NCBI GenBank assembly: GCA_026770025.1
Contig: JAMXDE010000029.1
Location: 372,001-436,000, forward strand
Reading direction: 5' to 3'
Length of the DNA stretch: 64,000 bases
DNA from: Craspedostauros australis
Lineage: Eukaryota; Bacillariophyta; Bacillariophyceae; Mastogloiales; Achnanthaceae
A program made the translations under genes and the position numbers. The notes beneath the pieces are model-generated. The model saw only the letters and a program-made list of their open reading frames with translations, had not been told where the DNA came from and searched no databases. Of the stretch, positions 1 to 64,000 are shown piece by piece (positions within the stretch are counted from its first letter, which is position 1; each line of letters begins with the position of its first letter).

Positions 1-43
1 CTATAATAGATTGAAGTAGAGTGCTCGAGTCAATAGCTACAAA

Positions 44-2311
44 ATGGCTGAACCTGATGAAGGCATCGACGGGCACCACCAAGAGCAGAGCGAATTGGGA
101 AACGATGCCACGCCGCAATTGGGAATGGACGAGACTGATGAATGGGAGGATGATTCACACCAGCACGAGCACGAACAGGAACAGGAACAGGATCAGGAGC
201 ATCGTCCAGAAACATTGCCACTCTCTCACACCAACATACCGCTTCTGTGCTGCGCATTCCTTGCTTCCATCACGACGGGCGGGACGCTGTACGCATTCGG
301 CCTCTACGGCAACGAGCTGAAGAAGAAGCTGGACCTCAGCGAAGGACAGCTGGACACGATCTCCACGGCGATCTTCTGCGCTGGCCTGCTCAGCTGGGCC
401 CCTGGCCTGTTGGTGGATCGCTTCGGAACGCGATTCGGCATAAGTGTGGGCGGTGTCTTCGGTGCAGCCGCCCTCATGTGCTTCTACGCCATCTCCGCCA
501 AGGGGATGTTCATCGCCCAGGATGAAAAGCAGCTCATCGTCGCGGCGCTGTCTGCGCTGGGAGTTGCGACTTTCCTGGGATGCGCGCTTGTCACAGGTGC
601 CGTGTTCAAGATCGTCGTGCAATCCTGTGGACCTGGCACGAAGGGTGACGCTGTCGGCATCGCCAAAGGATACGTCGGCTTGGGCTCGGGCGTCTACGCA
701 TGTCTTTTCGAGGCCATCCGAAGCCCAGGCTCGTCAGATCTCGACTTCATCCCAATGGCAGCCACGCTCTTCATAGTCGTGGCGACCATTCCCAGCCTGC
801 TGTTTCTGCCGCCGCACGAGAAGCAGAGCCTGCAGAGCGGCCACGTTGCACTTGCACCATCGTCCTTCACAGCACGGAAGGATGTGGCATCGAGATTGCA
901 TCTGCGAGTTCTCTATGCGTCGCTCATCATGCTCGCCACCATCGTGCTGGGGACCTCCATCATCACGCTGTACGAGGAGAGACGGAAGGAGAATGAAGAC
1001 AAGCAGCACGGAACGCACCGGTGGAGATTGCTGGATGTGGAGGGCACGTGGAGCAACGAAGACGACCAGGAAGACACGCAAAACTTTGTCTTGGCTGGTT
1101 TCATCGTTATGGTTTGGATCCTCCCGATCGCCTCGCTTGTATTCCTGCCGCAGGCAAGGCATCGAGCGGAATCGAATAGCAACAACAGCAGCGAGGGTGA
1201 TGCCGAACAGGATGCGTTGCTGGATGAGTCTGAACAGCAACAATTGACGTGTCTGCAAGAGTCCGGAGACGCGCGCAACGCTGGAGTTACCAGCGAGAGT
1301 GCGACAAAGAGTGCAAGTCAAACTGGTGGCATGAACAGCACAATAGACTCAACATTTGAAGATGAATTCGATGCAACAACATTGCTGCAAGGAAAGGATT
1401 CCCAGAATCCACTGAATGGTGCACAACCACATCCCGATGAACTCGACATCGATGATCATCCCAGAATCGACTTCGGCAACATCAGTCATCGTGATGATGA
1501 TGACGACGACGATGCCGCTGCACAGATACGCAGAGGCACAGATAGCAACGGTCATGCGGGCAGCGGCAATGGCAACGCTAGCGACAGCAACAACGACGAC
1601 GACGGAAATGAACCAAATTCGAATCTGGTGCAAATGCTCATGACGAAGCCTGCATGGTTCATGCTGTGGACGGCTGTCATCCTCGTCGGCGCAGGCACGG
1701 TGGAGACGAACAACATGGACAAGATGGTGGAATCCGCAGGTTTTCCCAAGATCGTTGCACCATCGGCCCTCGCCATTTTCTCAGTGGCGCAATCGGCTGG
1801 ACGTGTAACAACCGGCGCGCTTTCCGAGGCTGCGCTGAACTGGGGCGTGCCGAGACCCTTCTTCATGATGGTTGCGAGCGTCGTTGCCTTGGTCGCGCAT
1901 GTCATCCTCGCGTTCGCACGGTCCGAGGTCGCCTTCGTGCTTGGCACAGCCTTGAGCGGATACGGGTTTGGCATGGTGTGGCCGTTGCTGGTCCTCATCG
2001 TGGGTGAAGTGTTCGGCAAGGCGCACGTTGCTGCCAACTACATGTTCTACGATGGCGTGACATCGGCAGCCGGAACGGTGCTGCTGTCCAAGATCGTGGC
2101 GCAGAGGGTCTACGAGGCCCACATTGACGGCGGTGATGAGCAGGACGGCGATGGTGGCGAACAAAATACATGTCACGGGCTAGAGTGCTTTGCGTTGACC
2201 CATGTCATCATTGCTGTGCTGTCGGTATCCTGTTTCGGAACAAGCTGGTTGCTGTTACGTGGAACCCGGGACACATACAGCCAACGAAGAACATCTCAAC
2301 ACACACACTGA
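44..2311 (+). CDS. Nodulin-like / NFD4-type major facilitator superfamily transporter
   Basis: A single-exon 755-residue protein. A stop codon in the same frame at 17-19 makes the ATG at 44 the first possible start. The first ~60 residues are hydrophilic and rich in His, Glu and Gln. A first membrane bundle runs from about residue 65 to 270 and contains the MFS-type loop LLVDRFGTRFGI. A long, acidic, low-complexity loop (about 375-530) separates it from a second bundle that starts near TKPAWFML (residue 534) and carries GTVETNNMDKMVESAG and GYGFGMVWPLLVLIVGEVFG. This two-bundle layout and these segments are typical of nodulin-like MFS proteins of plants, algae and oomycetes. The substrate cannot be read from sequence. 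The very long central loop is the main unusual trait. The family call is firm; the function is open. Confidence 0.85.
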   Translation: MAEPDEGIDGHHQEQSELGNDATPQLGMDETDEWEDDSHQHEHEQEQEQDQEHRPETLPLSHTNIPLLCCAFLASITTGGTLYAFGLYGNELKKKLDLSEGQLDTISTAIFCAGLLSWAPGLLVDRFGTRFGISVGGVFGAAALMCFYAISAKGMFIAQDEKQLIVAALSALGVATFLGCALVTGAVFKIVVQSCGPGTKGDAVGIAKGYVGLGSGVYACLFEAIRSPGSSDLDFIPMAATLFIVVATIPSLLFLPPHEKQSLQSGHVALAPSSFTARKDVASRLHLRVLYASLIMLATIVLGTSIITLYEERRKENEDKQHGTHRWRLLDVEGTWSNEDDQEDTQNFVLAGFIVMVWILPIASLVFLPQARHRAESNSNNSSEGDAEQDALLDESEQQQLTCLQESGDARNAGVTSESATKSASQTGGMNSTIDSTFEDEFDATTLLQGKDSQNPLNGAQPHPDELDIDDHPRIDFGNISHRDDDDDDDAAAQIRRGTDSNGHAGSGNGNASDSNNDDDGNEPNSNLVQMLMTKPAWFMLWTAVILVGAGTVETNNMDKMVESAGFPKIVAPSALAIFSVAQSAGRVTTGALSEAALNWGVPRPFFMMVASVVALVAHVILAFARSEVAFVLGTALSGYGFGMVWPLLVLIVGEVFGKAHVAANYMFYDGVTSAAGTVLLSKIVAQRVYEAHIDGGDEQDGDGGEQNTCHGLECFALTHVIIAVLSVSCFGTSWLLLRGTRDTYSQRRTSQHTH

Positions 2312-3079
2312 TGCGTTTCGAGCAATGGACGCCGACCAATGCTCCGCCGCGGGCTATCAGTAGAGTATGGTAACATGGAGTAATAGAAAGAGCACGTTAC
2401 TCAATGTGCTGTGCTCTACTCGTACAAGTACAAGCCCCGCATGTGCTCAGCATATTTTGGAGTCGAGCAGAGTAATCATGATCGTTCTTTTTTGCTAAGT
2501 TATCGATGAATGTGCTGGGAGCTGGTCGTTGTGCATTGTGTGTTATCAGCCAAGGATACTTTTGGTGATGGTCTGTGCATTGCCGTCGCAGCTCTGGATT
2601 TTGTATATGATCCCTCGCCAAGACGCAGCGAGCAATTGTATGTATAATGGATCACATCCGTTGTCATTTCATTCCATTCCGTTCCAGGACCCTCTCTCCA
2701 GAAAGTCGATGGAACATGGGATGCGCAACTTGAGCCGAACCTGCGAATGCAATGGTTTCGTCAGGTCCACCTTTGCACGCCGGCGTTACGTACGTAACGC
2801 GCGTACAAACGGAATGGACCGTCATCCCGACAGCAATGATTCGACCACCACCACCAACAGCAATCTTTGGCATGATTTTCCCACAAGCAGCTTTTCCCCA
2901 ATGTTAGTTGGACAGTCAGTCTGTCGGTTATTGTGTACGAATATGCTCAGGGCTGATCATTCGGACAGACAACGACCCAAAAGTCTTCAGCAAACGATGG
3001 TTCATGTGCACGTCGTGGTAGAAAATCCACATCACGACGCACCATTCGATGCGTCATCTTCTGCTGCGCCTACTGAGGC
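2312..3079. other. Convergent intergenic region, 3' ends of the MFS and peroxiredoxin genes
   Basis: No protein-like reading frame was recognised. It should contain the 3' untranslated regions of both flanking genes, which point towards each other. The one notable structure is the long hairpin at 2760-2825, listed separately. Confidence 0.5.
2750..2835 (-). promoter_or_regulatory. Candidate SECIS-like hairpin in the 3' UTR of the selenocysteine-type peroxiredoxin
   Basis: On the minus strand, ~254 nt after the peroxiredoxin stop, ATGAC (2825-2821) is followed by GGTCCA (2820-2815). This pairs with TGGACC (2769-2764), followed by TGAC (2763-2760). The two sides can form the tandem G.A/A.G non-Watson-Crick core that defines a SECIS element. 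Above it lies a long imperfect helix ending in an 18-nt palindrome (2783-2800). Against the call: there is no AA in the expected apical position (CC is found instead), the apical stem is longer than usual, and the lower helix looks weak. It is the only stretch with both core halves that I found in the ~400 nt after the stop. Confidence 0.3.
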
Positions 3080-4184
3080 CTACTTGGATTCTTCAATTGC
3101 CTTGAGCATGGCTTCGGCAAGTGTGTGCGACGGATCGCCGTCGCCAGCAGGATCATCCGGCCCTTCGGAGATGTGGACGGCCTTGATGGTTCCATTCACG
3201 GCGTAGACGGCGCTGCGCTTGCATCGGCCGTAGAGTCCCTTCTCCATGGGACCTGGATGGGTCATTTCCATGTCCAGGGCCTTGGTCAGGTCACCTGCTG
3301 GATCACCCATCAGTTGCACCATGCTCTGTGATGCCCCATGCCAATAATAATGGACGCATGGTGCCCACCCATGCATACCGATACATACCATTGGTCAGCA
3401 AATTACACAATGATTGAGTGGAGAAGAGCGGAAGAGTTAGTGCGACCGCATGGATGTCAATATGACGCCATGTGTTGTGGAGCATGCCACATCATATGTA
3501 TTATATAATAGTTTGAAGACGCGTGGAAATACGGCAGAGTAGAGTACATATGCACAAAGTAACGAAGATGGTTCAAGTATGAGACAAGAAGGAGCGTTGC
3601 ATGGCACACGAAGTTGGTGACCTAGATGCGCTGTCACAGGCTCGCCTGCGTATACATTTGCACATGCACATGCACTTGCACATGCATACACATGCACACG
3701 CGGCCCTACAGCCCCGCGAGAACGCCATCCGTCGCAATCTACATTCATCTCACTTGCAAAAGTATCTCCACCTTGCCATTCAAGGGGGTGATTGGGAACT
3801 CACCAGGCCAGTCTTCTGGTCCTTGGCCCATGCTTGCATGACGGCAGCGTCGTTGACGCTGTACACAATGACAGCGTCAACCCCAGCCTTGCGGAGAGCG
3901 TCTTGATTCTCCAGGTAGTTGGGGATTTGCTTTGTGGATCAGGTGGGTGTGAAGGCCCCTGGCAATCCAAGCAGCACCACCGACTTGTTCTTCGCGAAGT
4001 CGGCGAGGTTGTGCTTCTTCGGAGGGAATCCTTGGTGCAGCTCGACGGAGGGCACGGCGTCTCCCACGGAGGCGAACGAGCGGAGCGCCAGGTTGGATCC
4101 GGATTTCAGAGCGGAGGAGGCAGAGGCAGAGGTTGAGGCCCTCGCGAGCTTGCTCACGAAGGCAGCGGAAGAGCCAAACATCAT
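3080..4184 (-). CDS. Peroxiredoxin 5 / type II peroxiredoxin with an in-frame TGA (selenocysteine) at the catalytic site
   Basis: Thiol peroxidase fold that reduces hydrogen peroxide and alkyl hydroperoxides. Exon 1 is 4184-3804 and exon 2 is 3325-3080. The 478-nt intron (3803-3326) begins GTGAGT and ends CACAG, and the phase is 0. Total 208 residues counting the TGA codon. Residues 1-40 are rich in Ser, Ala and Arg with almost no acids, as in a mitochondrial presequence. The family motif reads GAFTPT, then TGA at 3941-3939 (residue 82), then STKQIPNYLENQDALRKAG. The family has the peroxidatic Cys at exactly this place. The frame then continues with VYSVNDAAVMQAWAKD, SMVQLMGDPAGDLTKAL and a normal C-terminus ending AIEESK. 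Selenocysteine insertion is the simplest reading. Alternatives are a sequencing error, a single TGC/TGT-to-TGA mutation in a dead gene, or a truncated protein ending at residue 81. No other lesion is visible, which argues against a pseudogene. Confidence 0.85.
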
Positions 4185-5170
4185 GGCCGGATCTTTTGTT
4201 TGGTGGGGAGTGTTGTTCCTTGGTTTGTGTCAGCCTCGATGAACTGCTCTCTTCGTGCCTCTCCTTCTCTTGGGATTTGGTGTTGACAACCCAAACAAGA
4301 GATGTGCCTCCATCCACGCAATGCGCCGTGTTGCGGCATACGACTGCGATTCGCGTTTGCGGCGGTTTGCCCACGTCATCATTTGTTTCCGCCAAGAAAA
4401 GCAGTCCTTCGGGTCGACGTATTCGTTGATGGTGTCTTTCTTCTTTCTCTGATCTTTGCATTTTTGTTCACGGACAACTATTGTCCGTAACATGCCGTTC
4501 GCCAACTGGAACAAGCGAATGGTTTCGCCAACCCACACATATGCTTCCACGGAATGCGTTCTCTTCACTTCTCCACCCAATTAAAATGCAGCATGAGTGA
4601 GCGAATCTTTCACCCAGCTGCGGAACCAACAGATGCAGCAGACGGAGGAGCACAACCTGCCAAATGCGAACTCTATCCAGATCCAAACGCTCAGACACCA
4701 ACCAACAAACAAACCAACAGTTCGTCAACAACCTTCCAAGGGGAGGGAGCGGGAATGCAACGGATCTTTCTCCTTCCTTGATCGTCGTCGACGACGTCGG
4801 CGGTGATGGAATCAAAGTGGAAACAGTGGGAGAAGGAATGTCATCTCGGCGTGTATCAGTACGAAATGGTATGCGTGTACGAGCTACGGCACGCACCGTA
4901 CTTGTGGTACGGTCAGAGGGGAGAGCGCATGGTAGGAGGCGTCGCGCGCAAACAGAACCGAAGCCACGCAAATTCCTTTCTCTCCGTGGCCACCAGATCC
5001 CCTGTGCCTTTCACGAAGCCCGGCGATGCAGATTCTTGTGGTCGTGTTCATGGTGCACGAGCTACGCAGACCTACAGGAACAACACAAGGTATCATAAAC
5101 GTTGATTCTCAACATCCGCATTCGTCACGGAAAAGACACAACAAGAGGCAACGACAAAGAATCGGCCACG
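4185..5170. other. Divergent intergenic region between the peroxiredoxin and the GH-Q-like gene
   Basis: Holds the promoters and 5' leaders of two genes transcribed away from each other. No protein-like frame was recognised. The stretch just before 5171 is A/C-rich (ACAACAAGAGGCAACGACAA), the leader type seen before several genes here. Confidence 0.5.
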
Positions 5171-8100
5171 ATGATTTCCGCCGATGCATTGGACAACCAA
5201 CCCGTGACCACCAGTGGCAGCTACGGCGCCACTGCTGGTGACGACAAGACCAACGGCAAGTCCGAAGAAGGCACCTACCAGGATGGCAACGGCGGTGGAG
5301 AGTACGCCTCCATCGATGGATCCGTGCGCTACGGCAGCGGAAGGCGCAACAAGAAGATTGTCGCCGCCATTGTCCTCCTTGCCATCGTCGCCGGCGTCGT
5401 TGGGTTCTACCAGTTCAGAAACTGCGACGAGGGCAACAGCGGCACCAACTCCAGCGCCCCGAAGTCTACTACCCCAACCGCCGACAGCGCAGCTCAGGCG
5501 GCTGCCATCGCCGATTCCGATCTCCCAATGTCGAAGACCGGAAAGCTCAAGCTGTTCGACAGTACCAGTAAGTGCCAAACAAAGAACAGCAATATGCAGC
5601 AGCGATCGCAGACCAAACGAGGATCAAATGTTCAGCGCGTAGGCAGACTAATTGCGGATCGAGTGCACAACTTCCGGAGTTGTGGCGAGAGAGCGGAAGC
5701 GGGAGAAGATTGATGCGGACTGCTCGGTCAATGGCGGACAGCAAAGATCCTTCTCTGCGCTTTCAGAATTTTGGCTCCGACGAATTCCTTCGAACTGGGT
5801 CTCGATCTTTTCGTTGAACTTTCCCACTTCGCTCGTCCCGCCTCCATTTTTATGATGTTGTTTGCTCCACTTGTTGGTCGCCATGCATCGAAGTCTCTCA
5901 CTCACACACATACACACATACCGTCAACTTGCTTGCTCTTTGCAACATGGCCATACGCGATCTTCTCGCAACCCTGTTCTCTCATGCTGCTCGCATGCAT
6001 TGCGCATACGCATACGCATATACACGTGCATGGATGCCCGATGATTGATGATACGCAGATCGCTTCGTCATGGAGGATTACGATGCTCGATCCACCTTCT
6101 CATCCTTCCTGCCGGGTGTCGCCGGATTCTTCGGCAAGCCGGTGTGGGCGTTCTACGTCAACCGCGGACAAGGAATCTCCACCTTCGGAACAGAATCCAA
6201 GGACTTCCCCTTGCTGGAATTCAACCCAGCCAACAAGGCCTACCAACTTACACCATTCATCGGCTTCCGCTCCTTCATCCGTGGAACGCGTGTCGCTGAG
6301 GACAACGACTCCGCGCTCTCCGCCGCAGAAAGCACCAGCTTCGACGTTGAACCGTTCTCACCTCGTCGTTCCCGCAACTTGGACGATCCCGAGGATGACC
6401 CCTCCAAGCCAAAGCGCGTCCTCTACGTTGGCACCAACGAGATGGAGATCCAGGAAATCGATGGCGTCAACGGAGTCTCGACATCCGTCCAGTACATCAT
6501 CCTGCCCGAGGAGGACTTCGGATCCCTCGTCCGTCGCACAAAGATCCAAAACATCGGAAGCACGCCGCTGGAACTGTCCGTCCTTGATGGTCTCGCCAAG
6601 ATCGAACCAGCCGGCGGACCGTTGGAGGGCATGCTCAAGAGCATGGGCCGCACTTTGGAAGGTTGGTTCGGAGTTTACCAGGTCGACCCCAAGTCGCTGA
6701 CCATGCCATTCTACAAGATGTCCACCGAACCATCCGACGCGGCGAAGGTGAAGATCGAAGAACACGGTCACTACTGCCTCTCCTTCCTCGAAACCCCGGA
6801 CAAGGCCTCAACCCTCTTGCCAATCGTGTACGATACCAATAAGGTGTTCGGCCATGACACCTCCTTGGAAATGCCAAAGGGACTCTCTGCCAGCAGCGTC
6901 GGCAAGATCCTGGACGAACCACAATACGGTGACGCCAAGACGTCGTCTGCATTCGCCGCCGTTCGCAGCATCACCGTCGCCCCCGGAGACAGCATCACCA
7001 TCGCCTCAATCTACGGCAAGGCGGCTGACATGGACGAGCTGAAGACCATCAAGAGCATCGTGACCAAGCCAAATTTCGTTACCGACAAGTTCGCTCGCGC
7101 TCGTTCCCTTGCCGACGAACTGACCGCCGGTGTGGAGACCAACACCGTCAACCCGTTGTTCAACGGTGCGGTCAAGCAGATGTTCCTCGACAACTCGTTG
7201 CGCGGGGGACTCCCAACTGTCGTCGGCAACATCGACGGTGACACCACTTACGATGAAGACACCACCACCAAGATCTTCCATTCCTTCTCCCGCATCCACG
7301 GTGACCTCGAACGTGACTACAACGCTTTCCACATCATGCCATCATACTTCTCCCAGGTGAGTATGTCACCACGCATATGGTATTTGCACACCAACATGTG
7401 CCCGTGTTGCACCCGTGTGGGGAAATGATTCGGTACAATGATGACTCTTCAGGGATACAATACCAGTATGCATGCTTAGCCGCATGGCTCTGCTCTTCTC
7501 ACCATCATATGCTCATCTTGACTCACTATTTGAACACGCAATACCCCCCAACCACCACCATTGCCATCGCCATCGCCACGCACCTTGTACCATACACGCA
7601 CCAATATTACACAAACATTGCACACACAGGGACCTGGAAACTACCGTGATGTAGCACAAAACCGTCGAGATGATGTGGCCTTCTTGCCGCGCATGGGTTC
7701 GTTTGACGTGCAGATGTTCCTCTCATTCATCCAAGCCGATGGATACGAGCCACTGACTGTCGAGGCCGTCGTCTACATGATGCCCGACGAAGGCAAGGCA
7801 AGGGAGATCGCTGCAGAGGTGACAACAGACGCCAAAAGCGCACAGATTCTGGGTGATATCATCACTGGTGGACCCTTCCGTCCAGGACAGCTCTTCCAGC
7901 TGTGCGACCAGATCGGTGTGAACCGCGTCGAGGACAATGATGCTTTCGTCCAGCCCATCCTGGCAGCCGCCGAGGACCGTGCCATGGGCGTGTATGGCAC
8001 TGGATACTGGGCCGATCACTGGGATTACTACGTGGACCTGATCGAGGCCTACCTGGCCATCTTCCCAGATGGCGAAGAGGCTCTGATGTACGATCAGAAG

Positions 8101-9768
8101 TTGCGATACTTCTTCTCCACGGCCACTGTCCGCCCGCGCTCCCAAAAGTACGTCCTCGACCTGACCTTCGACGGTCAGTCCAAGCACGTCATCCAGCTGG
8201 ATTCCACATTCTTCGACATGGGCAAGCTCGAAGAGCAGGGAGCATTCCGCAACAAGAGAAATGGCTTGCTTGGAATCGAGGCCAGCTGGCAGCGTGACAA
8301 CAACAACGACCCGTTCATGAGCTCCCCAATCGCCAAGCTCTTCCTTCTCTCTTCCGTCAAGTTCGCCATGCGTGATGCCTGGGGAATGGGAATTGAGTAC
8401 GAAGGTGGACGCCCTGGCTGGTTGGACAGCATGAACGGTCTCCCAGGAATGGTCGGCTCCGGAATGCCAGAAACCCACGAGCTCTACCTGCTCATGAAGT
8501 ACGTGAAGAAGGTGGTCGACAAGTACGATCGCGACGTCGTCATCCCAAGCGAACTCCACGATATGATCCTCAAGGTGGAATCCGCCTTGGACGAATTGAA
8601 GGCCTTCGGCTACCAGGAGCCCAAGAGCCTCCCTCGCGAAGTGCCAGCCCAACTCTTCACATACTGGGACACCGTCGCCACTGCTCGCGAACAGTACAGA
8701 GCCGACACCAACATGTACTTCTCCGGCACAACGCAGACTTACACCGCCAAGAAGGTCTCCAACATCCTCGATCGCTGGATCGACGAAGTCGAAGCTGGAA
8801 TGAAGCGCGCCATGAAGTTCGGAACCGAAGGTTTCGGGGACGACGGCACATCCGGCATCCCACCTGCATACTTCTCCTACGATGTTACTGACTACGAAGA
8901 GAATGGCGATCATACCGACATCGGTCTTCCGCTCGTCGACCCCAAGGCAATGACTGTCGGCATCTTCCCGCTCTTCCTTGAAGGGCCTGTTCGTTACATG
9001 AAGACAATCCAGGATGACCAGTCCAAGATGATGGACACCTACGAGCGCGTGCTGAACTCAGGACTTCGCGACACCGAGCTCAAGATGTACTTCCTTTCTG
9101 CCAGCCTCACCGGCCAGACATACGACATGGGACGCCAGATCGCGTTCGCGCCAGGTTGGTTGGAGAACCAGTCCATCTGGATGCACATGTCTTACAAGTA
9201 CTACCTGCAGCTCATCCGTGGTAAGCTGTACGAACAATTCTTCTCTGAGATGAAGGGAGGCGGCATTCTGCCTTTCATGGAACCAGAAGTGTACGGTCGT
9301 CCACTGATGGAGTGTTCTTCCTTCATCGCGTCCTCTGCATTCCCAGATCCTGAACTCCATGGCCGTGGCTTCCTCGCCCGCCTGTCTGGGTCCACCGCCG
9401 AATTCATGAGCATGTGGAAGCACATGTTCATCGGCCCAACCCCCTTCTTCGTGAACGACGAGGGCAACGTGGAGATGCAGCTCGTCCCAGCCCTCCCATC
9501 GTGGCTGTTCGAGGACGAGACCAGCGACAACGACCCGACCTTGGATGAGGATGGCAGCCACGTCGTGTCCTTCAAGCTCTTCGCAAAGATCTTGGTCATC
9601 TACCACAACCCGGGTGCCAAGAACATTTACGGAGAGTCTCCGAAGCACTACAAGGTCACCATGACAGATGGTTCCGTCAGTACCGTGGACGGACCAACCA
9701 TCCCAACCGAACTTGCTCTCAAGATCCGTCGCACCACTGGCGTCGCCTCCGTCGATGCCTACTTCTAA
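5171..9768 (+). CDS. Membrane-anchored glycoside phosphorylase-like enzyme (clan GH-Q type, related to GH94/GH149/GH161)
   Basis: Three exons: 5171-5567, 6059-7356 and 7630-9768, with introns GTAAGT...GCAG (phase 1) and GTGAGT...ACAG (phase 0). The joined protein has 1277 residues. The first ~60 residues are polar, then RRNKK precedes a single membrane span (63-82), giving a type II topology with the large domain in the lumen or outside. The catalytic part carries GPGNYRDVAQNRRDDV (566 on) and GTGYWADHWDYYVDLIEAYL (688 on). Motifs of this type occur in cellobiose-phosphorylase-like proteins and beta-1,3-glucan phosphorylases. Heterokont algae store beta-1,3-glucan, so a role in that metabolism is plausible but inferred. 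I cannot assign the catalytic Asp. An upstream in-frame ATG at 5102 would add 23 residues; 5171 was preferred because the upstream stretch looks like leader. Confidence 0.75.
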
Positions 9769-10453
9769 ACGTCAGAATCGGCACTGCGTGGAGCGTCCGC
9801 ACCAGCAGAATGCATGATCACGATTGCAGCACAGAGTAGCAAGGCAGAGAAGCGGATCTGCAAGTATGACAGGACACCGATCAGAGCAATGTGCCACGGA
9901 GTACCATGCTTCCCGGTGTCTTCACATAGCCCGTAATGCTCTCTCTCTCCCCCAAGCATTCTTTGGAACAATCAATCATAACAACTGACCATCCAACCAA
10001 CCAGCAAAACCGTCTCTTTTATGTTCTCTACGACGCTTGTTTGATCAGAGTCCTCACACACGCGATCGGATGTAGAATACCTTGCTGATACGCTGCGGTG
10101 GATCCCAGAAGGGCTTGTGTCCTGTCTGGAAACCTCTTTGTTCGTTCCGCAGTCTACGATTACGCGGGTCGCATCAACCGAGCGCATTTTTCGCGTGGGA
10201 GTTCGGGCAAAAGGATTGGGGAAGCGCAACACAACAAACCGCGAACACGAGACGGAGGCACAATCGTGATCAACGTCCACGAGCTGCGGCACCACACATG
10301 CGACGGGATCGCCGTGGTCGTGCACATGCGGCCACAGACCGTTCACGGCGCCCGGACTCGCACACGAGATGACGCAGCCACGTTCTTGGACTCGTACCAT
10401 AATACGCGGCCGTCCCAACAAAAGCAACGGCTTCAACAGCACCATACACTGCA
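9769..10453. other. Intergenic region upstream of the rhomboid gene
   Basis: 685 bp between two plus-strand genes. No coding or RNA feature was recognised. It should hold the terminator of the phosphorylase-like gene and the promoter of the rhomboid gene. Confidence 0.4.
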
Positions 10454-13129
10454 ATGGGGAGAGGCGGGAAATGGACGCCTTTCCTATCCGTGAGCAGCGC
10501 GCTGATCTTGCTAATCGTTGCTCCGGTGTTGATCGGGCGTTGTGTGTTCGAAAGCTGGAAGCTGGAGCATGGATTCTGGATCGTGGACGTGAGATCGAGT
10601 TCCGATCTTGGCGAGCGCCAGACGGCAAGTATCGGCGCACTTGGAAAGGCCCGCGACGATGGATCCCCAGCCCCAATTCATGCCGACACAGAAGGATTCG
10701 GGATGCTGCGATCTCTGAACCGCAAGCATGACCAGGCCTCTGTGGCTGCTCTTGCCTCCGGCCTTTTTCTCGCTGTGCAGAACGATTCGCCTTATCGTCA
10801 ACGAAAACAGCATAAAAAGCAGCAGCAGCAACGGCCGACCCTGCGTCAAGTCTGGAACCACGATGAAAGCGCGTCGAGCTGCTCGAGCAATGACCAAACG
10901 AAGGCCGAGCAGACCATGTCCTGCGTCATATCGCCGCTGTCTCCATGCTCCGTCACCTCGCTCACGCGCATGATCAGCTGGCTGGGGTCCTTCAATACCA
11001 GAAAACTCACAAATGATGCTACGTGGAGGGCGCCGCAGAGCCCACCGGGCTTTCAGCTGGTACTTTTGCCGCAATCTACAGGCGCTCAACGTTCCGGTTC
11101 AGGCGAGGAGGCAGCATTGACATGGACATTACAGATTATGGTGCCCGCAACATCAACGAATGGAAGCGCAACGGCCGTCTCCCACTCGATGTCGCTTCAC
11201 TACGCTTCATCGGCCACCATCGCCACGACATCGAACCCGATTCCGCCGCCACGATCTGGGTGGTACCTCCTCGTCCCTCCCGAGGACACGATGAAGAACA
11301 CGAGCATAAACGCAAACAACGATGAGGCGCCGTTGCATATGGCAACGGCAGCGGCAGCGGCAACAACACTGATGCAACCAATGCGGATGCCGCCATCGAA
11401 AGTGTTTGTCTCGATATCGTCACCAGCTGAATCATGGTTTGCCGGACCATGGCAGCATTCATCCCACGAAGACTTCTACGCAGTGCCCGGCATGCACGGA
11501 TACAAAACGTCGCATGTTCGAGGAGGAATTGCGGCGCAGGCATGGCACCACCCGACAACCACCTTCTTCTGGTTGCTCAACGTCGGACTTTACTTGATGT
11601 ATTGGAACTCACGGGTTTCGCCAGCCTTGGTTGCAATCAATGGATCGATATACCGCGAGTACGGTCGAGCCTTCTCAGGTTGTCTTGCCCACTTTGATCT
11701 GTGGCATATCGGATTCAACATGATGAGCTGGTGGTCGCTGGGGCTGCAGCTGGAACCGCACTTGGGATCGTTGCCATTCTTCATGTACACCACGGCTCTC
11801 ATTCCTCTCACGACCGTCATCATGCTATTGCTCTCGGGCGCCGCACGGATGCTTCTGCAACAGCACCAGGCAGGATGGCACCATGCAACATCGCAGCTCA
11901 TATCCACGGTTTCTGCCTTGTGCAGAGATGGAACGGCGATGCGCCGCGCCATCTGCCAAGTGTTCCCATCGCAGCAGGACATGCCGAACACTGTTGGGTT
12001 CTCAGGTGTTCTTTTCGCATGGATGGTGGTCGCGACTCTATCCAGTCCGCATGCATCGTGCCCGATCTTCTTTCTGCCACAGCTGTGCTTTGAGACCATG
12101 GAGATATTCGGGATGCGATTTAACCTCGGTCCCATTGTGCAGCTTGTGGTCCTGCAGGTCATCCTGCCACGGGTATCCTTCTTCGGCCATCTAGCTGGAA
12201 TTGTTCTGGGGTTTGCAATCCATTGGGGACTACTGCCGTTGGAATGGGCGAACCCCGCCGTCACCTTCCCTCTCATTTGGCTCTTCGGCAAAGTGATTCT
12301 CCGCCTTCAAAACGCGGCACAGACTTTCAGCACAGACGCGGAATGCGCTGGCTGGAACGAATCTTCGACATCAAATCCATGGTCAGATCAAGCGAGACAC
12401 AACGATGGAGATTGGCAGCTGCTGCAATGGGCGCAGCGTCTCCACCTCGTAGCCCTCGCCGTGATAGTGGTGCTCTTTGACGGCTTTGCTTCGAGCGGCC
12501 TCGTCGTTTCCAATTCGCTTTCAACCTTCATGCTCGCCCTCATTCTCCTCAAGCACCGCCAGATGGGAACAAACCAGCACAATGGGTGCTGCAATCCCTT
12601 CTTCAACACTTCAACACTGCAGGAGATCCAATCGGCCACCATCGCCAGAGGCTATTGCGTTGTTGCAGTCGTCGTCATAATGGCAGATTGTCTGTATTAC
12701 GGCACAATCTACCAGCTCACCGGCATATGGTCCAGGCCTGCCCTATTCTGGGCCCTGCATTCACTGTCCCTGAGTTGTAAGCTGGTTGCGCTCTGCGCCG
12801 TCTCCCATTGGCTGGCTACGAGACAGACCCAATCTGCATCTTCACAGGCGAACGCCGCTGACCTATTCAGGTCCGTGATGAAAGTCCCCGTTTTGGATCC
12901 ATCGTGCCATGTGGCGCGATGCATGCAAGCTGGGACGTCAAGCGCCCGGCTGAATCCTTCGCTATCCAATGCCCGTGCATTCGCCGGCCAAGGAAATCGC
13001 CTAGGTGGAGGAAATCAAGAGCCACACGCCATCGCAATGCGATCGCATAGGGCCGAGCGCCTGTCCGCGACTGGTGCACCAAGCAGTGGCCTGGACCGAT
13101 CTCGACCAACAGTATCCCATTTGCTATGA
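10454..13129 (+). CDS. Rhomboid family intramembrane serine protease with long N- and C-terminal extensions
   Basis: A single-exon 891-residue protein. A hydrophobic segment at about residues 10-27 may be a signal anchor. Some 340 residues of low-complexity, Ser/Thr/Gln-rich sequence follow. The rhomboid core lies at about 370-600. It has HIGFNMMSWWSLG (His418, Asn422), the active-site GFSG with Ser517, and GHLAGIVLGF with His579. The Ser-His dyad cuts membrane proteins within the bilayer. A 65-residue insert sits between the second and later core helices. At least three more hydrophobic segments follow between 660 and 790, then a basic tail. The core is intact, so activity is expected; substrate and membrane location are unknown. 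It is convergent with the first SLC4 gene. Confidence 0.85.
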   Translation: MGRGGKWTPFLSVSSALILLIVAPVLIGRCVFESWKLEHGFWIVDVRSSSDLGERQTASIGALGKARDDGSPAPIHADTEGFGMLRSLNRKHDQASVAALASGLFLAVQNDSPYRQRKQHKKQQQQRPTLRQVWNHDESASSCSSNDQTKAEQTMSCVISPLSPCSVTSLTRMISWLGSFNTRKLTNDATWRAPQSPPGFQLVLLPQSTGAQRSGSGEEAALTWTLQIMVPATSTNGSATAVSHSMSLHYASSATIATTSNPIPPPRSGWYLLVPPEDTMKNTSINANNDEAPLHMATAAAAATTLMQPMRMPPSKVFVSISSPAESWFAGPWQHSSHEDFYAVPGMHGYKTSHVRGGIAAQAWHHPTTTFFWLLNVGLYLMYWNSRVSPALVAINGSIYREYGRAFSGCLAHFDLWHIGFNMMSWWSLGLQLEPHLGSLPFFMYTTALIPLTTVIMLLLSGAARMLLQQHQAGWHHATSQLISTVSALCRDGTAMRRAICQVFPSQQDMPNTVGFSGVLFAWMVVATLSSPHASCPIFFLPQLCFETMEIFGMRFNLGPIVQLVVLQVILPRVSFFGHLAGIVLGFAIHWGLLPLEWANPAVTFPLIWLFGKVILRLQNAAQTFSTDAECAGWNESSTSNPWSDQARHNDGDWQLLQWAQRLHLVALAVIVVLFDGFASSGLVVSNSLSTFMLALILLKHRQMGTNQHNGCCNPFFNTSTLQEIQSATIARGYCVVAVVVIMADCLYYGTIYQLTGIWSRPALFWALHSLSLSCKLVALCAVSHWLATRQTQSASSQANAADLFRSVMKVPVLDPSCHVARCMQAGTSSARLNPSLSNARAFAGQGNRLGGGNQEPHAIAMRSHRAERLSATGAPSSGLDRSRPTVSHLL

Positions 13130-13587
13130 ATCGGATATGGTGGGGCGACGTACGAGTGGGCAAGCATCAGCATCCAGCATCAAATGCGAGTGCTGTTCAT
13201 ACTGTTCCATCTATGCCTTCGTGTCTACCTCCGGGAGGGACTCGGAGAACGACACTGCAGCAGAGCAGACACGAAGCGGCCGCATCGTCAACCTCAATGT
13301 CGACCAAATTAGCGCTTCTTCGATGCAAGTATTCGCCATGGGAACTCAACGAAGACACCTGGGGGTAGTTGCTGACGATGCACGATTGGTACACTTGTAA
13401 ATACTTAATATGTTCGAGATATGCCTCGGCTGGACCTGTCACATCAAGCTAATAGCCTGAAAGGCTGTTGCTTGGGCTGGCCATCTGGGCATGCTTATCC
13501 CAATGCACGAAGATTGGTTGATCCAGAGAAGGGCTGTGGAGAGATTGGGTTCATGGCTGTAGCCAACAGTGAAGACCATCACTCACA
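13130..13587. other. Convergent intergenic region, left edge of the SLC4 locus
   Basis: 458 bp between the 3' ends of the rhomboid gene and SLC4 copy A. No gene was recognised. It has no match to the 3' flanks of the other two type A copies, so the repeat stops just inside the copy A coding region. Confidence 0.5.
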
Positions 13588-15749
13588 CTAGGCATGGTAG
13601 TCTTGGGAATTATCCACGCTATCGCCGCCATCGTGGTCACTGCTGCTCTCTTCCATGGAGCTGAGGTGCTTCGATTCCTCGTACCTGCGGACGGACTGCT
13701 CCTTCGCTTCCGCCCATTGCTCGATGCTCTCGTCCTCGCCGTCCAACAACAGGAGCTCCCATCCCTCGAAGAAGTATGGGAGCAGGTAAAGGCGCGCCGG
13801 GATGCAAAGCAAGGTCATCAATGGGAAGATGATGGCGATCGCCTTCACGTTCTGCACCAGGAACACCAAAGCGAAGAAGCCGATCTGAAGGATGGTGTAC
13901 ATGTGGATGCGCCTCTTCTCCATGTGCTCGGTGTAGCAGTTCTTGGCGTACTTGGATGGTTGCTGGAAGAAGAGGAGGAAGCGATTCCAGAACTGGATGT
14001 TGGGCAAGCTGGAGAGACCCATGAAGAGGAACACTCCGTACAGGACTGGCAGCGGGAGGAGCTTGAGGACGTTGAGGACCAGGAGAGACAGCCCGACCAT
14101 GAGGTGGGAGAAGAACATGGTGAGGCGGGTCTCCTGTACCTCGAGGAAGTTACCGTCACGGTCCTTGTCGGCCAGGGCATTCAGGTGGATGATGCATGGA
14201 ACGGTGGTGGCCACCAGCCATGGCAGTCCCAGCAGGCCGTTGACGAAGTTGAAGAATCCATTGAGACACAGATCGTAGTTGTACGCTTCTCCGTGCTTCA
14301 AGTTGTGGCTCTTGTGGTTGATGAGATGCCACGTGATGCCGTTGTCGAGGTAGCAAAGCACGAAGGCAAGGATGGCAGGAGCGGCCGCCATGATGGGAAT
14401 CCAGTTCTTTCCGTTGAGGTCGCCAAAGTCAACCAACCATGATCGTGTTCCAGCGGCCTCGGCCTGACCTTCGCAGTCATCTGGGAAGAAAGTGTTGCAG
14501 GAGGAATCGCAGCAAGCGAAAGTCGGTTCGATTTCATCTGGGACGCTGAGCGACTCGGTTTCGACGTGTTCGAAGATGAGCTCCCTGACGAGAGTCCACA
14601 CGACGACCGACAGCGTGACGGAGAAATCATGGATGGACGTGCGGATGCCGTCGTTGCAGAAGAATGGAGAATGACGGAATCCACGGAAGAAGAAGATCAA
14701 GGAGGTGGTTCCAAGTCCGAGGATCACGCTCAGGAATCCAGTGGAGATGTAGCTGTAGTCTGGATCCTCCTCTTCGAGCTCTGTGTGCGATTCGTGGTCA
14801 GGGTTCATGTAGTGGAGAATGCCGACGTCGCTGAATGGATCGCCGATGGCGTCCATCACGAAGATGCTGACGATGAGGAGAGCGAAGATCTCGTCGGTGA
14901 AGCGGGTGGCCAATCGCACGTATCGGGTGAGGTCGAAGAAGCCGGCGATGAGGGTGTAGGCGAAGAGCCACACGCTGACCCACGCGTTGAAGGTGAGGAA
15001 GGGAACATCGAGGGACTTTGACATGTTGTAGATGACGGTGGAGAATGCGAGGACCGGACCGGTGGATCCGACGATGCAGGTGGGCATTCCGCCGATGAGA
15101 CTGTAGACGACACCGACCCAGGCTGTGGCGATGATGGTCTCGATGGCGCCGATGTTGTTTTCGGTTGCCTTTCCGTAGACAGCTCCGAAGGTGAGAGTGG
15201 GAGCGATGACGGAGATGAAGACGAGGAAGGTGACAGCGATGGTCTTCTGGTTGAAGTTGGTCATTTCCTGTTGAATGCATGGTTAATGCATGGGTGGTAG
15301 ATGGTCGGTTGGTGGTGATTGCGGTGCAATGGGGTATTTGGGTGATGAGCGATATAAGATGATGAAGACGAAGATGAAGGTGGTGGAAGCTGGTGAGTGA
15401 GGATGCGTACGAATGCGTGCGAATGCATGGTGGGCGAGTGACAGCAGAGCCATTGTATACATGCGATGTGTTGTGTGCAACACGAGAGCACATATGAGAC
15501 TAACATGTGTTTGTAATCGCACACTACTCTCTGGTACCAGTATGCATCAGGACGTACCTCCACCCAGTGGGTTCCGACGGTGCGCTTGATGTCGTTGACG
15601 ATGCCACGTCCCCACATCTGCGGTTCATCCATCGTGACCTTGCCTGCACCTTCGATGAGCTCGGCGTTGGAAGGGAGGCGCAGCATGTTGTCGACCTTCT
15701 TTGGTCCGTCATTGCCGTCGCCGTTGTTGTTTTTGATATCCTTGCTCAT
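13588..15749 (-). CDS. SLC4-family bicarbonate transporter, type A, copy 1
   Basis: Exon 1 is 15749-15558 (64 codons, MSKDIKNNNG start) and exon 2 is 15267-13588. The 290-nt intron is GTACGT...CAACAG at phase 0. Total 623 residues. Exon 1 encodes a short cytosolic head ending in MWGRGIVNDIKRTVGTHWVE. Exon 2 holds the whole membrane domain. SLC4 landmarks in order are TFGAVYGKATENNIGAIE, GSTGPVLAFS, ATRFTDEIFALL, a Cys-rich loop (CCDSSCNTFFPDDCE), PLPVLYGVFLFMGLSSL, and FWNRFLLFFQQPSKY followed by HMEKRRIHMYTILQ. The large cytoplasmic domain of animal anion exchangers is absent. Diatom SLC4 proteins import bicarbonate at the plasma membrane, which is the likely role. The C-terminal tail (ending DNSQDYHA) differs from the other two type A copies because the repeat boundary at about 13,641 falls within the last codons. 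Confidence 0.93.
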
Positions 15750-17659
15750 GTTGACTTTGCGGTGGTGTCTGTGTTTCTTTCGATGTTGTTGCTGTTGTTG
15801 TTGCTGCTGCTGTTGTTTGGTTTGGTTCGAAAACGAAATTGTGAGATCAATTGGGTCTCTTCGGAGTTTGGTTCCGCTGACCGTGCCGCTTGTATTAGTA
15901 CATGCTGGGAATGCCGCCACTAATAATACAAGTACCAACCCGTGCTTGTGGTCCTTGCCTGTTCATGAATTCATGATCCAGAATGGCTGATGGGATGATG
16001 ATGATGATGATGATGGTGATGATGACGACAGCACTGATGGCATGATGCGAGTACTGTCATCATCAGCATTAGTGTCAACATACGTATCTGTACCATCTCA
16101 AGTGCAACCGTAATTCCAGGAAACTTAATCCGCTTTGGCGACTGCGACAGATATGGAGGATGCGAATCCATGAAGATCAGCACGATTGTGCCTGTCTTGG
16201 ATGACAACATGCTGCATCGACATCAAGATAGTGACGTAAGCGCGACGAACGAGGAACGCGGAATGCGGAGCACTCGTGCATGAGGGCAGTGGAGATGAGA
16301 TGAGAAAGGGATGAGAAAAGGAGAGGGAAGGAAAGAGGAGCAAGAAGAGTGGAGAGAAGCGAAGGGTGGAATGACACCAAACGAGTAAGTACCGGTACGG
16401 TACCGTACGGTAAGGCAAGGTGGGGCGTTCTTCATATCTTCGGTTACTATGTCAGAGCATCAACCACCAACACATTGCCATTGCGAGTAGGTACTCGCAT
16501 GTGGTCTGTCTCCACATCGGCACCAAGGGAGAGAAACAACCTGAGCAAGCCACATGACCTGCATGAGCAAGTATCTTCCTTTGAAACAAACAAATCCAGA
16601 AGCTGGAGGTCACAAGTTTGAATTCAGTGATGAAGTGACGAAGCGACGGAGTGGCGAGGGAACAATCGAAATTCAATGCCACGTGTCCCAGAGTCTCCAT
16701 GTCTGCATGACAGTGCGAGACAGCGTTGACATCTTCAACATCCTCCACAAGGTGGATCGGCTGAACAAATAGTCTCTTGTCCGGGATCTCTTTTTGTGGT
16801 CGCTCTTGAGATGTGTTGGTGTGTTGGTGTGTCGCGAGCGTGCTGTTCACAGACACGACACGGAAGGTTCCTGTTGTTGGAGTTTCTGTTTCGGAAGTGA
16901 AAATGTGAGGAGGTGAGAGCGATGACGTCACAGATAACGCCACGGATGGTGTGACGTGACCGAGGGAGGCTTCTCGTTCTTTCCGCTTCTCTTCTCACAT
17001 TTCTTCTTCCGTTTCCATCGTCTGTTTGTGCTTTGCGCTTTGCACTTTGCACCTCCGGTGATCATGTCAGATGGGCTCTGTACCAGTAGTAGAATGGTAT
17101 GATTGTGTACTAGGTAGAATATTCTATTCTATTAGTATGTTATTACTCTACTCGCGAGATATATGATCGTACCTCCTTCTCGTACCATCGAGCGCAATCC
17201 ATGAAGTCATCTCTTGTCTGTCCTGTGGAGGGGAAGATTTGGTCACCATCATCACCATCACCATCACTTCCGCCTCGTCATTCCGCTGCAACAATGAAGA
17301 TGAAGTACGTATTCTGCTCACTCACACTCAGGCATTCCAAAAGCAGGTTCGGGCATGTCGAATCCACGACAACATCGAAGTGTTCAACACTGTGCTCTAA
17401 CCAAAGACATGCTACGCACGTGCGGAGATGTTTGATCGTTCTTCATTCTATGTATTCACTATCACTATCGCTCTCTCCCTCTCTCTCTCGAGTTTTATAT
17501 ATGTACAATCATGAGCATGCACGGTGTATCTTTCGTTCTTTCGCTCTTCACATTGATGTATGGTCTGCACGCATGCTGCTTGATGCCGGTGCGCGCAAGC
17601 TGGAAAATTGATTGATGTCGATTGCGGACCGGAGTGTCCACAGCTTCGGCATAAAGAGC
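15750..17659. other. A-B spacer: promoter of SLC4 copy A and 3' flank of copy B
   Basis: 1.9 kb, virtually identical in all three repeat units. The part next to copy A has a CAG/CAA-rich leader (as transcribed), and a TGACGTCA palindrome lies at 16,923-16,930. A GTAC-rich palindromic patch is at about 16,390-16,412 and a (GAT)n run at about 15,990. Open frames here (163 codons on minus at 16,452-16,943; 72 codons on plus at 16,554-16,772) resemble no family I know. They are kept out of the gene list. Confidence 0.5.
16923..16930. promoter_or_regulatory. CRE-type palindrome upstream of SLC4 copy A
   Basis: Perfect TGACGTCA about 1.17 kb upstream of the copy A start, with a related TGACGTGA about 22 bp further on. 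Such motifs bind bZIP factors. Related TGACGT elements mediate CO2 and cAMP response in diatom carbonic anhydrase promoters. Function here is inferred. Confidence 0.55.
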
Positions 17660-19816
17660 TTATGCGTGCTGCTCATCGACACCGTCACCGCTCGCGGAGT
17701 CGCTCTCCTCCATCATGCTCATTCTCTTCGACTCTTCGTACATGAACACGCTCTGCTCCTTGGCTTGCAGCCACTCTTCGATTGGCTCGTCCTCTCCGTC
17801 CAACAGCAGGAGCTCCCAGTCTTCGAAGAAGCGGGGCAGCACGAAGAGACGTCCTGGGATGCACAGCATCGTCATCATGGGGAACACGATGGCAACCGCC
17901 TTCACGTTCTGGACGGTGAAGACCAGCGAGAAGAACAGGATCTGAAGGATGGTGTACATGTGGATGCGACCCTTCTCCATGTGCTCGGTGTAGATCGTCT
18001 TGGGGTACTTGGATGGTTGCTGGAAGAAGAGGAGGAAGCGGTTCCAGAACTGGATACCGTTGAGACTGGAGAGACCCATGAAGAGGAACACTCCGTACAG
18101 GACTGGCAGAGGAAGGAGCTTGAGGACGTTGAGCACCAGGATGGACAGACCGACCATCAAGTGGGAGAAGAAGAGAGTCAATCGGGTCTCCTGCACCTCG
18201 AGGAAGTTGCCGTCACGGTCCTTCTCGGCCAATGCGTTGAGATGGATGATACATGGGACGGTGGTGGCGACCAACCATGGGAGGCCGAAGGCACCGTTGA
18301 CGAAATTGAAGAATCCATTGAGACACAGATCGTAGTTGTACGCTTCACCGTGCTTCAGGTTGTGACTCTTGTGCTGGATCAAGTGCCATGTGATGCCGTT
18401 GTCGAGGTAGCAGAGAAGGAAGGCGAGGATGGCAGGACCAGCAGCTGCGAAGATCACCCAAGTCTTTCCGTTCAAATCACCGAAGTCGACCAACCAGGAT
18501 CGTGTTCCGGCGGCCTCAGCCTGATCTTCGCAGTCATCTGGGAAGAAGGTACGGCACGAAGAATCGCAGCATGCGAAGGTTGGCTCGAATTCATCTGGGA
18601 CGCTCAATGATTCTGTCTCGACGTGATCGAAGATGACCTGCTTGACGAGGGTCCACACGACGACCGACAGTGTGACGGAGAAATCATGGATGGATGTGCG
18701 GGTGCCATCGTTGCAGAAGAATGGAGAATGACGGAATCCACGGAAGAAGAAGATCAGCGAGGTGGTTCCAAGTCCGAGGATCACACTCAGGAATCCCGAG
18801 GAGATGTAGGCGTAGTTTGGATCTTCCTCCTCGAGTTCCGTGTGAGAAGCATGATCTGGGTTCATGTAATGAAGAAGTCCGACGTCGCTGAATGGATCGC
18901 CGATGGCGTCCATCACGAAGATGCTGACGATGAGGAGAGCGAAGATCTCGTCGGTGAAGCGGGTGGCGAGCTTGACGTATCTGGTGAGATCGAAGAATCC
19001 GGCAATGAGGGTATAGGCGAAGAGCCACACGCTGACCCATGCGTTGAAGGTGAGGAAAGGAACATCGAGGTTCTTGGAGAGGTTGTACACGACGGTGGAG
19101 AATGCGAGGACCGGACCGGTGGATCCGATGACGCAGATTGGCATTCCGCCGATGAGACTGTAGACGACACCAACCCAGGCGGTTGCCATGATGGTCTCGA
19201 TGGCACCAATCTGGTTGTCGGTTGCCTTTCCGTAGACAGCTCCGAAGGTGAGGGTTGGGGAGATGACGGAGATGAAGACGAGGAAGGTGACAGCGATGGT
19301 CTTCTGGTTGAAGTTGGTCATTTCCTGTTGAATTCATGGTGAATGGTGAATGGTGGGTAGTTGATTGATGTTGGTTGATTGGTTGATAGTTGGTGGTCAA
19401 AGTGGGGTGAATGAGTGTGAGAAGAAGCGAACGTTGGCGGTGATGGTGATGGTGGTAGACATGGCAGCGCTGATGATCAAGAGATTCCAATGAGCGCATG
19501 CCAATGAGCATCATATATTCATAGTGCAGTGTAGTACAGTACAGTACAGTACAGTACAGTACAGTACCAATACATTGCAGTATCTGCTCGGTTCTACTCC
19601 ATTCTACGTTGCTGTGTTCGAACGTACCTCTACCCAGTGGGTTCCGACGGTCCTCTTGATGTCATTGATGATGCCGCGTCCCCACATCTGTGGTTCCTCG
19701 TGATGGCCTTGGCTCACTCCGGCCATGAGCTCGGCGTTGGATGGCATCGACTTGAGACTGCGAGACGTCATGTTCGTCACTGTCTTGTTGAGTTCTTTCT
19801 CGCCTTGGTCGGTCAT
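17660..19816 (-). CDS. SLC4-family bicarbonate transporter, type B, copy 1
   Basis: Exon 1 is 19816-19628 (63 codons, MTDQGEKELN start) and exon 2 is 19324-17660; the intron is 303 nt, GTACGT...CAACAG, phase 0. Total 617 residues. GSTGPVLAFS lies near residue 130 and the Cys-rich outer loop CCDSSCRTFFPDDC near 315. The C-terminus is acidic and ends GVDEQHA. Type B differs from type A in exon 1 and at scattered sites in exon 2, for example DNQIGAIE for ENNIGAIE and a QVIFDHVE segment for ELIFEHVE. The intron holds a CAGTA pentanucleotide run at about 19,528-19,566. The three type B copies appear identical in protein sequence by eye. Confidence 0.93.
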
Positions 19817-19840
19817 GATGTGGTGCTTGTCTCTTGTTGT

Positions 19841-19875
<35 letters not shown>

Positions 19876-20817
19876 GGATGGCGGTGATTGTCGCGTTTCT
19901 TGTTTGGTTTTGTCAAGACGGAGAGCGATGTGGCTTTCGGTGGTTGCTGGTTTCCGTTGTTTCCGTTGTTACCGTTGTTACCGTTGTTACCGTTGTTACC
20001 GTTGTTGCGTTTCTGATTTTATGAGGAGAGGATGTGGAGGAAAAGGACGAAGATGAGGACAGAGAGGAAGAAAGGACGAGGGAGAGGTTCTGATCTCGCG
20101 GTCGCCAGTGCTGCTGCTGCTGCTGTCGTTGCTGGTATTGTTGGTATTGTTGGTATTGTTGTTGTTGTTGTCCGAAGCAGTACTCACAATCGCACCACAC
20201 TCTCCTCGTGAATGGTATGTATACTCGTCTGTGTGTGTTTTGGTGTGTTGATTTGGTTGTTGGATTTTCCAGGTTTCCGTGTTTTCCACGATTTTGTGTT
20301 GTGGTGTGTTGTGTGTCGTTGTCATCGTGTTCTGCGAAGTCTTGTTTGAAGCCGTGACGTCAGGCATCCCCACGTAGTTCCGTTGTGTTGAGTGCCAGAT
20401 GGTGGACTGTGACGTGAGGATGGCTTGAAGTCGATTGTGTGGTGTGACGATGCAGATAGAGAATGATGTGACAGGGTTGAACTTTCGAAATGAGACAACC
20501 GGTACTCATGCTCTCCGTCCGCATTGTGAATCACGGGCGGCGATTGGCTATGGTGACAACTGGACACACGGGCACTATGACATACCGTCCACGTCATCAC
20601 ATGACCCAAAGATGAGACAGCACGGCTGACACTTGTTCTCATAGTTTTGTCCTTGATCGCGGACTATGGATCGTCCGTTTGTAGGATACGCGGTAGTATA
20701 CAACACATTTCACTTGATGCCACATTCCGTTCGCGCCACATTTTGTTTTGAACGTTTCACGTGAACACAATCATTCGTATCAGTCGACTTGGTCGAAGCG
20801 AAACTCGAAGAACCAAT
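19817..20817. promoter_or_regulatory. 5' leader and promoter region of SLC4 type B copy 1
   Basis: Read on the minus strand, the leader next to the start is rich in CAA and CAG triplets. A 9-bp minisatellite (CCGTTGTTA on plus) repeats at about 19,955-20,007. A perfect TGACGTCA lies at 20,355-20,362, 539 bp from the start codon, with a TGACGTGA about 50 bp further upstream. The homology with the inverted unit 3 ends exactly where the transposon terminal repeat begins (20,818). Confidence 0.55.
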
Positions 20818-21419
20818 TAGAGGACTATCGCATTCAGCTCCCTCAGCCCCTGTGTCATGTCGTAGTTCGCATTAGCTCTCGAGTCGTGAAACTGCACAGG
20901 ACTGTTTTGTGACAGAACCCTGCTTTGATTCACTCGAGCAATATCGAGTCAGTTCCACGACTAAGGTATCTAATTTGGACAAGTCTGCTTCAGGTTCTGC
21001 TTGATAGCATCCTATTTTGGTCATGGCTGTGCTGAGATTGTACATGATGGCTGTAAAATTGAAAAGATGTAAATCTGATGTGATAGGTGTGCCATTGTTG
21101 TTCTCTTGGATGTTGTTGTCCGAAATTGAATGTAAATGGCATAGCATTGCCACAAACATACATCAATCAGAACGACACGAACGACCAAAGTGTCAAAACG
21201 AAGCAACATGATTGGCTGAAGCTTGTTAACACGTGGAACTGATAGTTTCGCCAGGACTGTGCGAGCTGAGAACATTTCAGCTCAGAACGCACGAACTGAA
21301 ATCTATTCAGCTCACCTGGGGGAAGTTCGCGTGCCACCCCCTGAGAAATGTCTCTATCAGGCTATGATTCCCTTGTGGGACTGCTAGTGACTGGGTGAGC
21401 GGAATGCAAAACTCCTCTA
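20818..21419. mobile_element. Non-autonomous PIF/Harbinger-like element (MITE-type) with both terminal inverted repeats
   Basis: A 602-bp element bounded by ~23-bp inverted repeats. The left end (20,818-20,840) starts TAGAGGACTATCGCATTC. The complement of the right end (21,397-21,419) starts TAGAGGAGTTTTGCATTC. The first ~210 bp resemble the start of the next element at 21,421, for example around GAAACTGCACAGGACTGTTT and TTTTGGTCATG, so this is likely a deletion derivative of it. It has no coding capacity. It abuts the next element with a single T between their terminal repeats. Confidence 0.6.
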
Positions 21420-21420
21420 T

Positions 21421-23045
21421 TAGAGGACTTTCGCATTCCGCTCAGAGCACCCCAGACGACATGTCACACGACATGGACGCCAGAGTGACAGAAACTGCAC
21501 AGGACTGTTTGTTGACAGAATACTGCCTGGATTAAGTGTAGTCAAATCGCGTTCTCACCATCACTAGGGTATCAAATTCAGACACGTTGGCTTCGATTCA
21601 TCCTGGAGAACATCACATTTTGGTCATGAGTGTGTCGACACATCATCTGTTTCTTCTTTTGATGTTGCATGATGTGTGTCCTCCTTGCTTCACTTCATGC
21701 TAGACTCGCTGTTCCTTGAATTCTTCTGTGTTCATCAAACCTTTGCACACTTAGCTTTTCTACACGTTCGATCACTACTTGCCATCGTTGTCATGGTCAG
21801 ACATAATTGGAATACCGTTCCCGAGTGGCAGGCATTGCAAGAAGCCAGCGCTCGATTTGAGGCTGCTATCGCTCAACTTGCAGACATCGACGTCCAAGGT
21901 CTGGATTTCGCAGGCGTTGTGATTCTCGTTCAGCAATACAGCAACGTTGTCACATTGGGCTGTCACATGCTGCAAATGCAGCAACTCTACCTTGGTCCAT
22001 TGGGACCTCCTCCCATGTTTACCAACAGGAGCATTGTCATCGTGGAACTGGAGGACCGCGAAAGTGTTCGTCACTTTCATTCCTGTGCGCGTGATCTTCA
22101 ACGTCTGGCTGACCGTCTCTGGCCCAAGTTGCAGGCAGTGTCCGGCGAGGCAGATCCTACATGCATTCAAGTGCGGAATCGATACAAGGTATCATACGAA
22201 ATGGGATTGCTTGTGATGCTGTTCCATCTGGCACATGGCGGACAGCTGTTTAACATGGAACAAATATTCAGCATGGACAGTGTTTGCATCTCCAGTATTG
22301 CCTCCACTTCTACTCCTACTTCTATGCCATTGGCATGCCCTACCTAAGCGACATCAGTTTGTTTCATCCTCGATTTCCCAACTGCGAGCCGAACAACCAT
22401 CATCTCACCCACTGCTTGGTGGACAATGTGTTGGCTTATGTTGACAGCACGTTCTGGGAAACCTGTTGTCCCAAGGATAATCAAGAGGACCTCTACTCCG
22501 GCTATAAACGCGGTCATGGGTTGCACTATCAAGGCATTGTTGCACCAGATGGGTTGCTCATCCACTACTTTGGGCCAATTGCAGGTGCTTGCAGTGACAG
22601 GTACATGTTCCAGCAAAGCAAAATCAAGCAGCAATTGGAGGCTCTCATGCCATTGGATGAGAACAATCCTCCATACCGTCTCTACAGTGACCCAGTGTAT
22701 CCTACTACACCATACATTTTCAGTGCATACAAGCACACCGTTCCAGGATCCTCTGAGGTGCAGTGCAATGCGGACATGGTGTCAGGACACATCTGTGTTG
22801 AGTGGGCATTCAAGGAGGTTACAAAGAACTTCCCTTGGTTGGTATCCGCAGCGTCAACAAGACATTGCAGAATCCTCTCACTCATATTCATTTTGTTGCT
22901 GTGTTTCTTGTCAACATTCATTGCATCATGAATGGCAATCAGCAGTCTGCACAGTACCGATTGCACAAGCTGACATTCAAAGAATACATCAGTCTTATCC
23001 CATGAGCACACCAACAGTTCTTTGGAGAGATATTGATTGCATGTA
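21421..23045 (+). mobile_element. PIF/Harbinger-type transposon, right end not found
   Basis: The left terminal inverted repeat is at 21,421-21,443 (TAGAGGACTTTCGCATTCCG...). The subterminal region matches the neighbouring 602-bp element. The body encodes a DDE transposase-like protein broken by a frameshift. I found no matching right terminal repeat before 23.5 kb, so the element is truncated or its end has decayed. The right limit given is simply the end of coding-like sequence. Confidence 0.6.
21676..22931 (+). pseudogene. PIF/Harbinger DDE transposase (DDE_Tnp_4 type), frameshifted
   Basis: The first frame (21,676-22,347; the real start may be the ATG at 21,793, MVRHNWNTVPEW) runs to about 22,275. 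Family-like sequence then continues in a second frame up to 22,931. The switch falls near GACAGTGTTTGC. The second frame carries the likely acidic triad: the Asp in VDSTFWE, the Asp in LYSDPVYP and the Glu in VEWAFKEV. These follow the D-D-E pattern of Harbinger nucleases. A tiny unannotated intron is less likely than an indel, since no good splice pair is visible. Coding ends with NFPWLVSAAS and an unrelated tail, so the C-terminus may also be degraded. Confidence 0.7.
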
Positions 23046-23631
<586 letters not shown>

Positions 23632-23730
23632 CAAGCTGTGATCCTCGAAATTGTGTGTTTTCCTGTTCTGAAAGGAATCTGTTGCTGACACATGCTCAGG
23701 TATGTAACCACTAGGCCGGTGGCGCGTAGG
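23632..23730 (-). repeat. Possible tRNA-derived SINE with (CAA)n tail
   Basis: On the minus strand CGGCCTAGTGG fits the tRNA A-box pattern. It is followed by CCTGAGCATGTGTCAGC, which can form a short stem around a 7-nt loop as in an anticodon arm. A weak B-box-like AACAGATTCC comes next at tRNA-like spacing. The unit then leads into GATCACAGCTTGAAA and the long (CAA)n tract. The acceptor stem is absent, so this is not a functional tRNA. A chance match is possible. Confidence 0.25.
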
Positions 23731-23844
23731 AGTCATTGCACGAGGCCAGATGACTGTACCGGTCAACCACCAGACGGTCCAACCCGGATGATCCCAAAAC
23801 TCGTTGTTCGGGAAGCGACGACTTGTGAGAATTCTCCACTGTCA

Positions 23845-24491
23845 AACACCTCCACGAAAATGAGTGGCTGCATTGGGTCCCGTACACACCCTGAATCACG
23901 AACATCCATTTGTTGTTGTTGATCGGCTGAATCCATTTGCACATAATATGCATATTTATATATACTACCGCAGCTCCGTTATCCAATCAAATCAACACGA
24001 ATCTTCAGCAACCACCACACAGTTGCCCACCTGTACCAAAGGTCATACCAAGCCACCTCTCATCGCAGGGAGCCTGACCAGACGGATGCAGCATCGTGGA
24101 TGCGGCAGGTTCCCCACCTTCATACTCGTACGTGTATGTACTCCGGACGAAACCGCGAGCCGCAAGCCGCAATCCACAATCCGCGAGCCACTGACACCGC
24201 GCCATGCTGTGCCAACACAACGAATGCGAGCTACAACACACCCAACAGTGGCAGCTTGATATAGTGTAATACATCTCAATGCGCAGTATCTCAAGACGGT
24301 GATGTCGTCAATTGCTCAGGGCGATATTCCAGACTCTACGTGAAGATTCTACTGTTATATGCACGTGGTACTAGTATAGTACTAGTATTATTGTAATATT
24401 ATGTAAAATGGAATCAAGATCCTTTGGGAATTACGAGAGACGGGGAGAGCCCTGCGACAATCCAGGCATGTTCCTGCTCGCGCTCCTACTC
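23845..24491. other. 3' flank of SLC4 type A copy 2
   Basis: No gene was recognised. It includes an AT-rich stretch with ACTAGTATAGTACTAGT-type palindromes near 24,365-24,395. It is nearly identical to the flank after SLC4 type A copy 3 (50,248-50,894, reverse complement). Confidence 0.5.
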
Positions 24492-26623
24492 CTACTCATC
24501 AGCGCTGTCGCTGCTGCTGCTCTCCTCCATGGAGCTGAGGTGCTTCGATTCCTCGTACCTGCGAACGGACTGCTCCTTCGCTTCCGCCCATTGCTCGATG
24601 CTCTCGTCCTCGCCGTCCAACAACAGGAGCTCCCATCCCTCGAAGAAGTATGGGAGCAGGTAAAGGCGCGCCGGGATGCAAAGCAAAGTCATCAATGGGA
24701 AGATGATGGCGATCGCCTTCAAGTTCTGCACCAGGAACACCAAAGCGAAGAAGCCGATCTGAAGGATGGTGTACATGTGGATGCGCCTCTTCTCCATGTG
24801 CTCGGTGTAGCAGTTCTTGGCGTACTTGGATGGTTGCTGGAAGAAGAGGAGGAAGCGATTCCAGAACTGGATGTTGGGCAAGCTGGAGAGACCCATGAAG
24901 AGGAACACTCCGTACAGGACTGGCAGCGGGAGGAGCTTGAGGACGTTGAGGACCAGGAGAGACAGCCCGACCATGAGGTGGGAGAAGAACATGGTGAGGC
25001 GGGTCTCCTGTACCTCGAGGAAGTTGCCGTCACGGTCCTTGTCGGCCAGGGCATTCAGGTGGATGATGCATGGAACGGTGGTGGCCACCAGCCATGGCAG
25101 TCCCAGCAGGCCGTTGACGAAGTTGAAGAATCCATTGAGACACAGATCGTAGTTGTACGCTTCTCCGTGCTTCAAGTTGTGGCTCTTGTGGTTGATGAGA
25201 TGCCACGTGATGCCGTTGTCGAGGTAGCAAAGCACGAAGGCAAGGATGGCAGGAGCGGCCGCCATGATGGGAATCCAGTTCTTTCCGTTGAGGTCGCCAA
25301 AGTCAACCAACCATGATCGTGTTCCAGCGGCCTCGGCCTGACCTTCGCAGTCATCTGGGAAGAAAGTGTTGCAGGAGGAATCGCAGCAAGCGAAAGTCGG
25401 TTCGATTTCATCTGGGACGCTGAGCGACTCGGTTTCGACGTGTTCGAAGATGAGCTCCCTGACGAGAGTCCACACGACGACCGACAGCGTGACGGAGAAA
25501 TCATGGATGGACGTGCGGATGCCGTCGTTGCAGAAGAATGGAGAATGACGGAATCCACGGAAGAAGAAGATCAAGGAGGTGGTTCCAAGTCCGAGGATCA
25601 CGCTCAGGAATCCAGTGGAGATGTAGCTGTAGTCTGGATCCTCCTCTTCGAGCTCTGTGTGCGATTCGTGGTCAGGGTTCATGTAGTGGAGAATGCCGAC
25701 GTCGCTGAATGGATCGCCGATGGCGTCCATCACGAAGATGCTGACGATGAGGAGAGCGAAGATCTCGTCGGTGAAGCGGGTGGCCAATCGCACGTATCGG
25801 GTGAGGTCGAAGAAGCCGGCGATGAGGGTGTAGGCGAAGAGCCACACGCTGACCCACGCGTTGAAGGTGAGGAAGGGAACATCGAGGGACTTTGACATGT
25901 TGTAGATGACGGTGGAGAATGCGAGGACCGGACCGGTGGATCCGACGATGCAGGTGGGCATTCCGCCGATGAGACTGTAGACGACACCGACCCAGGCTGT
26001 GGCGATGATGGTCTCGATGGCGCCGATGTTGTTTTCGGTTGCCTTTCCGTAGACAGCTCCGAAGGTGAGAGTGGGAGCGATGACGGAGATGAAGACGAGG
26101 AAGGTGACAGCGATGGTCTTCTGGTTGAAGTTGGTCATTTCCTGTTGAATGCATGGTTAATGCATGGGTGGTAGATGGTCGGTTGGTGGTGATTGCGGTG
26201 CAATGGGGTATTTGGGTGATGAGCGATATAAGATGATGAAGACGAAGATGAAGGTGGTGGAAGCTGGTGAGTGAGGATGCGTACGAATGCGTGCGAATGC
26301 ATGGTGGGCGAGTGACAGCAGAGCCATTGTATACATGCGATGTGTTGTGTGCAACACGAGAGCACATATGAGACTAACATGTGTTTGTAATCGCACACTA
26401 CTCTCTGGTACCAGTATGCATCAGGACGTACCTCCACCCAGTGGGTTCCGACGGTGCGCTTGATGTCGTTGACGATGCCACGTCCCCACATCTGCGGTTC
26501 ATCCATCGTGACCTTGCCTGCACCTTCGATGAGCTCGGCGTTGGAAGGGAGGCGCAGCATGTTGTCGACCTTCTTTGGTCCGTCATTGCCGTCGCCGTTG
26601 TTGTTTTTGATATCCTTGCTCAT
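24492..26623 (-). CDS. SLC4-family bicarbonate transporter, type A, copy 2
   Basis: Exon 1 is 26623-26432 and exon 2 is 26141-24492, with a 290-nt intron of the same splice sequences and phase as copy 1. Total 613 residues. Exon 1 matches copy 1. In exon 2, LVQNLKAIA replaces LVQNVKAIA, and the tail after SSMEESS is short (SSDSADE) in place of the longer DHDGGDS-type tail of copy 1. The protein equals copy 3 apart from one exon 1 residue (Asn for Ser in the NNNGDGNDG segment). All SLC4 landmarks are intact, so it should be functional. Confidence 0.93.
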
Positions 26624-28533
26624 GTTGACTTTGCGGTGGTGTCTGTGTTTCTTTCGATGTTGTTGCTGTTGTTGTTGCTGCTGCTGTTGTTTGGTTTGGT
26701 TCGAAAACGAAATTGTGAGATCAATTGGGTCTCTTCGGAGTTTGGTTCCGCTGACCGTGCCGCTTGTATTAGTACATGCTGGGAATGCCGCCACTAATAA
26801 TACAAGTACCAACCCGTGCTTGTGGTCCTTGCCTGTTCATGAATTCATGATCCAGAATGGCTGATGGGATGATGATGATGATGATGATGGTGATGATGAC
26901 GACAGCACTGATGGCATGATGCGAGTACTGTCATCATCAGCATTAGTGTCAACATACGTATCTGTACCATCTCAAGTGCAACCGTAATTCCAGGAAACTT
27001 AATCCGCTTTGGCGACTGCGACAGATATGGAGGATGCGAATCCATGAAGATCAGCACGATTGTGCCTGTCTTGGATGACAACATGCTGCATCGACATCAA
27101 GATAGTGACGTAAGCGCGACGAACGAGGAACGCGGAATGCGGAGCACTCGTGCATGAGGGCAGTGGAGATGAGATGAGAAAGGGATGAGAAAAGGAGAGG
27201 GAAGGAAAGAGGAGCAAGAAGAGTGGAGAGAAGCGAAGGGTGGAATGACACCAAACGAGTAAGTACCGGTACGGTACCGTACGGTAAGGCAAGGTGGGGC
27301 GTTCTTCATATCTTCGGTTACTATGTCAGAGCATCAACCACCAACACATTGCCATTGCGAGTAGGTACTCGCATGTGGTCTGTCTCCACATCGGCACCAA
27401 GGGAGAGAAACAACCTGAGCAAGCCACATGACCTGCATGAGCAAGTATCTTCCTTTGAAACAAACAAATCCAGAAGCTGGAGGTCACAAGTTTGAATTCA
27501 GTGATGAAGTGACGAAGCGACGGAGTGGCGAGGGAACAATCGAAATTCAATGCCACGTGTCCCAGAGTCTCCATGTCTGCATGACAGTGCGAGACAGCGT
27601 TGACATCTTCAACATCCTCCACAAGGTGGATCGGCTGAACAAATAGTCTCTTGTCCGGGATCTCTTTTTGTGGTCGCTCTTGAGATGTGTTGGTGTGTTG
27701 GTGTGTCGCGAGCGTGCTGTTCACAGACACGACACGGAAGGTTCCTGTTGTTGGAGTTTCTGTTTCGGAAGTGAAAATGTGAGGAGGTGAGAGCGATGAC
27801 GTCACAGATAACGCCACGGATGGTGTGACGTGACCGAGGGAGGCTTCTCGTTCTTTCCGCTTCTCTTCTCACATTTCTTCTTCCGTTTCCATCGTCTGTT
27901 TGTGCTTTGCGCTTTGCACTTTGCACCTCCGGTGATCATGTCAGATGGGCTCTGTACCAGTAGTAGAATGGTATGATTGTGTACTAGGTAGAATATTCTA
28001 TTCTATTAGTATGTTATTACTCTACTCGCGAGATATATGATCGTACCTCCTTCTCGTACCATCGAGCGCAATCCATGAAGTCATCTCTTGTCTGTCCTGT
28101 GGAGGGGAAGATTTGGTCACCATCATCACCATCACCATCACTTCCGCCTCGTCATTCCGCTGCAACAATGAAGATGAAGTACGTATTCTGCTCACTCACA
28201 CTCAGGCATTCCAAAAGCAGGTTCGGGCATGTCGAATCCACGACAACATCGAAGTGTTCAACACTGTGCTCTAACCAAAGACATGCTACGCACGTGCGGA
28301 GATGTTTGATCGTTCTTCATTCTATGTATTCACTATCACTATCGCTCTCTCCCTCTCTCTCTCGAGTTTTATATATGTACAATCATGAGCATGCACGGTG
28401 TATCTTTCGTTCTTTCGCTCTTCACATTGATGTATGGTCTGCACGCATGCTGCTTGATGCCGGTGCGCGCAAGCTGGAAAATTGATTGATGTCGATTGCG
28501 GACCGGAGTGTCCACAGCTTCGGCATAAAGAGC
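26624..28533. other. A-B spacer, unit 2
   Basis: The same 1.9 kb as 15,750-17,659, apparently without base changes over most of its length. It holds the promoter of type A copy 2 and the 3' flank of type B copy 2. Confidence 0.5.
27797..27804. promoter_or_regulatory. CRE-type palindrome upstream of SLC4 type A copy 2
   Basis: Perfect TGACGTCA 1.17 kb upstream of the start codon, the counterpart of 16,923-16,930. Confidence 0.55.
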
Positions 28534-30675
28534 TTATGCGTGCTGCTCATCGACACCGTCACCGCTCGCGGAGTCGCTCTCCTCCATCATGCTCATTCTC
28601 TTCGACTCTTCGTACATGAACACGCTCTGCTCCTTGGCTTGCAGCCACTCTTCGATTGGCTCGTCCTCTCCGTCCAACAGCAGGAGCTCCCAGTCTTCGA
28701 AGAAGCGGGGCAGCACGAAGAGACGTCCTGGGATGCACAGCATCGTCATCATGGGGAACACGATGGCAACCGCCTTCACGTTCTGGACGGTGAAGACCAG
28801 CGAGAAGAACAGGATCTGAAGGATGGTGTACATGTGGATGCGACCCTTCTCCATGTGCTCGGTGTAGATCGTCTTGGGGTACTTGGATGGTTGCTGGAAG
28901 AAGAGGAGGAAGCGGTTCCAGAACTGGATACCGTTGAGACTGGAGAGACCCATGAAGAGGAACACTCCGTACAGGACTGGCAGAGGAAGGAGCTTGAGGA
29001 CGTTGAGCACCAGGATGGACAGACCGACCATCAAGTGGGAGAAGAAGAGAGTCAATCGGGTCTCCTGCACCTCGAGGAAGTTGCCGTCACGGTCCTTCTC
29101 GGCCAATGCGTTGAGATGGATGATACATGGGACGGTGGTGGCGACCAACCATGGGAGGCCGAAGGCACCGTTGACGAAATTGAAGAATCCATTGAGACAC
29201 AGATCGTAGTTGTACGCTTCACCGTGCTTCAGGTTGTGACTCTTGTGCTGGATCAAGTGCCATGTGATGCCGTTGTCGAGGTAGCAGAGAAGGAAGGCGA
29301 GGATGGCAGGACCAGCAGCTGCGAAGATCACCCAAGTCTTTCCGTTCAAATCACCGAAGTCGACCAACCAGGATCGTGTTCCGGCGGCCTCAGCCTGATC
29401 TTCGCAGTCATCTGGGAAGAAGGTACGGCACGAAGAATCGCAGCATGCGAAGGTTGGCTCGAATTCATCTGGGACGCTCAATGATTCTGTCTCGACGTGA
29501 TCGAAGATGACCTGCTTGACGAGGGTCCACACGACGACCGACAGTGTGACGGAGAAATCATGGATGGATGTGCGGGTGCCATCGTTGCAGAAGAATGGAG
29601 AATGACGGAATCCACGGAAGAAGAAGATCAGCGAGGTGGTTCCAAGTCCGAGGATCACACTCAGGAATCCCGAGGAGATGTAGGCGTAGTTTGGATCTTC
29701 CTCCTCGAGTTCCGTGTGAGAAGCATGATCTGGGTTCATGTAATGAAGAAGTCCGACGTCGCTGAATGGATCGCCGATGGCGTCCATCACGAAGATGCTG
29801 ACGATGAGGAGAGCGAAGATCTCGTCGGTGAAGCGGGTGGCGAGCTTGACGTATCTGGTGAGATCGAAGAATCCGGCAATGAGGGTATAGGCGAAGAGCC
29901 ACACGCTGACCCATGCGTTGAAGGTGAGGAAAGGAACATCGAGGTTCTTGGAGAGGTTGTACACGACGGTGGAGAATGCGAGGACCGGACCGGTGGATCC
30001 GATGACGCAGATTGGCATTCCGCCGATGAGACTGTAGACGACACCAACCCAGGCGGTTGCCATGATGGTCTCGATGGCACCAATCTGGTTGTCGGTTGCC
30101 TTTCCGTAGACAGCTCCGAAGGTGAGGGTTGGGGAGATGACGGAGATGAAGACGAGGAAGGTGACAGCGATGGTCTTCTGGTTGAAGTTGGTCATTTCCT
30201 GTTGAATTCATGGTGAATGGTGGATGGTGGGTAGTTGATTGATGTTGGTTGATTGGTTGATAGTTGGTGGTCAAAGTGGGGTGGATGAGTGTGAGAAGAA
30301 GCGAGCGTTGGCGGTGATGGTGATGGTGGTAGACATGGCAGCGCTGATGATCAAGAGATGCCAATGAGCGCATGCCAATGAGCATCATAGATTCATAGTG
30401 CGGTGCGGTGCAGTACAGTACAGTACCAATACATTGCAGTATCTGCTCGGTTCTACTCCATTCTACGTTGCTGTGTTCGAACGTACCTCTACCCAGTGGG
30501 TTCCGACGGTCCTCTTGATGTCATTGATGATGCCGCGTCCCCACATCTGTGGTTCCTCGTGATGGCCTTGGCTCACTCCGGCCATGAGCTCGGCGTTGGA
30601 TGGCATCGACTTGAGACTGCGAGACGTCATGTTCGTCACTGTCTTGTTGAGTTCTTTCTCGCCTTGGTCGGTCAT
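28534..30675 (-). CDS. SLC4-family bicarbonate transporter, type B, copy 2
   Basis: Exon 1 is 30675-30487 and exon 2 is 30198-28534, 617 residues, protein identical to copies 1 and 3 by eye. The 288-nt intron is 15 nt shorter than in copy 1, mostly because the CAGTA run is contracted to about three units (30,411-30,425). Splice sites and phase are unchanged. The leader carries the longest form of the 9-bp minisatellite. Confidence 0.93.
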
Positions 30676-30699
30676 GATGTGGTGCTTGTCTCTTGTTGT

Positions 30700-30734
<35 letters not shown>

Positions 30735-31345
30735 GGATGGCGGTGATTGTCGCGTTTCTTGTTTGGTTTTGTCAAGACGGAGAGCGATGTGGCTTTCGGT
30801 GGTTGCTGGTTTCCGTTGTTTCCGTTGTTACCGTTGTTACCGTTGTTACCGTTGTTACCGTTGTTACCGTTGTTACCGTTGTTGCGTTTCTGATTTTATG
30901 AGGAGAGGATGTGGAGGAAAAGGACGAAGATGAGGACAGAGAGGAAGAAAGGACGAGGGAGAGGTTCTGATCTCGCGGTCGCCAGTGCTGCTGCTGCTGC
31001 TGTCGTTGCTGGTATTGTTGGTATTGTTGGTATTGTTGTTGTTGTTGTCCGAAGCAGTACTCACAATCGCACCACACTCTCCTCGTGAATGGTATGTATA
31101 CTCGTCTGTGTGTGTTTTGGTGTGTTGATTTGGTTGTTGGATTTTCCAGGTTTCCGTGTTTTCCACGATTTTGTGTTGTGGTGTGTTGTGTGTCGTTGTC
31201 ATCGTGTTCTGCGAAGTCTTGTTTGAAGCCGTGACGTCAGGCATCCCCACGTAGTTCCGTTGTGTTGAGTGCCAGATGGTGTGACGATGCAGATAGAGAA
31301 TGATGTGACAGGGTTGAACTTCCGAAATGAGATAACCGGTACTCA
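30676..31345. promoter_or_regulatory. 5' leader and promoter region of SLC4 type B copy 2
   Basis: Carries the CAA/CAG leader, the 9-bp CCGTTGTTA minisatellite (about 30,817-30,889, expanded) and a perfect TGACGTCA at 31,232-31,239, 557 bp from the start. Compared with copy 1, about 37 bp are missing between two GTG-containing points near 31,277. Homology stops at 31,345. Confidence 0.55.
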
Positions 31346-33364
31346 AGATGTCATGTTGCATCTCCAATCCAATGTTCGCACAGCCAGACGACGCGAGGTG
31401 GTTTCTCGGATAGGTGAAGTATCAAAAGGTTGTGTCCGTGTCCTGTTGTCTCCATTGGATGAACGCAGAGGCGATTGATGTGCTCTGGCGGCGATGTGTC
31501 AGCACAACAGCACCAATAGTTGGGCTGATGTCACCTTCGAATACGAACCTATCGTCATTCCACCATCTGTCACACAACGAAACGTCTGATGTTCCTGTTA
31601 CACTCGGACGAGGATGATGAAAGGACGTGGCGTTCGTCATGACGTGCGCGGCCGAGGATCTGATCAGATTGGCCAGGACGATACAGAACGAACACCTGCA
31701 GAACTTCGGCATCAAGACATGATCTGAGATCTCCACCAACATCAACATTCGCACTTGCGTCGACTTCCACATTCGTACGAGTATCCCATCCCAACGAACG
31801 AGGCTGACGAAGCGGGAACGATGGAAAAGATCTTCCATTCATCCATGCAAGTGGCACCGCTTTTCCGTCTCCAGCAGACGTTTTAATTCTTGACCGGCGC
31901 TGCGGGCGAAGTCCTGGGCATTCCATGCTCATCATCACATGGCGAGAGAAACGTGGCGTTTTGCGAGTGGAGTGTGGACAGCGAAGCGTCTTTGGCCTCT
32001 TCAGTCTTGACAACGCACCTACTCCGCACAGGAATGTCTACCATGCTCCTACGCATCAGTACCAAGGTTTGAAGGGGTGTCGACAATAGAGTCGAGCAGT
32101 AGCTGTATCTGGCTGATCTTTTGTTGATCTCTTCTCTCTTGCCTCTCTGCGATGGAGAGAGAATACGCAATGGCAAAGACGAGTGGAAATGGGCAAGAGG
32201 AACAACCAAGACAGGAGATCTCGTTTGCTGCGACGAAGGATGGTTGTGGAAGGGATTTCTCCAACCACCCAGTATCTTTTCAGTCGTGCATATACAAACC
32301 CAACGCGATGTGGTGGCGGAGTCGAGTCTCTGTTCGTGTCATGGGAGGAGCACAGCCAAAGCGCGCAAGGCCCAACGATTGCGCCCCATGTATCTGTTTT
32401 TCTCTTCTTGCGATGGTGTTTTCTGTGCCAATCGGGAACTTGTTGATTCAGCATTTGCCATAGGGGGGCGCTGCGTCGAAGCATGGTGGGGTGTGCTTGA
32501 TGAAGCCGACGCCACTGAGCGTGATACGAGCTGTTGAGCCCAGTAACCAGAGGCCAGCGCCACATGCAGCAGTCTGTCGTGACCGAATCGACGGCGGACT
32601 CTGGTAGAGTACTGCGCAATATGGTATAATAGGTCGTCCTCTGTTTTGTTGCTTTGTTCGCTGTCTTGTGCTGCTTCGCCGTCCACCCCAAGCTGCCAAC
32701 TCCGTATTCAGTTTGAAGAGTATTTTTGCATCGGACGGCAAAATCGCAGCACATGTTTGAGATTGCGCCGCGAAGGGAGAGCACCGAAAGATGATGCTAC
32801 AAGTATGATTTGAATGATATGCATTACATGTATCGATTTAGTGTGGTGGTGTGTTGCGCCGTCGCCTTCGGATGCGTGTAAAAATGCCAAATGCCGCAAA
32901 CATCATTCACGTCCATGATTGATTTGCGCATCTGAATTGCATCCGCACTGCTGTCGCATTTGGCAGACATGGAATAATGATTCCATAACTTTACCTACGA
33001 TGCGCGTTGCTGGGGCGGCTGTCGTCGTCATCGTCGTTGCTGTGATCATCTTCATCCATGTGATCCGACCATGCTCGATTTTTGTTTTGTTCTTTGTTTT
33101 CGATTTGGTAAATTCCGACTTCTGATTTTTGCTGTTTCTTCTTCTTTACACTCATAGCTCGTACATACCCGAGGTACTCCTACTTACTTCCACAAAATCC
33201 GCTTCATCTTTCCTCGTAATTAGAATCAGGCAATGTGCGTGGCATGCGCGACGGGAGGCGTCCCTCCAGGCAGCCGCACGGCTGCTCGTGCTGTTTGGCT
33301 TCATCCGTGTCGTCATTGTTGAATGTGTTGTGCCACGTCGCGTTGTGAGCACGCCGTAATTTTT
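31346..33364. other. Unassigned region between the repeat arm and the NmrA-like gene
   Basis: 2.0 kb with no convincing gene on either strand. The longest open frame (minus, 32,056-32,784) has no recognisable family features and an odd composition. A 12-bp palindrome ATCTGATCAGAT sits near 31,656. Confidence 0.5.
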
Positions 33365-34405
33365 CTAAGGGAAGACGAGGCCTGGGCGCATGCCCTCCTT
33401 GTTGTTGAGGTAGTCAACGAAGGTTTCTGGCTTCTTCCCAGTGATGTTCTCAAAGTCCTTGGTGTATCCCATGGGGCTCTCGTCGATGCCGGATGCCTTC
33501 ATCTTCTCCCAGGCGGCGGCATCACGGAGTTGCCACTGTGGGAGGCCGCGCTTCGCGACGTGTTCCTTGTAGTCGTGGAATCCGAGCTCGATGTGCTCAA
33601 TTTCCTTGCCGTAGCACTGGCTGAGGATCTTGACCACCTGCGAGTCCTTGATGGGGCGTGGGCCGGTGATGTTGTAGATCTGGTTGCGGTGCGGCTTCAT
33701 GTTGAGAAGCACGACCACGGCAGCCTCGGCGACGTCGTTGGGGCTGACGTAGTTGATGCCCATGCCGTAGGAAGCCGTGACGAACTTTTGCTTCTCGCGG
33801 AGCAGGTCTCCTTGGATCAGCAGGGGCGTTGCCATGTAGTGGGAGCAGCAAAGGATGGTGTGCGACATGCGGCTGTTGCTCTTGGTCTGCTCGAGAAGAT
33901 CGTCGCAGGTTCCGTGGAAGGCGACGAAGGGGACGTTCTCGCGGTACTGGCGAGCGATCTCGGCCACGCCCTTGAAGTTGTGCTTGGATCGGAGGAAGGA
34001 GACCTTGACGAAGTGCTCCACCTTGGCGTCCTTGCAGCAGCGGATGAAGGCTGGGAACATGTCGGACCAGTTCTGGATGTGCGGAATGCTGCAGAAGACT
34101 GTCTTGACTCCCTTCACGGCCTCTGCGAATCCGCGGTCATCGGACCAGTCGAAATCCACGAAGCTGGCGCCCAAGGCTGTGAGCTTCTCGATGATCTTTT
34201 CGACGTAGCCGCTCTCAAGGCCCTGACGTCCTCCCTTCCAGATGCCCACGCGGACGTCCTTGTGGCCAGCTTCCAACAGTCGCACGGCCACGCGATATCC
34301 GATCAATCCTGAGCCGTTGGTCACCAGAACGGTTCCCACGGAAGGGTCGAACGTGAACTTTCCAAGTCCAGGAATGACATCGGCGAGGTTCTTCAAGATT
34401 GGCAT
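33365..34405 (-). CDS. NmrA-like / atypical short-chain NAD(P)-binding protein
   Basis: A single-exon 346-residue protein starting MPILKNLADVIPG. The dinucleotide-binding loop is VTNGSGLIGYRVAVRLLEAG (residues about 28-47), a variant of the GxxGxxG signature. Later segments fit an extended Rossmann fold of the NmrA type: VKTVFCSIPHIQNW, VEHFVKVSFLRS, and SPNDVAEAAVVVLL followed by the NITGPRPIKDSQVV region. The Tyr-x3-Lys catalytic pair of classical dehydrogenases is not evident, as is usual for NmrA-like redox sensors and some reductases. It is divergent from the SLC4 gene at 35,606 and shares a 1.2 kb upstream region with three TGACGTCA sites. The substrate is unknown. Confidence 0.8.
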   Translation of the reverse strand: MPILKNLADVIPGLGKFTFDPSVGTVLVTNGSGLIGYRVAVRLLEAGHKDVRVGIWKGGRQGLESGYVEKIIEKLTALGASFVDFDWSDDRGFAEAVKGVKTVFCSIPHIQNWSDMFPAFIRCCKDAKVEHFVKVSFLRSKHNFKGVAEIARQYRENVPFVAFHGTCDDLLEQTKSNSRMSHTILCCSHYMATPLLIQGDLLREKQKFVTASYGMGINYVSPNDVAEAAVVVLLNMKPHRNQIYNITGPRPIKDSQVVKILSQCYGKEIEHIELGFHDYKEHVAKRGLPQWQLRDAAAWEKMKASGIDESPMGYTKDFENITGKKPETFVDYLNNKEGMRPGLVFP

Positions 34406-35605
34406 GGTTATTTCTGTTGTTGTTGTTGTTGTTGTGTTGGCTGGTTGTTGTTTTTGGATCTCTTCTGATTTTATGTGGACACAACGACTTTGATGGACGT
34501 TGCAGTGATCTTGTCCGAGTGTTTTTGAATTTGGATGACTCTCCTCTTCGCGTGTTGCTGTTCAGATACGGGTTCGAACGGGAGTGTCAGCGCGAGCGCG
34601 AGATGTGAGTACTCTGCTTCGTTATTCGTTTGTTCTCTGCTTCGTTCTTTTGTTCCTTTGGTATTCAACGCAGAGAGGGAGGTGTTTGGATCGGAGGCGA
34701 TCGCTGCTGCCGTCGTTGAGACTGGTGCTGCGGTTGGTGACCGAAAGACGGCGAATGCTCCTGGGTTGGTGTGTTGTGTTGATGCCAGCGTTTGGTCATG
34801 TGTTGGCCTTTTGCTGGTGGTTGTTGCTGACGTCCTCTTGTTGAAGTAACACACTTTTTCGCCCAATCATCGAAAGGGGGCAGTACTCCATTTGGTTTGG
34901 GGGCAACCTATCTACTTGACGTCACTACTGCTCTGTCCACGTCTTGACGTCATCTCCGGCTCTCACGTGACGCAAGATCCGTCGTGTCAAGAACGCTTTT
35001 GTCTTCTCTCGTTGTGACGTCATGCCTGAGACGCCGATCACAAGTTCGGACAAAGAACATCACGGACGGATGCAAGGCCGGCTACTTCCGCAGTCCGCGA
35101 AAGTGCAGAAGTTGGTCGCCATAAATGATGGGGGCCATCCGGCACCCAGATGTCGCCACGTTTTGACGTTCGCGAAGCCCGTTTCCGCATGTCACGTTGC
35201 GGGACAAACACGGCACAATAAAAAATGCCGACCTCACGATCCTGGACGACACGCTGGACTAAAAGTTGTGCGCAAACGCCAACAGTGTTTGGTTGAAGCG
35301 AACGCGGAGCCGAGTACCACGAACAAAGAACAGCCACAAACCACAATCGACGCCAACAGCCGGAACCAGGAAAAGCGCAGAACGAACACGCGATAGAGGC
35401 GAAGAACAACCCAAGAGCGCCAACTCAGGCAGCAGCAACAACCACCAACCACCAACCAACAACCGACAACCGACAACCGTCGCAACAAGAGAAACGAGGC
35501 TGTGAATCGGCAATCCTCCACCTCAGCGGCTTTGTTCTCCGTGTCACACATATCCTTCCGCGTGATTGCTGCACATAACAACACCCATCATTCTACATCA
35601 GCAAC
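34406..35605. promoter_or_regulatory. Bidirectional promoter region between the NmrA-like and diverged SLC4 genes, with three CRE palindromes
   Basis: Perfect TGACGTCA at 34,917-34,924, 34,945-34,952 and 35,015-35,022, and a TGACGTCC near 34,826. The sites lie 591-689 bp from the SLC4 start and 512-617 bp from the NmrA-like start. Both leaders are CAA-rich as transcribed. This is the densest group of these motifs in the window. Confidence 0.55.
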
Positions 35606-38308
35606 ATGAGCGGCACGCACGACGATACCGACATCCAGGAACGACGATTGGTGAACGAGATGGATGCAGAACAAGAGGAAGCTGTCGCAGAGGACGTCGC
35701 CGAGGCGGACGATCTCGCCAAGATCAAACACATTTTGATGTCCAAGGCATCCACCACAATCCCTGTTGGTGGCGATGGATGGTACGCTGCTGGCGATGCT
35801 GCCAACGGCCGTAACAGCAACATCAGCAGCATCGACGAGGGTGATGGCGCCAAGGGAAATCGATGTGCGGAGGACGCAGATGCCACATCGCTGTGCACAC
35901 GCGATTTCCTGGTGGACGACGGTCACGGCGGCCATGATGCCCACGACAACCACGACGGCAGCAACAACGGCGGTACTGGCAACGGATGCGGCCGCGGTAT
36001 CATCAAGGACATTCGCAAGACTGTTGGAACATGGTGGATTGCGGAGATGACGAGTAAGTGCGAACGGGTGGGTTCTGTTGACTGCACGTGCTGCTGCCTG
36101 CTCGTGCCTTGTGAACCCTTTCTTGCTTCATGGTGGCATCGCACTGGCGTGGAAGCCCCAGAGTCCCCATATGCTCCGATTCCGCTTGGGGTGGTGACTG
36201 CATCGGCAGGTCAGGAACTTTCTCAAACGAGTTCGGTTTTAGATCCTCCGCTTTCCTCTCTGCGCCCGCTCTCGTTTGGGTTTGCTTCATGTACTCGTGC
36301 ACCTGCGAACCGTGCGAATGCTGCTGCCATGCCAATTTTCGGGCCGTTGTCGTATCCCTGTTGACGTTGTGCCCTTTCATGTCGCATCGCGCCATACTCG
36401 TATACCGCACACCATGCAGTGACTAACCTATCAAGTCCCTCCATTCACCTTCCATCCCCCACAACTGCCCGACTCTATACTTTGCATAACTCGTATGTTA
36501 CATATAACATGATACAATCCAACACACTGCTCTACCTGCATGCTGCTGCCTATCCGTACGCTTTCGTGGCAATTGGTGCATTTGCATCTGCTGCGTGAAC
36601 AGATTTCAACCAAAAGACCATCGCCGTGTCATTCTTCATCTTCTTCGCAGCTGTTGCACCGGCCATCACATTCGGTGCCGTCTACGCGAAGGTGACCAAT
36701 GACCAGATCGGCGCGGTGGAGATGCTCACTGCCACAGCCTGGTGCGGCATCATGTACGCGCTTGTTGGTGGTCAACCGATCATGATCAACGGTGGCACGG
36801 GCCCTGTGCTCGCCTTTTCGACCGTCCTGTACAACATCGCCGAGAGCATCGGCGTCAACTTCTTGGTGCTCAACGCCTGGACTGGACTCTGGGTAACGTT
36901 CTTCATGCTCGTCGCTGCATTCGTCGACCTTAACCGCCTCATGAAGCATGCCACTCGATTCACGGACGAAATCTTTGCCATGCTCATCGCTTCCATCTTC
37001 ATCATCGACTCGCTGGGCTCTCCATTCTCGGATGTCGGCATCTACTGGTACTTCACGCGTGACCACAAGAGCCACGACAGCTACGAAGACCAGGAGGACT
37101 ATTCTTACATCGCCACTGCATTCTTCAGCATGGTGCTGTGCATTGGAACGACATGGCTGGCATTCACCCTCCGTGGCATCAAGTTCTCAGCGTTCTTCCC
37201 CAACGACGCTTGGAGGACCGTGGTGTCAGACTTCGCCGTGGTTGCCGCCATCCTCACGTCGACACTCATCGCCAACGAACTGTTCGACAACGTGGAAGTG
37301 GAACGCCTCAACGTTCCCAGCTCCTTCCAGCCCACGCAGATCTGCTGCGACAGCACCTGCATGACATCGTTTCCGCAGGATTGCATCGACGTTGAGAACC
37401 CGCACGGAGCCCGCGATTGGTTCGTGGATCTTTCGGATCTCAATGGGCACACCTGGGTCCCGATCTTTGCCGCCATCCCGGCTTTCCTGGCTTTCATTCT
37501 GGTGTTTCTGGACAACGGCATCACCTGGCATCTCCTCAACCATCCATCGCACAAGCTCAGCCATGGTGATGCATACAACTGGGACACTGTCGTGGTGGGG
37601 CTCATGATCGGCGTCAACTCACTGATCGGCCTGCCGTGGCTTGTGGCTGCCACCGTGCGTTCTCTGACTCACCTGAATGGCCTGGCTGAAACAAACGAAG
37701 CGGGCAAGATAATGAGTGTCCAGGAAACCCGATTGACGAATCTCTTCATCCACGTCCTGGTGCTGGCGTCTCTTTTTGCCTTGGACGTGCTGAAGCTCAT
37801 CCCCGTCCCGGTGCTCTACGGAGTATTCCTGTACATGGGCCTGGCAAGCTTGGGCACCAACCAGTTTTGGTGCCGATTCCTGATGCTCTTCCAGCAGCCA
37901 CAGCGGTTCAAGAAGGAACCATTCACGGAGTACATGGACACGAAGCGGATGCACCTCTACACGCTTCTCCAACTCGCGTGCTTCCTCGTGTTGCTGGTGT
38001 TCCGGTCCATCTCGTCCATCGCCATCGCATTCCCGATCATCATCAAGCTCTGCATCCCCATCCGCATGTACGTCCTATCCCGCATCTTCACAGAAGAAGA
38101 GCTGATCTACATCGACACTGACGACGACATTGTCGGGCGGTACCTGCAGTACAAAGCAGACAAGGAGGAACGGAGGATGGCAAGAGACGTGGAGTGTGAC
38201 AAGTCCACGAGCGACGCGAATGACGTTGGCGCTAACGATGGCGCTGACGATGATGTCACCAATCATGCTGAGCTGCCTGAGGATGATGAAAAGGAGGAAA
38301 CAGCGTAG
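35606..38308 (+). CDS. Diverged SLC4-family bicarbonate transporter with long N-terminus
   Basis: Exon 1 is 35,606-36,053 and exon 2 is 36,603-38,308; the 549-nt intron is GTAAGT...GAACAG at phase 1. Total 717 residues. Exon 1 gives a 149-residue acidic, Gly/Asp/Asn-rich head. It ends in the family motif GCGRGIIKDIRKTVGTWW, then IAEMT before the membrane domain (NFNQKTIAV). Landmarks TFGAVYAKVTNDQIGAVE, GGTGPVLAFS, ATRFTDEIFAML and PVPVLYGVFLYMGLASLG are intact. The intron lies 10 nt downstream of the position shared by the other six genes. Exon 2 is clearly diverged, for example GQPIMINGGTGPV for GMPICVIGSTGPV, so it is the oldest branch here. The C-terminus is long and acidic. Confidence 0.92.
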
Positions 38309-39687
38309 AATGACAACGCAGAACGACAGCGTCGAAATCAACCCCGAGAATCAGAACTGGGGATGGTATCATTCAAGCATGCGGTGGACACCAATCATCG
38401 ATGCCCGCGAGCACCATTCTCAACATGTTCGTGTATCGCAGCCTGTCCTCTTCCTCTCTTTCGTGTCATAATCTCCAGGCATTCGTATACTCTGCACTCC
38501 ATCATGTGTCTATTATAAACAGTGTTATGTTACATGCAATCACGGGAGTAGAGCAATAGTCACCATACTCGCGACAATAGTTGTGCGGTGTGGCGCTGTC
38601 CCATTGTGACGAATTTGATGGTATCAGCAACCCTCTATGTTGATGCACGTAGCTTGAATTTTCGTGATTGTGATTCTGTGCCCAGTCGCCGGAAAGGTTT
38701 GTGACGTAGACTCGCAAATCACATGCAGAGAATACTGCGGATACCATGACGTCACGAACACGAGCATTTAACAATCGCTGGGATACCAAAGTGCCTGAAG
38801 CTCATCAAAGGTCTGAGAATTGGATTCGCAGTTGGAAATCGCGTGATTGCCATCATCCACCGCTCTGTGCCAACTGTACGGGAAAAGAGAACAGCGCGGT
38901 CTTGCGGACGGCGGATTTTCCGAAGACAGTTGTTGGCCAACCAGCGAGGGCGAAGGCGATGCACCACGCGCACACTTTCGGGGCCAAGGCAGTTGCGTAA
39001 ATGTCAGTACTAACTGTACACATGTGACGTCACATGAAGCCACGCCCACAAACGGAATGGGAGACGAACGTCCGTGGATGACAAAAGCTCGAAGTGTCAT
39101 GGTTCGGGCACCAACAGACCGCTTCTTCCCAAGTGGAGAAAGGAAATCAGACTTCAGGAGGCGGTCGTTTCTTCATCGATTTCTCACGATGGTGGTTGGT
39201 GGCAAAAGTCAGTGCGGGTATTGACGCTGTTGGACGCGCAGAGGTGAAGTGCCCGCAGCGGCTCCCACAGATACGACTGACAAGCATCATTTGCACGACT
39301 TCACAACCACACTTACCAACAACAACCGGAAGGACAGAAGATAAACAAGACGCAGACATACATTGTCGTGTCGGTCTTCTGTTGGAAGTCAATCCGGCGT
39401 CCTCTCCTCGTCCTCACAAAATTCGATTTTCGCACGAAGGATCCGTGAACGCAAACAACAGCAACAACGAAGGAAAGAAACAAAGAAACGAGGACAAACA
39501 TTGACAATCTCATTGTCTGCAGCATCCGCAGCTTTCTTCATCCGTTTCCTCTTCCGCATCCGTGCCGGCCCCTCGCCGTTCATCGAATCGCGAGTCACAT
39601 CATCGAATTTCATCCATCCATTCATTCCAACTCAACCCTTGACCAAGCACACTAATACCACCTCAATACACCACAGCAGATAGCATC
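38309..39687. promoter_or_regulatory. Intergenic region with promoter of SLC4 type C
   Basis: 1.4 kb with no gene recognised. Perfect TGACGTCA palindromes lie at 38,747-38,754 and 39,025-39,032 (941 and 663 bp from the type C start). The stretch from about 39,440 to 39,687 is an A/C-rich leader-like sequence. Confidence 0.5.
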
Positions 39688-42066
39688 ATGACAGACAAGG
39701 ATCGGCAGACTCTCATCGTCCCGACCCCGCGCGGGACCCTCAAGACGATGCCATCCAACGCCGAGCTGTTGGCCAATGTCAGCCAAGGCCGCAAGGAACT
39801 ACCGCAGTCATGGGGACGCGGTATCGTGAATGATATCCGACAGACTGTCGGCACGCACTGGGTCGAGGTACGTGAAACGAATTCGCAAATGATTGAATGC
39901 CACTTGGATGGCAGCGATGAACGGCGCACGTGTGACGCGATGCGACGCATTATCTGGAACTTGTTGGATCCCAATTCGATTTCATTCCACTCCTTCTGTG
40001 CCATTCTGAACCAGAGCCGGCACTAAGCGTTGTGATAAGCAAGGCGCGCAAAGTGAAACCAACGCCACCCATGCCAACGGAGATTTGCGGTCCTGCGCGA
40101 AAAGTCGCCACCCCAGAAGGAAGCACCAATCGGAACAGGTTCTGCGCGAGAACGCGGACAAACAATATATCAATCCTCTCCAATCGTTTGGCAACTACTA
40201 ACTTCTTCTTGACCTCGCTGCATCACCAACTCTACTGCGCAAACGCAACCCGATTGCGCAACTCATGCCCGGCCACCACACGGATACAACAACTTTACAT
40301 CCCATCTAATCCAAAAACCATGAATCTCTGAAATTCATTGGACCCAATCCCCAACCTTGATGCATCATAAACGACCACAATGAACTCAACAGGAAATGAC
40401 CAACTTCAACCAAAAGACCGTCGCTGTCACCTTCCTTGTCTTCATCTCCGTCATCTCCCCAACCCTCACCTTCGGAGCTGTCTACGGAAAGGCAACCGAC
40501 AACCAGATCGGTGCCATCGAGACCATCATGGCAACCGCCTGGGTCGGTGTCGTCTACAGTCTCATCGGTGGAATGCCGCTCTGCGTGATTGGATCTACCG
40601 GCCCAGTCCTCGCGTTCTCCACAGCAGCCTATGACCTGTCCAAGAACCTCGATGTTCCCTTCCTCACCTTCAACGCGTGGATCAGTGTGTGGCTCTTCGC
40701 CTACACCCTCATCGCTGGATTCTTCGATCTCACCAGATTCGTGAAGCTCGCCACCCGCTTCACTGACGAGATCTTCGCCCTCCTCATCGTCAGTATCTTC
40801 GTGATGGACGCCATCGGCGATCCATTCAGCGACGTTGGACTTCTTCATTACATGAACCCAGATCATGCCTCCCACACGGTACTAGAGGAGGAAGATCCAA
40901 ACTACGCCTACATCTCCTCGGGACTTCTGAGTGTGATTCTCGGACTTGGAACCACCTCCGTGATCTTCTTCTTCCGTGGATTCCGCCACTCCGCCTTCTT
41001 CTGCAACGACGGCATCCGTACATCTATCCATGATTTCTCCGTCACACTTTCCGTGTTGGCATGGACGCTGGTCAAGGAACTTATCTTTGACCATGTCGAC
41101 ACCGAGTCCTTGAGTGTCCCAGACAAGTTCGAGCCGACCTTCGCATGCTGCGATTCTTCGTGCCGCACCTTCTTCCCAGATGACTGCGAAGATCAGGCTG
41201 AGGCTGCCGGAACACGATCCTGGTTGGTCGACTTCGGTGATCTCAATGGAAAGCCCTATGTGATCTTTGTGGCTGCCGGTCCGGCCCTCCTCGCCTTCCT
41301 TCTCTGCTACCTCGACAACGGCATCACATGGCACTTGATCCAGCACAAGAGTCACAACCTGAAGCACGGCGAAGCGTACAACTACGATCTGTGTCTCAAC
41401 GGATTCTTCAATTTCGTCAACGGTGCCTTCGGTCTCCCATGGTTGGTGGCCACCACTGTTCCATGTATCATCCATCTCAACGCATTGGCCGAGAAGGACC
41501 GTGACGGCAACTTCCTCGAGGTGCAGGAGACCCGATTGACTCTCTTCTTCTCCCACTTGATGCTTGGACTTTCTATCCTGGTCCTCAACTTGCTCAAGTT
41601 GCTGCCACTTCCAGTCCTGTACGGAGTGTTCCTCTTCATGGGTCTCTCCAGTCTCGGTGGCATCCAATTCTGGAACCGCATCATGCTCTTCTTCCAGCAG
41701 CCATCCAAGTACCCCAAGACAATCTACACCGAGCACATGGAGAAGAGCCGCATCCACATGTACACCATCCTTCAGATCCTGTTCTTCTCGCTGGTCTTCA
41801 CCGTCCAGAACGTGAGAGCCGCTGCACTCATCTTCCCAATGATGACGATGCTGTGCATCCCAGGACGTCTCTTCGTCCTTCCCCGTTTCCTCGAGGAGTG
41901 GGAGCTGCTCTTGCTCGATGGTGAGGACGAGCCAATCGAAGAGTGGAAGCAAGCCAAGGAGCGCAGCGTGTTCATGTACGAAGAGTCGAAGAGAATGAGC
42001 ATGATGGAGGAGAGCGACTCCGCGAGCGGCGATGTCGATGACGTGAACGCCGAACAACACGCCTAA
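39688..42066 (+). CDS. SLC4-family bicarbonate transporter, type C
   Basis: Exon 1 is 39,688-39,867 (60 codons, MTDKDRQTLI start) and exon 2 is 40,393-42,066; the 525-nt intron is GTACGT...CAACAG at phase 0. Total 617 residues. Exon 1 shares MPSNAELLANVSQG and the WGRGIVNDIRQTVGTHWVE motif with type B. Exon 2 is close to type B but with many differences, such as AAYDLSKNL for VVYNLSKNL and VRAAALIFP for VKAVAIVFP. Its C-terminus (GDVDDVNAEQHA) is also B-like. It lies outside the near-identical repeat units and seems to have escaped their homogenisation. Confidence 0.93.
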
Positions 42067-43053
42067 GTGGTCAGCGGCAATCGTATGCCGCTCCCATGCG
42101 TACCGGGAGGCGTACTCCTACGACCAGATCAATGGGACAGTTTTGAAACAAAAACAAATACCTTGGTGCATTCTGCACAACAAGTCGATGCGATCGAGCA
42201 AACAGCAACATCCTGGGGCGCATCTTGCACGCGCTTTGTTGCCTTATCTGACATGGTTAACCTATCAACCATGATGCAGGCACGCAACAACCATCACCGA
42301 TGAAGCTACGGTCCCTGCGCTCATCTTGGCTATTTGCATCGGACTAATATCGCATCCTGTAAAGATATAGCAAATATTACATTAGAATCAAATAACAAAT
42401 GTATCCATTCCAGGCTGTCGTGATCGTGGACGCAACTGATGGCACGCATTCGATCACAGATAGTCAGAGCTCTACGGGTTTGATTGATCACAACGCCCCA
42501 AGACTCCTCATCTCCACCCATCTCTCTCTATCATGGAGAGACATACTCAATGAAATGGTGATGCAGCCTTGCACATACCCTAGTGTCATCCTAACGCACA
42601 CCTGCAACCCAAAGCACTACAGCATAGCTAGTCCAGCGCCAATCGAAACACAAAGATCTCACAAATGGGTCTCCGAGTGCAACACCACATCACCAATCGA
42701 TTCTCACATCCGCCAAACCGAATGACCACGCTCCAAAAGACATCACGACCAAAGGCGGGCAACTTCTCCCCTCAGGTTCGGTTTGCTTGTGTCAACGGAG
42801 AGGACGTTGCCAGCACTTCGGAACCATCATCGCTGCCGCCTGGTGCCGGAAACCGATGGTCTTGTCGTCTTGGTGATGACCCCGCAATGGAGAAGATCCA
42901 GACACAACTTCCATCACGTTCCATCACTTCCTTTGGAGCGGTGAGCCCAACTTCCATCGATGAGGCGGCAGCAATCACTTGAGATTCTTCCTTTGGCGCT
43001 TGGAACTTCGCATTCGGAGAAACAAAAGGTGGGAATTGGAGTAGGGCGAAGGC
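42067..43053. other. Intergenic region, 3' flank of SLC4 type C
   Basis: 0.99 kb with no gene recognised. It has no match to the other SLC4 flanks. Confidence 0.45.
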
Positions 43054-44005
43054 AATTGGTTCTTCGAGTTTCGCTTCGACCAAGTCGACTGATACGAATG
43101 ATTGTGTTCACACGAAACGTTCAAAACAAAATGTGGCGCGAACGGAATGTGGTGTCAAGTAAAATGTGTTGTATATTACCGCGTATCATAATAACGGACG
43201 ATCCATAGTCCACCATCAAGGACAAAACTGTGAGCAAGGGTGTCGCCAGTCCTGTCTCATCTTTGAGTCATGTGATGACGTGGACGGTATGTCATAGTGC
43301 CCGTGTGTCCAGTTGTCAACCATAGCCAATCGTCGCCCGTGATTCACAATGCGAATGGAGAGCATGAGTACCGGTTGTCTCATTTCGAAAGTTCAACCAT
43401 GTCACATCATTCTCTATCTGCATCGTCACGCCACACAATCGACTTCAAGCCATCGTCACGTCACAAGCCGCCATCTGGCACTCAACACAACAGAACTACG
43501 TGGGGATGCCTGACGTCACGGCTTCAAACAAGACTTCGCAGAACACGATGACAACGACACACAACACACCACAACACAAAATCGTGGAAAACACGGAAAC
43601 CTGGAAAATCCAACAACCAAATCAACACACCAAACCACACACAGACGAGTATACATACCATTCACGAGGAGAGTGTGGTGCGATTGTGAGTACTGCTTCG
43701 GACAACAACAACAATACCAACAATACCAACAATACCAACAACGACAGCAGCACTGGTGACCGCGAGATCAGAACCTCTCCCTCGCCCTTTCTTCCTCTCT
43801 GTCCTCATCTTCGTCCTTTTCCTCCACATCCTCTCCTCATAAAATCAGAAACACAACAACTGTAGCAACAGAAACAACGGAAACCAGCAACCACCGAAAG
43901 CCACATCGCTCTCCGTCTTGACAAAACCAAACAAGAAACGCGACAATCACCGCCATCCCAACAGCAGCAGCAACAGCAGCAACAACAAGAGACAAGCACC
44001 ATATC
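43054..44005. promoter_or_regulatory. 5' leader and promoter region of SLC4 type B copy 3
   Basis: Reverse complement of 19,817-20,818. A perfect TGACGTCA lies at 43,511-43,518, 495 bp from the start. The 9-bp minisatellite seen in the other two copies is absent here, with only CAACAACTGTAGCAACAG at the corresponding place. Confidence 0.55.
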
Positions 44006-46172
44006 ATGACCGACCAAGGCGAGAAAGAACTCAACAAGACAGTGACGAACATGACGTCTCGCAGTCTCAAGTCGATGCCATCCAACGCCGAGCTCATGGC
44101 CGGAGTGAGCCAAGGCCATCACGAGGAACCACAGATGTGGGGACGCGGCATCATCAATGACATCAAGAGGACCGTCGGAACCCACTGGGTAGAGGTACGT
44201 TCGAACACAGCAACGTAGAATGGAGTAGAACCGAGCGGATACTGCAATGTATTGGTACTGTACTGTACTGTACTGTACTGTACTGTACTGTACTGTACTA
44301 CACTGCACTATGAATATATGATGCTCATTGGCATGCGCTCATTGGAATCTCTTGATCATCAGCGCTGCCATGTCTACCACCATCACCATCACCGCCAACG
44401 TTCGCTTCTTCTCACACTCATTCACCCCACTTTGACCACCAACTATCAACCAATCAACCAACATCAATCAACTACCCACCATTCACCATTCACCATGAAT
44501 TCAACAGGAAATGACCAACTTCAACCAGAAGACCATCGCTGTCACCTTCCTCGTCTTCATCTCCGTCATCTCCCCAACCCTCACCTTCGGAGCTGTCTAC
44601 GGAAAGGCAACCGACAACCAGATTGGTGCCATCGAGACCATCATGGCAACCGCCTGGGTTGGTGTCGTCTACAGTCTCATCGGTGGAATGCCAATCTGCG
44701 TCATCGGATCCACCGGTCCGGTCCTCGCATTCTCCACCGTCGTGTACAACCTCTCCAAGAACCTCGATGTTCCCTTCCTCACCTTCAACGCATGGGTCAG
44801 CGTGTGGCTCTTCGCCTACACCCTCATCGCCGGATTCTTCGATCTCACCAGATACGTCAAGCTCGCCACCCGCTTCACGGATGAAATCTTCGCCCTCCTC
44901 ATCGTCAGCATCTTCGTGATGGACGCCATCGGTGATCCATTCAGCGACGTCGGACTTCTTCATTACATGAACCCAGATCATGCCTCTCACACGGAACTCG
45001 AGGAGGAAGATCCAAACTACGCCTACATCTCTTCCGGATTCCTGAGCGTGATCCTCGGACTTGGAACCACCTCGCTGATCTTCTTCTTCCGTGGATTCCG
45101 TCATTCTCCATTCTTCTGCAACGACGGCACCCGCACATCCATCCATGATTTCTCCGTCACACTGTCGGTCGTCGTGTGGACCCTCGTCAAGCAGGTCATC
45201 TTCGATCACGTCGAGACAGAATCATTGAGCGTCCCAGATGAATTCGAGCCAACCTTCGCATGCTGCGATTCTTCGTGCCGTACCTTCTTCCCAGATGACT
45301 GCGAAGATCAGGCTGAGGCCGCCGGAACACGATCCTGGTTGGTCGACTTCGGTGATTTGAACGGAAAGACTTGGGTGATCTTCGCAGCTGCTGGTCCTGC
45401 CATCCTCGCCTTCCTTCTCTGCTACCTCGACAACGGCATCACATGGCACTTGATCCAGCACAAGAGTCACAACCTGAAGCACGGTGAAGCGTACAACTAC
45501 GATCTGTGTCTCAACGGATTCTTCAACTTCGTCAACGGTGCCTTCGGTCTCCCATGGTTGGTCGCCACCACCGTCCCATGCATCATCCACTTGAATGCCC
45601 TGGCCGAGAAGGACCGTGACGGCAACTTCCTCGAGGTGCAGGAGACCCGATTGACTCTCTTCTTCTCCCACTTGATGGTCGGTCTGTCCATCCTGGTGCT
45701 CAACGTCCTCAAGCTCCTTCCTCTGCCAGTCCTGTACGGAGTGTTCCTCTTCATGGGTCTCTCCAGTCTCAACGGTATCCAGTTCTGGAACCGCTTCCTC
45801 CTCTTCTTCCAGCAACCATCCAAGTATCCCAAGACGATCTACACCGAGCACATGGAGAAGGGTCGCATCCACATGTACACCATCCTTCAGATCCTGTTCT
45901 TCTCGCTGGTCTTCACCGTCCAAAACGTGAAGGCGGTCGCCATCGTGTTCCCCATGATGACGATGCTGTGCATCCCAGGACGTCTCTTCGTGCTGCCCCG
46001 CTTCTTCGAAGACTGGGAGCTCCTGCTGTTGGACGGCGAGGACGAGCCAATCGAAGAGTGGCTGCAAGCCAAGGAGCAGAGCGTGTTCATGTACGAGGAG
46101 TCCAAGAGAATGAGCATGATGGAGGAGAGCGACTCCGCGAGCGGTGACGGTGTCGATGAGCAGCACGCATAA
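44006..46172 (+). CDS. SLC4-family bicarbonate transporter, type B, copy 3
   Basis: Exon 1 is 44,006-44,194 and exon 2 is 44,508-46,172, 617 residues, on the opposite strand from copies 1 and 2. The 313-nt intron has the longest TGTAC pentanucleotide run of the three (about 44,256-44,298). Silent differences occur in exon 2 relative to copies 1 and 2, for example around 44,870-44,890, while the protein appears unchanged. This points to purifying selection or conversion rather than a lifeless copy. Confidence 0.93.
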
Positions 46173-48074
46173 GCTCTTTATGCCGAAGCTGTGGACACTC
46201 CGGTCCGCAATCGACATCAATCAATTTTCCAGCTTGCGCGCACCGGCATCAAGCAGCATACGTGCAGACCATACATCAATGTGAAGAGCGAAAGAACGAA
46301 AGATACACCGTACATGCTCATGATTGTACATATATAAAACTCTTGAGAGAGAGAGGGAGAGAGCGATAGTGATAGTGAATACATAGAATGAAGAACGATC
46401 CAACATCTCCGCACGTGCGTAGCATGTCTTTGGTTAGAGCACAGTGTTGAACACTTCGATGTTGTCATGGATTCGGCATGCCCGAACCTGCTTTTGGAAT
46501 GTCTGAGTGTGAGTGAGCAGAATACGTACTTCATCTTCATTGTTGCAGCGGAATGACGAGGCGGAAGTGATGGTGATGATGGTGACCAAATCTTCCCCTC
46601 CACAGGACAGACAAGAGATGACTTCATGGATTGCGCTCGATGACACGAGAACGAGGTATGATAATATATCTCACGAGTAGAGTAATAGAATACCATACTA
46701 TTATACAATAGAATAGAATAGAATAGTACACAATCATACCATTCTACTACTGGTACAGAGCCCACCTGACATGATCGCCGGAGGTGCAAAGTGCAAAGCA
46801 CAAACAGACGATGGAAACGGAAGAAGAAATGTGAGAAGAGAAGTGGAAAGAACGAGAAGCCTCCCTCGGTCACGTCACACCATCCGTGGCGTTATCTGTG
46901 ACGTCATCGCTCTCACTTCCTCACATTTTCAGTTCCGAAACAGAAACTCCAACAACAGGAACCTTCCGTGTCGTGTCTGTGAACAGCACGCTCGCGACAC
47001 ACCAACACACCAACACATCTCAAGAGCGACCACAAAAAGAGATCCCGGACAAGAGACTATTTGTTCAGCCGATCCACCTTGTGGAGGATGTTGAAGATGT
47101 CAACGCTGTCTCGCACTGTCATGCAGACATGGAGACTCTGGGACACGTGGCATTGAATTTCGATTGTTCCCTCGCCACTCCGTCGCTTCGTCACTTCATC
47201 ACTGAATTCAAACTTGTGACCTCCAGCTTCTGGATTTGTTTGTTTCAAAGGAAGATACTTGCTCATGCAGGTCATGTGGCTTGCTCAGGTTGTTTCTCTC
47301 CCTTGGTGCCGATGTGGAGACAGACCACATGCGAGTACCTACTCGCAATGGCAATGTGTTGGTGGTTGATGCTCTGACATAGTAACCGAAGATATGAAGA
47401 ACGCCCCACCTTGCCTTACCGTACGGTACCGTACCGGTACTTACTCGTTTGGTGTCATTCCACCCTTCGCTTCTCTCCACTCTTCTTGCTCCTCTTTCCT
47501 TCCCTCTCCTTTTCTCATCCCTTTCTCATCTCATCTCCACTGCCCTGATTTGCGAGTACTCCGCATTCTGCGTTCCTCGTTCGTCGCGCTTACGTCACTA
47601 TCTTGATGTCGATGCAGCATGTTGTCATCCAAGACAGGCACAATCGTGCTGATCTTCATGGATTCGCATCCTCCATACCTGTTGCAGTCGCCAAAGCGGG
47701 TTAAGTTTTCCTGGAATTGCGGTTGCACTTGAGATGGTACAGATACGTATGTTGACACTGATGCTGATGATGATGACAGTACTCGCATCATGCCATCAGT
47801 GCTGTCGTCATCATCATCATCATTCTATTAGCCATTCCAGATCATGAATTCATGAACAGGCAGGGATCACAAGCACGGGTTGGTACTCGTATTAGTGGCA
47901 GCATTCCCAGTATCTACTAATACAGGCAGCACGGTCAGCGGAGCCAAACTCCGAAGAGACCCAATTGATCTCACAATTTCGTTTTCGAACCAAACCAAAC
48001 AACAGTAGCAGCAGCAACAACAACAGCAACAACAATCACATCGAAAGAAAAACAGACACCACCGCCAAGTCAAC
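46173..48074. other. A-B spacer, unit 3
   Basis: Inverted version of the 1.9 kb spacer, with several substitutions and small indels relative to units 1 and 2. It includes the 3' flank of type B copy 3 and the promoter of type A copy 3. The 72-codon frame seen in units 1 and 2 is kept here (minus, 47,057-47,275) with the same translation. Confidence 0.5.
46900..46907. promoter_or_regulatory. CRE-type palindrome upstream of SLC4 type A copy 3
   Basis: Perfect TGACGTCA 1.17 kb upstream of the start codon. It is retained although the surrounding spacer has changed between units. Confidence 0.55.
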
Positions 48075-50247
48075 ATGAGCAAGGATATCAAAAACAACAA
48101 CGGCGACGGCAGTGACGGACCAAAGAAGGTCGACAACATGCTGCGCCTCCCTTCCAACGCCGAACTCATCGAAGGTGCAGGCAAGGTCACGATGGATGAA
48201 CCGCAGATGTGGGGACGTGGCATCGTCAACGACATCAAGCGCACCGTGGGAACCCACTGGGTGGAGGTACGTCCTGATGCATACTGGTACCAGAGAGTAG
48301 TGCGCGATTACAAACACATGTTAGTCTCATATGTGCTCTCGTGTTGCGCACAACACATCGCACATAACACACAGCACATCGCATGTATACAATGGCTCTG
48401 CTGTCACTCGCCCACCATGCATTCGCACGCATTCGCACGCATTCGTACGCATTCGTACGCATCCTCACTCACCAGCTTCCACCACCTTCATCTTCGTCTT
48501 CATCATCTTATATCGCTCATCACCCAAATACCCCATTGCACCGCAATCACCACCAACCGACCATCTACCAACCATGCATTAACCATGCATTCAACAGGAA
48601 ATGACCAACTTCAACCAGAAGACCATCGCTGTCACCTTCCTCGTCTTCATCTCCGTCATCGCTCCCACTCTCACCTTCGGAGCTGTCTACGGAAAGGCAA
48701 CCGAAAACAACATCGGCGCCATCGAGACCATCATCGCCACAGCCTGGGTCGGTGTCGTCTACAGTCTCATCGGCGGAATGCCCACCTGCATCGTCGGATC
48801 CACCGGTCCGGTCCTCGCATTCTCCACCGTCATCTACAACATGTCCAAGTCCCTCGACGTTCCCTTCCTCACCTTCAACGCATGGGTCAGCGTGTGGCTC
48901 TTCGCCTACACCCTCATCGCCGGCTTCTTCGACCTCACCCGATACGTGCGATTGGCCACCCGCTTCACTGACGAGATCTTCGCCCTCCTCATCGTCAGCA
49001 TCTTCGTGATGGACGCCATCGGCGATCCATTCAGCGACGTCGGCATTCTCCACTACATGAACCCTGACCACGAATCGCACACAGAGCTCGAAGAGGAGGA
49101 TCCAGACTACAGCTACATCTCCACTGGATTCCTGAGCGTGATCCTCGGACTTGGAACCACCTCCTTGATCTTCTTCTTCCGTGGATTCCGTCATTCTCCA
49201 TTCTTCTGCAACGACGGCATCCGCACGTCCATCCATGATTTCTCCGTCACGCTGTCGGTCGTCGTGTGGACTCTCGTCAGGGAGCTCATCTTCGAACACG
49301 TCGAAACCGAGTCGCTCAGCGTCCCAGATGAAATCGAACCGACTTTCGCTTGCTGCGATTCCTCCTGCAACACCTTCTTCCCAGATGACTGCGAAGGTCA
49401 GGCCGAGGCCGCTGGAACACGATCATGGTTGGTTGACTTTGGCGACCTCAACGGAAAGAACTGGATTCCCATCATGGCGGCCGCTCCTGCCATCCTTGCC
49501 TTCGTGCTTTGCTACCTCGACAACGGCATCACGTGGCATCTCATCAACCACAAGAGCCACAACTTGAAGCACGGAGAAGCGTACAACTACGATCTGTGTC
49601 TCAATGGATTCTTCAACTTCGTCAACGGCCTGCTGGGACTGCCATGGTTGGTGGCCACCACCGTTCCATGCATCATCCACCTGAATGCCCTGGCCGACAA
49701 GGACCGTGACGGCAACTTCCTCGAGGTACAGGAGACCCGCCTCACCATGTTCTTCTCCCACCTCATGGTCGGGCTGTCTCTCCTGGTCCTCAACGTCCTC
49801 AAGCTCCTCCCGCTGCCAGTCCTGTACGGAGTGTTCCTCTTCATGGGTCTCTCCAGCTTGCCCAACATCCAGTTCTGGAATCGCTTCCTCCTCTTCTTCC
49901 AGCAACCATCCAAGTACGCCAAGAACTGCTACACCGAGCACATGGAGAAGAGGCGCATCCACATGTACACCATCCTTCAGATCGGCTTCTTCGCTTTGGT
50001 GTTCCTGGTGCAGAACTTGAAGGCGATCGCCATCATCTTCCCATTGATGACCTTGCTTTGCATCCCGGCGCGCCTTTACCTGCTCCCATACTTCTTCGAG
50101 GGATGGGAGCTCCTGTTGTTGGACGGCGAGGACGAGAGCATCGAGCAATGGGCGGAAGCGAAGGAGCAGTCCGTTCGCAGGTACGAGGAATCGAAGCACC
50201 TCAGCTCCATGGAGGAGAGCAGCAGCAGCGACAGCGCTGATGAGTAG
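48075..50247 (+). CDS. SLC4-family bicarbonate transporter, type A, copy 3
   Basis: Exon 1 is 48,075-48,266 and exon 2 is 48,598-50,247, 613 residues. The 331-nt intron is 41 nt longer than in copies 1 and 2 because of expanded GCATTCGCAC/GCATTCGTAC-type and CACATAACAC-type repeats. The short C-terminal tail (SSSSDSADE) matches copy 2 and not copy 1. Exon 1 has Ser where copies 1 and 2 have Asn (NNNGDGSDG). Confidence 0.93.
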
Positions 50248-51099
50248 GAGTAGGAGCGCGAGCAGGAACATGCCTGGATTGTCGCAGGGCTCTCCCCGCC
50301 TCCCGTAATTTCCAAAGGATTTTGATTCCATTTTACATAATATTACAATAATACTAGTACTATACTAGTACCACGTGCATATAACAGTAGAATCTTCACG
50401 TAGAGTCTGGAATATCGCCCTGAGCAATTGACGACATCACCGTCTTGAGATACTGTGCATTGAGATGTATTACACTATATCAAGCTGCCGCTGTTGGGTG
50501 TGTTGTAGCTCGCATTCGTTGTGTTGGCACAGCATGGCGCGGTGTCAGTGGCTCGCGGATTGTGGATTGCGGCTTGCGGCTCGCGGTTTCGTCCGGAGTA
50601 CATACACGTGCGAGTATGAAGGTGGGGAACCTGCCGCATCCACGATGCTGCATCCGTCTGGTCAGGCTCCCTGCGATGAGAGGTGGCTTGGTATGACCTT
50701 TGGTACAGGTGGGCAACTGTGTGGTGGTTGCTGAAGATTCGTGTTGATTTGATTGGATTACGGAGCTGCGGTAGTATATATAAATATGCATATTATGTGC
50801 AAATGGATTCAGCCGATCAACAACAACAAGTGGATGTTCGTGATTCAGGGTGTGTACGGGACCCAATGCAGCCACTCATTTTCGTGGAGGTGTTGCCTGT
50901 TTGCGCTTTTTCTTTTCTGCACGCAATTTTCGTGGAATGCAAAGCCAAGGGGGGAGGGTCAGAACACATCGCACATCTGTCGACCTCCATTGTCTGTGCA
51001 CCAGACTCGGGATCGGGCAATCTGATCACAACAACAAGCAAGATTGCCAGCACATCATTCCGTAGCACTTTGAACACTTGCACTGAACTATCATCCACC
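50248..51099. other. Region between SLC4 type A copy 3 and the ACL4-like gene
   Basis: The first ~650 bp are repeat-arm sequence; the last ~205 bp (from 50,895) are unique and must hold the core promoter and leader of the ACL4-like gene. An open frame runs from 50,683 into that gene, but its first 139 codons look non-coding. Confidence 0.5.
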
Positions 51100-52530
51100 A
51101 TGCCGCCATCGCACAGAACCACCACGTCCAGGAAAAAGGATCGGCGGAATCGTGGCAACCGACCTGGTGCCAAGAGCCGACCCACGCCAAGCAAACCCAA
51201 CTTGAACATCGACGATGTGTTGGTTGCCGCGCAAGGCGAGATGGAACGCATGAACATCGAGCAAGCAGAGAAGTTGTACAGCTCCGCAGCGAGCTTGTTG
51301 CGTTCGGGACAATCGCCCACGCATGGGATCCGCGAACGGCATCTGCTCCACGTTCTGGAGAAGCTGTCCGAAATCAAGGTGGGCCAAGGCGATCAGGAGG
51401 GTGCGCTGAAGTACTTGATGGAGGCGCTGAGTGTGCTTGAGGCCGAGTACCCGGGCGACGTTGCCAAGGACATGTTCTACTACGAGACGCGGTCGACTTT
51501 CACCATGTACTTGGGTCAACTATGTTCGGAGGACCAGGCGTTGGAAGCGTACCAGAAAGGCATTCAGAGTCTGGAGACGTGCATTCGGTTGGTGGAAGCA
51601 CAGACGGAGAATGACGATATTCAGGACGAAGAGATGCATGATAGCAACGACGACGACGGCGAAGACCACGAGAATGGCAAGACGACTAAACACCCGCTCA
51701 CGAAACAGGAAATCTTGAGAGAACTCCGACAGAAACTGTCTGGTGCATACTGCACTGTCGCTGAACTGTACTTGACGGACTTATGCTTTGCTGAACAAGC
51801 CGAGGAGCATTGCGAATCGTACATGCAAAAGGCGTTGGCGATCCAGCAGGATGGAAATCCCATGCCAGACGCATTGCAAACCATGGCAAGCTTGCGACTG
51901 TCGCAAGACGAAAGCAAACGCAAGGAGGCCATTGGTTACATGCTGGATGCATTCCAGTGCATGCAGAAGGGATGCGACGCATTGGCCTCGTTGGTAGGAT
52001 TGACGCCATCGCCATCGGGAGCAGTAGAGACAGCGAAATCTGTTGGATTGCCACCGAACGACACGGACACCCAGGCACTTGAATTGAAGGAAGTCGAGGC
52101 TGCCAACGCATTGCCAGAGTTTGAATTCCGTTGTCAATCATCCAAACTGTTGCTGGAATGTGCGGCTTTGCCGGACTGCCCCGAACGGCAGAAGCAGGCC
52201 TGCGTAGCATCTGCCATCTCCGTCCTCGGCAGTTTGTTGGCACAGAACGACGAGGTGATTGAGATTTGGTACTTGACCGGGTGCGCATTCTGCGCGCAAG
52301 CGGGCAGCGACAACAGCAGCAAGGACTCGGCACGACATTACGTGAAACGCGCCATGGAGATGCTTGTGGACACGCAGAAGGCAGTCAAGCAGCAACAGCA
52401 GTATGCCGAAGATGAAGAAGAGGACGAGTTGGAGGAGCAGCTGGAAGAGTTGATATGCCAAATCGAAGATGTGCAGGCCAAGCTTGATGAACTTGGCGAC
52501 GATGATGAAGCCGAGACCATGGAGGACTAA
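51100..52530 (+). CDS. TPR-repeat protein, probable uL4 (Rpl4) assembly chaperone ACL4-like
   Basis: A single-exon 476-residue protein. The ATG at 51,100 (ACCATGCCGCC context) was preferred over upstream in-frame ATGs, which lie in the repeat arm. A basic head (residues 1-35) is followed by helical TPR-type repeats such as NIEQAEKLYSSAASLL and GDQEGALKYLMEALSVLEAE. An acidic insert (about 165-190) and a C-terminal acidic coiled segment (LEEQLEELICQIEDVQAKLD) complete it. This layout fits the yeast ACL4 family, which escorts newly made ribosomal protein uL4 to the nucleus. The TPR class is firm; the exact orthology is probable. Other ribosome genes follow at 55.7-58.9 kb. Confidence 0.7.
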   Translation: MPPSHRTTTSRKKDRRNRGNRPGAKSRPTPSKPNLNIDDVLVAAQGEMERMNIEQAEKLYSSAASLLRSGQSPTHGIRERHLLHVLEKLSEIKVGQGDQEGALKYLMEALSVLEAEYPGDVAKDMFYYETRSTFTMYLGQLCSEDQALEAYQKGIQSLETCIRLVEAQTENDDIQDEEMHDSNDDDGEDHENGKTTKHPLTKQEILRELRQKLSGAYCTVAELYLTDLCFAEQAEEHCESYMQKALAIQQDGNPMPDALQTMASLRLSQDESKRKEAIGYMLDAFQCMQKGCDALASLVGLTPSPSGAVETAKSVGLPPNDTDTQALELKEVEAANALPEFEFRCQSSKLLLECAALPDCPERQKQACVASAISVLGSLLAQNDEVIEIWYLTGCAFCAQAGSDNSSKDSARHYVKRAMEMLVDTQKAVKQQQQYAEDEEEDELEEQLEELICQIEDVQAKLDELGDDDEAETMED

Positions 52531-52821
52531 ACGTTTCACTCCACAAATAGAGAAAAGCAAGAGAGAGAGAGAAAGACATTTTTTCTTCCAGCGCAGTTGC
52601 CATGATCAGTCCCATTTTGATAATACTACTCGTATGTAGTACGAATAAGAGTATGGTATCGATGTGAATAGTGGTGCTCTACTAGTACAGAAAGGGTCGT
52701 TCCCGATGGAAGATGCGAAGTTGGTGTTCGCGACTTGATCGTGTTTATCATGCGATGCTGGTACCATGGATTGGAGCGGAGATATTTGCGTCCGTTGGCA
52801 CCGCACCCCCGCTATCAGTGC
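52531..52821. other. Short convergent intergenic region
   Basis: 291 bp between the ACL4-like and F-box genes, which converge. It is AT-richer than its surroundings and nothing else was seen. Confidence 0.4.
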
Positions 52822-54120
52822 CTACAACGCAAGCAGAATGCCATGCAAGAAATCCTCCGACTCTTCAATCTCGGCGCGCTTAGCGAATGCATTTCGCCGT
52901 TGGCAAAACTCCATGTTGCGTCGCACCAAATCAGACGGCGCCAGAAGCTCTTGAAGCGGCTCGAGGCGGATCTTGGACACCATGATGTGTTTGAGTTGGG
53001 AGTGTTCATCCTCCAACATTTGATTGCTGTTATCAAAATACCGCGTCTGACCGACAGGTACAAGATCGGCCGCCAGCTCCATCAACTCTTTGCGATTCGG
53101 TGGCCTCAGCCCTGCGACGGTTTGTGCGACCAGCACTGCTTGTTCATTGTTGCCATTATCACTGCTGCTACTGCTCCCGATGTTGCTATCGTCCTCATTG
53201 TTGCTGCTGCTGCTGTTGCTGCTGTGTAGTCGCCATAGAGAGACGCCTGGTCGATAGCAGAAGCGAGTCAACTGTGGCCAATGCCACGGTGGATCGAAAT
53301 TGTTGTATTGCAGCTTGCTGCGAACATGTTCATTGCAATTCTGTTGCTGACTGTTCACGGCAGTTTGATCGTCGACGGTTTGACTGTAGTAGGGGCGACA
53401 CCACTCCTCCAGCTCCACGATGAAACCCTGCGATTGGTCGGACCGCGTGAAGGAGAACGTTCCATCCGGCCAGTACGTGTGCACCTCCACACCGGAGGCA
53501 TCGATGTCGTTGCCGCCGAAGGGTGTGTAAAAATGGCCATCCAGCCATTCCGGTTGGCGTCGGATGCACTGCAGCCCCGTGAGCTTCTCCCTCATCAAGG
53601 CCGTGCCCTCGTAGGTCGTGTTGTGGCAGTACGTGATGTCCACATACTGCAGGTTGGTCATGGCCGACATCAATTTGAGACCCTCGTCCGTGACCCTCAT
53701 CGACCGGCGCATGGAAATGCGGTGCAAGCTGGGCAGCAACTGGAGCGTGGCGAGGAAGCGCAGAAACGCATCGGTGCAGAACCCCTGCACGTCCAGTGTG
53801 ACGAGGGAGGATGGATTGAGCCAGAATGCTTTCTGACTGAGGAAGGGAGTCATGGGATGGTCGAGACCGTCGTCTTTAGCGAGGTTCGTTGCGATGTCTG
53901 TGGGGATGACCCGCTTGTCCGTGTGTGTGACGGTGATGTGATGCACGCAGGCCTCGATGGCGCGACGCTGTCTCCACAGCAGCCCCGAGCTTGCGAGGAA
54001 GCGCCTGCGATCCTTCAGAGGAAGGTGCTCCATGATCTCCAGCAGCAGATTGTCAGGCATGCCCAACACCGGTGAAGATGCTGGCAATGGCAGCGTTTTG
54101 GTGATTGTCAACGATTCCAT
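52822..54120 (-). CDS. F-box / leucine-rich-repeat-like protein
   Basis: A single-exon 432-residue protein starting MESLTITKTLPLPASS. An F-box-like segment lies at about 19-60 (GMPDNLLLEIMEHLPLKDRR, then FLASSGLLWRQRRA). LRR-like strands follow at about 105-185 (LVTLDVQGFCTDAFLRFLAT, LHRISMRRSMRVTDEGLKLM, LQYVDITYCHNTT). After these comes an unrecognised segment, HTYWPDGTFSFTRSDQSQGF, and a Ser/Asn-rich low-complexity stretch near 295-330. F-box proteins usually recruit targets to SCF ubiquitin ligases; the target is unknown. Confidence 0.65.
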   Translation of the reverse strand: MESLTITKTLPLPASSPVLGMPDNLLLEIMEHLPLKDRRRFLASSGLLWRQRRAIEACVHHITVTHTDKRVIPTDIATNLAKDDGLDHPMTPFLSQKAFWLNPSSLVTLDVQGFCTDAFLRFLATLQLLPSLHRISMRRSMRVTDEGLKLMSAMTNLQYVDITYCHNTTYEGTALMREKLTGLQCIRRQPEWLDGHFYTPFGGNDIDASGVEVHTYWPDGTFSFTRSDQSQGFIVELEEWCRPYYSQTVDDQTAVNSQQQNCNEHVRSKLQYNNFDPPWHWPQLTRFCYRPGVSLWRLHSSNSSSSNNEDDSNIGSSSSSDNGNNEQAVLVAQTVAGLRPPNRKELMELAADLVPVGQTRYFDNSNQMLEDEHSQLKHIMVSKIRLEPLQELLAPSDLVRRNMEFCQRRNAFAKRAEIEESEDFLHGILLAL

Positions 54121-55665
54121 CTCGTTGTTGCAGTTGATGTTGCCAAATGTCGTCGCAGAGATGGAGGCGGAGTGTGGAGTGTGGAATGTGAAGCGTGGAG
54201 TATGGAGAATGGAGTATTGGTACGGATACGAGTGCGCTGCTGAAGCGTGTCGACTTGGATGCAGCGGTGGGACGAGACGAGATGGGGCAGGATGGGTTGG
54301 GGGGTGTTGATGACAGAAGATACGGAACGAAGACTTCTGCGTCTGCGGGGCAAGCTGACTTCAACGATGTTGCTCGAGCGTTGCTGATGATGGGTTGCAG
54401 ATGACGACGTTTGCGTTGTCGGTGAAGGAGGTATCGTGCGATTCCTTTATGGTGTTGCTACGAATACGTATTGAGAGTGCATGTGTGTGATTGAGAATGC
54501 ATGTCCATGAAGATGCGATTCCACAGAACACTGGTTTGGCCAACACAGAATTTCACATCAAGGGAAGGATGACGCAACTGGAAGGCTGGAAATCGAGATC
54601 TTGGCGTCGCGCGTGACTCAGCACTCCGGATTGAGAGATCACTACAACCTGTTTCAAATGGCATCGCCAACTGAGGGAACTCATAGCGACTACTATACGA
54701 ATACATACATAGGCGTCTCCTAAGCAGACTGGTGCGTCGTGTTGGAAGCAGTTGCTCTCCTGCATTGACGAGCCCCTCGAGGGAGGTATTCTATGAATAA
54801 TCTAAGTCATCTCGCATACCTCGATCGCAAGTCTTTCACCACAAAGAAGGCATTTCGGAACAGAGCATCTCGTACAACTGTCCACCTATGGAATGGCGCG
54901 CTGCCCATGCATTGTACGAAGTACCCACATCGCTCCGCCCTTCGTCGAATTGATCCAACAGAGTCGAGTACCGTTCACAATATTACCGAGCTTGCGCGGC
55001 ACGCCACCAAGCACAAGAATGGAGTTAGTTGGTTGAAGCAACCCCTCTACACTTGATTATCGCCTGATTCGGCCACAAGCTGCACTCTTCTCTTGACTAC
55101 TATTATGCTACATTACTACCATATGATAATACAGATAGAGGGATTATGTCATCCCATGCCTCTTGGGTTGCGATTGGAGTGAAGTACATAGATCATATTA
55201 TATAATAGACTAATACATAATACTCTCCTAATGCTCTACAGAGCACTCTGCTCTGTTGGTCCTGGTCACCGCGATCATTTCAATTTGGCGCCATTTTTTC
55301 TACCTGACGATTGACTCACTCGACTGCATTTACCGCTTACTTCTTGGCGAAATGGCGGACGGCCTGACAGACGCAAGCGTCGTTTGCCGCGAAATTGTCG
55401 GTGTTGGTTTTTGCTCTCTTTGTTGTTGTGGTCGTTGGTTGGTTCCACGATGGTGAAGCGCAAGCGATGTCCCCTTGTTGTTGATCGACACCATCGTCAA
55501 CCGACCAAGACCACCACGAGCATCATCACCAGCAACAGCGCCAGCAACAGCACCATCAACAGACGCAACGGATCCTTCTCACCGCAACACGAAATCCACA
55601 CCAACAGGTAAAGCCGCACCCACAGCCGCACACAACCACCGACGAAATCCAAAACACCGTCCACC
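54121..55665. other. Divergent intergenic region between the F-box gene and RPSA
   Basis: 1.5 kb with no gene recognised. The last ~200 bp before 55,666 are A/C-rich, as expected for the RPSA leader. The remainder shows no repeat or RNA feature I can name. Confidence 0.45.
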
Positions 55666-56529
55666 ATGTCTGCCTTTGCTTCCCTTCCAGCCGTCCTCCA
55701 ACCCAAGGAGGAGGACATCCAGATGCTGCTCTCCGCCGGAGTGCACACCGGAACCCGCAACTCCGACTCCGGAATGGAGGAGTACATCTGGCGCCGCCGC
55801 AACGATGGTGTCCACATCCTGAACATCGGCATGACCTGGGAGAAGATCATCCTCGCCGCCCGCGTGATCTGCGCCATTGAGAACCCAGAGGATGTCATCG
55901 CCATCTCCGCCCGCCCGTACGGAATGCGCGCCGTCCTCAAGTTCGCCCACTACACCGGATCCCAGTCCATCGCCGGACGCTTCACCCCAGGAACCTTCAC
56001 TAACCAGATCACCAAGCAGTTCAAGGAGCCGCGTCTGCTGGTCGTCACCGACCCACGCACCGATTCCCAGGCCGTCAGGGAAGCCTCGTACGTCAACCTG
56101 CCAGTCATCGCCTTCTGCGACTCCGACTCTCCGCTCCAGTTCGTCGATGTTGCCATCCCAGCCAACAACAAGGGAAAGTACTCCATCGGTCTTCTCTACT
56201 GGCTCTTGGCACGTGAGATCCTCCGCCTGAGAGGAGCCGTCAACAGACAGACCGACTGGGACGTGCCAGTCGATCTCTTCTTCCACCGCGACGTCGAGGA
56301 GCTCAAGAAGAACGAGGAGGAGCAGGCCCAGAAGGCCGAGGATGCTGCCGCTGCGGCCGCCGCCGCTGCCGCCCCAGTGTACGAGGAGCCAATCCCCGCC
56401 GAGCAGCCAGCTCCAGCCGCCGAGGGTGCCGAGACTGGATTCGAGGCCGCCCCAGCTGGAGATGCTGCCGCCTACGGTGCATCCTGGGAGGGTGACCAAG
56501 GAGCCGCCGCCGGTGCCAGCGAATGGTAA
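55666..56529 (+). CDS. RPSA: 40S ribosomal protein SA (uS2)
   Basis: A single-exon 287-residue protein, the usual length for eukaryotic uS2. The start sits in CACCATGTCTGCC. The core includes [64 protein letters not shown] and [18 protein letters not shown], all strongly conserved. The C-terminus is Ala/Glu/Pro-rich and ends in EW, as in other eukaryotes. The protein is part of the small ribosomal subunit. Codon use is strongly biased to C-ending codons, as expected for high expression. Confidence 0.97.
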
Positions 56530-57128
56530 ATTCCTTAAGCCAACAAAACAAAGTGTACATCTTTCCACTCTTCTTGCTAGAATAAGTCACAAATCAACTT
56601 AAGAAACTGAAGGCCTGGAACGATTGAACACAAAGCATAGTATCACGATGCACGAACGGGGTTGTATCTGCAGAGTGGAGTGTAAGTATCCACAGCATTG
56701 GACACTCAACTCTGCATGACATGAGATGAATATACCAGCAGCTCTCTCTCTCTCCTTCCACAGAGATGGATGAGTTGTCTTGATCATTGCATGGTCCCCG
56801 TAGTAGTACTTGGGGAAACTGTCCAGACTTGTTGTCTGTCGATCATGTTGCACCTGTTGGGGTCGAAAGCCTGCTGTTGGAGTTAGACCATGGTTGGCGG
56901 CAACCAACGGAGGACAGACGACAATGAGCAACCTCCAACCAAAAAGTCGTTTTCCACATTGGTTGCGTTCCTCCATGATTTCCTTTTTGGCGTTTTCGTT
57001 TCCGCGTTTTCTGTCAACAACTGAGCGAACATCATCACCCATCACTTCCACATCGACACAAAGAGGCTCTACCCGACCAACAAACCGCAACCATTCAACG
57101 CAACACAACCAGATAGCGCAACAGCAGC
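56530..57128. other. Intergenic region between RPSA and bystin
   Basis: 599 bp with no feature recognised. The end before 57,129 is an A/C-rich leader (CAACCATTCAACGCAACACA). Confidence 0.4.
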
Positions 57129-58899
57129 ATGCCCAAGGTGAAACGAATTCGCGCGGCCGCGTTGGCCACCGAGCAGGCGCGACATGAACCGCTGGGACAG
57201 ACGATCGATCGTGACTCCAACCGCGGCAAATTCGCTGCGCCCGTCAGAGGCAAGAAGGCCAAGGGCGGTGCGGACGGCACAGATGGAGAGTTCCTGGATG
57301 ACAGGACGTCCTCGAAGATCCTGGAGATGACGCGTCAGCAGCAACTGGAGATGGAGAGCGAGGAGTATGCGAAAAATCGAAGGAAGGCGGCGGCTGCGAA
57401 GCAGCAAGGCAGGAGCATGCCGGCTGCTGCCAAGTTGGACAGCGATGACGAAGACGAAGGCAATGAAGAGGAGGTCGAGGAGATCATCCTTGATGAAGAC
57501 GAAGAGTAAGCAGCAGCGCAAGTACCAACAGCGGTGCATGTTCGGCAGGAGCAGAGCATATCGAAACGAGATGCAATGTCAACATGTGAGAACAGTCATG
57601 ATACCAATGGTGGTGGTGGTGGTGGTGGTGGTGCCGATGATGCAAGTCATCAAAAGAAGTTGAATTGCGTTGCGAATGGAAGCTTTGATCAATACTCCGT
57701 GATTTCCACAAAACATCGTACACTGACCATCAAGCTGTTGCCATCGCTGTTGTGATCATCAATCTGTTGAAATCAACCTATTGAAATCAACAATTTGTGT
57801 GCGATACTATTATGTGCTCCACATCTTTCCCTTCTGGAACAGCTACATCTCCAACGATAAGGGATACGTCGATATTCGGGAAGATGCCATGGGAATGTCG
57901 CCGGAGGATGAAGCCCTCGTCAAGTCGATGATGGGAGGCAGCAGCAACGAGGGCGGAGAACAACGCCAAACGTTGGCCGACATGATCCTGTCCAAAATTG
58001 CAGAAAAGGAAGCGGGAGGCGGTGCACAAGGTGGTGCAGGTGACGGCACCGGCGTTGATGAGGACGGATTGCCACCACTGCCAACCAAGGTGGTGGAAGT
58101 GTACACGGACATTGGCAAAATATTGAACGGCTACACGTCCGGGAAACTGCCCAAGGCCTTCAAGGTCATTCCCTCCCTGTCCAATTGGGAGCAGGTGCTG
58201 TACTTGACGCGTCCTGACATGTGGACGCCGCAGGCAATGTTCGCCGCGACGCGTATCTTCGCTTCCAACCTGAATCCCAAGATGGCTCAACGATTCTTCA
58301 ACCTCGTCTTGTTGGATGCGGTGCGAGCGGATATCTACCAGCACAAGAAGCTGAATTATCACTACTACATGAGCCTGAAGAAGGCGGTGTACAAACCAGC
58401 CGCATTCTTCAAGGGCATCCTGCTGCCGCTGTGCAAGGACGAATGCACGTTGCGGGAGGCTGCCATCGTCGCCAGCATGCTGCAACGAGTCAGCATACCC
58501 GTGCATCATTCCGCGGTGGCCATTCACAAGCTTGCGCAGATGAAGGAATACAACGGTGCGGCATCCATTTTCATCCGAACGTTGCTAAACAAGAAGTACT
58601 CCCTGCCGGCTCCCGTGATCAGCAGTTTGGTGCGGCACTTCTGCAGTTTCTTGGGAGATTCTCGGACGTTGCCCGTGCTGTGGCACCAGGCATTGCTGAC
58701 CTTCGTGCAGCGATACAAGAATGCGCTGCAGGGTGACACTGTGCGTGAAACTTTGCGCGCGTTGATGAAGAAGCACTTCCATCACAAGATCACTCCGGAG
58801 ATTCGAAGGGAGCTCTTCGGATTGCAGGCCTACAAAGATGAACGGAATTCGATGGCCGGTGGAGCTGCTTCAACAACCGGTGATTCCATGATGGCTTGA
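57129..58899 (+). CDS. BYSL: Bystin (Enp1-like 40S ribosome biogenesis factor)
   Basis: Exon 1 is 57,129-57,505 and exon 2 is 57,843-58,899; the 337-nt intron is GTAAGC...GAACAG at phase 2 and holds a GGT run near 57,609. Total 477 residues. Exon 1 encodes a basic start (MPKVKRIRAA) and an acidic stretch just before the splice site. Exon 2 opens YISNDKGYVDIREDAMGMSP and carries the bystin domain: SGKLPKAFKVIPSLSNWEQV, LTRPDMWTPQAMFAATRIFA, LNYHYYMSLKKAVYKPAAFF and LKxECTLREA-like text, ending near HHKITPEIRRELF. Bystin acts in processing and export of pre-40S particles. Confidence 0.95.
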
Positions 58900-59489
58900 T
58901 GGTATGAGAGGGCTGTGGACGAACGTGCGCGACTGGCATTGTGGCAAGCAGATTGATGTGACCCTACTCTCTCTGGAGAGGGAGAGAGAGAGAGAGAGAG
59001 AGAGAGGCATCGCTCTCAATTCATCGACCTGGCGCGTGGTGTGCCGCATTCCACACTCGAGAATTATGAGTATACTGCAATTACTGTTTCGTTATATCAG
59101 TACCAATTAAACACAGTGTGTGGGTTCCTTGAAGAAGGGCCAACTAGCACGCACGAATATACACTTCAAGAGCTGCTACCATACAAAGTGCGAAAATGAA
59201 CGATTGCAGTGACGTGTGGCATAGCATGGCATTTATTACGTTCCAATACCCACTCAAGAAGTTCTTCAGCTCTGCGCTTGGTTCCGTCGACGTCCACGGT
59301 CGTGTGTACTCGTAGCACTGTGGGATCATTCCCTTCTCAATTGATGCTTGGATGGGTCGCGTATCATCCGCTGCTGACTGGCATTCACCGCTCGTATTTC
59401 CTAGTTCTCACTTTGACTTCGACTTGGACTTCCCCACTGGCACTGCCATTGTGAGGCAACCACAAAGTGACCACGCTCCATGCCCTCTT
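58900..59489. other. Convergent intergenic region
   Basis: 590 bp between bystin and the first chalcone-isomerase-like gene. A (GA)n run lies at about 58,977-59,006. No gene was seen. Confidence 0.45.
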
Positions 59490-60206
59490 TTATGGCGCGC
59501 AGCAATTGTCGATGCAGCTGTCCACAAGAGGTTTGCTGACGCACTTGTCATCGAGGTAGACATCACAGAAGGACTTCGCCAGCTCCGTGCTCGGCACCAT
59601 GCCCTGCTCTTTGCCGTCCACCGAAACGCCGATCCCGCCAACGACAGCATCTTGGCTCTCGCCATCTTCGCCCTCCACGCCTTCCGATGCGATGCAATTG
59701 CAATCAAAGCGGATGGTGGTGCCCTTCGTGGCCGCTCCTTTGGCGGCAACACCCTTGGCGATGAGATCCTTCAGGCTCTCCACCTCCGCTTGGCTCGAAT
59801 GTCTGGGCTCCACCGATTCCGCGATGGCCGACGCCATCTTCTCGGCGCCGACCTTGAAGTTCATCTGTAGGAGGAAGGACGTGCCCTCCTTGGATTCCTT
59901 GGCGCCTTGGCACAGAGCTGCCCGAGCCTCCTTCTTGCCTGCGGCCGACTTGGAAAAGCCGGCAAGCGAGGCCTTGATGGTGTTGCTGCAGTACATGCCG
60001 ACGCTGTAGACCTTGATGGGTCCCTTCTTGCGGACGCCGACCCCGAACAGCTCCAGCTCCCTCAGCTTGGCAGCGAACGGAATGCCGGTGGCCCTATCTG
60101 TCAGGCTTCCGGCCACCGTCGTCAACTGCAGCTGCAGCAGCAGACATGACAGAATGATCGCGCAGAAGCTCAGGTATGTGGCTGTCGTCTTCATCTTTCT
60201 GGACAA
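59490..60206 (-). CDS. Secreted chalcone-isomerase-like protein 1
   Basis: A single-exon 238-residue protein. A signal peptide covers about residues 1-33 (hydrophobic core SFCAIILSCLLLQLQ, likely cut after TVAG). The mature part opens TDRATGIPFAAKLRELELFG, followed by GVRKKGPIKVYSVGMYC. This is the signature start of the chalcone-isomerase-like fold (fatty-acid-binding or CHI-like branch). The C-terminal segment is GISVDGKEQG-like and then has four to five cysteines (CDVYLDDKC...CIDNCCAP). True flavonoid chemistry is unlikely in this lineage. Fatty-acid binding is a more cautious guess. The next gene upstream is a paralogue on the same strand. Confidence 0.75.
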   Translation of the reverse strand: MSRKMKTTATYLSFCAIILSCLLLQLQLTTVAGSLTDRATGIPFAAKLRELELFGVGVRKKGPIKVYSVGMYCSNTIKASLAGFSKSAAGKKEARAALCQGAKESKEGTSFLLQMNFKVGAEKMASAIAESVEPRHSSQAEVESLKDLIAKGVAAKGAATKGTTIRFDCNCIASEGVEGEDGESQDAVVGGIGVSVDGKEQGMVPSTELAKSFCDVYLDDKCVSKPLVDSCIDNCCAP

Positions 60207-60921
60207 TGCTGATGCTGATGGAGGGAGAGGGGGTTGGAGTATGCCGAAGATTGGGGAAAGGCACCGAATGAAAGCCGTACGAAGCAGGTTGGGATGCAGA
60301 GGATAGCAATTGTACGATTAGTCGGACGTGGTTCCCAACGCTCTTCGGCGCAGTCATGTGGCCACGCGAGTAGCTACGACTAGGGAACCATCGCTGCTGT
60401 CTCGTCAAGAGAGGATGTCACAAAGGAAGAGGGTTGGCATGTCCGTGTCAACTCAAATCTTTCGATTCTTGCATGTGACTCGTCATTCACGAAGAGGTAT
60501 CATCGTGGACAACTTCAACTTCCACCTGGCGCCAAAATCGAAACGCGAAGGATGACAACGTGGCGTTTGACTGGAGAGCAGAGTGCGACAAGCCGTGTAC
60601 GACCTGTGGCCCGAATAGTAAATATAGTAAATGTATAAAGCATCACATGATATCATGTATTCTATAATGATAGAGTCCTCTCCGTTGGAACGTCTTCTCC
60701 TGGTATCCGATGTTCCGCTTCCACCAAGGTTGGAGAAGGCAACGATGTGGTATTATCGATGAACGAATGAAAGCGAACAACGCAGGATGTGAACTGAGTT
60801 TGTTTCATTTCGTTTCGAAGACCTGCTCCCTACTCGTACTCGTATGTGGGGTGGCTGTGGTTAGAAATCTCTCTACTGTCATCGTCATCATCATGATCGT
60901 CATCGTCATCTATTAAACGAG
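60207..60921. other. Intergenic region between the two chalcone-isomerase-like genes
   Basis: 715 bp with no gene recognised. A (CAT)n-like run lies at about 60,880-60,910, next to the 3' end of the upstream paralogue. Confidence 0.45.
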
Positions 60922-61578
60922 CTACAAACCACAGAAGTTCGCCAAACAGGACAGGCGCAATGCTGGACTGACGGCCTTCTCATCCGTGTACACCTTGCAC
61001 AGAGCCTGCGACAAGCCCTTGCCACCGACCGCGCCCAACGATTTTCCATCCAACGCAACCTTGATGCCGCCGCGCTTGCTGCAATCGAACTGGATTGTGG
61101 TGCCCTTCTTGGCACCCTTCTCTCCCACGCCGTCGCACAGGACATTCTTGAACTGCGCGATCTCGGCCGACCCGCTGGGATACCTCGTGGCGACGGAGTC
61201 GGAGATGGAGGCCGCAACCTTCTCGGCGCTGACAGGGAAGGTGAACTTGAGAAGGAAGGTCATGCTGGAACTGTCCGTAGCTGCCTTGGACAATTCGCTG
61301 AGCGCCTTCTTCTTGTCGGACTTGGCGGAGAGGTCGGCCAGGCGTTTCTTGATGTTGGCGTCAGGTCCGTACGCTCCCACCGCGTACACCTTGATGGGGC
61401 CCTTGGTACGCACGCCCGTGCCCCAAAGCTTGTTGCCGCCGAGCTTATCGGGGAAGGAGAGGCCGGTCGCCTTGTCTTTGGCAGCCGTGGCGACGGCCAC
61501 GAACATCAGCAGGGTAGCGACAGTGCGGAACATGACCATCACAGCGGATTGAGGAGAAGCAGATCTCGAGCGCATCAT
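60922..61578 (-). CDS. Secreted chalcone-isomerase-like protein 2
   Basis: A 218-residue protein from the ATG at 61,578, which has an A-rich leader (AAGAACAATG). Further in-frame ATGs at 61,539 and 61,533 would also give a good signal peptide (MVMFRTVATLLMFVAVATAA), while one at 61,896 would add 106 implausible residues. The mature part opens KDKATGLSFPDKLGGNKLWG and continues GVRTKGPIKVYAVGAYG, the CHI-like signature. A SMTFLLKFTFPVSAEKVAAS segment is shared in outline with paralogue 1. The C-terminus (CLANFCGL) is shorter and has fewer cysteines than paralogue 1. The ligand is unknown. Confidence 0.75.
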   Translation of the reverse strand: MMRSRSASPQSAVMVMFRTVATLLMFVAVATAAKDKATGLSFPDKLGGNKLWGTGVRTKGPIKVYAVGAYGPDANIKKRLADLSAKSDKKKALSELSKAATDSSSMTFLLKFTFPVSAEKVAASISDSVATRYPSGSAEIAQFKNVLCDGVGEKGAKKGTTIQFDCSKRGGIKVALDGKSLGAVGGKGLSQALCKVYTDEKAVSPALRLSCLANFCGL

Positions 61579-62330
61579 TGTTCTTGTATTTGTCGTGGGT
61601 ATTGTTGTGCTTCTTTTTGGCCTTCGATTGCTGATTGCTGATTGTGATGTTGTTTGTGTTAGCTGTGCGAGTTGCGATAGTTGTGATGGATGTGATGGGG
61701 ACTTGCCATCCCTGTGGGGATGTACGTGTATCACCACCACAACGATGAACATCACAAAAGAGGAATACAGTGACGCTATCTCGTCCGACTCGCATGTGGA
61801 ATAGTAGTAGTACGTGGAGGTGTCAACAAGATCCAAAACGCAACATCGATTCATGATCGATTGGGACTTCATCTGTCCGTCTTCTTCTCCTCGCACTCGT
61901 TGATCGTAAAATGCTCACACAAAAAGCAATTCGCGTTTCCGAGACGAAGAACAGAACACAAATCCACAGTTTGGTCTCTGTTTTGGAACCCAAACGCCTC
62001 TGCAACGCCAGCAGGGGGCGCACGAACCAAGGAGAGGAACAACCCGTTGTCCTCCCCTTGTGTGGAGAGCACCACAATCTGCCCTTGGTGCTCTCCTTTG
62101 AACAACGTCAACACGTTCAACACGTTCAACACGATCAACACCATCGCCTTTGCGAGACGAAACGACAGATGTTATTCACTTGCACTGATCCAACCATTGA
62201 AGATTCTGGCGGAGGACTCGTCGAACCAGCACAAGCGCAGAACGTTCCGCGATTACGAAAAGTGTAATATTGCTCTGCTCCGTTCCTCCACGCTACCACA
62301 GCCAACGGCAACGGCAACGGCAGCGGCAAG
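61579..62330. other. Divergent intergenic region between chalcone-isomerase-like gene 2 and the mTERF-like gene
   Basis: 752 bp that should hold both promoters. A CAACACGTT/CAACACGAT triplication lies at about 62,106-62,140, and an ACGGCA run precedes the mTERF-like start. No gene was recognised. Confidence 0.45.
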
Positions 62331-64000
62331 ATGAGCACATTTGGAGCAACGGAGCCTGTCTCCGCACCTTTCTGCGTTCGCTACCTCCCAAGCATTCTGC
62401 ACGAATCATCCCATCCGTCGCAGGCTGGCAGTTCTGCCGAAGCCGATCATTGGTCGTTTCTGGATGAAACCGATGATCGTACAACGAGTAGCACATTTGA
62501 TTCATCGGGCACCGGCCATGCCATATCGACAGGGCCAAGCAGAAGCATCTTCGATGATGCAACAGCAGCCTTGGGATCCGCATCCACGGCCACCACCACC
62601 AACAATACCGCAAACGCATCAGCGTCGATGGACGCGACGATGGATGCGGCGGCCATCGGGACGGGAGGGAGGTTCACGAAAAGGGCCACGAGGAGACGCG
62701 TTGCTAAGAACAGGACCGACAGGACCTGTCATCCGAACAGCTGGCTGGAATCGTTGGCGGATCATGGCAACTGGACCCATGTTCACGAGTACTTCCATCG
62801 GTGGTTCAAGCTGGGGAAGGAGGCCATCGACAACATCGTGAAGCACTGTCCGCACATCGTCGATTGGGATCTGGAGGAGGATTTGGAACCGCGCCTCATG
62901 TGGCTGCAACAGCGTCTGTTCGTATCGGACGAACGGCTGGGTGCCATGCTCATCGCCCACCCGACGTTGGTCAAGTATCATCCGGAAAAGAACATGGAGC
63001 CAGCCATCCAGTTCGTGCAGCACAAGTGCCTCGAGGGGAGCTGGGAGACCACCAGGACCTTCGTCATCAACGATCCATCGATTCTTGGAGCGTCGCTCGA
63101 GCAGCGTCTGCAGCCACGGCTGCGCCACTACCTCAGCACGGGATTGGCATTCGAGAACCTGCGGAGGGATCCCAGTCTTGTCCATAACATGGCCATATCG
63201 GCACCTGGGCGGTGGGATAAGTTCTTGCATCATCGAGTTTTGCGACACAGGAAGCAAGTTGCGATGCGTCGCGATCAACCAGCTGACGAGATGGCGATCA
63301 ACGAAACCGCACAAGATCTATTCAGCCAGCCATTGGTCGAGGCGTCGCATGAGTTACCGAGTTTGTCAGAACTGTTGGTGCCAGCCGAAAAAGGACATGC
63401 AGGAGGGTCTGTGGGTAATGAAATTGGGCATGCAGACCCAATTCTGGTCATGGAAGCACTGGGCGTGCCACCTTCCGCGACCACGCCTGCTGAGAGGATT
63501 GCTCGCATGCCCCCGTTTCGTGTGAGGCGATCAAGACGACTTCGACAACGAGGAGGCAGGAACAGTAACAACAACGACAGCATCTTACGGGGCAGCCGAT
63601 GGGACATCCCGAAAGCCGACGAAGACGATCTGCGATCGAAAGTCCTGTATGATGGTGCACTCTTTTCCAAAACAGTTGTAGACAGAGGTACCAGTGATGC
63701 CGAGAGCAGCAAGACTGGCACACCTGCCAAGGCACAGCCAGATGCCAGCAGCGACAACGAGGCAGATGCTGGCGGCGAGGCCGACGAACAGGCTGAGAAG
63801 GGTGTTACCGAGGAGGTTGATAAAGACGCTGATGAAGACACTGGTGACCCCGATCAGATTGACACCAAACAATCGGCATCTACCAGAATTACGCCTCAAA
63901 GGAGATCTACAGGTCGAAAGAAGCGCCCACCAGAGAGATTATCTGTACCATCAGCTATATCGACGCGCAAATCGCGGGGAGAAGACGAAGAAGGCGACGG
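62331..64000 (+). CDS. mTERF-like repeat protein with long charged C-terminal tail (partial, runs off the right edge)
   Basis: The frame is open without a stop from the ATG at 62,331 to the window end (at least 556 codons). After a Ser/Thr/Ala-rich head (1-125), residues about 150-265 have helical repeats with mTERF character. Examples are FKLGKEAIDNIVKHCPHIV, LEPRLMWLQQRLFVSDERL, GAMLIAHPTLVKYHPEKNME and RTFVINDPSILGASLEQRLQ. mTERF proteins bind nucleic acid in mitochondria or plastids and act in organelle gene expression. Later sequence is rich in Arg and acidic residues (RRSRRLRQRGG, then an Asp/Glu-rich stretch), likely disordered. The start could lie at another ATG, and no clear transit peptide was seen. 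Confidence 0.65.
   Translation, partial: MSTFGATEPVSAPFCVRYLPSILHESSHPSQAGSSAEADHWSFLDETDDRTTSSTFDSSGTGHAISTGPSRSIFDDATAALGSASTATTTNNTANASASMDATMDAAAIGTGGRFTKRATRRRVAKNRTDRTCHPNSWLESLADHGNWTHVHEYFHRWFKLGKEAIDNIVKHCPHIVDWDLEEDLEPRLMWLQQRLFVSDERLGAMLIAHPTLVKYHPEKNMEPAIQFVQHKCLEGSWETTRTFVINDPSILGASLEQRLQPRLRHYLSTGLAFENLRRDPSLVHNMAISAPGRWDKFLHHRVLRHRKQVAMRRDQPADEMAINETAQDLFSQPLVEASHELPSLSELLVPAEKGHAGGSVGNEIGHADPILVMEALGVPPSATTPAERIARMPPFRVRRSRRLRQRGGRNSNNNDSILRGSRWDIPKADEDDLRSKVLYDGALFSKTVVDRGTSDAESSKTGTPAKAQPDASSDNEADAGGEADEQAEKGVTEEVDKDADEDTGDPDQIDTKQSASTRITPQRRSTGRKKRPPERLSVPSAISTRKSRGEDEEGD

Follow-up and report, generated by a model that had tools for sequence, protein, structure and literature searches.

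A peroxiredoxin gene on the minus strand of a 64,000-nucleotide stretch of the Craspedostauros australis genome (the window) carries an in-frame TGA where its family has its catalytic cysteine, and the question is whether this codon ends a broken gene, is an error or is translated, and in the last case as which amino acid. An earlier note on this DNA had placed the TGA at the peroxidatic Cys, had seen family sequence on both sides of it and across an intron, and had proposed that UGA is read as selenocysteine (Sec). Both observations are borne out by the joined frame and its alignments, and the proposal gains from three paralogues, Cys-encoding relatives, Sec machinery and a shared SECIS-like element. 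The window gene (Table 1) very probably encodes a Prx5-like (type II) peroxiredoxin whose UGA would be decoded as Sec by eukaryotic machinery, directed by a SECIS element in the 3' UTR.

Table 1. Features of the window peroxiredoxin gene, its SECIS-like element and its two TGA-bearing paralogues.
Feature	Position	Strand	Details
Prx5 gene, two exons	4184-3080	minus	ATG at 4184; sequence-based model
Exon 1	3804..4184	minus	presequence at about residues 1-38; N-terminal half, including PGAFTPT and the proposed Sec
Proposed Sec codon	3939..3941	minus	in-frame TGA, residue 82, peroxidatic position
Predicted spliceosomal intron	3326..3803	minus	478 nt, phase 0, GTGAGT...ACAG; from sequence alone
Exon 2	3080..3325	minus	C-terminal part; coding 3325-3083 and TAG 3082-3080
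SECIS-like element	2761..2825	minus	GG followed by core ATGAC (2825-2821); helix GGTCCA/TGGACC with inner hairpin; TGA at 2763-2761 on the 3' side
L001	contig C1		Prx5 paralogue, apparently intronless, in-frame GAFTPT-TGA-S
L002	contig C16		Prx5 paralogue, apparently intronless, in-frame GAFTPT-TGA-S

The joined frame spans 208 residues and its single internal stop is the TGA at 3941-3939. Searched alone, the exon 1 stretches before and after the TGA both match the Pfam Redoxin family (1.3e-5 and 25.4 bits before it; 5e-6 and 26.8 bits after it, the latter above the curated cut-off of 26.6), exon 2 by itself has no Pfam match at E 0.001, and the whole protein, its TGA written as X, gives a Redoxin match at 1.3e-20. 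Against Prx5 chains in the PDB the whole protein reaches ~3e-23, the X falling opposite the catalytic Cys in GAFTPGC; its single NCBIfam match is sub-threshold (19.2 of 211 bits). The sequence PGAFTPT-TGA follows PxxxTxxC, which we take to be the peroxidatic motif of Prx5 or type II peroxiredoxins, with U replacing C. TGA is an ordinary terminator elsewhere in the genome, as it would be here if the gene were a pseudogene or nonsense allele, dead or truncated at a real stop; this is very improbable, however, as frame, splice sites and family sequence all persist past the codon.

The same codon recurs in the host genome (74.8 Mb, 90 contigs), where 3 of 19 Redoxin matches (the window gene, L001 and L002) contain an internal TGA and all three read GAFTPT-TGA-S. 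Their proteins are pairwise 53-55% identical (103/187, 96/177 and 102/192 aligned residues). Its presence in two unlinked paralogues speaks further against a pseudogene, and TGA at one site in three loci, on three contigs and in proteins this divergent, makes a sequencing or assembly error at a TGC or TGT codon extremely improbable. A Cys version occurs in the same genome (L004, GAFTPGC, with an apparent plastid presequence). Among outside relatives, taken from viral and bacterial contigs as the best 80 of each of two scans, the aligned codon is TGC or TGT in 160/160. The window Prx5 thus has an in-frame TGA where its homologues have Cys, as selenoproteins do.

An open frame would also be expected if UGA were read through or reassigned, with an ordinary amino acid (Cys or Trp) inserted, and Cys is occasionally inserted at such UGA codons in other systems, as it may be here. 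TGA nonetheless terminates ordinary frames here. The MFS-like frame at 20-2311 on the plus strand, the one other window gene checked, ends with TGA, and in 15/32 other frames the match is followed by TGA as its first stop, introns being unresolved in these (a 33rd frame, without a stop in its locus, was left out of the count). The code is therefore standard, as the earlier note had held from TGA stops elsewhere in the window. The organism also has genes of the Sec machinery: one of five tRNA-Sec matches exceeds the cut-off (76.6 bits) and is called SeC(tca) by ARAGORN, and the genome contains SecS, an eEFSec domain and a selenophosphate synthetase (SPS) gene that bears its own in-frame TGA. 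PF08433 also matches a 460-residue frame, a match by which KTI12 and PSTK are not separable. The host plastid is diatom-like: contig C90, of which four 10-kb pieces were covered (some of it N), is a plastid contig, and its cytochrome c550 comes closest to PDB chains 8iwh, 6jlu and 6j3y, which belong to diatom photosystem II. The MFS/Nodulin-like transporter frame is convergent with the Prx5 gene, and its TGA lies ~450 nt from the SECIS-like element.

In-frame TGA codons occupy catalytic sites in several other families, the identity of these sites in GPx, SelT, Trx/PDI-like, MsrA and SelU proteins being presumed here. They are found in two of three GPx matches, one of two Rdx matches (SelT) and a Trx/PDI-like gene (L046, C6:906548), as well as in two MsrA genes (L224 and L227) and two SelU genes (L229 and L230). 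Four of 43 thioredoxin matches contain TGA; three were read and one, L046, was counted. The two left out were L048, with a TGA at the match edge and no SECIS-like element, and L050 (C6:1872832), a decayed near-copy of L046 whose frame is broken and holds an additional TAG. First stops after the match are never TGA in the 12 TGA-bearing genes (0/12, against 15/32 in the other frames). That the counted TGAs coincide with catalytic positions in known selenoprotein families, alongside a Sec tRNA and SECIS-like elements, makes insertion of an ordinary amino acid highly unlikely and favours Sec.

The 3' region, where the earlier note had asked whether a SECIS lies, contains a predicted SECIS-like element at 2825-2761 on the minus strand, starting 257 nt past the Prx5 stop and not called by Rfam. 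The isolated element has a fold of -33.9 kcal/mol (z -4.16) that leaves the core unpaired; in a 115-nt fold that includes the flanks, the z value is -2.21, 4/200 shuffles do as well and part of the ATGA core is paired. Its helix I is weak, and by a generic SECIS score it is unexceptional, with 14/156 window tiles and 4/60 block shuffles doing as well. Rfam reports no SECIS in the window and, for SECIS_1, no match in the host genome up to E 10 (133 of 967 candidates scored); it also misses the SPS2 element, which is textbook-like (ATGAC, 9-bp helix, AACC, CGA and a 13-bp helix I). An element downstream of the window gene is a further point against a pseudogene, and L050, which is truly decayed, contains additional stops and shows no SECIS-like element over the following 1500 nt.

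Several scans bore on the choice of element. A strict AA/CC scan gave a core at 2208, which was rejected for lying within the convergent MFS-like frame. A looser AA/CC scan recovered the SPS2 element and, in the window, the core at 2825; the different cores it gave for L001 and L002 were later dropped. A constrained-fold scan was convincing for SPS2 only and listed no Prx element, probably owing to its requirement for helix I. With a generic register score, the elements described here ranked top in all three Prx5 genes, but the window one was not separable from background, and the GPx gene L019 had no candidate.

The register of the SPS2 element (ATGA, then a single base, the helix, another single base and GA) also yields the best candidate 3' of each of the three Prx5 genes. 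The more specific signature, G[AG]ATGAC plus a helix in register and NGA, lies no more than 800 nt past the stop in 8/8 of the TGA genes then known. Unlike the generic score it did separate from background, although GRATGAC was first noticed in the very sequences counted in that 8/8. Background sequence (the window and 38 loci, both strands of each) totals 376,656 nt and yields five signature hits, which include the window element. The first five helix pairs are standard in 39/40 cells across the eight genes, compared with a mean of 22.2 when partners are exchanged (0/5000 as high), a statistic in which the 3' partner for L046 (CCCTGA, one mismatch) was chosen by eye and differs from the rule's own partner.

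Because the signature was first seen in sequences already counted, the rule was frozen and then applied to 17 new loci (10 of 12 MsrA matches and 7/7 PF13911 matches), 16 of which had a terminator to start from. It hit four loci. One, L224, is a previously flagged MsrA gene with TGA at GUFW; the other three (L227, L229 and L230) had been listed by family search without a TGA and were picked up via the downstream element. Reading upstream from the element, TGA is found at the SelU site of L229 and L230 (RRPG-TGA-S/FLCRE), and the MsrA gene L227 has G-TGA-FW in a preceding exon. The signature is absent from the eight other MsrA loci (0/8), which have a Cys codon at the site. The other five PF13911 loci, one of them lacking a terminator, gave no hit, and neither, over 1500 nt downstream, did any of the retrieved thioredoxin-fold controls without TGA in the match (0/33: 27 thioredoxin, 5 Redoxin and 1 GPx). 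The element thus follows 9/9 catalytic-TGA genes found by their TGA (the initial eight and L224); the remaining three of the 12 were found through the element and are no independent count. The result is a simple rule, specific to this genome, by which further selenoprotein genes can be sought, even where the Sec codon is on an exon of its own or falls just beyond the domain model.

The ATGA/NGA quartet closes the helix in the same register in 12/12 TGA genes, three of them found via the rule. Like eukaryotic SECIS elements, these have an ATGA core, an opposing NGA and a helix between, 3' of the stop. They differ in an extended GAATGAC core in 11/12 genes, the window core being GGATGAC, and around the apical motif, for which a candidate AA/CC lies 8-14 nt after the core in six (the window gene, SPS2, SelT, the PDI-like gene, MsrA L224 and SelU L229; CC at 10 nt in the window copy) and is not evident in the other six.

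At the protein level, the decoded residue would act at the peroxidatic site. UGA would be translated as Sec by the host Sec machinery under direction of the 3' UTR SECIS, and the selenolate would attack H2O2 or organic hydroperoxides. The resulting selenenic acid would probably be resolved from outside, by glutathione/glutaredoxin or thioredoxin, because the window protein has just one Cys besides, in GRCKR, among its 208 residues. It lacks the C-terminal resolving Cys of atypical 2-Cys Prx5 enzymes, the position of this residue being assumed from human peroxiredoxin 5. On this reading the protein would be a 1-Sec peroxidase. Of its paralogues, L002 has one Cys, in YCVND; of the four in L001, one is in YCVND and another lies close to the C-terminus. 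Judged by eye, the window N-terminus has an RSFAS-like presequence that suggests a mitochondrial location, and the N-termini of L001 and L002 suggest secretory or plastid routes.

The closest known proteins by sequence are mitochondrial or human-type peroxiredoxin 5 chains (PDB 1h4o, 4k7i and others), with which the window protein shares the PGAFTPxC/U motif. It differs from them in having TGA for Cys and no recognisable C-terminal resolving Cys, whereas L001 has a Cys in the resolving-Cys region. Sec-containing peroxiredoxins are already known from algae, and the genome-wide SECIS signature is the fresher part of these results. Two selenoperoxiredoxins are described in Thalassiosira pseudonana and others in Ostreococcus, according to the available part of PMC2375036; in that of PMC7539508, PRX is listed with the Sec proteins that are most widely distributed in algae, and a figure in that of PMC5917014 includes Prx among Aureococcus selenoproteins. 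The available part of PMC6627142 does not mention peroxiredoxin, and a literature search with the phrase 'Sec-containing peroxiredoxin' returned no paper. As in the accessible descriptions of PMC2375036 and PMC7539508, the present case is a Sec-containing peroxiredoxin in a unicellular alga; it differs in comprising three Prx5-like copies with different N-termini, a comparison with the known proteins by description only, their Prx5-like status being unstated in those portions. The window locus adds a well-supported selenoperoxiredoxin and its SECIS-like element to the algae, where large selenoproteomes are known.

Tentatively, and with somewhat less than even likelihood, this lineage may have a derived SECIS, in which the GAATGAC core became nearly invariant and the apical motif loosened, so that core and helix alone find selenoprotein genes, together with a selenoperoxiredoxin 5 in three compartments, the mitochondrial form lacking the resolving Cys.

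Judged by eye, the product of the next gene 3' of L001 (about 55-660, plus strand) resembles a thylakoid-lumen protein and carries what looks like a bipartite presequence.
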